The position numbers and the translations under genes are program-made. Positions 1 through 64,000 of a stretch of 64,000 bases of DNA are shown in pieces. This DNA comes from Gamsiella multidivaricata. Lineage: Eukaryota; Mortierellomycota; Mortierellomycetes; Mortierellales; Mortierellaceae. The stretch's first letter is position 1. Every line of letters starts with the position of its first letter. Below the pieces are notes generated by a model, which was not told where the DNA came from, did not search any database, and saw nothing but the letters and a program-made list of their open reading frames with translations. The stretch covers positions 124,001 to 188,000 of the forward strand of contig NW_026251714.1 of the NCBI RefSeq assembly GCF_025024155.1. Direction: 5' to 3'.

Positions 1-123
1 TTCTTTTTTTCTTTTTTTCTTTTTTTCTTACTGTCCTTCATTTCCCACTTCTTGGTCTGACTCACCTCTCGAGGTGATTCACCCCTCTATCAGCTTGCAA
101 CTCTCGACCAACCCCCTTCAGCT
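1..123 (+). promoter_or_regulatory. Upstream/5' UTR DNA of the NDR kinase gene
   Basis: The window opens in T-rich tracts (TTCTTTTTTTC repeats), then pyrimidine-rich DNA leading to the ATG at 124. I see no coding sequence. It is probably the leader or core promoter of the kinase gene; pyrimidine-rich leaders recur upstream of other genes in this window, for example 58700-58970 before the WOPR gene. Confidence 0.4.
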
Positions 124-2867
<2,744 letters not shown>

Positions 2868-3451
2868 AGAGAGAGAAACTACAAACTACGAATTATATAC
2901 ATCTAGCAATACACAACACACGCACGTATGCACGCACGTACACTTTTACTCCCTCTCTCTCTTTTTTTCTCTTTCTCACTGACCGCTGTTTGTGTAACTT
3001 GTATTATTTTTCTTCTGGAGCTGAGCAGCGAAATAAATATTTACGAAAAAAAAAAATTACAAACATAGGGGGTATGTGCGGTCATTCCTTGAGCGGTGTT
3101 GCAATGATTACAGAAGCAATGCTAGGCTAATGCACTTGCCTCATCCGACTCATTCTACATGTCGAACTAGGGCTCTCTATTTAATTTTTTTTTGTGCGAG
3201 ATTTTGTTTTAAAGAGCTCGGAGGATGTTTTTCAAAAGGAAAAGAAATATTATTACACTGAGTCGCGCTCGGGGGTTTATTAGGTAACATTCATGAAAGG
3301 ACTATGATACTGTAACTGGGGAGGTAGGCGGGGGGGGGATGTATTCTTTTTTTTTTTTTTTTTTGGTTTTTCTTATTTTCTTATTTTTTTTTAAAAAAAA
3401 ATGATGGGTATGATGATGTAGGGGGGGAGGGGGGAAAGAGAATTAGCGGAC
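2868..3451. other. Intergenic, between two convergent genes
   Basis: This 584-bp gap separates the 3' ends of the kinase and kelch genes. It holds CA/CT-rich simple sequence, AAATAAA-like polyadenylation candidates near 3031, poly-T at 3348-3364 and poly-A/poly-G runs at 3392-3434. No gene is seen. Confidence 0.5.
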
Positions 3452-5622
3452 TCAGTTTAGATAGTCATCAACGGGGTCATACGACGAGGCCTGCTGGCCA
3501 CGCCTGGAGTTGCTGTTGTTCCTTGGGTACCGAGGGCCGGTCGAACCAGAAGCGTTATTGTTGTTGTTCCTGCCGTTCGCATAGGACTGTTCGTCGTCCT
3601 CGTAGACGCTGTGGAGGTCCCGTTCATTACTATTAGGTTCAAAAGGTGGCGAATGATTGTAAGCACTCTCGTAACCTTCTCTGAGCTGTCGCTGCTGTTC
3701 CTCGACGTAACGTCGTCTCTCTGCCACAGAGCTGACAGTCGAGAGCGTGTTACGGTTCGCGCCAAACAATTCATACTCTGCCACACTTGGAGACACACGA
3801 CCGCTCGTCGAGGGCGGACCTTGGTCGCCATAGTACTGGGACTTGTAATGCGGATGCGGGATATCGTCCTCGGGATCTTGGTCATCGACGACGTAAACAC
3901 TTGGAGGGCGGCGGATCATGAACGCCTTGGCTTGCTTCGACTTGTCCTCTTCCTCATATGCGGGGCTGTCCATGTACTTCTTCTCCATCACAATGGGGCC
4001 GGTCGCGTAATGCTGGGGACGGTTACGGTTGCGGCGACGACGGAGGAGGATGATCAGGACGATGATCAGGAAGAGGAGGATCACACCAGCAGCGCAGACA
4101 CCTGCGATCATCGGGACGTTCAGACCGGTCGAGGACGAGGACGATCCGGAGCCGGGCTTGCCATCGTTGCCTGAGGATATGGAATCAGGTGGAGTAAGAG
4201 GGTTATTACCGACCACTGTTGTTGGAGGCGCGTTGGGCACTGAAAAGGAGAAAAGAACGGTCCAATGAAAAGCTGTTCGCGGGGTTGTTTTGACGTGGCA
4301 TGCAGCCAACCGGGGGCATGGGGTTTTATCTTACCTGAAGGTGGTGGGTGCACCGTGTAGGGGGACTCGGTCGTGTTGACAAGGGCAGGCGCGGGCCGGG
4401 GGTCGATCCATTGGTTGGTCACGGTGTCGAAAAACGAATAGGTGTCGAGGATGGTATTCGCATTTTGACCAGATTGCCCTACGATACGAGTCGATTGAGG
4501 AAGTTTAGGGTAAGTTGGTTGAATGCAGATATTTAAAGATGCTCTTGTGCTGTTATAGAAACTCGACTTACCAAACAAATGCAGAATCTTGCCATCACGC
4601 ATCATGGTTGACGTATGGAAGGCGCGCGACTCAGCTTTGACACTAGTAAGCTGCGTCCATGACCACTCGGGCTTGGCGGTGTCAAGATACCAAAAATCAC
4701 TCTGGGCGACGCTAGTTGTGGTTAAGAACCCGCCATAAACGAAGATTTTCCCGCTAGCATCGACGACAGCGCTGTGTCCATAACGGCTGGCCGGTGATGC
4801 AGTATTCACATTTCTATAATAAAAGATAAATTAGTCACCATGAGCATGCCTCATAAGAACGTGCCATTACCCAGCAGCGCGTATATCTTACTTTGAATCC
4901 CAGGTCGAGGTATTGGTATTGTAAAAAAGTATAGTGGACAAACCGGCTGCTCCTCCGGTGGATTGTTGCCCACCCAAGATCACAACGCCTACACCATCGA
5001 CCAAAGTTGCTGTATGGTATCTGGTTGCCAGACCCACAGGGGCGGCAGACCTCCAGTTCATGCTTGTCAAGGGTCCTGAAGACAGGTTAACTACACTCGT
5101 GGTCGTCGTAACGTTGCTAAAGCCAGTAGCAGTACCAACAGAAGACCCTCCCACTACATATGCGGCGGTATTGCTTTGAGCTGCGGCCATACCGCCCCTG
5201 TTTTGCCCTCCACCTTGCAAACTTGTGAGTCTTGTACTGTTGTACCAGACGACATCGAATTGATCGCAAGTCATATCGCCTTGGGCCCCATCAGTGCCAC
5301 AGTTATAGATGAAGGAACCAGTGGAGAAAGCGATGTGATTTTTCCGGGGGGTGAGTCCGCTGAGGTCGGTTGTAGCGTTCCAGCTGGCGCCGCTGGTTGG
5401 AAAGGATCCGTCTGGGTTGAGGAAGACGGCGTATGCTGTGCTGCTTGGCTTGCCACTTGAGCCAGCTCCACCGTGGATGAAGAGTGTATTGTTGGCTACA
5501 GAAACAGTGTGCCCGCTCAAGCCTTTTGGAGCAGGCAACAATGTTGTCGTTGTATTGGTTGTTGGTGCTTGTGCGAGAGAACCAGCGACTAATGTCGCCA
5601 GTGTGAAAAGAAGGGCTTTCAT
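3452..5622 (-). CDS. Kelch-repeat type I membrane protein
   Basis: Four exons keep frame: 5622-4892, 4813-4572, 4478-4335, 4239-3452 (634 aa). It begins with a signal peptide (MKALLFTLATLVAGSLAQA). The ectodomain (about 20-370) has repeated kelch blades, visible as GHTVSVANNTLFIHGG, YHTATLVDGVGVVILGG and YGHSAVVDASGKIFVYGG, so a beta-propeller is expected. A Gly/Ser/Pro-rich stalk leads to one transmembrane helix (about 416-438) and an RRRRNRNR stop-transfer. The cytoplasmic tail (about 439-634) is disordered, rich in Asn/Ser/Tyr. The topology suggests a cell-surface sensor or adhesion protein. No catalytic residues of galactose oxidase are evident to me, so an enzyme role is not claimed. Substrate unknown. 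Confidence 0.8.
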
Positions 5623-7491
5623 GTGAAGGAGGCTGTGGAGGATATGAAAGAGAATGTGTAGGATGTGGAAGAGAATGTGTGTGGAGGAAGCTGGGATGCC
5701 CAGGGGGAAGAAGGAGGAGGAGTATGTGGGATCGGAAGTATATGTACAGGAAAATGAAGAGAAACTGGTAATAATGAAGCAAGAGAAGGATTGAAAGGGA
5801 AGTCGAGGATGGGGGATGGTAATGATGAAGCAAAAGGGTCGTTGCCAACGAAAGGAAAAAAAAAGTGACGGAGAGAGGCGTAAGACTAGAAAAAAGGGAG
5901 GGAGAAAATAAAAAGACGCGCTAGGTGGGAGGGGTCGAGTTTATATATGCTGAGGTGGGAGAGGATATGGTAGACATGTACGGGAGCCCTCAAATAGCTT
6001 AGCCTCTTGGGTCATCAAACATTCCCGTCGACAGCTCGCCTTCCCGCTCCCCTCTAAGCATGTCTATGCTCAATGTTCAATTCAGTAAATTATTATCTCC
6101 CCTTTCTTTTTCTTTTTTTTAAATAGTGTCTGCACACGATTTGTTTGATTTGTTTGAATAAACAACCGCCCAGGAGAGGCGAGCTGCTGAGCTGGGTTAT
6201 AGAATAACGCGTCTAAGACTGAAACAAGTCCCTGATGCTGAACCTTAAAACGGCTATGTGCCAGCTGCCTGTGCCCCTCGGTTATTTTCCTGAAATTGGG
6301 TTACACAAAGACCGGATTCAGAGACAGGACTGACGGGTCCGAGTGCAAACACCAGACAGGGGTAAGCAAACTGTCCCAGGGGTAAAATGAGATCGTAACA
6401 GGATATGTATGCACGCAGCCTGGATACGGTTTTCTATTTTCTATTTTCCACCCGTCCTCCATCCCCATCCTCCCATTCCCCATCCTATCAATGGTGTGAT
6501 GAGGGAGAGACAGAGGGGAAAAAATGTAGAACAAAAAAGAAGGAAAAAATGGCGGATAGACTAGTTTAGCATGAAGAAGCTAAGAGAAAAGACGAATAGG
6601 AAAGACCGCCCACACACTAGCTAGAGCAAAGTATCGGGGCATTCAGTCGTCCACCCCCCCAAGACTCAACAACCAATGCTGGTCTATGGTTTACTGTGCC
6701 TCAGCAAAAAGTATATAGGCTACCGAAGGTTTGAGCCAAAAAGGATTTTGTAAGCAGCTTAGCGCGCTTGTGAAAGATTCGCTCGCTCGAGCTGCTCTTG
6801 AAATAAATTTGATTGGTTGCCCCTGCCTGGTTTGGAATCTGGTCACTGCATGCCAGTCCAATTTCCCTTTGCCCCTGCGTGTCTTCCAGTTCTCCCATGT
6901 TGGCGTGATGGAACATGCTACTTTGTATTTCTGCAGCCTTCATCGTCCGTCGCACAATCAGCAGGGTATCTTTCCAATGGGTTTGGTTTCAGTCATCAAC
7001 ACTGGACCTGAACGCCAGGAGGGGGAGGGGTCCCAGCTCAACCCTGTTCCGGCCTCGTTGTTTTAATTCACAAAACCGTGGATCCATTCGTCTTTTCCAA
7101 GTTCCCGCGCATTTTTTTTTTCCTCTGAACAATCTTGACACTTCTTGATCTACGGTAGACTTAGTCTACTAACCACATTATAGAATTTCCGATTTACCAC
7201 CGAGGAGTATCTGTGAATATCGATTTCCCACCAATTTTTTTTCTTTTGAGCAACCTCGAGTCGGTTGCCGGATCTCAGTCTAGATCATTTACGTAAACAA
7301 TAGAAATGCGCGCACAAGGAAAATATATACAGCCCTTTTATGTCTTCTGAGCCGTTGGCAAAGTGAAGGAGCTCCATGGATGACTACAAATCACTGGAAT
7401 GCATTCTCCTCGCAGATTCGATCGGTATATGTGAGGTTGGATATATTGGATACGTATTTTTTTTTTATTATTCGCTGACTCGATCCCTATT
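5623..7491. other. Intergenic, 1.87 kb, no gene recognised
   Basis: The first about 330 bp are purine-rich on the + strand (pyrimidine-rich on the transcribed strand) and are the probable kelch-gene promoter/leader. The rest is unremarkable AT-rich sequence with poly-T runs. A short inverted repeat (arms GTAGAC/GTCTAC) lies at about 7153-7167. Reading frames here are short and show no recognisable domain. Confidence 0.4.
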
Positions 7492-9357
7492 CTAACGACG
7501 CTTGACCACTTGAATCTATGAAAGAAAAATAGAAAATAAAAAAAAATAGTAGGAAAACAAAAAGGACTAAAGTGTCAACAAACATGGTCGATCGCATGGG
7601 GTTGGATGGTTCCACAGAAAAAAAAAAAAGAATAATAATCGCTCGTATTCTATCATCTATGCAACTTACCACATCCTCATTCTCGACCAAATGGGACAGA
7701 CCCACACGCTGAGGATTGTGCTTAGCAGATCGACCCCACACAAGCGCATACTTGAATTCTGCCACCAGCGACCTGTGAATGGCGTGGCACTATATAAAGG
7801 GACGGACGACCAAAAAAAAAAAAAAAAAAAAAAATCAGAGAACCATTGCCTTTGAGTAGTTTCACCATTCAGACACTAGAAAATATAGCCCTTTTACCAG
7901 ATACGTACCACATGTTCAATTGTCGATCCTGCACGGATAATGAGTCCTCCTTCAAAGTCTGGGTACTCGCCTCTCTTCTTGGTATATACGCGTAATAGGG
8001 CAAGGTTCTTCCAGATCGTCTCAACCAGATAATCCATGTTGAGGTCCAGCTCGCAGCTCATAACGACTGTGTACGGCGTGCGCGCCAGCTCGTCCACCTG
8101 CTCAATCGTAACTGAATCAACTTTGTTGTAACACTACAACAACACCAAAGATGTTTTCCTGTTAGTAACGCTGATACGGTTACCCTCCTCAACATCCTGC
8201 TTTGTAATGTAATTGGAGTGTCTGGGTGCACTTACGTAGATGGCTCTGATATATTTGCGGTTGCCGAGGACGACATCGATGAACTGGTCGACACTGATGT
8301 CCTCGCGGATGAGCACCTCCGCATTGAAGATCCTGTAGTCGTGAAGAATATGCTGCACCATCTTGTCCGTCAGAGCTGTGAGTTTGCAAGTCGCGTTAAA
8401 GCTGATGCCACCTCCCGTCTTGATCTTGAAATAGACATTAGGCCTCCGTGTGTTCAAACGGATCCCGACTGCCTCCAATTCCGTCTCAAGCAACTCTCTT
8501 TGCGCTGCAGATTTGGTGGCATCCAACATGATCATGACCAGATCTGCGGTTCTGGCGACCGCAATAACCTGACGACCACGACCCTTGCCTGCCGAGGCTC
8601 CCTCGATAATTCCTGGCAGATCCAGCAGTTGAATGTTTGCGCCGTTATATTCGATCTTTCCGGGAATACATGTCAACGTCGTGAACTCGTATGCGCCAGC
8701 TTCCGAATGTGTGTTTGTTAGTTTGTTCAGAAGCGTGGATTTGCCCACAGAAGGAAAGCCGATCAGAGCTACACGGGCATCGCCTGATTTCATGACATCG
8801 AATCCTTCTCCCTGCAAAAAGAAAAAAAAAAAAAGGCCGTCGAGGTCATGGATAGTACGAATGGTCGTGTGTTAGTCATTGTACGGTTGGATTGGATATT
8901 TTCGATGCAAATAAGCCATGCTGAGAAGTGTTGAAGGGTATCGGGCATACCTTGGCGGCAGTCTTGCCAGGATCCAGGAGCTGGACACGGTACTTGGCCA
9001 ACTTGGCCTTCAACAGACCCAAGTGGTACTCCGTGGCTAAGTAAAAGAGGCGAAATATCGAGACAATAATACCATGGTTCTGTCAGAGCCATATTCGCCT
9101 CAATTTGCTTTGTCTGCCTTTGACTCTCTGATTCCTAATCAGCTCTTTTTTATTTTTTTTATTTTTTTTTTTACCCTTGTTCTTCTGCGTCTTCGAGATC
9201 TCCCTCTCGATATCTGCGATCTTTTCCAGAATACCCTATTCATGCAATCGAAAAAAAGCATCCGCGTTACTCAGTATGCAGACTTTGTCGAACTGTTTCC
9301 TTGCTACGCGTCTCATCGTCAGGGTTGTCGCTTCATGTCGGTGTCTGTCATTACCAT
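7492..9357 (-). CDS. RBG2: DRG2-type developmentally regulated GTPase
   Basis: Seven coding exons keep frame: 9357-9355, 9235-9175, 9036-8951, 8811-8236, 8133-7909, 7789-7670, 7515-7492 (364 aa, the length of human DRG2). The first coding exon is only the ATG, followed at once by a GTAATG donor. The N-terminal helix-turn-helix region [20 protein letters not shown] is typical. The G domain has G1 [10 protein letters not shown]3 DLPGIIEG, and the DRG hallmark [21 protein letters not shown] (G4) is restored across the intron at 8235-8134. A TGS domain follows with [23 protein letters not shown]2/Rbg2 binds the RWD protein Gir2/DFRP2 and acts on translating ribosomes. CLTCIPG and the ISFN strand favour DRG2 over DRG1/Rbg1. 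Confidence 0.95.
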
Positions 9358-9699
9358 TGTGAAATAGCTTGAGGTGGTCGGTCAGAGTGATTGATTCCTT
9401 TGGAGCAACTGTATTTTTTTATTGGCCTCTGGTGAAGGTTGTTAAGGGGTGTGCAGACTACCTTTCCTCCCATGCTCCAAATGCGCCCAACTTTTAGAAC
9501 ACCAACATTCGACACAAAATTGTATGCGAGAAAAGTATGCAGTAAAAAAGACAACATGGCCCAAGGACTTAAAAAAAAAAGTGCTATGTAGAAAAAAAAA
9601 ACTGCTTTATCAATTCACGAAATGCAACTAAAAGGACGCAAGGTAACACATTATGGGGTAGGGAAGCTTGTTGCCAATCTTTTGCAATCGACATCCGCT
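9358..9699. other. Intergenic between DRG2 start and EB1 stop
   Basis: A 342-bp gap between two genes read in the same direction. It should contain the EB1 terminator and the DRG2 promoter/5' UTR. It is A-rich with poly-A runs near 9570-9600. No gene is seen. Confidence 0.4.
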
Positions 9700-11280
9700 T
9701 TAGAACGTCTCGTCAGGGTATTCTTCTGCCCCAGCAGCCTGCTCCTCAGCCGGGATCTCGAATCCCTCCTAAAAGGTGATAAACAAAGCAAAAGGACCAA
9801 CTGTCAGATACTGTTCAATTGAACAACCGGATCAAACTAAAATTACTCTCAGGTGCTGCTTACCTCTGTACTGTAGAGAACAGCCTGGATGTCCTTCAAC
9901 AGAGGGCTATCACCAGAGTCGGGGGCCCGATCCAGCTCTTGCTGCATCAAGACCTCGATATCCCTGAGCTTTCCAAAATAAAAATCACGCTCTTTCTCCA
10001 GGGCAGCAACCGTGTTGCGCTCCTCTTGAAGTTCCTTTTGCAAGTTCAAAATAACAGTGTGGTCGGGACTTGGTCCACGGTGAGATCTGTTGGCGATAGC
10101 AGAAAGGTGGCCGTCGCGTCCAGACATCGAGCGGTTGGCGGCTAAGAGAAACGAAGGTGCGTACATGTAAGATTACGGGAATTCAGGGATTCACTTAAGA
10201 TTCTTCCTAGTACTCCAAGCGAATAGCGTTCAAAATCATAGGAAAAGTGAACAGAAGTGGTGAGGAGTCGATAATGGAAATAGAAAAGCTGCCTTACCTC
10301 CGTTGTTCATGGGTCTCCTGGCAGGGGCGGTGGTGGATCTGTTGGCGGCAGACAGGGGCTCGTTACCGGCACCACGGCGTGCTACTGCATCATAAGGTTC
10401 GCCAGGGAAGTTGCGATCCCAGTATCTCTTGAGCCATTGCAAGAACTCGAGATTGTCCTGCATCTTGCACTTCATGAGGCGATCAGTTGGAATAGCCTAG
10501 TTATAGATTTGTTGCGCAAAGAAATATTTAGAATCAGCTAGAAGCAGAGCAAAGAGATGGCGATTGAGCCCTGTCTCAAGACAATGATAGATTGAATTCT
10601 CTCCGTGCTTCGACGCCCAATGGTGCCATCATACCTTGTCGACCTTCTTGTTGGCAAAGCAAGTCTGGAGGACTTTGTAGTTACCGAGGTATTCGTATTC
10701 ATGCTTGGTCGCAAACTTGACACGCGACATAGGAAGGTCGCCTGCACGTGAAAACAAACAAGGATTGAAGATGGTGAGAGGCATGCACGCCGCACAGCGG
10801 GAGAAAAAACACAGCCGCTATGACATCCTTTTCAACGTCGGGAAAGTCCTGGCCATCATACCGTAGATAGAATCCATAATTTGGACATATGCGGCACCTA
10901 TCACAGTGGACATAGCAAAGAAATAAGGGGTGTCAGTTCTGTCGACTTGGGTATTTTCAAGATGAGGAACCATGGATGTAACATCGGTTCTGTTGGAGTT
11001 CTCCTGAAACATCCATAGACGCGATGCTGCTCCCACGGGAGCGCGCCTCGAGTTGTCCAAGTTGAGGCTGATTCATCTTCCTGAAGTTGATGACAGGGAT
11101 CCTGGGTTCCGGTTGTCTCATGACTCTTGCGCAAGCTGTGAGGAGATGAATGAACAAAGTGTTTTTTTGTTGAGCAAGTGAGAGTGTGGGTGTACCTGTT
11201 CCGAGTTGTTCAACCTTGGTGTAGTTGAGGCCCAATAGCTCGTTGACCCAGGCGATGAGTTCTCCTCTGCTTTCAGACAT
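9700..11280 (-). CDS. BIM1: EB1/Bim1-family microtubule plus-end tracking protein
   Basis: Six exons keep frame: 11280-11196, 10897-10862, 10741-10635, 10496-10298, 10141-9864, 9768-9700 (257 aa; EB1 proteins are about 260-340). The N-terminal calponin-homology domain (about 1-130) starts MSESRGELIAWVNELLGLNY and includes AAYVQIMDSIYG and VKFATKHEYEYLGNYKVLQ, which bind the tubulin lattice at growing ends. A basic Ser/Arg linker follows. The EB-homology coiled coil (about 170-225) includes ERDFYFGKLRDIEVLMQ, the dimer and SxIP-binding signature. The extreme C-terminus YPDETF ends in an acidic-aromatic motif comparable to the EEY/F that recruits CAP-Gly proteins. Intron 1 (11195-10898, 298 nt) is the longest in the gene. 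Confidence 0.93.
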
Positions 11281-13581
11281 GATGGTTGCTTTGTAGGATC
11301 GGGTGTTTAGTTGATGAAGGGAGGTTACAGAGAAGAAGAAAAAAACAGGATGAGGTTCAGGTTCACAAAGGAAAAAATAGCAACGGCTACTTCAACTTTG
11401 AGTGTGTGCTCTCCTGCATCTCCGGCGACACACCAAAATGCAATTAACAGTAAACTGGGTGCGTCCGTCATATGGGCGCACAGGTGTGTGCTATACGCTT
11501 TTGAGTGTGTACCTTATCAAGTATCTAGGTATCTGACTATTGTATGAAAGATAACTGCCGTACACATACAGATGGTGCAGGACCACGTTTCGCACTCATA
11601 TTCGCCTATTATTTCGCGCTCATAGTTCATTAGCACTCCTAGTTGTATCTCTCAACAAGATGATCAGGGAGTGTATATACATCCGGATGCGAATCACCCG
11701 GAATCAGATAAAATCCTGTGTGCATCCAGCTACATCTCTTCCCTACTTTACTCGCAGTACCCTAAACAATCATGGCTGCTGGAAGTAAGTAACGGTTCTT
11801 GCAATGTACGCACCAATATTATTAAAGCAGATCACTACAGTAACAGAGTAAAGGATAACTTCAAGGAGAGAACGAAATGCGTCAACAGATTGTACTGTCA
11901 TTCGCGTAGCTCTCATTTGAAACGACACCAAAAACGGATACCAGAAAACAAGGGCAATAGCATGCGAAGACGGCAAAGCATAGCGAATTCGAATCTACCA
12001 CTAACAGGTCTCAAAAAGAGCGTTAACGGGAGGCTCAATCATGTTTAAATACGTACCTGGAAGAGAATCGCCCTTAGGACTACTGCTATCGTACTTTTGG
12101 AACAACGGCAAGACATATCTTCGTTAAAAAGGGGTGTTTGTAATGGATTGTCTAGACAAGCACCAAGATATTGCGCCCATCGATCCGACATGCTGTTTCA
12201 TTTCTAAACAGAGAGTTTCAACCCCTCTTGTTTGCTGCCTCATGGGATGTGAGGTATCTAGGGTATCTTGAAACGTTATGGCCATCGTTTACATCATTGA
12301 ACGTAGTCGATCGCCACAACGAACGATCATACAACTCGGTTTTCAAGAAAGGGTAATCTTGGATCGTTATACTTCGAACGAGATATTAATCGGTTCAGAA
12401 AAGCTTCTGCGAGAACATAGGGGACCTTTACTGACATTACAATCGACCTTTTGTTAAGGCAGCGATCTTGAAGAATAGAGGCGGGGAGACGTTATAAGGC
12501 TGTCCACCTTTGAAAAAAAAAAAGTATAACGCAAACCCTAAATTTAACCATGTCCGTACTCGATATTCAGGCACGGACCACTCCAAAGATGAGTACATGA
12601 AGGGCTGTGCTGCTGCAATCAAATAAACAAGGGATGCATTCCAAGCCCACACCATGACTAGAAGGATTAAGCGGGTTGGAACGCATTATAGGCTATATGC
12701 CCTTTTGACGGAGCTTTCCTGATATAATCGACACCAACATCGATATACAAGATCTGTTTATTCTAGTCCTCTAACAGATATTCGCGCTAAAGAATCAACG
12801 GGATGTCACTCATGCGTGACATATCAATATTCAAGGAGGACAAGCCCGCTGGATCCCATTGATGGATGAGTGGCATCATAAGGATGGGTTGCAAGGCGCT
12901 GTATATATTTTGATTAGGAATAGCAGAGCTCTAGAAAATGGTGGTTATTGGCATTCAAAGGTGAAGGCCAGGATGGTGCAGTACGTTGCACTTGCATGAA
13001 TATAGGCAAGATGTATTTTCACACGGATTCAAGGAGTGTTGTATGCTTCTTTAACCATTTCACTATTTTGAGACAACAAGTCTGCAAGCCTGTATACAAG
13101 ATCAGCGAATACAACACTATAGAGATGAGTTACAGGCATCACACCTTGGACAATAAGGTCGGTGTTCAGTTCCATAGATCAACGATACGAGGACCATACC
13201 GCAGCTCAGGAACGTAGCCGAACTGTCCTTGACTGGATCATGGCGCTCAGGCGGCCGGCGTCTTTAGGCCGAGTCGCTGATAAGAAGATGGAATTAGAGG
13301 CCCAAGAAGTACAGTTTGACATAACGACGATAAGCCTTGGCTTTCTAACAAAGTCATTTTGCAGTATCCTAAAGCTCTTCCAGTTGCTCATCATAGAAGT
13401 CCTCTTTGCACGATTGTTGTTCAATCATAGAAAATATAACGCGAATTTATTTATTTACAAGAGTGCACATGCATGCATGCATTGGATCATTGGATTGTTA
13501 TCAGTTGGATGAAGCGAAAAGGAGCAGGAAGGAAAGAACAGATAAAAGAGAGCTGGGTGAAGAAAAACAGAGGCCGGCTAC
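11281..13581. other. Intergenic, 2.3 kb, no gene recognised
   Basis: Reading frames here are 60-125 codons, overlap on both strands and resemble no family I know. The first about 300 bp are probably the EB1 promoter. The rest could be decayed mobile DNA, but I find no terminal repeats or conserved protein motif to show it. Confidence 0.35.
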
Positions 13582-14351
13582 TTATTGGGACTTTACATCT
13601 GCTCCTGCTGCGACAGCGTCCCCCTTGGCGGCTTTCTTGGTGCTAGTCTTCTTGGCCTTGGGTTCCTTTGCAGCGGTAGCCTTCTTTGGGGCAACCTTCT
13701 GATGATTTTAAGAGCAAAAAAAAAAAAAAAAAAAAAAAAAAGTCGTGTGAATATCGCGTCCTGGTCACATGGAACATGCACAAGGGAGCCATAGATAGGG
13801 TCCGGTAACCCACTCTCGATCTCAATGATAATCGATATCGTTACCTTGGTGCTATCCTTCTTGACGGTGGCCTTCTTAGTGGCAGTGGCGGTCTTTTTGG
13901 TCGCAGCAGCGTCCTTCTTGGGAACAGTAAGCTTCTTTTCCTTCTTTTCCTTCTTCTCCTTCTTCTCCTTGACCTCTTTCTTTTCCTTGAGCACTTTCTT
14001 TTCCTTGGACTCCTTTTTTTCCTTGACGTCCTTCTTCTTGGGTTCCTTCTTTGCCAGCTTGACAGGACCAGATTTGCCCTTGGGTTGCGTAAAGTCACCG
14101 CTCTCGACACCGCGCTTGATAGCGGCGTTGAGGTGGACATCGGAACCGTCACCGACCTTGTAATTTCCATGGATGTACTTTTTCAAAGCTTGGCGGGACG
14201 AGCCATTACGCTCCTTGAGATGGAGAAGCGCGGCGATGATCATCTCCTATATGGATCCATTTTATCATAACGAAGTTTAGCAGCCATTGCTGGAAGAGGC
14301 GGATCCGAGTCGGGTAGTGCGCATGAATAGAGTGGGGGTGATCATGGGGGG

Positions 14352-14384
<33 letters not shown>

Positions 14385-14792
14385 GCCTACGTCTCTGGTC
14401 AGAATTTTCTCGAATATTGATGAGGGGGGCGAGAAGGCGACTTTTCACATTCCCACACGAAATGTGGCAAAACTGGGGCTCGTGTTGAAGAGCATCCTGA
14501 GGCGCTTATGATTTCGATCCTTTGCATCATCTGGCGGCTGAAGACGATTACAACGGATTTCGACATCGCGACCCTTCGCTGAAAATACATCGCACAAACA
14601 AAAGTGGTCCGTGAGATTATGGGAGTATTTTACCTTGTAAGGAGGGTGCTCAGCATCCTTCTTGTGAGCGGGGGTCTTTGTCTGGGCAGTGGCCGATTTG
14701 GATTTAGCTTTAGGGGTCGCCTTGGTCGTTGCCTTGGTGGAATCGACCGAGGCAGCAGGGGCGGTGGTGTCGCGTGTCTTTGCAGCAGCCAT
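13582..14792 (-). CDS. HHO1: Linker histone H1
   Basis: Three exons keep frame: 14792-14634, 14246-13845, 13698-13582 (225 aa). A Lys/Ala/Thr-rich N-terminal tail leads into one winged-helix globular domain (about 46-118): [35 protein letters not shown], and the [19 protein letters not shown] wing, which contacts the nucleosome dyad. The C-terminal tail (about 119-225) is unusual in its first half: repeated KEKK/KEKKEK blocks alternating Lys with Glu, then conventional TKKATATKKA repeats. Only one globular domain is present, unlike S. cerevisiae Hho1, which has two. Introns 1 and 2 have long poly-T tracts near their 3' or internal regions (14351-14380; 13716-13741 as poly-A on +). The start codon abuts an 8-bp tandem repeat. 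Confidence 0.92.
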
Positions 14793-14848
14793 GTTGTGTG
14801 GTTGTCTGGTTGTCTGGTTGTCTGGTTGTCTGGTTGTCTGACTGTCTG
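14793..14848. repeat. 8-bp tandem repeat touching the H1 start codon
   Basis: Seven 8-bp units of GTTGTCTG form (five perfect at 14801-14840, degenerate first and last) directly precede the H1 ATG, so on the H1 transcript they would be CAGACAAC repeats in the 5' UTR or proximal promoter. The location is notable; function is unknown. Confidence 0.8.
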
Positions 14849-15715
14849 ATAGAGTGGTGTGTTATATTTCGCAGCCGAGCGAGGGTTGGAGAACAGAGCA
14901 CTAAGGGATGTGTGTGTGAGTGTGTGTGGATGGGTGGGAGGGAATGAAAAGAAAAAGAAACGGAGGGAACAAAGACGAGGGTGTGCAGAGATATATTTGA
15001 AACTTGAATTTGCGGAGCGTCCGTTTTTGGAACGCGTTTTTAGCCGAGTGAGTGGAACGCGTTTTTGCCCCTCCCATGTTTGTGTGTTGGAAAAATAAAA
15101 TGCAGTCATAAACCACACACTCACTCCGTCCACTCTGATCTGCCTGGAGAAAGGCCCTCTCCAAGCACGCTGTGCTCTCGCTTTGCCCCCTTCCCAGCTC
15201 CACTTCTGACCTACAGGTTGCTGTCGGTCTTGCCGTAGAGGCGTCGTTGCCGACAATAAAGCCGAAGATATGGTTGCCATGAAGCGGGAAACGAGAACCA
15301 GACGGATGCTCTCCAGTCGTTGTTCTGCAAGTGCGTGTGTGCATATATATGTGCGTGTGTTTGTGTGTGTTCGTCTCAGGACTGGTTGTCGTCCGCGGCT
15401 CTGTCACCAGCAGCAACCCCGTTCCTCTCGCTCTCTCTTTCTTTATTTCAAGCCCCCCCGCGCCATCGCATCCTCATCTCTCTTCCTCTCTCTCCCCACC
15501 CTGCCCGTTGTCAACATCTCAACGAACAACAACTTCGACACCAAGCGACCAGCCAGCCAGTGCTTGTATACGCGTGTGTGTGCCCGTCAGGATCCTCTGA
15601 AATCAAATCAGTCGGCCGCCTTCATTCGGCCGCCTTCATTCGTCCGCTTACTCGGCACCAACTATTTCCCAGTCGGCTTGGCGAATCCGTCAGGAAAACA
15701 TAACAGGACTCTACC
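14849..15715. promoter_or_regulatory. Divergent promoter region, H1 (-) and ITC1 (+)
   Basis: About 870 bp between head-to-head chromatin genes, with GT/TG-rich simple sequence at 14908-14935 and 15329-15375, CT-rich stretches at 15425-15520, and a short duplicated unit (TCGGCCGCCTTCATTC, about 15611-15642) just upstream of ITC1. No gene is seen. Shared control of the two genes is an inference from layout only. Confidence 0.45.
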
Positions 15716-18700
15716 ATGCCGCTCTTAAAGCGCAAGGCGATCAAACTGGTGCCTCCACCCAGCATCGATGACTTTGAGGAGAACACTCCCGTCTACATGA
15801 TGCGATTCACCAACGAGATCTTTACCAACTATGAGTATGTCTGCCTTACACCTGCTTCGGCGTGCTCGTTGCAGCATGCCCAATTGTATCCCTGTGTTCT
15901 CGAGGCATTTGATCCGCCGATATCCTCCTCGATCTGCAAAAGTGCGACCTCTTTCAACTGCCCTTACTGATCTGCGTTTCAACACTTTAACGATTCAATA
16001 GAGATTACATCAATCGATACTTCTTTTACAAGCAAAAGAACTGGCAATGCGAGACAACCGGAAAGTCTGGATTGACCTATGAAGAGGCGCTCGAGTCAGA
16101 GCACAAAGAAAAGTCCATGGTCGCCAACAAATTTCCTCCACAGCTTCGAAAACCCTTGCTGGAGTTTGTGCAGTTCCGTATGTCTAATTGTCCTCGCGGA
16201 GCCTATCAGGGACATTATGTTATCCTTTTGGCCACACTTATTGACGAGGCATGCTTTCCCTTCATATCCTTCATATTATAGAAACCGTGAGGATTGACGC
16301 TGTTGTAGATGATGCGTTCACAAAGTTCAAGAACGTATACTTTCAAAACGAACCCGTCAATGTTTCTTGGGACAAGTCGACGTACGTGTTATCTACATCT
16401 TGAAATGAATGCGAAACCGGCAATTGATCGGGCTGATCGAATGTTACTAATGCACTGAACGTAATCTGTTTCAATAGATATAATGCTGTGATTCGCAAAG
16501 TGCTACCAAAGGAGGAATGGACAACAGTGCAAAACGGAGCGGAGAATCCAGAGGAGCCAGGACAGTATCTGGTTCAGGTTCTGGATCGGAGGGGTGATGC
16601 TATTGAGGACATGCAGCGCGTCGTCGATTGTTCGTTACTGAGGTTCGGAGACACCATTGGACTGGAGAAGAGTTATGTTGTGGTGATTGGACATTGCTGA
16701 GCAATTCACTGACTATTCTCACATCCACCGTCCGTGTTCGAATCTATTTCTTAGCCGTGATCGCCTAGCCTTCAACAAAAACATCCTGCGAAAGTACATT
16801 CGAGAATGTTCATCAAAGGAAAACTACATTGGCGCGCCATGGCTGGTCAAGCCATCATTGGCGAAAAAGTACGGAATAGAGACACGTCTCCCAGCGGATC
16901 TCCAGGCCGCACGGGATTTGGTCTTCTCCAAGTTGAAGAAGCGGAAGGTACGGAGGATTTCAGTACTGAAAAAAGCAAGGAGATGGCTTCCTCAGATGCA
17001 ACCCCATTGACGTTTGATTTTCCAACCATGCGAATAATTTAGGGACCCGCGGATCCGGCACCTGAGCTGGCAGCAGCAAAGAAGGCTAAGAAGGAGGCTG
17101 CAGAGAAGGCAAAGGAGGAAGGCACGTCAGAATCGGCAACACCCGCGGATGTCAAAGTGATTAAATATCCTATGGAGGACCTGGATCTGGACCCAACTTT
17201 GGTGGCAAAAGACTGCGAAGGCCCAACAGCACGACCCGAGACCCAGAAGGATATCTCTGTGCCACAGGATTGCTTCGAGGCAGTCGTCATGGCCTGGCAG
17301 TTTTTGAATTCTTTTAGGTAATAACGTCTTTGGTTTCTGTCACAAATGGAGTCTTGATGAGGGCCGGAAACAGTGGATTGATATTGGCCTTTGCCCTAAA
17401 ATAGCTCGGCGCTGAAATTGTCACCTTTTGGGCTGCAGGATTTTGAGGACTCTCTTGCGCACTCGGACGCCCAGCATCCAAGCGTTATGGTGGCAGAATA
17501 TCACTCGGCCCTTTTGAATGTAATTATCCAGGACCGACTCAAGGGAATCGCGAAACCTGTTTTGCTCAGCACAACAGGCACTCCAACTGGAGCATCGGCA
17601 GGCGCTCGCGAGGACAGGGAAAGCAGTGTGATGACTGAGGACGATGAAAGCACAGTGGACGACGGCGATCTGTCCATAGGAGGACATGACGAGTATATAC
17701 AGAGGCGCAAACTGCCCCACCGCCCGATCAATGAGCGGGTGGTAGTCATTGGCAATGGATGGGACGAGAAGCTGGTCTTGCCGCCCAGAGAGGGTTGGGA
17801 GTCAGTACTGGTTGGACTTGTGAATGAGGTATGTCTAGACCTTGGCTCTTTTGGTGCTCTTTAGCTCGAAACACCCTTTTGCGTGAATACTGACTAAAGC
17901 TGTCGATCTTTTTTCTTTCTTCTGCAGCTTGGGTCTTTTGATGCTATTCCCAACGTTGACCGTATTTTGAACCGCCTTGTGCCCAACGAGACCAGTCTGA
18001 AGGAAGATGTCGAATTCTTGTTTCCCACACTGCCATATGAAGACAAGGTCAGCGTACTTGTTTTCCTGGTCGAGACAGCGGCCGGCACAAGCACCATCAG
18101 GTACGAAAGGGGAAACACCAATGCGTGTGAGGCGTCTATATTAACTATGTTCAAGTTATTAATAAGAGTCCACTTGCGTTGATAGACACTACATGGAGCA
18201 ATGTCGCGAGCAACTGAAGGAGTTGCGTCTTCAAAAGTTCGAGATCAACAAGGAGAGGAGGCAATTGTAAGTTGATTGCGACGAGAAAATTGGGATGGCG
18301 CCCATGTTGACTGCTCCGGTTGTCTAACGGAAGGAAAAAAATAATATTGTAACTACTGATAATAGGCAAGCGGACAAGGCCGAGTTTGAGCGCCAAGAGT
18401 CAGCCGATAATAAGAGTGCAGCAGCTTTGGAGAAGGCAGAGCTAGAGTTGCAACGGAGCGCTGCCGCGACTCCTGAACCAACTTCGTCTCATGAAGTCGA
18501 TAGTGAGGCCGAGGCGAATGGCGACCTCTCACGAACCGAGTCCCGGCAAGAGAAACTCAAGCGTCAACAGATGGAGCGTGAACTGCAGGAGTCTCGTCGA
18601 CATCAGGATCTCCTACGTCAGCGTGCACTCACAAAAGCGCGGAGCGCGGAGCAAAAGGCGCGTCATGATACTCGAAAGAGGTTGGCGGACAAGGAGCATG

Positions 18701-19437
18701 CGTTGAACAGGAAGGAGGAGCAGGTTGATAGGGATGTGCGTCGGTTTGCGATCGCGAGGGTGAGACCATTGGGCAAGGATCGGTTCTATAACCGGTACTG
18801 GTATTTTGATGGGATCACGATGGACCATGCGACGGATCGCCTCTATGTCCAGTCGCCATCATTTTTGGATCTGGAAATTGTCCGTACAAGAGCTGATAAG
18901 GACGAGGTGCTGAAGAGACAGCGGATGGAAGATCCGTCGGGTGGGTTGGAAGATCTATTGAAGACGCAGGAACAGGAGATTATTCAAGGATTGGCGGTAG
19001 AGAGGGCGGCGAGAGAGAAGAAGCTGCAGCTGGAGAGGGAGCGGGCACTGGATACGGATGATGAGGACGAAACCGATGATACAAAGGGGCCAGGGTTGGC
19101 GAACGGAGGCACGCATAAGGTTGCTACAGATGATGCAAAGGAAGAGCTGTTGGATGAGACTGTGCCTGTCGAACACAAGCCTACACAGTGGAGCTATTAC
19201 TGCGAACCGGAGCAGATCGACAGTCTACTGCGATGGCTGAATTCCAAGGGCACGCGCGAGAGTGTGTTAGTGAGTGCGCTCAACAGCCATTATGATCTGA
19301 TTGTTGGGGGTATGCAGCGTCGGCACCAGGACCTGCTAAACCAGCTGCATAAGGAGCAGCACCGCCGGAGTACCAGGACCAAGACTGTCCAGGCCACAGA
19401 GGGCTACCTCGGTTATGTCAACAGGCAGAGCAAGTGA
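15716..19437 (+). CDS. ITC1: Itc1/ACF1-type ISWI remodeller accessory subunit (WAC, DDT, WHIM)
   Basis: Ten exons keep frame: 15716-15834, 16002-16177, 16282-16381, 16478-16642, 16755-16947, 17043-17317, 17405-17828, 17928-18100, 18186-18266, 18366-19437 (925 aa). The N-terminal WAC domain (about 1-130) shows MPLLKRKAIKL, YINRYFFYKQKNWQCETTGK, SGLTYEEALESE and LRKPLLEFVQF, as in yeast Itc1 and human ACF1/WSTF. A Lys/Ala-rich linker precedes the DDT domain (about 330-400; VVMAWQFLNSFSSALKLSPF). A WHIM1-like segment follows (DEVEFLFPTL-type region, about 520-570), then a charged helical region and a WHIM2-like motif RVRPLGKDRFYNRYWYFDG (about 700). These subunits pair with the ISWI ATPase, bind linker DNA and set nucleosome spacing. 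No PHD finger or bromodomain is seen, which favours the yeast-type Itc1 over metazoan ACF1. Confidence 0.92.
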
Positions 19438-19596
19438 GCGATGACAAGGACTATTGCTCTGGTGGAATTCGTATTTTTTTATTTTATTATTGCACGTAGC
19501 ATAGATTGCAAAGAACATGGGGATTACAATTACAAGTACACCTTTTTAATAAGACGATCATAAACGAAAGAAGATAATAAGTATATTTGTACAAAA

Positions 19597-19622
19597 ATGC
19601 AATGCAATGCATTGCATTGCAT
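19597..19622. repeat. 26-bp perfect palindrome between convergent genes
   Basis: The half-site ATGCAATGCAATG is followed immediately by its exact reverse complement, with no loop. It lies 160 bp after the ITC1 stop and 43 bp beyond the RING-CH gene stop, so it could fold as a hairpin or cruciform in both 3' UTRs, perhaps as a two-way 3'-end element. Also describable as ATGCA-type pentamer repeats on each arm. Confidence 0.85.
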
Positions 19623-19664
19623 GGCTATGATGAGGGGGCGATAAAGAAGGCTCTTGTGGGACCC

Positions 19665-21716
19665 TTATTTGACCTCAAGAATAGTCTCTTTCATCGATTC
19701 AAGCGCTCGGCTGTTAAACCTAGCCATAAGCAGGTATATCCCCACGAACGCACCGAATATTCTGCCAGCCGATACCGGACAAAGAAGAAAGAAGAAACGA
19801 CGAAAGATTAGCACTCTAGAATTTCATCCGCACCTTCGCTACACACAAAAACAACTTACCCAGCCAAGAAAGCAATGACCAAGAAGATGATCAGCAACCC
19901 TTCCCCTCCGGAAGCGGCTCCACATTCTCCGAGATAGAAAGGTCCACAACCCACGCACCTACAATCACACCCCCCAGCACCATCACGCTCATCCTCTCCA
20001 CACAGATACGTACACCCCCCGACCATCAGAAAAACGAGCCCGAATCCTGCGACGACGGCGAACCCCCATACGAGATCCATCCAGTCCAGTCCAAACGCCG
20101 TCGTCGTCTCGCGATGCGGGTCATCGATGAAAATACGTTTCCATTCCCAGACCCCATTCTGATTAAGTTCCCTCCCACCCCAGGCGGCTGTATAGCATAC
20201 GGTGGCAAACATAATTCCCGTGATGATATGCAAGAACCAAGCGTGTCCGAGTACATTCGCCATCCAGGGACGGGAGAAGGAGTAGGTATAATGACAGGTA
20301 TCGCATTGGAACGCAGATTCCTTGCGCGGGGAGAGGGCACGCCATTTCTCGAGGCAGCCGAGATGGATGTATCGGGAGGAGCCTTTGCAGAGACAGGGGG
20401 AGATTAATTGACCGGATTCGGAATCCTTGTCGTCGTCGGTTTCGAGACAGATTCGGCAGCGCCGTTCTTCAGAGTCGCTACCGTTACCGGAGGCCGAGTC
20501 GCCGAGAGCGGGGGTTGAGGTGGGCATGGTGAGGGCGACATGATCTGTACGATGATGATGATGGTCATCGTCCCGGTCCGAGTCCGAGTCCGAGTCGTGG
20601 TCGATTCTGGACGCGAGTGCCTGGCGATCTAAAGATCCTGATGCTGAAGCAGAAGAAGAAGAGGAAGAAGATCCGGGAAGGAGCCTCGAAAACATGTTTG
20701 ACCAAGGTTTCTTGGACGCCGTCGTATAATTGTGTGGAATTGGTTCCTGATCCTGCGAAAGCGGAGGTGGTGGATACCGCATCTGAGATTCTTGTGTGTA
20801 GGGTGTAGACGATGGAGGTGACCGTGAGCAAGTCATAGGTCGATGCGGTTCCGAGTAATTCTGGACAGAGATGGACGACTGGATGTTGGAAGAAGAAAAA
20901 GAAGAAGAAGGAGAGGTGTGGTGGTGATGAGGCAGCAGGAGCTGTTGATCTTCTGCTAGGTTCTCGTCGTCTTCGTCTTCTTCTCCTTCTTCTTGGTCGG
21001 CAGGGTTGGCGTTGGCGTTGGCGCCACGACGGGTGTTTGATCCACGATGCGAGTGTGATGGTAGCATAGCCTTCTGAGCACCGTATTCGTCATGAGAATC
21101 GTGCATGACATGGTTATCAGCATCCGTATGCCTGTCCTTGTCCCTATTGTTGTCCATGTCCATGTCTTTGTCAAGGTTGTTCTATTTTAAAAATAACCAT
21201 CGCCAACGTCGTTCAGGGTCAGCAATTGGACACCAAGCGCAGCTTCACACGCACAGAGATATTTACGCACAACACCCAATTATAGCCACCCGCGGAATTC
21301 GAGAAGGAGCAAAGAAAGAATAAATGCGAGAGTATCCCACAGGACACCATTACCGACACAAGTAAACACCGAACAGATGTATATTAAGCAACAGCAAGAA
21401 TACACGGGGCGGTGCTTGGGCTCTCTCTCTCCCTCTCTCTATCCAAAGGGGGCGAGAAGGCGATAATCCAAAAAAGAATCCCAGCTGTACGCCTCAACTG
21501 CAGTCGCTCAAAGAAAAACGCCTCCCTGTGTTCTCTTAGCAGACATCCATACAGCACTCTGTTTCCGCATCTAACAATAGCACATATCCTGTTCGTATTC
21601 GTCTTCTCAGTTGTTAAGCATACCTCGCTTGGCTGTTGCTGACGTTGGCTCTGTCGTTTGCCGTCGTGTTCTTCAGAACTGTGGGTCCTTGTTCCTGCAC
21701 CCATGGCTGTTGTCAT
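19665..21716 (-). CDS. RING-CH (MARCH/Doa10-like) membrane E3 ubiquitin ligase
   Basis: Three exons keep frame: 21716-21624, 21181-19860, 19761-19665 (503 aa). The N-terminal half (about 1-260) is low-complexity, rich in Asp, His, Ser, Gln. The RING-CH (C4HC3) domain begins with CRIC at about 273, continues with CLCKGSSRYIHLGCLEKW and ends with FQCDTCHYTY. Three hydrophobic segments follow: after WMANVLGHAWFLHIITGIMF, DLVWGFAVVAGFGLVFLMVGG, and LLIIFLVIAFLAGIFGAFVGI. The last one is completed only by splicing to exon 3. MARCH-type ligases sit in secretory or endosomal membranes and ubiquitinate membrane proteins; target unknown. The upstream exon (start at 21716) is inferred from a GTATGC donor and an in-phase acceptor; initiation at the Met at 21163 would remove 37 residues. 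Confidence 0.82.
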
Positions 21717-22149
21717 TATATGATGATGAAGTGATGGATGAATTTGATGGGTGAGCAGCAGTAAGGGAGCAAATGGGGATGCAGGCAATAAGTATCGGGC
21801 TTGGGAGAAACAGAAATGTGGGCGCACAGCAGCAGGACACGGGTCGAAGACTGAGACTGCGCTGGGCCATTTCGACAAATTAGTCAAGAACGGCATTGCC
21901 GTCTTGAACCTTGAAGCCATTCCTGGTGCACATCACTGAAGCATAAAGATATCCATAGAAAACATGGGTTGCAAAAGGCATACATAATATATTTTTTTGT
22001 GTTTTGGTATTGTTACATGTCGGTTACTAAAGCAAAGGCATCGATGGCGCCGTATCATATCGTAAAAGAAAGCGAAAGAAAAAAAAAGATCCTAATATCC
22101 AACTGTTTCCGTGTATGCGTAAAAGGATGATGGCCCTATAAGTTTGCAA
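21717..22149. other. Intergenic between RING-CH start and YRA1 stop
   Basis: 433 bp between two minus-strand genes. It should carry the YRA1 polyadenylation region and the RING-CH promoter. Nothing else is recognised. Confidence 0.4.
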
Positions 22150-24291
22150 TTAGGCGTCCACCTGCATATAGTCGGTCATCTCTGCATCCAACTGGTCTGC
22201 CGTCTTGGTTTCCTTCCTCTCGCCTCCCTGGCGACCACCACGACCACGTCCACGTCCACCACGACCGCGGCTAGGTCCCTGACCGCGCTGCTGTTGTCCC
22301 TGACCGCGCTGCTGCCCCTGACCGCGTTGCTGCTGTCCTTGGTTGCCCGAAGCGGCTCTGTGTTAAGTGATAAGAAGAGATATGCATTATTAGTTTGGTG
22401 ATCATAAAAACAAAAACAAAAGAGCAACATCCTTTCTGTCATAGCAGTTAATGAGCGAAAAGTACCTTGGTGCTTGCGCGGTTGGGAGGACGGCCTGGAC
22501 AGCGCCAGGGGCGACAATTAACTCAATCTTCATGGGGCGACCTAAATGTCATGGACACAAAAAAACGCCAAATCAGTACAAAAGTCATTGACTAACACCC
22601 TGCAACTCAAAAATCGCAGCCAAAAAGAGCGCACAGTCGTCGTACCATCGAGAGGAACGCCATTAAACTTCTGCATGGCCACGGCAGCATCGCCAACACG
22701 GTTAAAGTGAACGAGAGCTGTGCCGGAAGACTTTCCATTCTGATCGTACATCAACGTGCACTTCTTGAGAGGTCCGACTCGGGTGGAAAAGACGAGCTAG
22801 AAGAAAACGTAATTGAAAAGATACGACATGGAGCGAAGCGAGGCGAAGTGGGGGGAGGGCGAGGTGAGAGATCCGCAAAAAGAAAGAAAAAAAGCCCATT
22901 GTAGCTTAGATGTGCTGGAGTCCCATCGCCGATAGGAGAGTGGTGCCTTTGAGAAGACATGCCACTAGTCTGTCTGCCTGTCCGTCTGTTACGGTTTCGC
23001 TCGTTGTCTGACTGTCAATCAAGATGCGCTAGGATGCATTGCGTTTTTCGCGTTCAGAAGCACAAAAATATCACAACCAATATGCCCCTGGAACGACCAC
23101 TTGCGCACCAAGGAATGGACGTGCGGAGAGAACAAGCAGCCTTGAGCAAGACAGTCGCTGAGGGAAGGGGAGGGAAGAAGTAATGGATAGAGATCATCGA
23201 TCCTCTGTCGTTCGCGACGAATCTGAAAAATGGTACTCCTCATCCCAAATTCCATCTTCGGCACCTGCGAGTGAGGCGTTCGTGACTTCCTTAGACAATG
23301 ACGACCAATATCCAATCCTCCTTCCAGCACTCTATCCAGTCCCTGCGAAAAAGGATGCATACATCCTGGAACCATGGATTAAGGAACCCACGCTTCCCTG
23401 TAAGATCACGCCAACTCAAAGCAAGCAATGATAAAAGAGAGGGGCGAGGAGAGGATGCCGAGGCACATGTGCTTCCAAGCACGGTGGCAAGGGGATGGTT
23501 GCCATCAAAGACAACAACAACGATGGCGACGCGGACATGAACGAAAAGCCCACCACATGCTCTCTCGTTCTCTCTTGATCTCCGATATGGTCTCGCAGAT
23601 TGTGTCCGCCATGGGTCAGCCATCGATTATGCATTCTCCTCTCCTACTGCCATCTCCAAATCCTTTTGCTCTGAGTGATCCTGTGACTCTGGACAATTGG
23701 GCTAAACAACCTGGGACAGACGGGGGAACTGACTCTGGGACTCGAAGGTGCTCGTAGGCGGCGGGGGGTTTGCTCAGCGCAGTCCACCTCTCTCCCTTTC
23801 TCAGCCAACAGAGTGACGACTCCATACTCTCAGCATACCCTTCTTGACCCATTTAGCCATTCAAGAGCGCAGGGATGGAAAGAGCAGGAGCACCTTCTCA
23901 ATCGACATCTTAGAGGGGATCGATCGCCGGGCAACGGTTATCCTGTTGCCCTCATCAGCGGGGTGGAAGGTACGCTGGCAAGGAGAGATAGCGGAATATC
24001 CCTCTGAGGTCAAATTACCTTCAGGTCCTCGGCCGTGACCCTGAGGTCGAGGTTCGAGACTTGCATCTTGGATCCATCGGGGACGCTCTGACGGATGACT
24101 GAGGTGTGAAGTGGAGCAACGGGTGCGGCCTTGTACTGTTGCACACCGGACTGGTAGGGGCGTTTGTCACGGCTCTGGCGAGGGTTACGAACGGGACCGG
24201 TGGCGCGGCCACGGCTGGGGGCTGCTCTGCTGCGGGTGGTCCTCTTGGTCTTGATGATGTCATCAAGGGACATATCGAGAGTGGAAGCCAT
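22150..24291 (-). CDS. YRA1: Yra1/ALYREF mRNA export adaptor
   Basis: Four exons keep frame: 24291-24019, 22796-22646, 22541-22466, 22357-22150 (235 aa). The N-terminal UAP56-binding motif is clear (LDMSLDDIIK). An Arg/Gly-rich region precedes one RRM (about 75-160), with SKMQVSNLDLRVTAEDLK as RNP2-side strand, then GPLKKCTLMYD, SSGTALVHF (RNP1-like), AAVAMQKFNGVPLDGRPMKI. The RGG/Gln-rich tail ends in a C-terminal acidic helix TADQLDAEMTDYM, the second UAP56/Sub2 contact. The protein couples TREX to the Mex67 export receptor. Intron 1 (24018-22797) is 1,222 nt, far longer than other introns here (mostly 60-300 nt), and interrupts the RRM. It is discussed as a finding. Confidence 0.93.
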
Positions 24292-24938
24292 TATTGAAGA
24301 GAGTGTGGTGGTTTGTGGTGTGTGGTTGGAGAGGAGGTGTGGTTGTTTTGGGTGGAGAGACTAGAAGCAACCGATCGATATGTGAGTATGAGACCTGTGT
24401 GTAAAACAATACGCAAGCGGTTTCAAAGGTCTTTTACATTGGTTTTCTTACCTTGTCAAGAATGGTTTGCGTTGAGAAAGAAGACTTTCGGATGGAGCGA
24501 CTAGGATCGAGAGAGGAAGTGGGGAAGTGAGGAAATGAGGAAGGAAAGTGGGAGAGGTGAGTTGGGTAAGAGGGGAAGAGGAGAAGAAAAGAAAAGAGGC
24601 GCAAGGCAACAAAGAATGAGAGCGCAAAAATAGCCACGCAATTCAATTTGGATACAACCAATTAGATTCGCCCCCTTTCGCATGGTGTCGTGTCCGTTTC
24701 ATCACGCTAGGTATACGCTGTGGATCGCATCTCCTGTATGCAACGCAGCTCTTCATCATCAAGAACTACTTTTCCTTCTACCTTCATCCTCCACCGCGTC
24801 AAAGTCAAGTGTCGGACACGGATCAGCTCACCATCAAGGAATAAGCAGAAACAGCTACACAGCAGGAACAGTATTTTAACAAAACCATCCCCTCAACAAG
24901 ACACTCAGGATACAGAAGGATAGGCATACAATATCACC
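24292..24938. promoter_or_regulatory. Divergent promoter region, YRA1 (-) and EMC6 (+)
   Basis: 647 bp between two head-to-head start codons. The YRA1 side is TG-rich, the middle is purine-rich (24490-24610), and the EMC6 side is AC-rich near the start. No coding sequence. Shared promoter is an inference from layout. Confidence 0.45.
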
Positions 24939-25274
24939 ATGTCAGGACAGCAAATCAACCCGGACGACGCCCTGTTCGTCGACATGTTCATCGCCAAGAA
25001 CTCCCAGACCATGACCTTCATCCGCTCATCCTATTCTGCCATCCTCGGTCTCGCCGCAGGAACCCTCGGTCTCACCAACTGGTCCGGATTCATCTTTTAC
25101 TTTGTTGGTTCTGCCTTCCTCTCCCTGCTGACCTTTGCCATCAAAGCCAAAGGAAAACCCGCACTCTATTTCCGTCAGCCATTCGATGTCTTTACAGAGG
25201 GCGTTTTCGGCGGTCTCTTGAGTTATATCCTCTTCTGGACACTGCTTTATGGAATCATTCACGTCTACGACTAA
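24939..25274 (+). CDS. EMC6: ER membrane protein complex subunit 6
   Basis: A single exon of 111 aa, the usual length for EMC6 (TMEM93). It has a hydrophilic start, then SQTMTFIRSSYSAILGLAAG, GLTNWSGFIFYFVGSAFLSL and a C-terminal helix GVFGGLLSYILFWTLLYGIIH; three transmembrane segments are expected (about 28-48, 52-70, 88-108). The conserved NSQ..FIRS entry and the FR.PF.VF.EG loop identify the family. EMC6 is a core membrane subunit of the EMC insertase, which inserts tail-anchored and some multi-pass proteins in the ER. It is the only confidently assigned intronless housekeeping gene here besides the DPBB gene. Confidence 0.95.
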   Translation: MSGQQINPDDALFVDMFIAKNSQTMTFIRSSYSAILGLAAGTLGLTNWSGFIFYFVGSAFLSLLTFAIKAKGKPALYFRQPFDVFTEGVFGGLLSYILFWTLLYGIIHVYD

Positions 25275-25532
25275 AAGGAACGATCGCCGCCAACATGACC
25301 GACCAATTGAACCAAAACGCAGAACAGCGCGTGTTCGATCCAACAAACTCATCTACATATAGATAATACGCCTCTGCCCCCTGCTTCGCGTCCGGTCGAG
25401 CAAAAAGACTAGGACAATAAACTGTACTATACACATTACAAAGTCGAAAACAAAGCAATCCTATTACGTTGGTTTTTATTATGTTCCTCTCGATGGTTAT
25501 CAAACAGATGCACCGTCTCCTTCCATTGACCC

Positions 25533-27598
<2,066 letters not shown>

Positions 27599-27720
27599 TT
27601 CATTTGGGGATCCCGATCGCGCCATGTGTGGTTGTGATGTGTTGAGGAACGAAGGGTAACGAAAGAGAAAGGCAGTTTCAGCGACCAATATGTGGGGACT
27701 GCCCTGGATGGCTGGCAAAG

Positions 27721-27732
27721 TGACGTCACGTG
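27721..27732. promoter_or_regulatory. CRE palindrome overlapping an E-box, RBBP4 promoter
   Basis: TGACGTCA (27721-27728) is the perfect ATF/CREB-type site and overlaps CACGTG (27727-27732), a bHLH E-box. They lie 123-134 bp upstream of the RBBP4 start codon, directly against the transposon target-site duplication. Sites are seen in sequence; use by a factor is inferred. Confidence 0.45.
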
Positions 27733-27740
27733 CTCAGCTT
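27732..27740 (+). repeat. Left 9-bp target-site duplication of the MULE
   Basis: GCTCAGCTT here is repeated exactly, in the same orientation, at 33498-33506. A 9-bp duplication is the size MULE transposases make. Confidence 0.88.
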
Positions 27741-27775
27741 GAGTGGCGCGAATCTGAGCACCTATTACCATACCG
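27741..27775 (+). repeat. MULE left terminal inverted repeat
   Basis: 35 bp beginning GAGTGGCGCG and containing ATCTGAGCACCTATTACC. It pairs, as reverse complement, with 33463-33497 without gaps: 26 identities, with the inner 24 bp matching at 21 positions. Confidence 0.87.
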
Positions 27776-27881
27776 GGCGAAGGGCGTTGCAGATTGGAAT
27801 AAAGATCATTGCTTGTTTACTTCATTGCTCTTCCTCAACCCTTCCTTAATGTATCGCCCTCCCTATATTCATGCCTCATTA

Positions 27882-30717
27882 TTACTGGCACTTTCGTCCA
27901 GCTCCAGAGGTGTGCAATCCTTGTGAATCATGAACCACGCTCCTCAAGCTGGCAACGAAATCTTGGAAATATCCCAGACTGCACACTCTTTGCTTGTTGG
28001 TAAGAGACACAGCAAGTCTATTCCAGAGATCATGCGTTTCATTCTCGCAGTCAGCAAATGCTTTTGCTTTCTGTTGCTCTGTCCTGCGTCTTTCCTCCTC
28101 TCGCGCCATCGCTCGTTGGGCGTATAAAGCTTGCCTAACAAGAGGAGGAACCCAGTCGGGAAGGTCTAGGACTGGAGGTTCGGCTGCCTCATCTTGCATG
28201 TCACCGTGACCAGGGCCCAACCCTCTCTCGACAACTCGCTCGGGCTGGAGGTAATAGTCAATTCGCACATACGCGTACAGCCGATCAAGAAGGTAGATAT
28301 GCTTACATGGCCTTCGGCGCCTCTCGTTATCGAGGCATGTGCATGACTGGAGAAGTCCCTCAGGCTCATTCACATTCAACCCGTCTGTAGGCTTGACACG
28401 GACACTATATTCGACAGTGGGGACTTGGAACGACTTGACGATAAACTGGAGACAAGAAGAAATGAGCCGCTGATGTGAATAATCATCCTTCAATAGCCCA
28501 GTTTACCTGCTGCAATTAAATTATAAAAGCACCCTATTCTCGTGTAGCAACGGTGTTACCAACCACAAGGCGCGTTCAAATGGAATCGCCTTCGCTTTCA
28601 TTTTTCTTGACTTGTCTACTTTCGTAAGCGGGGGTGGCGCTAATCCATTCTTGATCTTAAAATACTCGACGCGGAAATCCGCGTCAACTGCGCCTTCCAA
28701 AAGATAAACCAGATAGTCTGCCCGCACGTTCCGTTCGTGGCCCAGGTGTTTCTGCTTTAAGGTCTTGTGCCAAGATTCTACCCAGTTATTGGTGGTGACT
28801 TCTTGGCCATCCTATTATCAGGGTGTGCGCATCAAGTTCAGTTTCCAGAGCCCTTCCACCTATTGTTCATCTTTGCTCACATCAAGAACCCTTACCATTC
28901 TATGATATGCAATCCAGCGCTCCACATGTTCGTTGAGCCAACGATTCTCGATATACTCGATTAAAGTAGTTGCTGTGGGGAATTTTCTTTTAAATGCTGC
29001 CCATAGGCGCTCCTGATCCACCGCAGTCTTAGCCTTGCGAATCTCTTTCAACAGTGGTCTCATCTGCATGCATTCCGCAACCTAACAGTTATTGACCGAA
29101 GTGGTACAGGTAAGAGGCGTTACGTTAATACCTTGCGAATATGCTAAGTGACTCTGGAGAATTGCAGCAAGCAACATGGCTGTAGAAACCCACCGAACGC
29201 TTCTCCTTCAAATGCTTCTCCCAGAGCTGGGCGACATGGAAGTCGCAATAAAAAATCCTTGTGTGAGGGAATATGCTCAAGATAGCAGCAGACTCAGTTG
29301 GGGCACAGTCCACCATGAATGCTGCTGTTCTCAGACCACACTCATTTGTCAGCCATCGCAACCAATCTTGAATGTTATATCTATGTGTTATAGCGGCGCT
29401 GGTCAATCGTCGCATAAGGAAGCACCAAAAAAGTTGGGGTAGAAGGTAGTAAATGCAACGTACTGTGATTCAGAAGAGCTGATCAGAAAGGCGACTGGAA
29501 TGCCTTTCTGTACAACTCGATCCTTTACCAGCAACGTGAACAAATAAGCTGATTTGATAGTAGTGCTGCCACCTGATAGCAATATCTTCTTGATACTTGT
29601 TACAGTCTTGTGGGTGAAGTCCATACAATAAATGGAGTTGTTGTCAGCCATCATCTTGCAAATAGTGAAGAAAGAATATAGAAAGCGGATTGTCAGCATC
29701 TACAGCATCTCAGTGATGATAATAAACAACGCTTTGCACAATATACCTCAAGCTGAAATGATGTGCACCAGGTAATCAAAAAAAAGCCATCAACCTGCTC
29801 TCTCGGTTTGTGGTCGAACAGGGTCTTTCCTCCCTTTTCTCTAATGGCTTGGAGCCATAGCTCGATACTCTTCACAAGATCCTTGTCCTTCTGCGATTCC
29901 CTTATTCTCCGCCTGTAAAGAGCAGCCCGAGCATCGTTCTGGCTGATGGCTAGAGCAGGTGGGGGTATAACATTGCCGCTTTGCATCTGCTTCAGTAAAT
30001 TTAAAAAGAGCAATTAGCATCGATTATGGCATATCTTGGCGAATAACATACACAACATGCACATAGAAGACTCACGTCTTGCACCAACTCTTGATCAGGA
30101 CGTAACTTCTTCTGGATCGACTTCCAATCATGGCCTTGATCAACCTGCTGTTGGAGCCATTCTCGGTCATTTTGTCCGCAAGGCAATTTCGCTCGTGCTG
30201 TGGCAGACGTGTCACGATTATGCTCCCAATGATATTCGACTTGAATCTCGTCTTTTCCAATGATTTTCCGCACAGTGAGGGATGCCTTGCAATCTGCTCC
30301 AACAGAAATGATTCCGTTCTTGATTTCTTTTGGTTTATGCCAACGGCGGCATATGTACTGCAGGCTCCAGTCAAACTCAGGCTTTCTGCCAGGGCGACTC
30401 GCATGTGTGGCAAGGTGGGAGGACCTGTTGGGCAAGAGGGTTTCATGGTCCTGCCTGTAAAATTTAGAGTGGGCGGCAGTTCGGTACTGCCAATCATATG
30501 CTCGCCTCTCCTGCGCCCAAAAAGCGCGAAACTCTTGGCAAGTGAAGGTAAGAATCAGGGGATTGACTGATTGAGGTGGAATGGCAAAAGGTGTGATGGG
30601 ATCCAGGGGGTTGACGTCGGGAGGGGCAAAATGAAGGATGTCCTTTATTCTCAGAACAATGGGCAGCATGGTTGACAGTGCAGAGGGAACGGGAAGAGAA
30701 AGCACCATAATAGACAC
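27882..30717 (-). CDS. MULE transposase (DDE, SWIM zinc finger)
   Basis: Seven exons: 30717-30076, 29986-29747, 29699-29464, 29398-29176, 29081-28896, 28811-28560, 28487-27882 (794 aa). The N-terminal DNA-binding region has a Cys/His-containing segment (WSLQYICRRWHKPK ... GCKASLTVRK-like ... YHWEHN), similar in layout to FLYWCH/WRKY-GCM1 fingers. The MULE DDE core shows YCMDFTHKT (first Asp), AAFMVDCAPTES (second Asp), then FYCDFHVAQLWEKHL, and TNNWVESWHKTLK (Glu). The C-terminal SWIM motif is CTCLDNERRRRPCKH. The exon 4 donor is the weak point: joining at CAT/GTTGCT keeps frame, whereas the better-looking GTATTA donor at 29131 would shift it. A NAGNAG acceptor at 29990-29987 leaves a one-residue ambiguity. 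Confidence 0.87.
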
Positions 30718-30995
30718 GGCTCTAATTTATAGATCTCTGTTAATGGCAATGCATGATGGCTGATATCGGCGTTTTAAAGGTTGAAATGGCAATCTTGTTC
30801 GCGTCTGCCTTAAGACTATGTAACATCGACCTCATGTGATAGTTGTCAAGAACTTGACATGAAAGGAGAAGAAAAGATAGAATTTTATTGTTGTCTACAG
30901 AATAGACTATCAAACTGAACGGAATATGTACATGAATATGTGTTGGACTAGAGGCGAAGGGGGACGAAGACGGGAAGGGTGATGCTGGAGGAAGT
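30718..30995. promoter_or_regulatory. Divergent promoter within the MULE
   Basis: 278 bp between the two start codons of the transposon genes. It is AT-rich with no coding sequence and must hold control of both if each is expressed. Confidence 0.4.
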
Positions 30996-33378
30996 ATGCC
31001 TTCTTGTAATCGCAAATGCTGCTTACTAAAAAACCCTAAAAAAACCCTAAAAACCCCTAAAAACCCCTGTGAGAATCACACTGACGACGACATCGATGGC
31101 GAACCTGGCAGTTCCAGTAGTCAGTTCCTTTATGCCTTTCTACGACACCTTTATTCGGGCAATCCTCCCACGAATCGAGGCGTTGGCAAACTTGTTACTG
31201 GCTTCATTGGACGATTACGGGAGCTGAACTTGTACACTCCCCTAAGGCTAACAAGTACTATACGCCAGAGTACACCTTTCTCACCTTCGGAGCTAGTACG
31301 GAGTGTGTCTACTCAGCTGGGTGCTGAGCTCAAACGTATTTATCGCAATGGAGCGATTGAACTACAAGAGCAGGTAACAAGTGTATTTTTTGAATGAATT
31401 CTGTAGCATGACATTAGGAATTTTTCTAATACAAGATGGTCGCTTTATCAACAATAGCTCAAGGGTTGGCAAAAAAAAAGGCAGACCGGAAGTAGTTGGA
31501 TACGACTTGGAGATCCATAACAAGTTGACAGCCGTGGAGAGCTTTCTGGCATTCAACATGACGAGCGGCAACAGGCGGAAGATTGCCCCACTATCTTCGG
31601 CAAAGGATGGTTTTGTCTCGTTCTCGGAGCGAGAGCTCGTCACTTTATGCTGGAAACGACCGCTCCTTAAAACTCGGATTCTGGAGTTGGCAAGGGTCAC
31701 ATTTTCCAGCTGCTCCTCGGAGGATGACGTGAAAACCATATGGTTACCAGATCAAGAGCCAGGGTTCCTAATCAAGAGCCTTATTGTAGATGTCGCTCCT
31801 ACTGGTCTCACTGTTCGGCAACGAGGGAAGCTGGGATACCGAGGCGCAATCACCAACATGTCCCTTCTGGATGCGAGGAACCATTTGTCTGCCATCCGTG
31901 ACCCCAACTTTGACCCTCGAAATTACAGCCTCAAGGGATATGTTCTGACAGGATCTTTCCGCACCAATGGCTTCAGGCTTCAGCTGTCTGCCTACAAGTT
32001 GAAGGAGTTGCAAGCGGTTCGATATCGGAGGCTGGCAGATGCCATTTTGCCCCCTCGCCTGACGTCAACGGTTGGAGGTACCGACTATTACTTGCAGGAG
32101 ATCCGGAATGTCGTAAAGACCAAGGACGATGTCACTCGACTCTGGCCGCATTGCCCTCCAGAAAAAATCAAGATTTTGTGTCTGGATATTGGTCAAGCCT
32201 ATGTTGTAGCTGGAAGCGCCTTCCTACCAGATACAGACCGTCCGATCAACGACAAAAAAGGAAAGGGGCGTGTCGTGGCGACCTCTGCTTTCCCAACCGC
32301 TACTACCCACAGGGCCACTCCTGCCTCTTTGATCTCCACAGCCGCCCCTGGGACGAACTCTACTACCTCTTTGATGGATCCGCCCTATCCAGAGACATAC
32401 TACAACATATCTGTTAACCAGAAGGCCGTGTACCAACCCACATTCAAGTTCCGAAGATGGACAGAGGAGCAAAAACGGGTGGTACCGGAAGGTGCAACTC
32501 AATCGATCCAAGAGATTGAGTCAGACCTCCCACCGCTCCGCGGGCCAGATGCAAGCGTTGGGCAGTACGTTCAGCAGCTCGAGATGGTCGAGCAGCGCTT
32601 GAGCAGTTTTTACAATGGCTCGAACAGGCTCTACCAGAGCCACGAATGGGATGCCCAACGTGCACGGGAGGAGGAGTACCTGGTAATCGCAAACAGTTTG
32701 CTGAGGTCGGTGGGGGGATCGATAGGCGCCAAAAGAGACGAAAAGAACATGGTGGTGATTGGCATTGGACTTGGTCAATTCAGCAGTTGCTCGCGCCTCA
32801 CATCACTCCACGACTCCTTTCTGGCATTCTTTGTGCCCCTGGTAAGTGTTTCACTCCTCTGGCGATTTCTTGTCCCTACGACAGATAGTTCATTTATTGA
32901 CTTTCACACATTTCACCGCCATCGCTCTTTAGGCCAGGTCGCTTAGTTACATCGTTCTTGGTGTTAATATTACAGCTCCAAGAAATGCCCCCGTTGTCAC
33001 ACATTTGTTTCCCAGGTGTCTATCCGAAGGCTCTTCTGCGAGGACTGTGGAACTCCATTCCACAGGGATGAGATGGCGGCCCACAACATGGTGAATGCCG
33101 TCCAAGGACATCTGCTCCACCAACAGCGGCCTTTGTACCTGCAGCCGGTAGACGAGGAGGGAAATTATCCGTGGATGAAGACGGAGACCACCGGGGGCGC
33201 TGAGGAAAAGGACCACCAAGCTTTTGAGGGAACCAGCAGTAGCAGTAGCAACATCGACAACTGCACTCTCGATAGCGTCCAAGACAGCACCCAAAAGGCA
33301 TCCAAGAGAAAGGCTTCGGAGGAGGAGGAACAGATCATGGCGATCCTCCAGAGGACGCGCCGACCCCGCGAGGAATAG
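30996..33378 (+). pseudogene. Fanzor (eukaryotic TnpB-like RuvC nuclease), frame broken
   Basis: Three blocks. 30996-31373 encodes a helical N-terminal region rich in Leu/Arg ending RNGAIELQEQ. 31408-32841 encodes the central and RuvC part, with KGYVLTGSFRTNGFRLQL and RuvC-I ILCLDIGQAY (catalytic Asp), then VVIGIGLGQF at the place of RuvC-II. After an intron (32842-32932; GTAAGT...TTTAG) the frame runs ARSLSYIVLGVN and is then lost. From 32968 another frame gives YYSSKKCPRC, then FCEDCGTPFHRDEMAAHNM: the TnpB zinc ribbon plus RuvC-III Asp. A Ser/Glu-rich tail ends at 33378. The break near 32966 is about a 4-base loss if the ancestor had the usual NEYY-type join. The join of blocks 1 and 2 also does not keep frame with any intron I can see. 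Family: RNA-guided DNA nuclease. This copy looks inactive unless the breaks are sequencing errors. Confidence 0.78.
31026..31068 (+). repeat. Telomere-like CCCTAA-type degenerate repeat
   Basis: Four units of 8-10 bp, of form CCCTAAAAA, inside the start of the Fanzor reading frame (residues KNPKKTLKTPKNP). They resemble CCCTAA telomere repeats but carry extra A's. Probably chance or a short internal element repeat. Confidence 0.5.
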
Positions 33379-33462
33379 TAGCCAGACTAGTTTTTTTTGT
33401 GTGCTGCCCCCACACTCCCCCTGATGATTTCCCATGTCGTATGCGACGCTTAGAAGCCACTT

Positions 33463-33497
33463 CGGTAACGTAATAGGTGCGCAGATGTGCGGATTTC
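33463..33497 (-). repeat. MULE right terminal inverted repeat
   Basis: 35 bp, inverted partner of 27741-27775. It lies 84 bp after the Fanzor stop codon and abuts the right target-site duplication. Confidence 0.87.
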
Positions 33498-33506
33498 GCT
33501 CAGCTT
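33498..33506 (+). repeat. Right 9-bp target-site duplication of the MULE
   Basis: GCTCAGCTT, identical to 27732-27740. It is 26 bases past the stop codon of the RFFL-like gene, so the element entered that gene's 3' UTR. Confidence 0.88.
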
Positions 33507-33532
33507 TTTATTCGTTTTTTTTAGTTCCTATT

Positions 33533-35510
33533 CTATGCCCGAAATACATGAAGCAAGCGCACAACGTATTCGCGACATATCGGACACATCCTTGAGCCCT
33601 CCATGATCAGCTTTCCACTATGAAGGACCATGTATACACAGAAACGAAGCTCATGTTAGCAAGCAGTGTCTGATATTGATTATACTAGCCAACAGCACGC
33701 TCCAAATGAGACAAACATACCAATCCATGCATGTCGACATATGGTTGCAATTGAGCATCACGCAGTTGAGTGCTGCGTCGCAGCAGATCTTGCACAAATT
33801 GTCATCCTCACTCGAGCCGCCGCCTGACGGTCCTTTGGAAGACTCTGAAACCTTTTTGGACTCGGCTGCCGCCTCCTGTTCCTGTACCATCTCCTGCTCT
33901 GCCCTGGTGTTATCAATTAGCTTTTGCAACCTCTCTACAAGATCCCGTTTCTCAACAACGCCCACATATGTCACAAAACTGTCGTCCAGAATCGTTTTGA
34001 TGGTCTTGATTGAAAGTGTCGAGGGATTGGTCTGAGATGACATTAGCTGCTCAAGCGTCAAGGTTGGTGATAGAGGTGTCTGACGTTGGGAGCTTGATGG
34101 TGCACTACTGGCAACTGGTGTAGTCCTAGGGGTTGATGGAGCCCGTGGTGCGCTGGTTGCTGCTGAGGGCCTTGGTGTTGGTACAGTTCTTGGCATGCTT
34201 TGTGCTGGTGAAGGTGGAGGCCGAGAGGCTGAGGTAGTTCGTGGAACGCTGGTCGCCACTGTGGGTCGGGAAGGTTGAGGTGTCCATGACGTATTGAAAG
34301 TCTGCGGATGACTGCTTGGTCTCTGTATAGACGTTCGAATTGGAGGCGGATCGTATGCAGGTGTCCTGTATGAGAATCCTGGATGTTGATAGGATACATT
34401 GGGGTGTGTTGCTCCTGCATTTGCTGGTCGAGGTACCTGGGGCTGTGGTCTGTAATCCGCTGGGGCGGGTCGAGACTGACGCTGTTGTTGGGGCTGAGTG
34501 TAGGGCTGAGGCTGTGTTTGCTGAGGTGGGTGCGGTTGCGAGTGGGAACGGCTCTGCCTTGTCCGACCTGATGAATTGGACTGTCGATCGTCCCCGCCAA
34601 AGAGTTTCGAAAAGAATTTGTCGACATCCCATGACCAGCCTTCCCCAGAGTTGGACGACGACGATCCCTGCGAAGATCCCGAAGGCGAATCAGATCGGCC
34701 AATGCCTGTTAGTTCTTCGAAAAACGAAGACGACTTGTCTGGAGTGGGCGGGAGATGTCGTCGAAAGTACACCTCCGATGCCTCCGGAATGGGCTTGTGG
34801 CTCTGAATAGCTCGAACCAGGTCTAGAGCGATAGGTAATGGTTAGATGGAAGGCTCACCGGCAGAGCAATGTCGATGTCCCTGACAATAGTACTGACCCT
34901 GTTTCTCCAGCATGCCCTGAGTTGGTATATTGTAAGATAGAAGATATCCTCGCAGCGTCTTGATATTCAGTTTCGATAGCGCTGCGTAATCCATCTTTGA
35001 CACTATTGGTAAGCAGAATTGGGACATATTGTTACATCGAGGCCAGAGCTCACAGAATCATTTTAGACATGGAAATAAAAAAGATTCTTTCATACCTTGC
35101 AAAAAGTGCGCGCAGTAAGCACAACAGCGAACCTCTCTATGAGTTTTTTTTTCAGTGATATGTTAGAACTGGCTCCTCATTCGATCGCGTCGTCTGGGCT
35201 GTGGCCGATTCATTGCTCTTACTCAACGTAGCCGAACTGGGGCAGCCTCGCCCTGTAGTTGCTGCAGCTCTCGCAGACAAGAGATCCTGGAGGACGAAAA
35301 GTATGACGTTGTAAGAATAATGAATAATATGGATGACAGATCGTCCTTAGTTGGCAAGGAGCTGCTAGTCACTCGTTCTGGATACGTACCGCAGTTGTAG
35401 CAGTGCTTTTTTTGGCGAAAGAGGTGAAAGTCCTTTCCGCATCGCGAACAGCACTTAGAGCCAGTCTGGAGGGGAGGCACAGAATGGGCGAGCCCTGGTG
35501 CAGTGGACAT
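33533..35510 (-). CDS. FYVE-like/SAP-like/RING E3 ligase resembling RFFL/RNF34 (CARP)
   Basis: Six exons keep frame: 35510-35390, 35286-35223, 35136-35096, 35002-34898, 34822-33721, 33617-33533 (505 aa). The N-terminal zinc finger (about 18-75) has four CxxC pairs: CSRC, CYNC, CESC, CAYC, with FRQKKHCYNCG where true FYVE domains have R(K/R)HHCR. A SAP-like helix pair follows (LSKLNIKTLRGYLLSYNIP). A long Pro/Gln/Ser-rich linker contains a second SAP-like stretch near TLSIKTIKTILDDSFVTYVG. The C-terminal RING (about 455-505) runs CKICCDAALNCVMLNCNHMSTCMDC to CPICREYVV. This is the domain order of animal RFFL/RNF34, endosomal E3 ligases. I chose the Met before STAPGLAHS; the frame stays open to 35777, which would add about 89 residues including FFF from a poly-T tract. 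Confidence 0.85.
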
Positions 35511-35948
35511 TTCCAGCTGGGTCCCTTGTTTGTTGGTGCTTCTTCCCTGAACGATCACCGTAGGGTTGGATGTGGATGAGAGGGGTTGTGGATTAGAATG
35601 GGCGAGTGATGAATCGATTGCGAAGACAGGCCCAGCTACAAATTGTGACACGACAATGTTGGGGGGAAGAGGGTCCCACTGGGCTGTGCGCCAACCGAAG
35701 CAATATTTAGGGATCGCTCTCAAGCGACAAGCAGCTTCGCCTTGGCAAAAAAAAAAACGCAGTTGCTTCTGTAACACATAAATAGGACGATCGAAGGCCC
35801 TTCATTTATTTACTCCAATGCAGATTCTTTTTACAACGATACCAAGCAGAGGCGGGTATCTAAAAACATAATATACAAGCATAGCATTGCCACTCTGCTC
35901 AATTTCACAACCGCATGATGAGGAGGACTGAAAGAGGCACGGCAGTTC
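35511..35948. other. Intergenic between RFFL-like start and Smr stop
   Basis: 438 bp. The half nearest the E3 gene is an open continuation of its frame (to 35777) and may be leader or extra N-terminus. The rest should carry the Smr gene 3' end. No other gene is seen. Confidence 0.4.
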
Positions 35949-36640
35949 TCATTTCGATGAACCGAAAAAAAGCGCGGACAGTTTCTGGAGAAATCCCTTG
36001 AAGAATCCATCGATCCAGGAAAAGTCGTATCCCTCGTTGCCAGGCAGGGGTTCGATATAAACACACCCTTGGTTAGGTTTGTTGGGCGTAGCCTTGATGC
36101 GAAACTGGGTCACAAGCTCGATGACCGCTGGCTTGATTTTCGCGACACCGTTCAGAGAATTCTTGCCTCGGCCGACAATGATGATTAGGTTCGGCTCCTT
36201 GTTCTTGATGAACCTGTTCAGACGCTCGCGGGTGATGTCCAATGCCTCTCGGACCTTAAGACCATGCAGGTCCAGCTCGTTCGATGGCCGGGAAGAATTA
36301 TTGACTAAAAGTGAAGTGGAGGTGTTTAGGGCACCTGCCTCGTTGCGGAAACAAAAATTACACCAATTTTATGTGCCTGTACCTCTGAAGACGATGTCTC
36401 TAGCCATATTATTGTAGCGGTCCATTTCGAGTCCATGTTCCTTGGATTTCAAGGAGAGCTCTACAGAATTGGTAGTGTTCATGAGCAACGGAGGCCAGGG
36501 ACAGAGTATAGGCATGTATGACGGGATATGTTTTTTAGGCTGCTGTCCATACCTTTTGCCCTGGCGCCGTTGCCTGATAAGTAGGCTACTTGTGATTGCT
36601 GGCTGCATTCATGACGCATCATAGCACTCTTTCGTGCCAT
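35949..36640 (-). CDS. DUF1771-Smr domain protein
   Basis: Three exons keep frame: 36640-36553, 36460-36383, 36304-35949 (173 aa). The N-terminal DUF1771 helices show SQVAYLSGNGARAKELSLKS and GLEMDRYNNMARDIVF. The Smr domain has the hallmark LDLHGLKVREALDI, then the LIIIVGRGKNSLNGVAKIKPAV loop (G-x-G-x-N-S) and a final beta strand GCVYIEPL. Smr domains in eukaryotes are endonucleases or nucleic-acid binders in RNA quality control (Cue2/NONU-1 type) or of unknown role. No CUE domain is seen. A fine splice acceptor (TTTGTAG) sits directly before the chosen ATG, so an upstream exon may exist; I could not find one that keeps frame. Confidence 0.85.
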
Positions 36641-38075
36641 CTACAAATTCATGTAATGAAATACCTGTCAATTGAGCGTTTCCACGGAGAGGAGAACCTT
36701 CGTATGTTTGTACCTTTGCAGCTTACGGTTCGGTAGTGTTCATGGTCTGGCGAAGCCGGTTGGTAGCTGATGGTAGAGCCCATTTAAATAGCAATCGAAC
36801 ACCGTGAGAAAATAAAAAGCCAGAGGGGTATATGAGAGAAAGCAAGAGACAAAGGAGAAAATCGAAAAGGAATGGCGAGAAAGAAGGGAATGGGACAACC
36901 ACCAGCCGGAAGGAATGAAGGAATGGAGTGATGGAATCACCCTCGCCAACTAAAATTGCAATAGCACACGTGCATCAATCGGCAATGCGGGAGAGAGTGT
37001 ACCATACCATGGCCAATATTCATGCAAAGGCTTTCTTGACATATGCGCGTAGCATAGCAACATTCAGGGGTAGCAAGAGCTGTCGCATCATAGGTCAACA
37101 TAAACAAATCGGCAACGCGCTCAGAAGACTGGGCCACTTCTCATGGATTACGGGAAACACACGCGTAGGACGGGTCTGTGTCCTTAGCTCTATTTTTACT
37201 AGGAAAAGGCTGTGCAACCCGCCCTCCCTCTTGATCCATGACGCGAAGCCTAGCGGTCCCTGCATTTCGTGATTTGCCTGGGTCATCTCTGCTTCTTCCG
37301 CCTTCGAAGTATACGTGCAATAATCGCAGTTCATAATACGCCCCGGTGTTGATAATGAGCTGTCAACGGAGCTCCTGACCCACTCTCTCCGGCTTTGTCA
37401 TCATTGCATTGCAAACACGCGATGACTTTTTTCTTCTTTCTTTGAAGAATGCCCGCGAAATGGAACGGACAGAGGAGATTCGCTATTGGTCTCACGGGGA
37501 AATATCTGTCTGTTCCAGAGTAATCAGCCTAGGGCTGGGTGCCTGAAAGTCAAATCGGATCGGAGGAAGAAAATGATCACTAATGATGATTTTCAGAATC
37601 AGCCTTAGACTACAGGGAAGAAGATGGTCTGATGGTGACCTGCATCAAAGTCATCGTCTCGCGTCGATGGTTCATAGCGCCTTGTTTGTTGTCTCGCAGC
37701 AGGAGATAAACCAGCCTAGAGACTAGCAGATCTTCCTTCCGTATACCCTTGGTAAACGATATGAGTGACTTAACACAGTGTATCTGGGTATCAACGGCCT
37801 CTACACCGCCCCAAGGAAACACCGCTGTCAGTCTAGTCCAGGCTCAGGTCCATGCCCCTGGTTTGTAATATACCTTATTCGTATTGACTTCATTCTGTAA
37901 GTTCCTCAAGCCTAGGATAGTATTGCCTTGAGTAATACAGATGATCAGGGTACTATTAGCTATAGAACTGCTGCTGGGATGAAGTTGATTATAAAAGCGT
38001 CCCTATGTTCGCACCACTACCTGACCACTAGTTGCAGCTGTTCCTTCAACTTCACCCATACTCAATCTCACTGCC
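36641..38075. other. Intergenic, 1.4 kb, no gene recognised
   Basis: Divergent upstream DNA of the Smr gene and the DPBB gene. Frames under 115 codons overlap on both strands and match nothing known to me. Sequence near 37980-38070 should be the DPBB core promoter (AT-rich, then CA/CT-rich leader). Confidence 0.35.
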
Positions 38076-38939
38076 ATGACTCCTATCGCTTCCTTCGCCA
38101 TCCTGGCCACATCTCTCCTGGGCGCCGTCGCAGCCCCTTATGACTCTATGCCCGCTAACTCCACCAGTGTAGTAGTGCAGCTGAACACAACCTATTCTGG
38201 CTATGCCACCTATTACGACGACCAGCGCCACGCATGCCCTGAGATCGAGTACTCAATCGATGAGCCCGTTGCTGCGGTCAGTGCTGCTATGTTCGGCAGT
38301 GTCGAGGACGGAACCGATGTCTGCGGCAAGCACGTCAAAGTCAACCTCAAGGAGGAGCCCTCTAAGCACTACACGTTCAAGGTCGTCGATATTTGCCTCG
38401 AGTGCGATGACACTTCTCTTGATTTCACCAAGTCAGCTATCGAGCAGTTTGCCGACTCGGGTCTCGTTGCCATCGACTGGGAGCTGATTGAAGTGCCTGT
38501 CGCCGAGAAGCCTGCGATTGTGACCACGGTGAACAAGTACCAGACCCTCAGCAGCAAGAGCACTAGCAAGAAGAGCACTAGCAAGAAGAGCACTAGCAAG
38601 AAGAGCACTAGCAAGAAGAGCACTAGCAAGACCTTCCGTGGCCGCGGCACTTGGTTCAGCGACACCACGGGCTCTTGCGGAAAGAAATTCTCTCAGAAGG
38701 ACATGATCGTTGCACTTAACGAGGCACAGATGGGTCGGATGCGGGGTAAGGGTTCCAAGTGCGGACAAAAGATCCGTGTCAAGACCAAGGGTTCGTCCAA
38801 GAGCGTCGTTGTCAAGGTCGTCGATACATGTCCTCATCGTTACTGCAGCCATGGTCAGCTGGATCTGTCCCAAGGCGCGTTCAAAAAGTTAGCCCCCATG
38901 TCCAAGGGTGTACTCAATCTCGAGTGGTCCTTTGTCTGA
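38076..38939 (+). CDS. Secreted protein with two DPBB (RlpA/expansin-like) domains
   Basis: A single exon of 287 aa. The signal peptide (about 1-20, MTPIASFAILATSLLGAVAA) is followed by a first double-psi beta-barrel (about 40-142): YSGYATYYDD, CGKHVKV, VVDICLECDDTSLDFT, and AIDWELIEV. A linker (about 162-185) is a perfect tandem of STSKK. A second DPBB (about 187-287) has GRGTWFSDTTGSCGKKF, IVALNEAQM, CGQKIRVK, VVDTCPHRYCSHGQLDLS and LNLEWSF. This is the fold of expansins, cerato-platanin-like and RlpA proteins. The pattern Gly-x-x-T-x-(Y/F) and the HGQLDLS motif fit the fungal barwin/expansin-like secreted class. Action on the cell wall is plausible; no expansin CBM63 domain is present, so expansin activity is not claimed. 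Confidence 0.85.
   Translation: MTPIASFAILATSLLGAVAAPYDSMPANSTSVVVQLNTTYSGYATYYDDQRHACPEIEYSIDEPVAAVSAAMFGSVEDGTDVCGKHVKVNLKEEPSKHYTFKVVDICLECDDTSLDFTKSAIEQFADSGLVAIDWELIEVPVAEKPAIVTTVNKYQTLSSKSTSKKSTSKKSTSKKSTSKKSTSKTFRGRGTWFSDTTGSCGKKFSQKDMIVALNEAQMGRMRGKGSKCGQKIRVKTKGSSKSVVVKVVDTCPHRYCSHGQLDLSQGAFKKLAPMSKGVLNLEWSFV
38559..38630 (+). repeat. 15-bp tandem repeat encoding STSKK linker
   Basis: Nearly five head-to-tail copies of AGCACTAGCAAGAAG, differing only in the last unit. It lies between the two DPBB domains and will vary in length between strains by slippage. Confidence 0.9.
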
Positions 38940-39366
38940 AGCAGAAATCGCCTGGTGCGTTTTTCGACATTGCATCTCATCTACATATCTCATAAATCCA
39001 CGCGCATTTGTATATTACAGCTCACACATATAATAAAAGTCCATTCACATTTTCTCTTTGCACATGAAAACTGGGAAAGTCGACAAGGTGTTTTCCATCG
39101 CGTTTTCAGTATATTCAGTCCCAGCCTGTCCCAGCCTGCACCAGTCCTTAGTTCTCTCCTGCGCAGATTCTTCAACAACAAATTGAGATGGTTTCTGTTG
39201 TCTCCCGCCCTTATCAATTGATCATCCAGTGCATGGAAACAGTGGTGTTTTCTACAGGTGTTTATTGCAAGTGTACAACGTGTTGATTGTTGGGGTAACG
39301 GGCTTAGTCTGTTGTCTTCAATCTGATTGACGTCTTGTCCTTTGAGATGACCCATCATTCGCCATT

Positions 39367-39900
39367 CTATGTTCCCTTTGCAGTCGAGATATACAAAACT
39401 AAATGACATGAAAAAAAGAGAAAGGCGTACGACGTGTAAGATGAGGTTGCACTCAAGGATACAAGTCCTTGATATCAGAATCCAATTGAGCAAGAGATGG
39501 TCAGATTTCGTGCTGTCAAAAACTTGCCATTGTTTCCGCGAATGAACGTGTCGCCGTACTTGTTCTTCAATTGGCCGTTGACGTATTCCTCCGTTTGCTC
39601 CAGTGCAATGTTCATATATCCGTCCAAGCAGGCAAGAATTCCTAATGGAACGCGATCGATGGCAGAACATTGTGAGTTGATATGGAGACATTGATACCAC
39701 CAGCACTGAGTCTCGGGTACGCAGCCTAGCTACAAGAGCTTGTTCAACTCGCAAATCAATGGTCGTTATGTAAAAGCCCATGGCACATCACGATGCCAAG
39801 TCAAGACATGGTGTGTACCTCTATAATCGACTCCTGAATTGAGCTTGACGATAACGGGTCTGCCGAGCAAGAAACTAGTAAAGTCCTGTGATGGCTCCAT
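39367..39900 (-). CDS. LSM6: U6 snRNA-associated Sm-like protein LSm6
   Basis: Three exons keep frame: 39900-39819, 39641-39528, 39398-39367 (75 aa; LSm6 is 75-86 aa). Sm1 motif: GRPVIVKLNSGVDYRGILACLDGYMNIAL. Sm2 motif: IRGNNVLYIS. EEYVNGQLKNKYGD between them is diagnostic for LSm6. It is part of the Lsm1-7 ring (mRNA decay, decapping) and the Lsm2-8 ring (U6 stability, splicing). Intron 2 has a GC donor (ATG/GCAAGT) and splits the Sm2 motif between Asn-Asn and Val. A Met 26 codons upstream is open but would add non-conserved sequence, so I start at MEPSQDF. Head-to-head with THR4 over 284 bp. Confidence 0.93.
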
Positions 39901-40184
39901 ATCTTGTAACGGTTGTGTGTGTTGAGCGTGGAAGTGAATGAAGTCGATCGAGGTGCTGATGCCACAAAGCAAGACCAAGGTTGGGTGCTCTGCAAGGGCG
40001 ATAGCCGTGTCTACATGTCATGTGACACTCAAGTATTACTGGTCCCAGCGGATCTTTATCTTGGGCCCTCTTTTGACTGGTCTGAGTCAAGCTCTTCACT
40101 TTCGCTCTTCTGCTCTGCTTCCCTCTTCATACCCTCGACCCTCGACCCTCAACTCCTCCTCCACCCACACAGCCATTGTTAGCC

Positions 40185-42043
40185 ATGCAGTACAAATCCA
40201 CCCGTGGCAAGGCCACAAACTACACCTTTGAGCAAGCTGTCCTCGCCGGTCTCTCCCCCGACGGTGGTCTCTTTATCCCCGAGTCGATCCCTCAGGCACC
40301 CTCTGACTTTTTGACAAAGTGGGCATCGCTGTCCTTCCAGGAGTTGGCCCTCGAGGTTCTCTCCCTTTACATTGACGAGGCCGAGATTCCAAGGCACGAT
40401 CTGAAGGAGCTTATCGACAGATCCTACTCGACCTTCCGCCACAAGAATATCACCCCGCTGCACCAGGTCAAGGACGGTCTCTACATCCTCGAGCTGTTCC
40501 ATGGCCCGACCTTCGCCTTCAAAGACGTTGCTCTTCAGTTTGTCGGTAACCTCTTCGAGTACTTTTTGAAGCGCAAGAATGCTGGCATCGAGAACGATGC
40601 GGACAGACACAAGATCACCGTTGTCGGCGCTACGAGCGGCGACACTGGCAGGTACGGAGACTTTTTTTTTATCTTATGACTCTTTCTTGGTGCCGAACGT
40701 TTTAATTTGATAGGCAATTTTAAAAGAAATCGTTGGATCGATCCATGCTATTTTGTGCAACTAATACAAAGTGCGCTGTGACTAATAACTTTATATGTTT
40801 ACATTCCATTCCAATACTATCGATTCACGTCTGCAGTGCGGCTATCTATGGTCTCCGTAACAAGCAGGATCTCGACGTTTTCATCCTCTTCCCCACGGGC
40901 AGGGTTAGCCCTATCCAGGAGGCTCAGATGACGACGGTCCTCGACAGCAATGTCCACAACATCTCCGTCAAGGGCACCTTTGACGACTGCCAGGATATCG
41001 TCAAGGGTCTGTTCGCCAACAAGGACTTCATGAGCAAATACAACCTCGGTGCCGTCAATTCCATCAACTGGGCTCGTATCCTCGCCCAGACCGTCTACTA
41101 CTTCTACTCGTACTTCTCCCTCCTCCGCACACTCAACATCACACCCGGATCAGATGAGGCCAAGAACATCCATATCACCTACTCGGTTCCCACCGGCAAC
41201 TTTGGTGACATTCTCGCTGGCTACTACGCTCATCAGATGGGTCTCCCCACATCCAAGTTGTTGGTCGCGACGAACGCAAACGATATCCTATACAGATTCT
41301 TCTGCTCGGGCGTCTGCGAAAAGATTGTCGGTGATGATGGCGGTGTGCTCGAGACCCTCAGCCCGGCCATGGATATTGTTGTGAGCTCCAATTTTGAGCG
41401 CCTGCTCTTCTACTTGGCCCGCGATGCTGCTGTCGACGCCAGCGTACCAGAGTCGGAGAAGGATGTCAAGGCTGGAGAGATCGTCAACGGCTGGATGGTC
41501 GATCTGAAGCAGAAGGGACGTTTCGATACTGGTGCCCAGGTCCTGGCAGAGGCCAAGCGCATCTTTGATGCTGGACACGTTTCTGATAAGGAGGTAAGGA
41601 TAATTCACTTGGACAACACACAGAATACCTAAACCCAGAATTTGGGCGAAGCAATGCATCGATACTAATATATCCCTCTTTTTTTTTGGAAATAGACCCT
41701 CGCTACGATCCGCGAATACAGCTTCCCTCAGGACGCCTCACTGGCACAATACGTGATGGATCCTCACACCGCCGTCGGTGTCACTGCCGCACAAACCATT
41801 GTTCCCAAGACCAACTCTCAGAACATCGTCATTGCGCTCTCGACCGCTCACCCCGCCAAGTTCTCGGAGGCGGTACAGATGGCATTAAAGGATCAGGAGG
41901 GCGTTCTGTTTGAGGAATTCTTCAAGAAGGTTTTGCCCAAGGAGTTTGACGGACTGATGACCGCCGAGCGCAGAGTCACTAAGATCCCAAGAGCTGAGGA
42001 GGCCCTTGTGATCGAGGTCATCGAGAAGCAGCTCTCCCATTAA
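40185..42043 (+). CDS. THR4: Threonine synthase
   Basis: Three exons keep frame: 40185-40651, 40837-41593, 41696-42043 (523 aa; yeast Thr4 is 514). It converts O-phospho-L-homoserine to threonine with pyridoxal phosphate, the last step of threonine synthesis, in the cytosol. Visible motifs: start MQYKSTRGKATNYTFEQAVL, GPTFAFKDVALQF with the PLP Schiff-base lysine (about 124), GATSGDTGSAAIYGL for phosphate binding, FPTGRVSPIQEAQM, SINWARILAQTVYYFY, and SVPTGNFGDILAGYYA. This is the fungal/bacterial class 1 form. Nearby 5' leader has a CCCTCGA repeat (40133-40150). Confidence 0.96.
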
Positions 42044-42309
42044 GACAACACCCATTTAGACTCTCAGTATCAGCTCCAAATTGCAACACTATATATAAAG
42101 CGAACTGAGATGGCTCGTTTCATTTCCTGATTCATGTATACGAACATGAACGATAATACAACCGAGAGTCATTTATTTTGTGATCAAGGAAGGATATGGT
42201 AGCAATTGGACTATAATACAAAGAACAGAAGAAAAAAAAAGAGCGAAATTATTTACATAGATAGATTAAGATGGGTGAGTGGAGCTGTGTTTGGTGGAGT
42301 GTGGCTCCC

Positions 42310-45300
42310 TCAGTTCTGGAGCGTTTTCTTCTTGTCGGTAGGTGGAGACGCGCACACAAAGGTTCTCGCCTTGATGAGCTGCTGCTCCTGAATCAGCTCC
42401 TGTCTGACGCTTTTCTGGTGCCGCTGTCGCTTGGCTTCGATCTTCTCTGGCTGGATATAGGATTTCAATGTAGTGAAGGCGACTTTGATCAACTTGTCGG
42501 GCTGGTGCATGCTGAGGGTCATCTGTTTCATGTAGCAGTACACCGCCGCACCGTTCCGACACTTCATAATCTCCTTCTCGTTCATCCACAGGATCGCGAG
42601 CGCGACCTTGAACACGATGATCATGCCCTCGACAAAGAAGATATCCCAGACCCGGAGTAGCGTTTCCACAGGGAGACAGTCCGTGAATAGGGTCAGGAAC
42701 CAGCTGAAGGTTACGGCGGTGACGTCCACATGCATCTCTTCAAAGTGTGCGTAGAGCCGCGGCATGATCTCCTGGACGAGTTCTCTAAGCACTCTTTGGT
42801 CCGCTTGAGGGGAGAGGAGTTGTTGCGTAAAGTAATCTTCGGGCAGGTGGCGACCGAGCATGGAGGTCAGGAGCCAGAATGCTTCTTCCTCGGCGTTGTT
42901 GGTCAGGAGAAGGGTGCCCGCAAGGAGGTTCATGCCCTGACAGTAGCCTACGGTTGGATTATGGCTAATCGGCGGAGAAATAACATGCAAATCAGAATAG
43001 GAGCCCCCGTCTTGTTCATGGAGGTGATTGTCACGCAAAATTTGGACTTACAGACTGTAGGCGAGGAGAATGTTCTTCAGTTTCTCGATACCATGGCCGC
43101 CCGGACCAAACAAAACATTCGTTGGAAAGGTGCGATGCAGATCCTATTTGACAATTTACGGTAGTGGTTTAGTCGATCCGTATAAAGTACGGACAACATC
43201 CATGTGTGCTATGCATGTGTGCATGACTATTACCAGCTCGATGTCTCCCCAACACTGGCATGCCTCAGGATCTTTCCTCGACAGCAGCTCCTTGTAATAT
43301 CCAGGTTGTCGCATGTCCAGTGCTCCCGAGACTTCTTGCCAGATCTTGTTTCTATATCATCAACAGCACATACACAGCAGAGAAACAAACGTGAGCTGCT
43401 CCGCGCAACCAAAAAAAAAGAAGGAAACTATCCATAGAAACAATAAGCAGCGCGATCGAACTCCTGCTGAGCATACCGGTATGTGATAGGGATACCTCCA
43501 CGAACCAGGTCGCGGAATTCCTCCCAATCCGAACCCTTGCCAATGGTCGCGATCCCGATCAGGCAAACGCTTGTCCAATACATAGTATCCTCGTCATCCT
43601 GCTCCTGCTCCTCCAACGATTGCATCAAATTCCCAAACAATGGCGTACTCAGATTGGTGCTCGACATATTCGCAAGGGCTCCTCCGTTGGTCTCGCCCAA
43701 ATGAACACGCCTCCTGCGCTTGCGCAAAAAGGCGTCCCATTTCTCCTTCTGTGTCATCTGCACAGAGTCATGAAGGACCTTGATCTGCGAGAGCAGCGTC
43801 GTCACCGTGGCAGTCGACAAGGTCGGTGGGGATAGCGTCGATGTGGGCCGTGTCGAGGTCGAAAGGATTGGTGTGGTAAAGCTGGCTGGGGGAGAAGCCG
43901 TGGATATCGTTCCATTCCCGGCCGCGAACCCTCCCATTCCTGCGACGTGTCCATGACCAAAATAGAACGAAGAGGTTTGCGATGCTGGTGGTGGTGGCGA
44001 ATCACGTTCAGAGTCCTCCGTGGGCGTCTGTAGAAACTCGAACGTGGTGCGGTTCAAACTCGGCGTATCCAGATCGTCGTATGCATGCACCTCATTCAGC
44101 TTCATCAGTCCCTGTTGCACCGCCAAGGGTCTCGCATTCACCAGGAACCCATATCTGTCCGTCAGTGGTTTCCCAGCAGCATCGCCCAAGTATGAAAACG
44201 ACGGAGGCATGGAAAGTGGTGGTGAACCTATATCCGAGAGTTCGACCACACTCTGAGTCGCGATGAGATGTTGGGATTGATAGAAGTTCAGTGACGACGA
44301 ATGAGGGAACGAAGAGCTAGCAAGGCTTGCTGCTGATGACTGATTTTTGTAAGACAGGGCCCTTGGTAACTCTGTCGGACTGAGTGCTCCTGAACGACGA
44401 TCGTTGCTCGAGACCATCTCCATTCCAGCAGGGTTCTCTCGATGATAGTGATGATGATCCATGTCGCTGTCGTTGCTGCCCGAGCGCCGGTGACCCAGTA
44501 TGTCCTGCGATTCGCGAATGACGGGAAACGAACTCTGGTGTGGCTTCGAAGGTTTGCTGTTCATGATCAGACCAAGCGTCCATTTTGCAATCATGGTCTG
44601 CGTGCGTCTGGCGTACAGTTTTGCTGGCGTAATGGCTCCGGTGTCGACCAAGGTGGCGGCCATGGCGATGGCTCTGAAATGCAATGGCACGGGGTTGTAT
44701 GAATCCGGTCGCTGCAGGTACTCATGAATCCGTGTGATAGGTGGTCGTGGAATATCCCTGGCCATAGTCATTGCTGCATATTTTGGATGATTGCCCAAGA
44801 AACCGATGTCGGACATGGGTCGTGCCTGTGTATGGTTCCCTTTGGGGTACCTCCGCATCGTTGGCGATATAATGCTGGCCCAGATATCCCATTCCCTGCC
44901 CCTTTTCTCTCTCTTGTCTGGCAAGGGTGGCAAATCGTCCTGCAATGGCGATGGAAAGCTGGCTTCCACGAGCGCAGGCTTCTTGTCGTTCATGATGCCG
45001 TCTCTCCTGATGAAAAGTCCGCTGGGGCTGGTGACAATGCTACTGCTGTTGTTTGTACACTGCTCTGACTTTGACCTATTCCAGGGCAAGATACCAGAGG
45101 CCAGAGCCCACTTCTCACGCAGGGTTCGCATGCCCAAAGTGCTGGCGATAAAGGACGGGATTGGGCTTTGACTCCCATGATTTGCGTCGCCATGCTCATG
45201 CTCCTGCCCTTGCGCTTGGTCTTTTCTTTGAGCATGTGTCTGCTGTGCTTTGACCTCGTTCAAGTTGGATGGATCGATAGCGAGTGAGGTCTCTATCTTG

Positions 45301-46229
45301 GGCTGAATGTTAACAGGGCATGAGACGTCACTTGGCGCTGGCGAGAACGGTCGAGTGGTTCTCGAAATCGGCAGGCGACGCTTGGGCGTTGTTGATGCCT
45401 CTGAATCCAAGCAGAAGATTTTATCTGCATCCGAAGCACAAGTGGTGTCTGGAGAGGTCCGCGAGGAGAGGTCGTCAGGCCTTGTCAATTGGCTCGTGCC
45501 ACTGGAGATAAGCGAAAGTAACCCAGAGCTGGACATGGACTCGCTAGGGTTGCCTCCGAGATCATCCTCCTCTTCATATCTCTCACGGTCTTCCTCGTCT
45601 AGGATGATACTACTGCAGTCCTCGTCATAGAGGTCACTCACGGGACTATCGTCCTCTCCTCGCTCACTCTGCAGCTCAAGGTTAACAGCTCTGGCTTCAC
45701 CCCCGCGGAGATGGTGGCTCGTGACCGAAAGGCGCTCAAACAGGGGCTGTCTCTCATCCGTTCCCTCGGTCACCCCTGCCAGAGTATTCTCCACCTCTGT
45801 TGGCGAGATACCGGCATCCTGGAGCATCTCTGTGAGCCGTCGAATCTTTGCGTCATAGAGTTCTTTCATCGTGTGTAGCTCAGCCTCGCGCTGCCAGAGT
45901 CGCGTTGTCAAATCACGGGCGAGGGAGAGCTGAGCTGGATGGGATTGCAAGGCTTTGGAGGATATACCCGCTGCTCCTGTGGTCGATATTGTAGCTGTGG
46001 AGGGGCTGTGATGGCGATGGCTTTGGTGGTGGCGAGAGGACTTTGGTCCGAATATGGGCGACCCTGGCGGGGAGAGGGAATAGGACGATGTGAGAGTTGG
46101 CGGTATCTGAGCCGAGGGGGATTGCTGCCGATGACGAGGGAGAGTTGGGATGACGACGGGGGGGTCCTTGGGGCTGGCGAGTGGATGTTGCAGCAAAAAC
46201 ACCGAGTCGGTCGACTTGACCTCCTCCAT
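42310..46229 (-). CDS. TBC-domain Rab GTPase-activating protein with long N-terminus
   Basis: Four exons keep frame: 46229-43477, 43351-43234, 43143-43052, 42964-42310 (1,205 aa). The first about 850 residues are mostly low-complexity Ser/Pro/Thr with acidic patches, without a recognised domain; a short coiled region lies at about 110-145 (LWQREAELHTMKELYDAKIRRL). The TBC domain (about 895-1145) has FRDLVRGGIPITYRNKIW, the arginine-finger motif DIELDLHRTFP, FGPGGHGIEKLKNILLAYS, the glutamine-finger motif VGYCQGMNLLAG, and DCLPVETLLRVWDIFFVEG. Both catalytic fingers are present, so it should accelerate GTP hydrolysis on a Rab. The target Rab cannot be read from sequence. Tail ends in basic coiled sequence. 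Start at 46229 has no better candidate upstream. Confidence 0.87.
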
Positions 46230-47819
46230 CTCTCTCTTGCGCGTTCAAAGGCTGGGATGCTCAAGGGAGACAGCTTCGCGAAAGAATGTGGTCGTGCGGA
46301 CGAGGCACGAGGTGAGCTGGAACGGGGGGAGGGGAGTGGAAGGGGAGTGGAGAAACGACCAGTATGGCGCCAAGGAAAGGAGCGCAAAGAAGAAAGAAAA
46401 GGAAGTGTGCGCTGAGGGGCGTAAAAGGCACTCGAGGTGATTGAGGATGAAAAGCGCGCGCTGGAGAGGTACCTATGACATGGCAATTAGGTTGGTCAAC
46501 GTTGGGAAGCAGTTCTTCATTGCGCGGCGGCAATACATTTTTTCATTAGGAAATAATAGCACATAGAAATGATTCAGGTTCACATACGATTGCTCGTAGA
46601 AAAGCGACTTTGTTCTCCCAAGAGCGAAGCGAGGGCAAGGAGGGATTGATGAAGAGGGAGGGAAATGGAGGAGGAGCTGACAAAAGAAAGAAGGAAAAAA
46701 AAGGTGGGGTTAAGAAAGACGAGGGAAGGGTGCAGGCCGAATAAGGGGTTCAAATGCGGTGGGAGTGAGTGGTGCACTGCTGCACGCGGGACAAAAAAAA
46801 AAAAAAAAGAGTTGGCGGTGGACAAACAACAAAGTGTTTGCTGCTGCTGCTGCTGCTGCTGCTGCTTGACGTTGTTTGCTGCTGCATGCTGCTGCGAGAG
46901 GACGACAAAGGAACAGGGGGAGGAGAATATGGCATGCATGGCATGCGCCCCTTTTTGTACTCTCGTCCTCTCACTTTGTCTACTTACTGCTTCTGTTCAT
47001 AATCTACATCTTGTCAATCTATGTCGGAAGGAACAGAATACACCACCACCTGAGCAATCGAGCTAGCGGCCGGTCCAATCGCCCAAGCTATCGATACATC
47101 ATACATATCTTCTGCTCAGGGCACGCCGTAAATGCCGCAAGAGGTCATCGTGCGCACAAACTAACCAAGGATAACAAAGAAAAAATCGGGCGTGCGCTGC
47201 TCTCGGCATATAAGCTACAGATAACGAAAAACATGCATTTTTTCCAGGAACAGTAGGAAGAAAAAGACTTGCAGTAGGTGGTCATTTACGCGCTTTTTTT
47301 TTTTCTTCGCCGTCAGAGTGCATCTGTCTTTTCTTCACCTACGCCAGCTTTATAAACTCACCGTTATCTCTTCTGCCGACGGATGAGGAAGCGGCTGGAG
47401 TGGAAGACTGATTGGAAGAGGGAGGGAGAACACCGAAAAGTGTGGAGAAGAGCGAGGAGGATGCCACAAGGACCACATGCATTGGTACCATCAACACAAA
47501 CCCCATTGGCCCAGCTGTTCCTTTTTTAACGGCCAAGAATAAACAAGACGCCCGCCAGAAGGACTCTCTGTAACACTGTTCAGCATGCCACTTCGATATT
47601 GACACGTCATTGAGGTGATACCCAGCTCTCAATGAAGTTTCTTTATTATGGTAAAGAAAATAAATATACAAGTATAAGAAAGGAAGTGGCGGCAGATATT
47701 AAGATGCATCTGCGGATGATAAAACTACACTCAAATAGGGGGGGGGGGGGGGGTATCATGACACTCCTGCATCCTGCGGGAAAGACAAAAAGAATAAAAG
47801 AGAGAGAGAGAGGGATGCA
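46230..47819. other. Intergenic, 1.6 kb, simple repeats
   Basis: It lies between the TBC gene start and the coiled-coil gene stop, both on the minus strand. It holds poly-A (46791-46808), a GCT microsatellite (46840-46866), and a 16-base G run (47738-47753). Frames here are short and unlike known proteins. The TBC promoter must be in this stretch. Confidence 0.4.
46840..46866. repeat. (GCT)9 microsatellite
   Basis: Nine perfect GCT units followed by GCTGCT-like remnants. No reading frame of interest runs through it; likely upstream DNA of the TBC gene. Confidence 0.9.
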
Positions 47820-50800
47820 TTACTCGACCTTAGTTCCCCTGAGCTGCAGCTTCAGCTTCTCGATCACGGACAGATACAAGAACAGTTGCCCCTCCTGCTT
47901 GACCACCATCTTGCGGTGCTTCACCACCTCCCGTTGCAGGGCCTCAATCTTGTCTGTATACTTGGCCCGAATCGACTTTGCGGCCTCTGTCTGGTCCTGA
48001 ATCATTTCATCCATGGTCTGGATCTGGTCCCGCGTTAAGGCCACTTGGTCGAGCAACTGCTGCTTCTCCTGCTCCAGCGTCGAGATCTGGTCCTCGAGTG
48101 AGCGGACTTTTGACTGCAATGCCTTGATAGACTCCGCATCCTGATCATGCGACTGTCGTCGCTGCCTCGATGATGACAAAGATGATTGCTCCTCGCGCGT
48201 GCGTCTGGCTAGCGAGCTATTCAGCTGCGAGTCCCTCCTCTGGAGTTGCTTGCGGAGCTGCTGCTGGTTGTTCTCGGCAGTCGCAAGGTCTTCATTCAAA
48301 TGACTCACTCGTTCTTCAAGCGCCGTGCGCTCATCCCCCATCCTCGCTAATTGCTCCTGTTGGGCCTCGATATGGACATCGCATTGACCAAGCTGTTGAC
48401 GCATCTCCGCCAGTGCCCGATCCTGGTACAGACATTCCTGCTTCAGTTCGCGGATCTTTTCCTGAAGGCGAGAATAAACATAATGGACGGAGGGGTCGAT
48501 GCTCCTGTCGCTGTCGTTATTGAAGCGACTATTCTGTTGGTCGTCAGGGTCTTCAGAGACCTGGGTCGTCTCAATGTCGTTCAGCAACCTTTCCAGCAAC
48601 AGTCGCCCCTGCTCTTGGACGCGGTTCAGCTCATGGTCCAGCTCCTGATCCTTTTGACCCATCTGAATCTCTAGGCCCTTGGCCTTCATCTGCTCCTCGT
48701 CTGCTTGATGGTGTGCCTTCTGTAAAAGCGTCTCCAGCTTGGTTCGATCACCCTCCAGCTCCATCAAATCCTGCTCCAGATCTGCAATGACGCTCTGGGC
48801 CTGCTGCTGTGCCAGCTGCAGCTCCTGCTCGAGTTCCTGAATCCTGTCCTCCTTCTCCAGCAGGATACGTTCTTGGTCCTGAACCTGTACCTGAAGTTGA
48901 TGAATAGTCGTCGTTGCAGATGAAGATGAGGAACTGGACTGAGAAAGTTGCAGAGTCCGCTTGTTGAGCTCCTGCTCCAGCTGCTGGACCTTGGACTCAT
49001 TGATTTGACTTGATTCTTGATGGGACTCAAGCAAGATTTGGATTCGGCTTTCCAATTGGCGATTCGACTCCTTTTCGCCCGCCAACTTGACCTTGGCTTC
49101 GCGGAGGTCACTCTTGAGCTGCCTGGTCTCCTTGTTGTGCTGTTCCTGCTCCTGCAAGCGGGTCTCCTGGGCTTCTGCCTGCAGATCACGGAGCTGTTCC
49201 TCGAGCGATTGCACCATCGCACGCGCATCATTCAGATCCACCTGACGACTATCCAGTAGATCATCCTGCTGCTCTAGCATGCTTCGAAGTTCCTGCAATT
49301 CATCTTCCTTCTGCTCAACAAACTCGGCCAGCTCATTGACTCTCGCCCGCACCCGCGTCCGCGCTTCCTGATCCTCCGCCTGACGATCCTGTTCCAGCTT
49401 GAGTTCCTCTTCCAGTTCGCGCGCCCGACTTTTGTACTCTTTGACTTGCTCAGCCTGCTTTGAAAGCGCCAGCTGCGCCTCCTCTTCCTGGAGCCGCATT
49501 TGGGCTTCTAGCTCCTGAATGCGGTTGTTGAGAGACGTCACATCTGTGTTCAGTTTCCGCGTCTCGGCCTGATGTGTAGATCGTTGTCGTGCAGTCTCCT
49601 CCAGTCTCTCCTCTTTACTCTTCAAGGCCAACTGCAACTCATTCTGCTTTGTTTTTCCCTCAGAGAGCCGTCGTTCTACCTGCTCAAGATCCATAGTCGC
49701 CTGTTGACGCACCTGTTCGACATCTCTGACAGCTTTCTGGCGCACTTGTTTCAATTCCAGAGTCTGAGCGTCCCCCAGTTCAAGAGCCTCCTTCAGTCGA
49801 TCCGACAGCTCCTGTATCCGGGTATTCATTTCCTTGTTGGTCGCCTGCTCTCGCTCCAAATCATCTCGGAGTTCCTGCTGTAGATGTTCGCTCTGCTCCA
49901 AAAGAGTCTTAGCCTCTTCCAGTTGTGCCCTTGTTCGTTGCTGCTCCTGCTCCAGCATCCATTCCTCTTCGCTGTCATCGTCGTAACTGTCGTATGCATC
50001 ACCACCCTGATGGATGACTAGTGCTCTGTCCCGGTTCTCCAAAAGCAGTTTCAATTCCAAGAGCCGCCGATTATTGGCCTGGATAGTTTCGATCCGATGG
50101 TCCAGTTGTGCTTCGTACCGCCTCACCCTTTCCTGCATCTGTTTCGGTTGCTGATCCTTGGTCACGACTGCCTTTGAGGAGGACGCCTTTTCTGAAGTAA
50201 TGCGCTTCAGCTCTAAAGAGGCATCTGGAGACGGCGTTGGTGCGATGCCTCGGGGGTTGGAAATAAAGATGGGTCCTGACAACACGCGTTGCAATTGTCT
50301 CCTTGAGGACGACCCCCTTTCGGTGCCATCCCTGCTACGATTGCTCCTGGATGCGGCCGTCGTAGACGATAATGAATCATGATCCCTATGCGTCGGTGAC
50401 ATGGTTGGCGAGGTGGAGTCCTGAAAGGATATATGTGCGCTAGAGTTTCTCTGGGATGATTTCCGGATTCCACCCGGCTTTGCTTCATCGTTCAGCGTCT
50501 TGGGGGGAGGTGGCAACGACGACCGATCAGAATGACCAGACAGATCCCTCTGGATGTCCAATTGACGCTGCCTCCTCCTCTGGTCCATGATTCGACGAGT
50601 CTGGGACATGATAGAATTCGAATCCGTATTAGCGCGAGTGTCGAGTGTGGATATGGTTGTTGTCATGGCAGTCTTTGGGTCTTTAGACTTCCACACGATC
50701 ACATCCTCGTTGTCCGGATATGGATACACCGCTCGAAAAGATCCGTCCCGTGCACTAGCTGGTGACTCTGACTCGCTTCTTGTTACATCCTTTAAATGTG

Positions 50801-51231
50801 AGCGCGAGGTGGCATGCGCGGTCGTGGGTGTCCTGGGACGGGCTTGCGATGATGGCGTTAATGAAGAACTGACTGAAGTTTCCGCGTCTACAGACACCCG
50901 ACATGCCCGAACGATTTTTTGTTAGCTACATAGCCCTTATTTTTTACTTTTGCATCTCTTACATCATACAAGGGGAGCTTTCTGTCAGTCCAATGGGGTT
51001 ACCTCTCTCCTCGTTATGAACACTGGATAGGGATTGATACCGATGGCTTCCTGCCGTAGAGGATTTTGAATGACCTTTGGCCTGGTCCTGAGCGCTGGGT
51101 TCGTGTGATGTCGAAAACGAGACGTTCTCCTTGTCCTTGTGTTTCTTTGACGCGAGATTTCCTGCTTTGGCTGATTGCGACCTACTCAGAGGATCGATGG
51201 GCCCGGAACGGGAACCCCCTGAGAGTAGCAT
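47820..51231 (-). CDS. Large coiled-coil protein, family not recognised
   Basis: Two exons keep frame: 51231-51003 and 50887-47820 (1,098 aa). The first about 310 residues are Ser/Arg/Thr-rich and likely disordered. From about 320 to the end the sequence is almost continuous heptad coiled coil, rich in Glu, Gln, Leu and Arg (for example QVKEYKSRARELEEEL and REVVKHRKMVVKQEGQL). A gap with RIMDQRRRQRQLDIQR lies in the N-terminal part. No motor, GRIP, Spc7 or other named domain is apparent to me. The C-terminal KHRKMVVKQEGQLFLYLSVI is the most compositionally distinct segment and might be a targeting motif. Candidate roles (cytoskeleton, spindle pole, Golgi tether) are guesses from architecture only. 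Intron 1 is 51002-50888. Confidence 0.75.
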
Positions 51232-51631
51232 CGCGTCGCGTCCCGTTTGTTTGTTTATTTTTCCTTCCGTGATGGCCGTGATGGCGGGAATCAGATGAAG
51301 GCAGGGTGGATGTGCGGAAGCAGAGTAGGATGTGGGAAGAAGAAGAAAAAAAATGACAGGTCATTCGGGAAACACAAATAAACTATTTTTTTCGTGCCTT
51401 GAGACAAATCTTGTGCCCAGGGCAGAGAGAACTGAAACCAAATAACTCAGTCCACCCGACAATGTGCAATAATGAAAACATGAGGACAGCGTGCAATCCG
51501 TATGCAAAACCTTGATTCTGTGGTGTGTCAATTGTTGTACCAGACTTCCCCTCCGCCCTTCTCTTTCTTCCCTGCAAAAACAGTGGGGCACATATGTATC
51601 AATAGTTTATTATAAAGCCTTGGTCAAGTCG
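51232..51631. other. Intergenic between coiled-coil gene start and VPS74 stop
   Basis: 400 bp between two minus-strand genes. It should contain the VPS74 polyadenylation region and the coiled-coil gene promoter. No gene is seen. Confidence 0.4.
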
Positions 51632-53285
51632 TTAAAGAATGCTGTCCATCTTCGTGAACACGTTCAGCACAGCTGCAATGATCTCCATCTGCAGCTCCTT
51701 TCCTGCCAGCTCGCCCTTGCTCGCATTCGATTGGAACGGATATACGCTATAGTCATTCAATAACTCATCCACCTTGGTATATGCGCGCTCCCGCATCTCG
51801 TGGTTGAGATACACGAGCGCATTCTCGAGCACATTCGCTGCATAGGCTGAACAGACCATCGCGACCGTCCTCAGTTGCTGGTAGACGACAGGCGAGTTCT
51901 GCTCCGCCAACGACGGTGATGATCCTGTCGAGCGATTGATCAAAGCCGTGCATGCTCGTTTGACGACCTCCTCCTTGACTGCAGAATCTGTTACTGGGTG
52001 GGTCGCCATATCAAAGATCAAGAAGTTGCGCTTCTCTGTCCGGAGAACACCCTTATCCACAAGTCCTTTTGCCAGTCGCTCCCGGACCTGCTTCAATTGA
52101 AATCCAATCTTCATCACATTCCACGTCTCGCCTAATAACAATAAGGGAGATGAACGCATAACAAATCTACATTAGCTTTGGAGGGGTGGGAGACGGCGAG
52201 AGAGGGGAGGGGATCCGTTCGGACCGCAGTATGTGATTAATAAAGGCAAGACATCGCTCTTACCACTCATGAGATCAATCCATTGGCCGACACTCATTCT
52301 CTCTTGCGTTGAACCAATCATTTTCAGGGCCTCATCGAGAAGGGTTTCTCCCGTCAACTTTTCGCTCACGACTTCAATGTACCGGTCTGCAAGAGGATAT
52401 TTGCGCCTGTTGGGGTCCTTGACCATAGCAATTCGATGGCGAAAGGCGAGTTCCATCAAAATGCATCCTCGAAGCGTATAAGAAATGTTGTCGTTCCAGA
52501 ATGAAAGGTATCCCTAAATAAGGAGTAAGGAGAACATAGCTCGCGTTAGCATGACTCACTTACTACTACTACTACTACTACCCCCTCCCCTCTTTTCATT
52601 CTTTTCTGCAGTGGCATGCTCCTGTCAAACAAAACCAATGCGCCATCAAGGCACCAGAGACATGATCAGGAAGATCAGATCTTGAGCCGCGGAGGATAAC
52701 GTTTTTATGCGTGTGCGCCGAGGAATGCAATTAAAAATACCCGAGTACAAAATACAAAATGCTAAAAATAAAGAGAATCGAGAATAATAAAGAGAATCGA
52801 GAATAAAAAAGAGAACAAGGCGTCCTCCAATGCTCCGCCCTCATTATGTCCTCATTGTGTATCATCAGTCTGCTGAAAATCGTGGCTGCTTGGTCGCAAG
52901 AGATCCTGCTTCAGCTGTCGAATAGGAGAATAATCTGTTCTGGTACTAATGGCTATGCTAGGCCAATCTGAGTCGATAAAGAGGCAACTGTTGTGCTTCT
53001 CATGTCGACTGCAGTGTGTAAAAGTGAGTTGGTGAATAAAAAGAGAAAAAGTACCTGCTTGTCCTTAAGTCCTAAGAGCAGAACTTCCTCCATTAACGTC
53101 AGTCTGGGTTGCGTTTTGTTCTCGTCCTCCATCTGCAGATCTCTTGGGTCGGAGGCGATCTTGCCATCTGTGCTGGAGCGACGACTGCCTCCTGACTGCG
53201 GTCCTGATGATGGTGCTGAAGAGTTGTGGGCCGAGTCGGATGCACCAGCCCCGCGACGCCGTGAAAGTCCTCCAGCCGATGACAT
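51632..53285 (-). CDS. VPS74: Vps74/GOLPH3 (GPP34) PI4P-binding Golgi protein
   Basis: Three exons keep frame: 53285-53055, 52513-52264, 52131-51632 (326 aa; Vps74 is 345, GOLPH3 298). A Ser/Gly-rich disordered start contains SRRRGAG, a basic cluster as in GOLPH3. The GPP34 domain (about 63-326) opens with RLTLMEEVLLLGLKDKQGYL, then SFWNDNISYTLRGCIL, PLADRYIEVV, TGETLLDEALKMI, WIDLMSGETWNVMK and VRERLAKGLVDKGVLRTEKR. This is the fold that binds PI4P and retains glycosyltransferases in the Golgi via COPI. Trp of SFWND and the Arg in RLAKGLVDKG correspond to the PI4P pocket region in the family. Intron 1 is 541 nt (53054-52514) and includes a TAC microsatellite at about 52561-52581. Confidence 0.94.
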
Positions 53286-56200
53286 TGTGTCCAAATGAAC
53301 TGTGACGATGAGTGAATGAGAGAAAGTGCTGAAAGCGGAGGAGGGAAGAAAGATGATTTGAGAATAAAAAAGTCGTGAAATAGAGCTTTCTGCTCACACT
53401 ACAATCGTAAAGTAGACATGTGGGGTACAAGATTATTTTTTTGACACGTCACTTAGGCCGGGCCTGGGCTGAGCTCCACGTCAATTGCAACGCGCGTTTC
53501 AATTGACACCCACGTTCAATTGCCAAGGGCAGATCAATCGCTACGCGCGTTCAACCTCCCGGGAAATAAGATAGATAAGGAAGTTCTGTTGCTGCTGAGC
53601 GTAAAAAAAGAAGATCTGGTCTAACCTGACCTGACCTGACCTTTAAAGGTGCTTCGACTTTCATAACATTATTCACTGTGCGCAACGTGAAGCTTGTGAG
53701 AAGAACTGAGCAATGTTGTCCATGTAATACACGCAAAATACATAAATCCAATATATTCGGCCTATGCTTCAACAATGACAACCGGAAACAAACAAAGACC
53801 GTGGAAAGAAGTAGCGAGAGTGCATACCAATGCAGACGTATGAATAATAGCTTATGGGCAATAAACATCGCATGTGCCTTCATGTCCTTATTTCGTGAAA
53901 CCGTATCGACTCTCCGCCTACTTTGGTCTACTTATATGCTTCGACAGTGTGTGAATCGCGCCGTCAATTTGTTCCGCAGAATACGGTCGACTGTTAGTTT
54001 GTCGGTCTTGGCTGTAGGTGCACTTGGCGCAAGTCTCGACTCTTCAAAGTCGCACAACTTTAAAAGTAACATGTCCAGAAAACAGCGCCCACATTGATGT
54101 TTAAAAAGAGCGGAATAGTAGTCTACTATGGCGCCTGCGACAAAGCCCTATGAGGCGTACAATTAGTAATGTCGAAGGATCTATCCCTCCGTTCGAATTT
54201 GCCTTTAGCAAGCTATGTGTTCCTGAAGAGCCCTCGGCTCGGAGGACGGTAGGTAATGCACACCGTATTTGGTGTCTTTGCCTCTTGTTTCTCGCTTAAT
54301 GCATATAAGGTATTTAGTTTGTTGATCCACGACAAGCTGTTGTTGTTTCTCTTAAGCGAGGGCGAAGCTTTAAGATTCTAGCCCACTTTTGCCCCGGTGG
54401 ACATGTTTATTTCACCAGCGCCCAAACGATGAAGTTTGGACGGAATACAAACGGGCTTCAGCTGCGCAAGGCCTCTCTTGCCTTTAAACTATATCCCTTG
54501 AGATGGTACCTAGTTTACACAAAAGTCGAGAAACGTGCGAGTGCCTGAACTATGGCACAAAATGACACATACCAGCAAATCGCTTCCTGAATTTGAGGTC
54601 TGTAATTTCAATGCATAGATGACGAGGGGTCCCGGCCTGGATTCAAAAATAGAAGAGTACTTCAGAGGCGAGGTCTCATGGTCATCATTGCTTTCAGTGA
54701 TAGAAGTAGTAGGGACCTTTCCAAATTATGTATCCAACTGCTGTAGCATGATACGGCCAACAGGCTAGGACATTTATACACCAAGATACATACATGACCA
54801 TGTCATACTGCAGATAGTGTCTATCCATCCTTACATTCTTTCTTTGTCGTCCATAAAGTTCTCAAGAAAAAAAATGGCATTCGAAAGCGCATGAAATTGT
54901 TATGGAGGCTGATCGGCTTCTGGGATCCCCCGCTCCTCCAAATGCTAGAGATATCGTTCCACACAGCAACGGTACCGAGGCTCATTTTATTTTATTTTCA
55001 GTGGTTTCATCGGGGTATATGACAAATCTCTCGCACGAGGTATCTTTGGGAGATCACCGCTAATAATAATAATTAAAAAAAAAAAAGCATATTGACAAAA
55101 TGGTACCCACGTACACAAGGATCATCCTATGGTGTCCACGTTTTCGTTTTGTAATCAAGCGGCGCAGATTGAAAAATGGCGCATAGCAATTGATAAGAGG
55201 GGACTCTTTGAGACCGACTACTTTCTATCTTGCCCGGTTCGACCAACGTGTTTACATGAACACGATAATTCTGCGCAAACGAACTAAGGAGCTATAGTGC
55301 ACAGAGTACATGACATACCGGGCAAGATAAAAATCAGAAACATAGGCGTATCGCTGTCATCTCCGTCGGGATCATCGTCGTCATCATCATCAGTCCCCAG
55401 GGCGGATCTTCGAAAATAAAAAATGTCTTTCGCCATGATTTTTTTTTCAAAGTTCATTCAGGGCCCGATCTGTGTGTGACAACAGTGCAAGCGCACTTGT
55501 TTGTTCGAATTACATCTTCCCACCTAGTCCCAAAGGAGGGAAGTAAAGCATAGGGCATCGGAAACTTCTCACCATCACACTGGTAATCCACCTTGTTCTG
55601 CGCTATGGGAGGCGACCCGTTTTCACCTCTGTTTGATTTATCATAGTCCGCCTCTTGCTTGCTGGAGCTTTTTTTTTTCATAAACGGGACATTGGATCGA
55701 ATGTACATTGGTATATAAAACTCAAAAGAATTCAGGGTTCTTGTTTACGCTCATGTCCAGCAATCTCTGTCGTCGGATCTCTACTTTGGGGTAAGTACCA
55801 TTTATTACGTGGTTAACTCAGTTGGTTAAACATGAAGTCTACCACCAGAGGACCCATCACTGAGAGATAAACAAAGATGAGCAAAAAAACTTGAACACGA
55901 GCTGCGCGTTGCGCGTCTCCGTAATTCTACCGAGTTGACTTTTCCCCCTTCCCTCTCCCCAGCTCGCGCTTTAACGAGCCCGCTATAGCTAATTCTATTT
56001 CGAGTTGTCATAGGACCACACTTGCCAAGCCTGCTTCGTGTATTTTTTACATTAAAAAAAAAAAAAAAAACCATCCCTCAGGCCGCCAGGGTCTTCAATC
56101 TACCGAGGAAAACCGGGATTTGAAGGGGGAAAATATTCAAGGCTGTTGCTTTACTTTATTTTATTTTTTCGAGCGGCAGAACCGAAAGCCGGAAGTCAAC

Positions 56201-58971
56201 ACAAAAAGTTGTTCCTCAAAATTTGAGAACTCTGGAGTTCCGGATTTCCGTGAAGTCAAGGGTCCTTTTCGCAGCCTCCTCTATCCGTGGGCTGATTTAT
56301 TTCTTTTGGAAGAGGGTGATTCGTGGGTAAAAAGGACAAACAGCCCTGCCTGTTTTAATGAGCAATTAAAAGTGCACAAGAAAGCCGCAAGACTATCGAG
56401 AGTAGGATAAATAGTGCTGCACCGCCAAATAAGGAGAGAAGGAAGGAAGAAGTAATCCCTGCGGCGACTGAATATAGCAAAGATGTCTTTTTTTTTTGTG
56501 TCCGGCCGGATAATATTTTAACTCGTCCAGCCAACCAAAGTGCACAGCTCGCCCAAAACCTTGAAGTAGGAAGGACACTTTTGTTTTTCAAACGACGGAC
56601 GTGCAGTCCTAGATCTGCTTAGATCGTTGGTTGCGCTGTGTGTGCTCGTAACATGCATAGTCCATCAGCACTCGGTCGAGGCGATAAATGGAAGTTGGAC
56701 GTAGGGCCAGGAGGGGTTCTTTGGAATGAAATGGAATACTGCCCTTCCCCTGACAGTCGTTGCTGGTCATGTATGGACTGAACGTGGAAACGTGGGACAG
56801 GAGGAAACCCGATCCAGACTTCTTTCTCTAGTCTTGACAAGGAAGTTGATGGCAATGTCCTCTGACCTTTTGCCGTTGTGGGGAGGCTAGCTATACAGGT
56901 CGAAACATATAACTTCTAAAAAAAAGGGTCCCTTGAGGAAGAGGTACATGGATAAGATACCATGATACAAAACCAATGGGTGGCATGATGAAACAAATTA
57001 GGTTATAAAACAAGGATGACCTGGTACCTGGCTGGCATCATAGATGAAGGAGAATTTGATCAGGGACCGTCCCGATTTGAGAATATCAGAAAAAAGCTAT
57101 GCAGGGGTAGTAGCGACCCGTGGGTGGTCGCCCTAACGCGACCATGTTATCTCTAGTGCTCATAAGTTTTAACCCTAGGAAATGGTCATGGATGCTACTC
57201 CATAAATAACGGATGTACACGACTATGATGACATTAAGCATTTTATTTTGAGACATGAAAACCTGTTCAGTCAAAGAAGTATTTTTCTTTGCATAAAACC
57301 AGTACGGTAGAAACACTTGCCGACATGGCCAACTTTTTTTTTCTTCGCCTTGGTGCGAAAATCATGTCTATTCAAGGAGGAATCAGAGCACGCTCACTTT
57401 GATTGCCGTAAATTAAAGCCCTTTTTTTTTTTTTGCTTGCCACATATAGCACGTCGGTATCAATGCAGTTGCGCTTAAAACTGGACATCCAATAAGTGAG
57501 AACGACGCAAGGGACCGGTAACTCTATGCTCTCGCGTGCTGGGTACGACTCTGGCGGAAATGAATAGCCCGATCCCTTTACTCTATTTTGGTTTTTGGAC
57601 ATTGCAGTCGCATGTGTTTTATTTCTAGTGGTAAACTCCTTCTTTTTGTCGGTATGATAGACTATAGAGCGCTTTTAGGAGAGAATGATACGGAATGAGC
57701 GCATAAAAGAAGGTTAGAGTGCTCTGAAGATGGACGAAGAGGTGGGTGTATGTGTGGAGGGCTATGAAATACTAAAACGTAACAGCACAAACCATTTAGG
57801 CTTTGTTCCTCAACAATAATGGGTGCCTGTTTACCCTGGTCGCCACAGGACGAGGTAAAGTGGTAAAACGCTATATTTTTCCACAGTACCCTACCACCAT
57901 AGGCGCTCGCCTCGGTCCATTACAGTTCCGTTCCTAGCTTTTCCTTTGTTACTAAGAATAAGCGAGAGATGTAAATGTGGAAAGTATCGGTTGCGGGAGT
58001 TGGTAAAAGATCAGAGATGGCTGACGAAGACAGCGCCAAACGATCGCCGACGGACAATGTCCGGAAGATTCGTCCACATACGTACAGTGTGCGCGCAGCC
58101 CACGTAATCGCCGAGATCAAAGAGGAAAGAATAATAAAGTGTTAAAATGAGCAGAAAGGTTGCGCAAGAGGGCGAGGGAACAAGGAGAAGAATAAGAAGG
58201 AAAGACGGCAAGAAAAAAAAGGATAAACACAGAGCCGGGGGGAGGGGAGAAGGGCAGCTAGAGAAAAAGACTATTTTTTTTAGAAAGCGGATAGGAACGA
58301 CGAGAAACAAGGAAAAGGGAAAAGAAAAAAAAATGCTTATTTTCAATTGGGGAATGAATGATGAATGCGGAATATATTCTGCTGCTCATTCCAGCTGCCG
58401 CTGGGGAGGATGCAAATCAAATGCGATGCTTTTCTATTTATCTTTTTTGACTCAGTGGGAGGAGTGTGCAGCAGTCTAGATGTCCGGAGAGTGGGGGGAG
58501 GGTGTTTAGAATAGGATGCTCGATTGAGTGATCTCATATTCGTATTCATTCTCGCTCGCTATCGCACAGTGCCCATAGTCTACATACAATACAGCTTGTT
58601 TCTCTATCGCCAAACATGTCATCGACCGCACCTTAAAACTCTCTTTTCATGTCCATGTTCTTGTTGGACAAAGGCGGCCCTTATAAATACCTGGCCACCA
58701 ATTTTAAAATTCTCCTCCCCACTCCACCCATCCTCCTCTTCCTCTTCTCTGCCTCCTGCTCCCCCTTCCCAAACATATCTCGAACACCCCAACACACTCT
58801 GCGCCATCCATCCATTCCTCATTCGCTCACTCACTCACTCACTCTCTCTCTCTCTCCCTTCACTCAAGCCCCATCCCATCCATCCTCGCTCCTCCCTCCT
58901 GCTGCGAGTCCCACTCTCCTCTACTACTCCTCCTCCCCCAGCCATAACAACCTCCAGCTGTACAGTCCACA
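53286..58971. other. 5.7-kb stretch with no recognised gene
   Basis: It lies between the divergent starts of VPS74 (-) and the WOPR gene (+). Reading frames are all under 175 codons, overlap on both strands, and resemble no family I can name; the longest (58524-59042 +) is CT-rich leader sequence. Notable items: ACGCGCG/CAATTG-rich short repeats at 53470-53560, TGACC repeats at 53621-53642, a MITE-like inverted-repeat element at 55226-55329, and poly-A/T runs. The last about 1 kb is likely promoter and 5' UTR for the WOPR gene, since regulators of this family often have long upstream regions. Decayed mobile DNA elsewhere is possible but not shown. Confidence 0.4.
55226..55329. mobile_element. 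MITE-like 100-bp inverted-repeat element with TA flanks
   Basis: TCTTGCCCGGT at 55228-55238 and its exact reverse complement at 55317-55327 enclose about 78 bp. TA lies at both outer edges (55226-55227, 55328-55329), the duplication expected for Tc1/mariner-type transposition. No coding capacity. The repeats are short, so chance is not excluded. Confidence 0.5.
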
Positions 58972-60472
58972 ATGGAACACGGATCGATGGAGACCTATTT
59001 CGGTCTCATCAAGACCCCGCACGATGCCCTTGTCGTCTTTGAAGGCAAGTGCTGATATGCTTATCCCCCTCTTTCCATGGTTGTATCTTTGTGTGTGTGT
59101 TTGTTTGAGCGTTTGTGCCTGTGTGTTTGTGCCTGTATCTGTGTCAACGCGCTTGGTGGCAATCTTTCAATGCCATGGGTTCAAGGCTTGGAAAATTGCG
59201 TGCCTGCCTGTACAGCCCACAGTTGCAGGTCCAAATCCAGCCCAGCCCAGCCCAGCCCAACCCAACCCAGCCTAGTTAGCGCCACCGCGATGCTTGAATG
59301 TTGTTCCAGATCTCTTTGGACTGACATTCCTATGTTTATTTATTTTCGTGTTCAACACAGCCTGTCGCCTCGGCCATCTCTCTCGCGTACATCGCCGTCT
59401 TTCAGATATCGAGCGTCAGTGCGTCCGTTCTGGATCCGTCTATTGCTTCGACGAGCGCGAGGCCGGCATGCGTCGCTGGACTGATGGCAAAAGCTGGAGT
59501 CCCAGTCGCGTCACCGGCAGCTTTCTTACCTATCGCGAGCTTGACGATTCCCAGGGCAACCATACTGGTAAGAATGTCTACCGCGACAAGGGCCTGTTGA
59601 AGCAATCCTTCAGCATCACGACCTCGGACAACCAGAAGCTCCACCTTATCTCGTATTACACAAATGACGATGTCAACTCTGGACGTCTTCATAACACGCC
59701 GACCCTGGATCTGCGTTTCACCGACATTGTCGTCCCCAAGGGTGTTTATCCAGAGACGGGAGCTCATGGTGAACACTCTGCCCCATCTGTGAGCCAGTCC
59801 AGCCCTTCGCCTCCTATGCCGAACCGCCCCAGACATCGTCCCCGAGAGGAGGACGCTTCGTCGCTACGCGTAGATGCTAAGGCTGGTACTCATCATCGCC
59901 ATCGCCGAAACGACTCGGCATCTTCGACGCATTCTACCCATCGTCGTACCAACTCTGGCTCTCTTGGCTTGAAAGATCATCGCTATTCGCCGATCCAGAC
60001 GACTGAGGGAAAGCATGTTGGCTCCCGATCTCGTTCTAACAGCAACCTTGCTGTATACTCGTCTTCGGCCCCCAAGAGTACCTTCCATGACCAACGATTC
60101 AAATCCTCGAGTCCATCTGCACCCAACACCTACTCTCCAGCTGCTTCGTGGGCCTCTGATGATGACCATCCCATTGCAGCTGATGGAATGATGGCTGAGC
60201 CGATGCATTTCCACAGGCCTACTGGAGGCGCGGCACCAATGGCGATTCCAGCACTGGCTGAACTTCCTCCTCTCCATCATGGCTACGGGAGCAAGCCCAA
60301 GGATCGCGCCAGGAATCCTCACGAACAGGATTCGCTTTCTGTCCTTGCCAACCTTGCAGCACACTCGATGCTGTTGCCCAAGCTGGAGCCTAAAGAAATG
60401 TCAAGGGAAAAGTCTCGCTGGGTCGAGGACGATCGCCAGCTGCGTGCCTTGTCTTCGATGCTCCGTCTTTAA
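58972..60472 (+). CDS. WOPR-family (Gti1/Pac2/Wor1/Ryp1) transcription factor
   Basis: Two exons keep frame: 58972-59044 and 59361-60472 (394 aa). The WOPR domain fills about 7-165: METYFGLIKTPHDALVVFEA, CRLGHLSRVHRRLSDIERQ, RSGSVYCFDEREAGMRRWTDG, WSPSRVTGSFLTYREL, LLKQSFSI and HLISYY. This domain binds DNA and controls development, morphology switches and secondary metabolism in fungi. The first half (WOPRa) and second half (WOPRb) are joined by a short linker here. The C-terminal half (about 165-394) is Ser/His/Pro-rich and unstructured, with RHRPREED and basic clusters that may include the nuclear signal. Intron 1 (59045-59360) starts with GC (GAAG/GCAAGT) and carries an AGCCC/AACCC repeat at about 59238-59272. 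Confidence 0.93.
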
Positions 60473-61218
60473 GAGGCTCATTAACAGCCCCAACGACTTC
60501 ATTCCCACGCTCACAAGCCGCCGATAACCTTGTTCGCAATCGAACGTTGATCGTTTGTTGACACGAACTTGTTTGTATAGTACCCTTTTCCAGATCTCAA
60601 CTCTCTGTAACATACAATTCCGACCGCTATTCCTCTCAGTTGCAATGAGATAGATATCTCATTTTATACATCATGTACCATAGTCCCTCTACCTTGCGTG
60701 CTATCCCCTTGAGTAGCTACATCGTGGTTTCCCATTCTTCGAGCAGAGCGATATTCAATAAATACGATTTCGAAGATCATATTTTTACCGAGATAGGATA
60801 ATGATGATGACGGTGCGGTGTCTCGGTCGAATTACTGCATAAAGTCGCTTTGCATCAAGACCTGGGTACGTAGTGACATTGTATCGACCTTGTAACTTGT
60901 CAAAGGCAAGGAGGGTTTCTGATGAGCATTGGGTTGTCCTGGATGTCTCGTACATGGACAGAGAACGCAGGTGTGTAGTCTATACATGCAGCAATTAAAT
61001 TTTAGGCTTCTTCTATCAGTCGCCCGCTATCATTGGCTCGCATGAACTGAGCTAATTCTGAGCAACTCAGACTTCCAAGGCTCGCAACCTAAGTGGCTTG
61101 TGGATTGCGTTCAGAGAGAGGACTTCAGGTCCATGAACCTTTCCTTGCACACCTCCTTTTCCTTCATCCCTTCTCTCTTCATCATCTCCAAGAACCAGTC
61201 TTCTCACCCAACCTAGCC
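60473..61218. other. Intergenic between WOPR stop and GMD start
   Basis: 746 bp between two plus-strand genes. The AATAAATACG at about 60755 may be a polyadenylation signal. Close to the GMD start there is CT-rich leader. No gene is seen. Confidence 0.4.
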
Positions 61219-62876
<1,658 letters not shown>

Positions 62877-63124
62877 AGTTGTTATCTAACCCATCCAGTT
62901 TTGTATTTCTATATATATGTTATTTTTTCTTGGTATGGATATGAACTCTTTTGCCCACATACACACACTACTCATACCCTTTTGTCGTTGATCAGCACTC
63001 AATAGTACTTTCAATCTTCATCGCAAAATTTCCTCACAATAAAAAAAAAAAAAAAAAAAAAGAGTCGAGAATGAAGTTTTTTTTATTCACAAGGGTTTCT
63101 CATATTTTTTATACTTCAATCAAT

Positions 63125-64000
63125 CTACACAGCCGTCTTGTTCTTGTGATGCATGAAGCAGCCCTTCGTGTGATGGACGCCCTCCAATTCAATGCCGACC
63201 GCCTGCAAGTAAGAGTACATGATAGTCGTACCTGTAGAAAATGTCTCAGGAAATGTCAGCAGCCATGGCAAAAATAGCACCTTCTGGGGATCAAAAAAGA
63301 AAAACACGACGAAACACGACAAAAGAAAAAAAAATATGATGAAACACGACGAAGCAAAGGAAATAAAAATAGTCCTGACTTACCCACAAACTTGAATCCT
63401 CGCTTCTTAAGATCGGCGCTCAACCGATCCGACGCCTCGTTACGCGTCAGATAAACTTCTTCTTCTTCTTTCTCCTCCACCTTTTTGTTCCGATTCGGCT
63501 GTTTCTTGTAGGTCTGTAAGAACTGCCAGAATCCGTTTTCGTCCTCGGGTTGGGCTTGGTCGGGGTAGAGTTCATTCAACAGATCCCTGAACGCCCTTGC
63601 GTTGATCATGGAGGCCTCGACTTTTAGTTTGTTCTTGACGATGTTGGTCTGGAGAAGGCGCTCGTTCGAGGCTGGAGAGGTGTAGGTGTCGGCGATGAGG
63701 TTGTAATCAAAGTTATCGTATGCCTCGCGGTAGGCGTCGCGTTTGTGCAGGACCGTGGACCAGGAGAGACCCGCTTGGGCACCTGGGATGACCCAAAAAT
63801 GCGTGTGTTAGCGTAGCGACAATGGGGGAGCAGGGGAAGATTCGCACAATGGAAGCAATCAACATAATGATTCCAATTGTGGGAGAAAAAAAAAGAGGGG
63901 AGCTCACGATTACCTTCGAGGATGATCATCTCAAAGAGATAACGATTCGTGCGGTTGAATCCTTTAGAGATGCACCATTCGGTGTCATGGTACTTTTGTA
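63125..64000 (-). CDS. DNA-3-methyladenine glycosylase I (Tag), partial
   Basis: Three exons visible: to 63914 (from the window edge), 63782-63384, 63231-63125. The 5' part of the gene is beyond base 64000. It removes 3-methyladenine from DNA as the start of base-excision repair. Visible: YHDTEW (His zinc ligand and base-contact region), FEMIILEGAQAGLSW (Glu and Trp of the base pocket), TVLHKRDAYREAYDNFD, RLLQTNIVKNKLKVEASMINARAF, LKKRGFKFVGTTIMYSYLQAVG, and VHHTKGCF, whose His and Cys complete the HhH-linked zinc snap of bacterial Tag. A Lys/Glu-rich insert (KKVEEKEEEEV) within is not in E. coli Tag. Genes of this family in fungi are often considered bacterial in ancestry; the introns here show a resident gene. 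Confidence 0.93.

Follow-up and report, generated by a model that had tools for sequence, protein, structure and literature searches.

A stretch of 64,000 nucleotides of the Gamsiella multidivaricata genome (contig NW_026251714.1, positions 124,001 to 188,000; hereafter the window) holds a Mutator-like (MULE) transposase gene and, pointing away from it, a gene with the motifs of a Fanzor nuclease. The locus raises the question whether the nuclease belongs to the transposon and, if so, what part it may play in the movement or retention of the element.

Positions 27741-33497 are a single transposon with matching ends, a duplication of the target site (TSD) and two divergent genes. Its ends and the first of the two genes are as follows.

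27732..27740, no strand: left 9-bp TSD, GCTCAGCTT, from direct comparison of the flanks
27741..27775, plus strand: left inverted repeat (TIR), 26/35 matches to the right end
27882..30708, minus strand: MULE/SWIM transposase of 785 aa in 7 predicted exons, based on splicing without internal stop and on Pfam
33463..33497, minus strand: right TIR, 26/35 matches to the left end; a 28-base pattern of this end occurs in 6 places in a genome search and in 0 in the control
33498..33506, no strand: right 9-bp TSD, GCTCAGCTT, from direct comparison of the flanks

The 35-bp inverted repeats and the perfect 9-bp duplication claimed in a sequence-only reading of the window are both borne out, as 20000 random pairs of 35-mers drawn from the region never reached 26 agreeing positions and the TSD is identical at both flanks. 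Further copies with the same ends were also found, on contigs C13 and C128, each with a TSD of its own. Taking all families together, the TSD agreed at 9/9 positions in six insertions (the window copy, C13, C128, the family A copy on C93, C131 and C93b), at 8/9 in three (C126, C124 and C159) and at 6/9 in C47. Exon borders and the left ends of the elements were placed by hand. Family A has no clear TIR by eye, and the left TIR of the C13 copy is partly deleted. A search with the left-type TIR pattern at up to 2 mismatches proved unspecific (11 matches versus 8 in a reversed control) and was rejected. A WD40 gene lies at window positions 25840-26606 on the minus strand, with open frames running on to 26963; its best Pfam match, the THOC3 propeller, is under its cut-off and WD40 is above the cut-off. 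As this gene is directed away from the element, the element may have inserted into its promoter region.

The seven predicted exons of the window transposase join into an open frame of 785 aa. The SWIM domain scores just over its Pfam cut-off (19.7 bits, cut-off 19.6), but the MULE domain PF10551 is sub-threshold (17.2 bits versus 27.6), so the earlier assignment to the DDE/SWIM MULE transposases holds for the SWIM domain and the open frame and only at sub-threshold level for the MULE domain. By eye, we also spotted what we take to be DDE-like and CxxH motifs. Eight other PF10551 matches in the genome, seven of them over the cut-off, belong to MULEs without a Fanzor.

The second gene was reconstructed by comparison with sister copies of the element and comprises the following parts.

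31026..31069, no strand: CCCTAAAA-like filler at the site of a loss of about 2.3 kb, which took the flap-nuclease part and the 5′ part of the Fanzor (comparison with sister copies)
31070..31373, plus strand: remnant of the Fanzor N-terminal exon (comparison with sister copies; predicted exon end)
31378..32841, plus strand: Fanzor main exon with RuvC-I (ILCLDIGQA) and the RuvC-II region (exon end predicted from a GT donor)
32933..33378, plus strand: zinc ribbon/RuvC-III exon (PF07282), out of frame after a 4-bp loss near 32966

To judge from these frames, the window Fanzor is dead and a mere remnant of a Fanzor-like gene. The motifs read in it earlier, RuvC-I and the zinc ribbon with RuvC-III, are real and the gene is indeed divergent from the transposase, although it is not intact. 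On the profile check, the zinc ribbon is over the PF07282 cut-off (2.5e-08, 34.4 bits, cut-off 26.3), and it is a C4 ribbon adjoining the RuvC-III RD. The main exon stands in an open frame at 31378-32946, but the 4 bp lost near 32966 shift the frame ahead of the zinc ribbon, so RuvC-I and the ribbon no longer share one frame, and the window copy has no intact RuvC D-E-D in a single frame. This frameshift and the replacement of about 2.3 kb of 5′ sequence by a 44-bp filler leave only a remnant of the gene. We considered the CCCTAAAA filler as a telomere patch and rejected this, since the genome, searched at up to 3 mismatches, has just 4 matches, of which 2 overlap in the window; such a rare repeat is named filler here and not telomeric. 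In relatives, the RuvC D and the RD are kept and the position of the canonical RuvC-II glutamate is a glycine (VIGIGLG); an alternative E may serve RuvC-II in these Fanzors. The main exon of a related copy had 192 protein matches, with many among the matches listed coming from Mortierellaceae genera, and one scan of viral contigs recovered no viral relatives. Sequence searches reached none of the solved Fanzor structures and a search with a single exon gave no credible match, and a profile search of structures reached FEN1, Rad2 and EXO1 as well as LaTranC at 5.8e-04.

What the window copy has lost can be read from three sister copies, on C95, C13 and C128, which have about 2.3 kb between the points joined by the filler. 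Within it lie the beginning of the Fanzor and a flap-nuclease exon, the latter out of sight in the sequence-only reading because the window lacks it. In the C13 copy, exons 1-3 share one frame across the flap nuclease and the N-terminal part of the Fanzor, interrupted by two stop codons, and the C95 and C128 copies each have one stop and a split flap-nuclease frame. The fuller cargo is predicted, from these sister copies and from NCBI protein models, to be one fused gene for a FEN1/Rad2-like nuclease and a Fanzor. A fused query made of the C13 exons retrieved 15 proteins, which we scored by local alignment: 11 matched both FEN and the Fanzor main exon (P0149 weakly), three matched FEN and only the N-terminal part of the Fanzor (P0146, P0147 and P0148) and one (P0142) was without FEN. 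The genera represented were Dissophora, Entomortierella, Mortierella and Linnemannia. Among 134 proteins from two other protein searches, 2 matched both FEN and Fanzor, a number limited by query length.

Like the FEN1/Rad2/EXO1 flap nucleases, the N-terminal partner resembles FEN1 and Rad2 in a profile search of PDB structures (best E 3.2e-07 and 1.5e-06, respectively) and keeps the acidic residues, as D40, D85, E170, D172, D189, D191 and D240 are invariant in 9/9 aligned sequences. We assume a catalytic role for these seven residues by analogy with FEN1. Unlike those enzymes, it is fused to a Fanzor and its single exons fall under the Pfam XPG cut-offs. Homology and acidic residues are both present in the sister copies, and this region is deleted in the window. 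Among the papers listed in literature searches outside Repbase and most subscription journals, we recognised no report of a FEN1/XPG-Fanzor fusion.

The sister copies also show how the elements decay. The nuclease bears lesions in all four window-family copies inspected (the window copy, C95, C13 and C128), and the C95 transposase is damaged by single-base gaps when compared with that of the window. Judged by base changes, the family seems to be undergoing ordinary decay, with 90/150 single-copy differences being C>T or G>A. The C13 and C128 copies, with ends as in the window copy, have no transposase gene and have a deletion junction in common. One common junction with separate TSDs suggests that this cargo-only form probably moved at least twice. 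Two further loci were observed. One (L014, C115:408500-412500) consists of a 208-bp right end with the remainder of the element absent, and recalls the ghost loci of SpuFz1 described in the excerpts of PMC10432273/PMC11423790. The other (L013, C33:24500-29000) is a diverged relic with an internal deletion and a left end like the right TIR, and has tandem 111-bp repeats alongside.

The pairing of MULE and FEN-Fanzor is the rule in this genome and not an accident. Clustering of exon matches gave at least 98 FEN loci, a set that may include ordinary cellular nucleases, and at least 83 Fanzor and 36 MULE loci, the counts being lower bounds as scoring covered 99 of 217 candidates for Fanzor and 57 of 168 for MULE. 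A FEN exon lies upstream of the Fanzor on the same strand within 5 kb in 44/83 Fanzor loci (median gap 1.84 kb), downstream in 2 and on the opposite strand in 7. Within 10 kb of FEN or Fanzor lie 25 of the 36 MULE loci of this clade, divergent in 25/25 cases, with two of the 25, both on C159, probably being one element. A second family on C93 repeats the layout, with MULE and FEN-Fanzor divergent, at 52% identity to the window family in the Fanzor and 42% in the flap-nuclease exon. The reading that a MULE merely landed next to a Fanzor element can draw on the 39/83 Fanzor loci without a FEN exon upstream within 5 kb and on the 11/36 MULE loci without a partner within 10 kb. However, at least three of the latter (C113, C131 and C133) run to the contig end, both genes of the window lie within one pair of ends, copies with matching ends have TSDs of their own and the divergent layout recurs in other families, so that we regard such an accident as highly improbable. 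The earlier proposal of a nuclease moving together with the MULE is supported at the level of the family by these same observations, but in the window copy the cargo is a dead remnant, which could promote retention only with help in trans.

Family A shows variable 5′ truncation, which we considered as LINE-like and rejected. Seven of its 11 right-side copies (C140, C12, C111, C33, C121, C88 and C62, not C98, C131, C19 and C105) end within 4 bases of a contig end, which argues that most of the truncation is assembly breakage. Half-elements on separate contigs were observed in two cases, L057/L066 (C131 with C12) and L062/L070 (C16 with C121), with TSDs alike at 8/9 positions, which may reflect breaks of the assembly within single elements.

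Regarding the insertion sites, two short motifs stand at fixed distances from the ends.

27724..27728, plus strand: CGTCA of the host DNA, part of TGACGTCAC, with a 3-bp gap to the TSD that follows, at the same offset in 13/13 and then 16/17 sites
33466..33474, plus strand: TGACGTMAT-like motif of the right end, reading TAACGTAAT and lying 23 nt from the terminus, a degenerate pattern without chance control

In the left flanks of the window family and family A, CGTCA occupies positions -17 to -13 relative to the left end in 13/13 cases. Families B and C added four sites, three with CGTCA and one with TGTCA. In total, CGTCA stands on the Fanzor's strand, 3 bp before the TSD, at 16 of 17 insertion sites in four families, a count that covers FEN/Fanzor-linked families with left ends placed by hand; the background rate in the window is about 0.00095 per position. 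The wider insertion-site consensus is GTGACGTCAC. Two loci were left out of the count: L063 (C159:309130), the end of which is truncated though CGTCA is nearby, and C122, the left end of which is not placeable. A deletion derivative of family A (L055, C126:731500-735200) borders a family B element on its left side, and the two seem to have used the same CGTCA. The TGACGTMAT-like motif lies 22-24 nt from the right end in 8/8 ends of four families, as counted with a degenerate pattern and without chance control. Family A has a weak version of it, and the window and C128 copies an altered one. No TGACGT-like motif was seen by eye at the left ends of these families, though TTACGTCA occurs close to the left end of the diverged C33 relic. 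Folding of right-end RNA was weak (z -0.68 to -2.07), and we give it no weight in favour of a guide RNA.

We consider it probable that the window element represents a composite Mutator-like transposon of Mortierellomycota, the fuller form of which carries a MULE transposase and a divergent FEN1/Rad2-Fanzor fusion gene and inserts at CGTCA. To judge from its frames, the window copy is one with an open transposase and a dead nuclease. In this composite transposon, the transposase or a bZIP-type factor of the host would bind TGACGT in the right end and in the target, and recognition at both places would fix the insertion site and the orientation. Less surely, RNA from the right end running into the flank might guide the fused nuclease, which might cut the empty site after it has healed, leading to copy-back of the element, and the flap nuclease might trim ends or RNA. 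CGTCA is compatible with a role in retention or homing, and targeting by the transposase or a host factor would be the simpler reading.

TnpB elements have the TAM on their left side, at a set spacing and in a set orientation. CGTCA is likewise on the Fanzor's strand and left of the element with orientation and spacing fixed, and MULE-less copies have it too, so that CGTCA (or CGTCANNN) might be the Fanzor's own TAM. Insertions elsewhere would then be lost after excision because their empty sites could not be cut, and the motif would mark retention and not targeting. We hold this to be rather unlikely, as 3 bp separate CGTCA from the TSD, against at most one free base for the three Fanzor TAMs named in the excerpts of PMC10432273/PMC11423790, and a TGACGT-like motif also lies inside the right end, which fits a DNA-binding protein better than a TAM. 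Apart from that 3-bp gap, CGTCA stands where a TAM would, and we therefore keep a reading in which it could be insertion motif and TAM at once: the flap nuclease-Fanzor protein would be Mutator-type cargo and each insertion would make its own guide and an empty site that can be cut. This reading is a doubtful one; if true, it would give the copy-back strategy of IS605 a eukaryotic counterpart based on a DDE transposase.

At the other extreme, the Fanzor gene might be a passive passenger, captured once, amplified by the MULE and without part in its movement. The nuclease broken in all four window-family copies inspected beside an open window transposase fits such a history, as does the decay pattern of the single-copy changes. 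Against it stand the fused FEN-Fanzor models in several genera and the acidic residues kept in all aligned flap-nuclease sequences, and in the C95 copy the transposase has suffered likewise; we would give a passenger only a limited chance. Among these readings, the composite transposon inserting at CGTCA is the one that we prefer.

In IS200/IS605 elements, the TnpB gene points to the right end, and the strand that it is on has a fixed motif to the left of the element; their TnpA is an HUH enzyme and there is no TSD. The elements described here are alike in the direction of the nuclease gene and in the fixed motif on the left of the same strand, but differ in having a DDE-type MULE, a 9-bp TSD and a motif 3 bp before the TSD. 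Fanzors were reportedly also the subject of a study by Jiang et al. in 2023. According to the excerpts of Bao and Jurka 2013 (PMC3627910), Fanzor1 occurs in the MuDr superfamily elements ROr-4, PBl-3 and MCi-4, which have 9-bp TSDs and are said to encode no MuDR transposase. As in these, a Fanzor1-like protein is encoded here within MuDR-type TIRs and 9-bp TSDs in an early-diverging fungus; unlike these, the present elements encode their transposase as well, join the Fanzor to a FEN1/Rad2-like nuclease and insert at CGTCA. Judged by the same excerpts, Fanzor1 in MuDR-type elements was already known, and the co-encoded transposase, the FEN fusion and the CGTCA sites are what is added. With SpuFz1 of Spizellomyces, as far as the excerpts of PMC10432273 and PMC11423790 describe it, the elements share a nuclease with RuvC and zinc ribbon, conserved ends and a conserved motif upstream of the left end, there CA; they differ in that no transposase was found between the ends of SpuFz1 elements and the motif there adjoins the end. 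The excerpts of PMC10432273 and PMC11423790 contain no mention of a flap-nuclease-Fanzor fusion, and nothing on it turned up in PMC10711439.

The elements described here bear on the question of how Fanzors serve the elements that carry them. They are repeated, bring a transposase and a Fanzor together with a second nuclease fused to the latter, and insert with a predictable motif and orientation. With motif and orientation predictable, each copy would come with a defined guide and target, which makes the idea of retention or homing directly testable. The FEN-Fanzor fusion may also provide an RNA-guided nuclease that brings its own flap nuclease.
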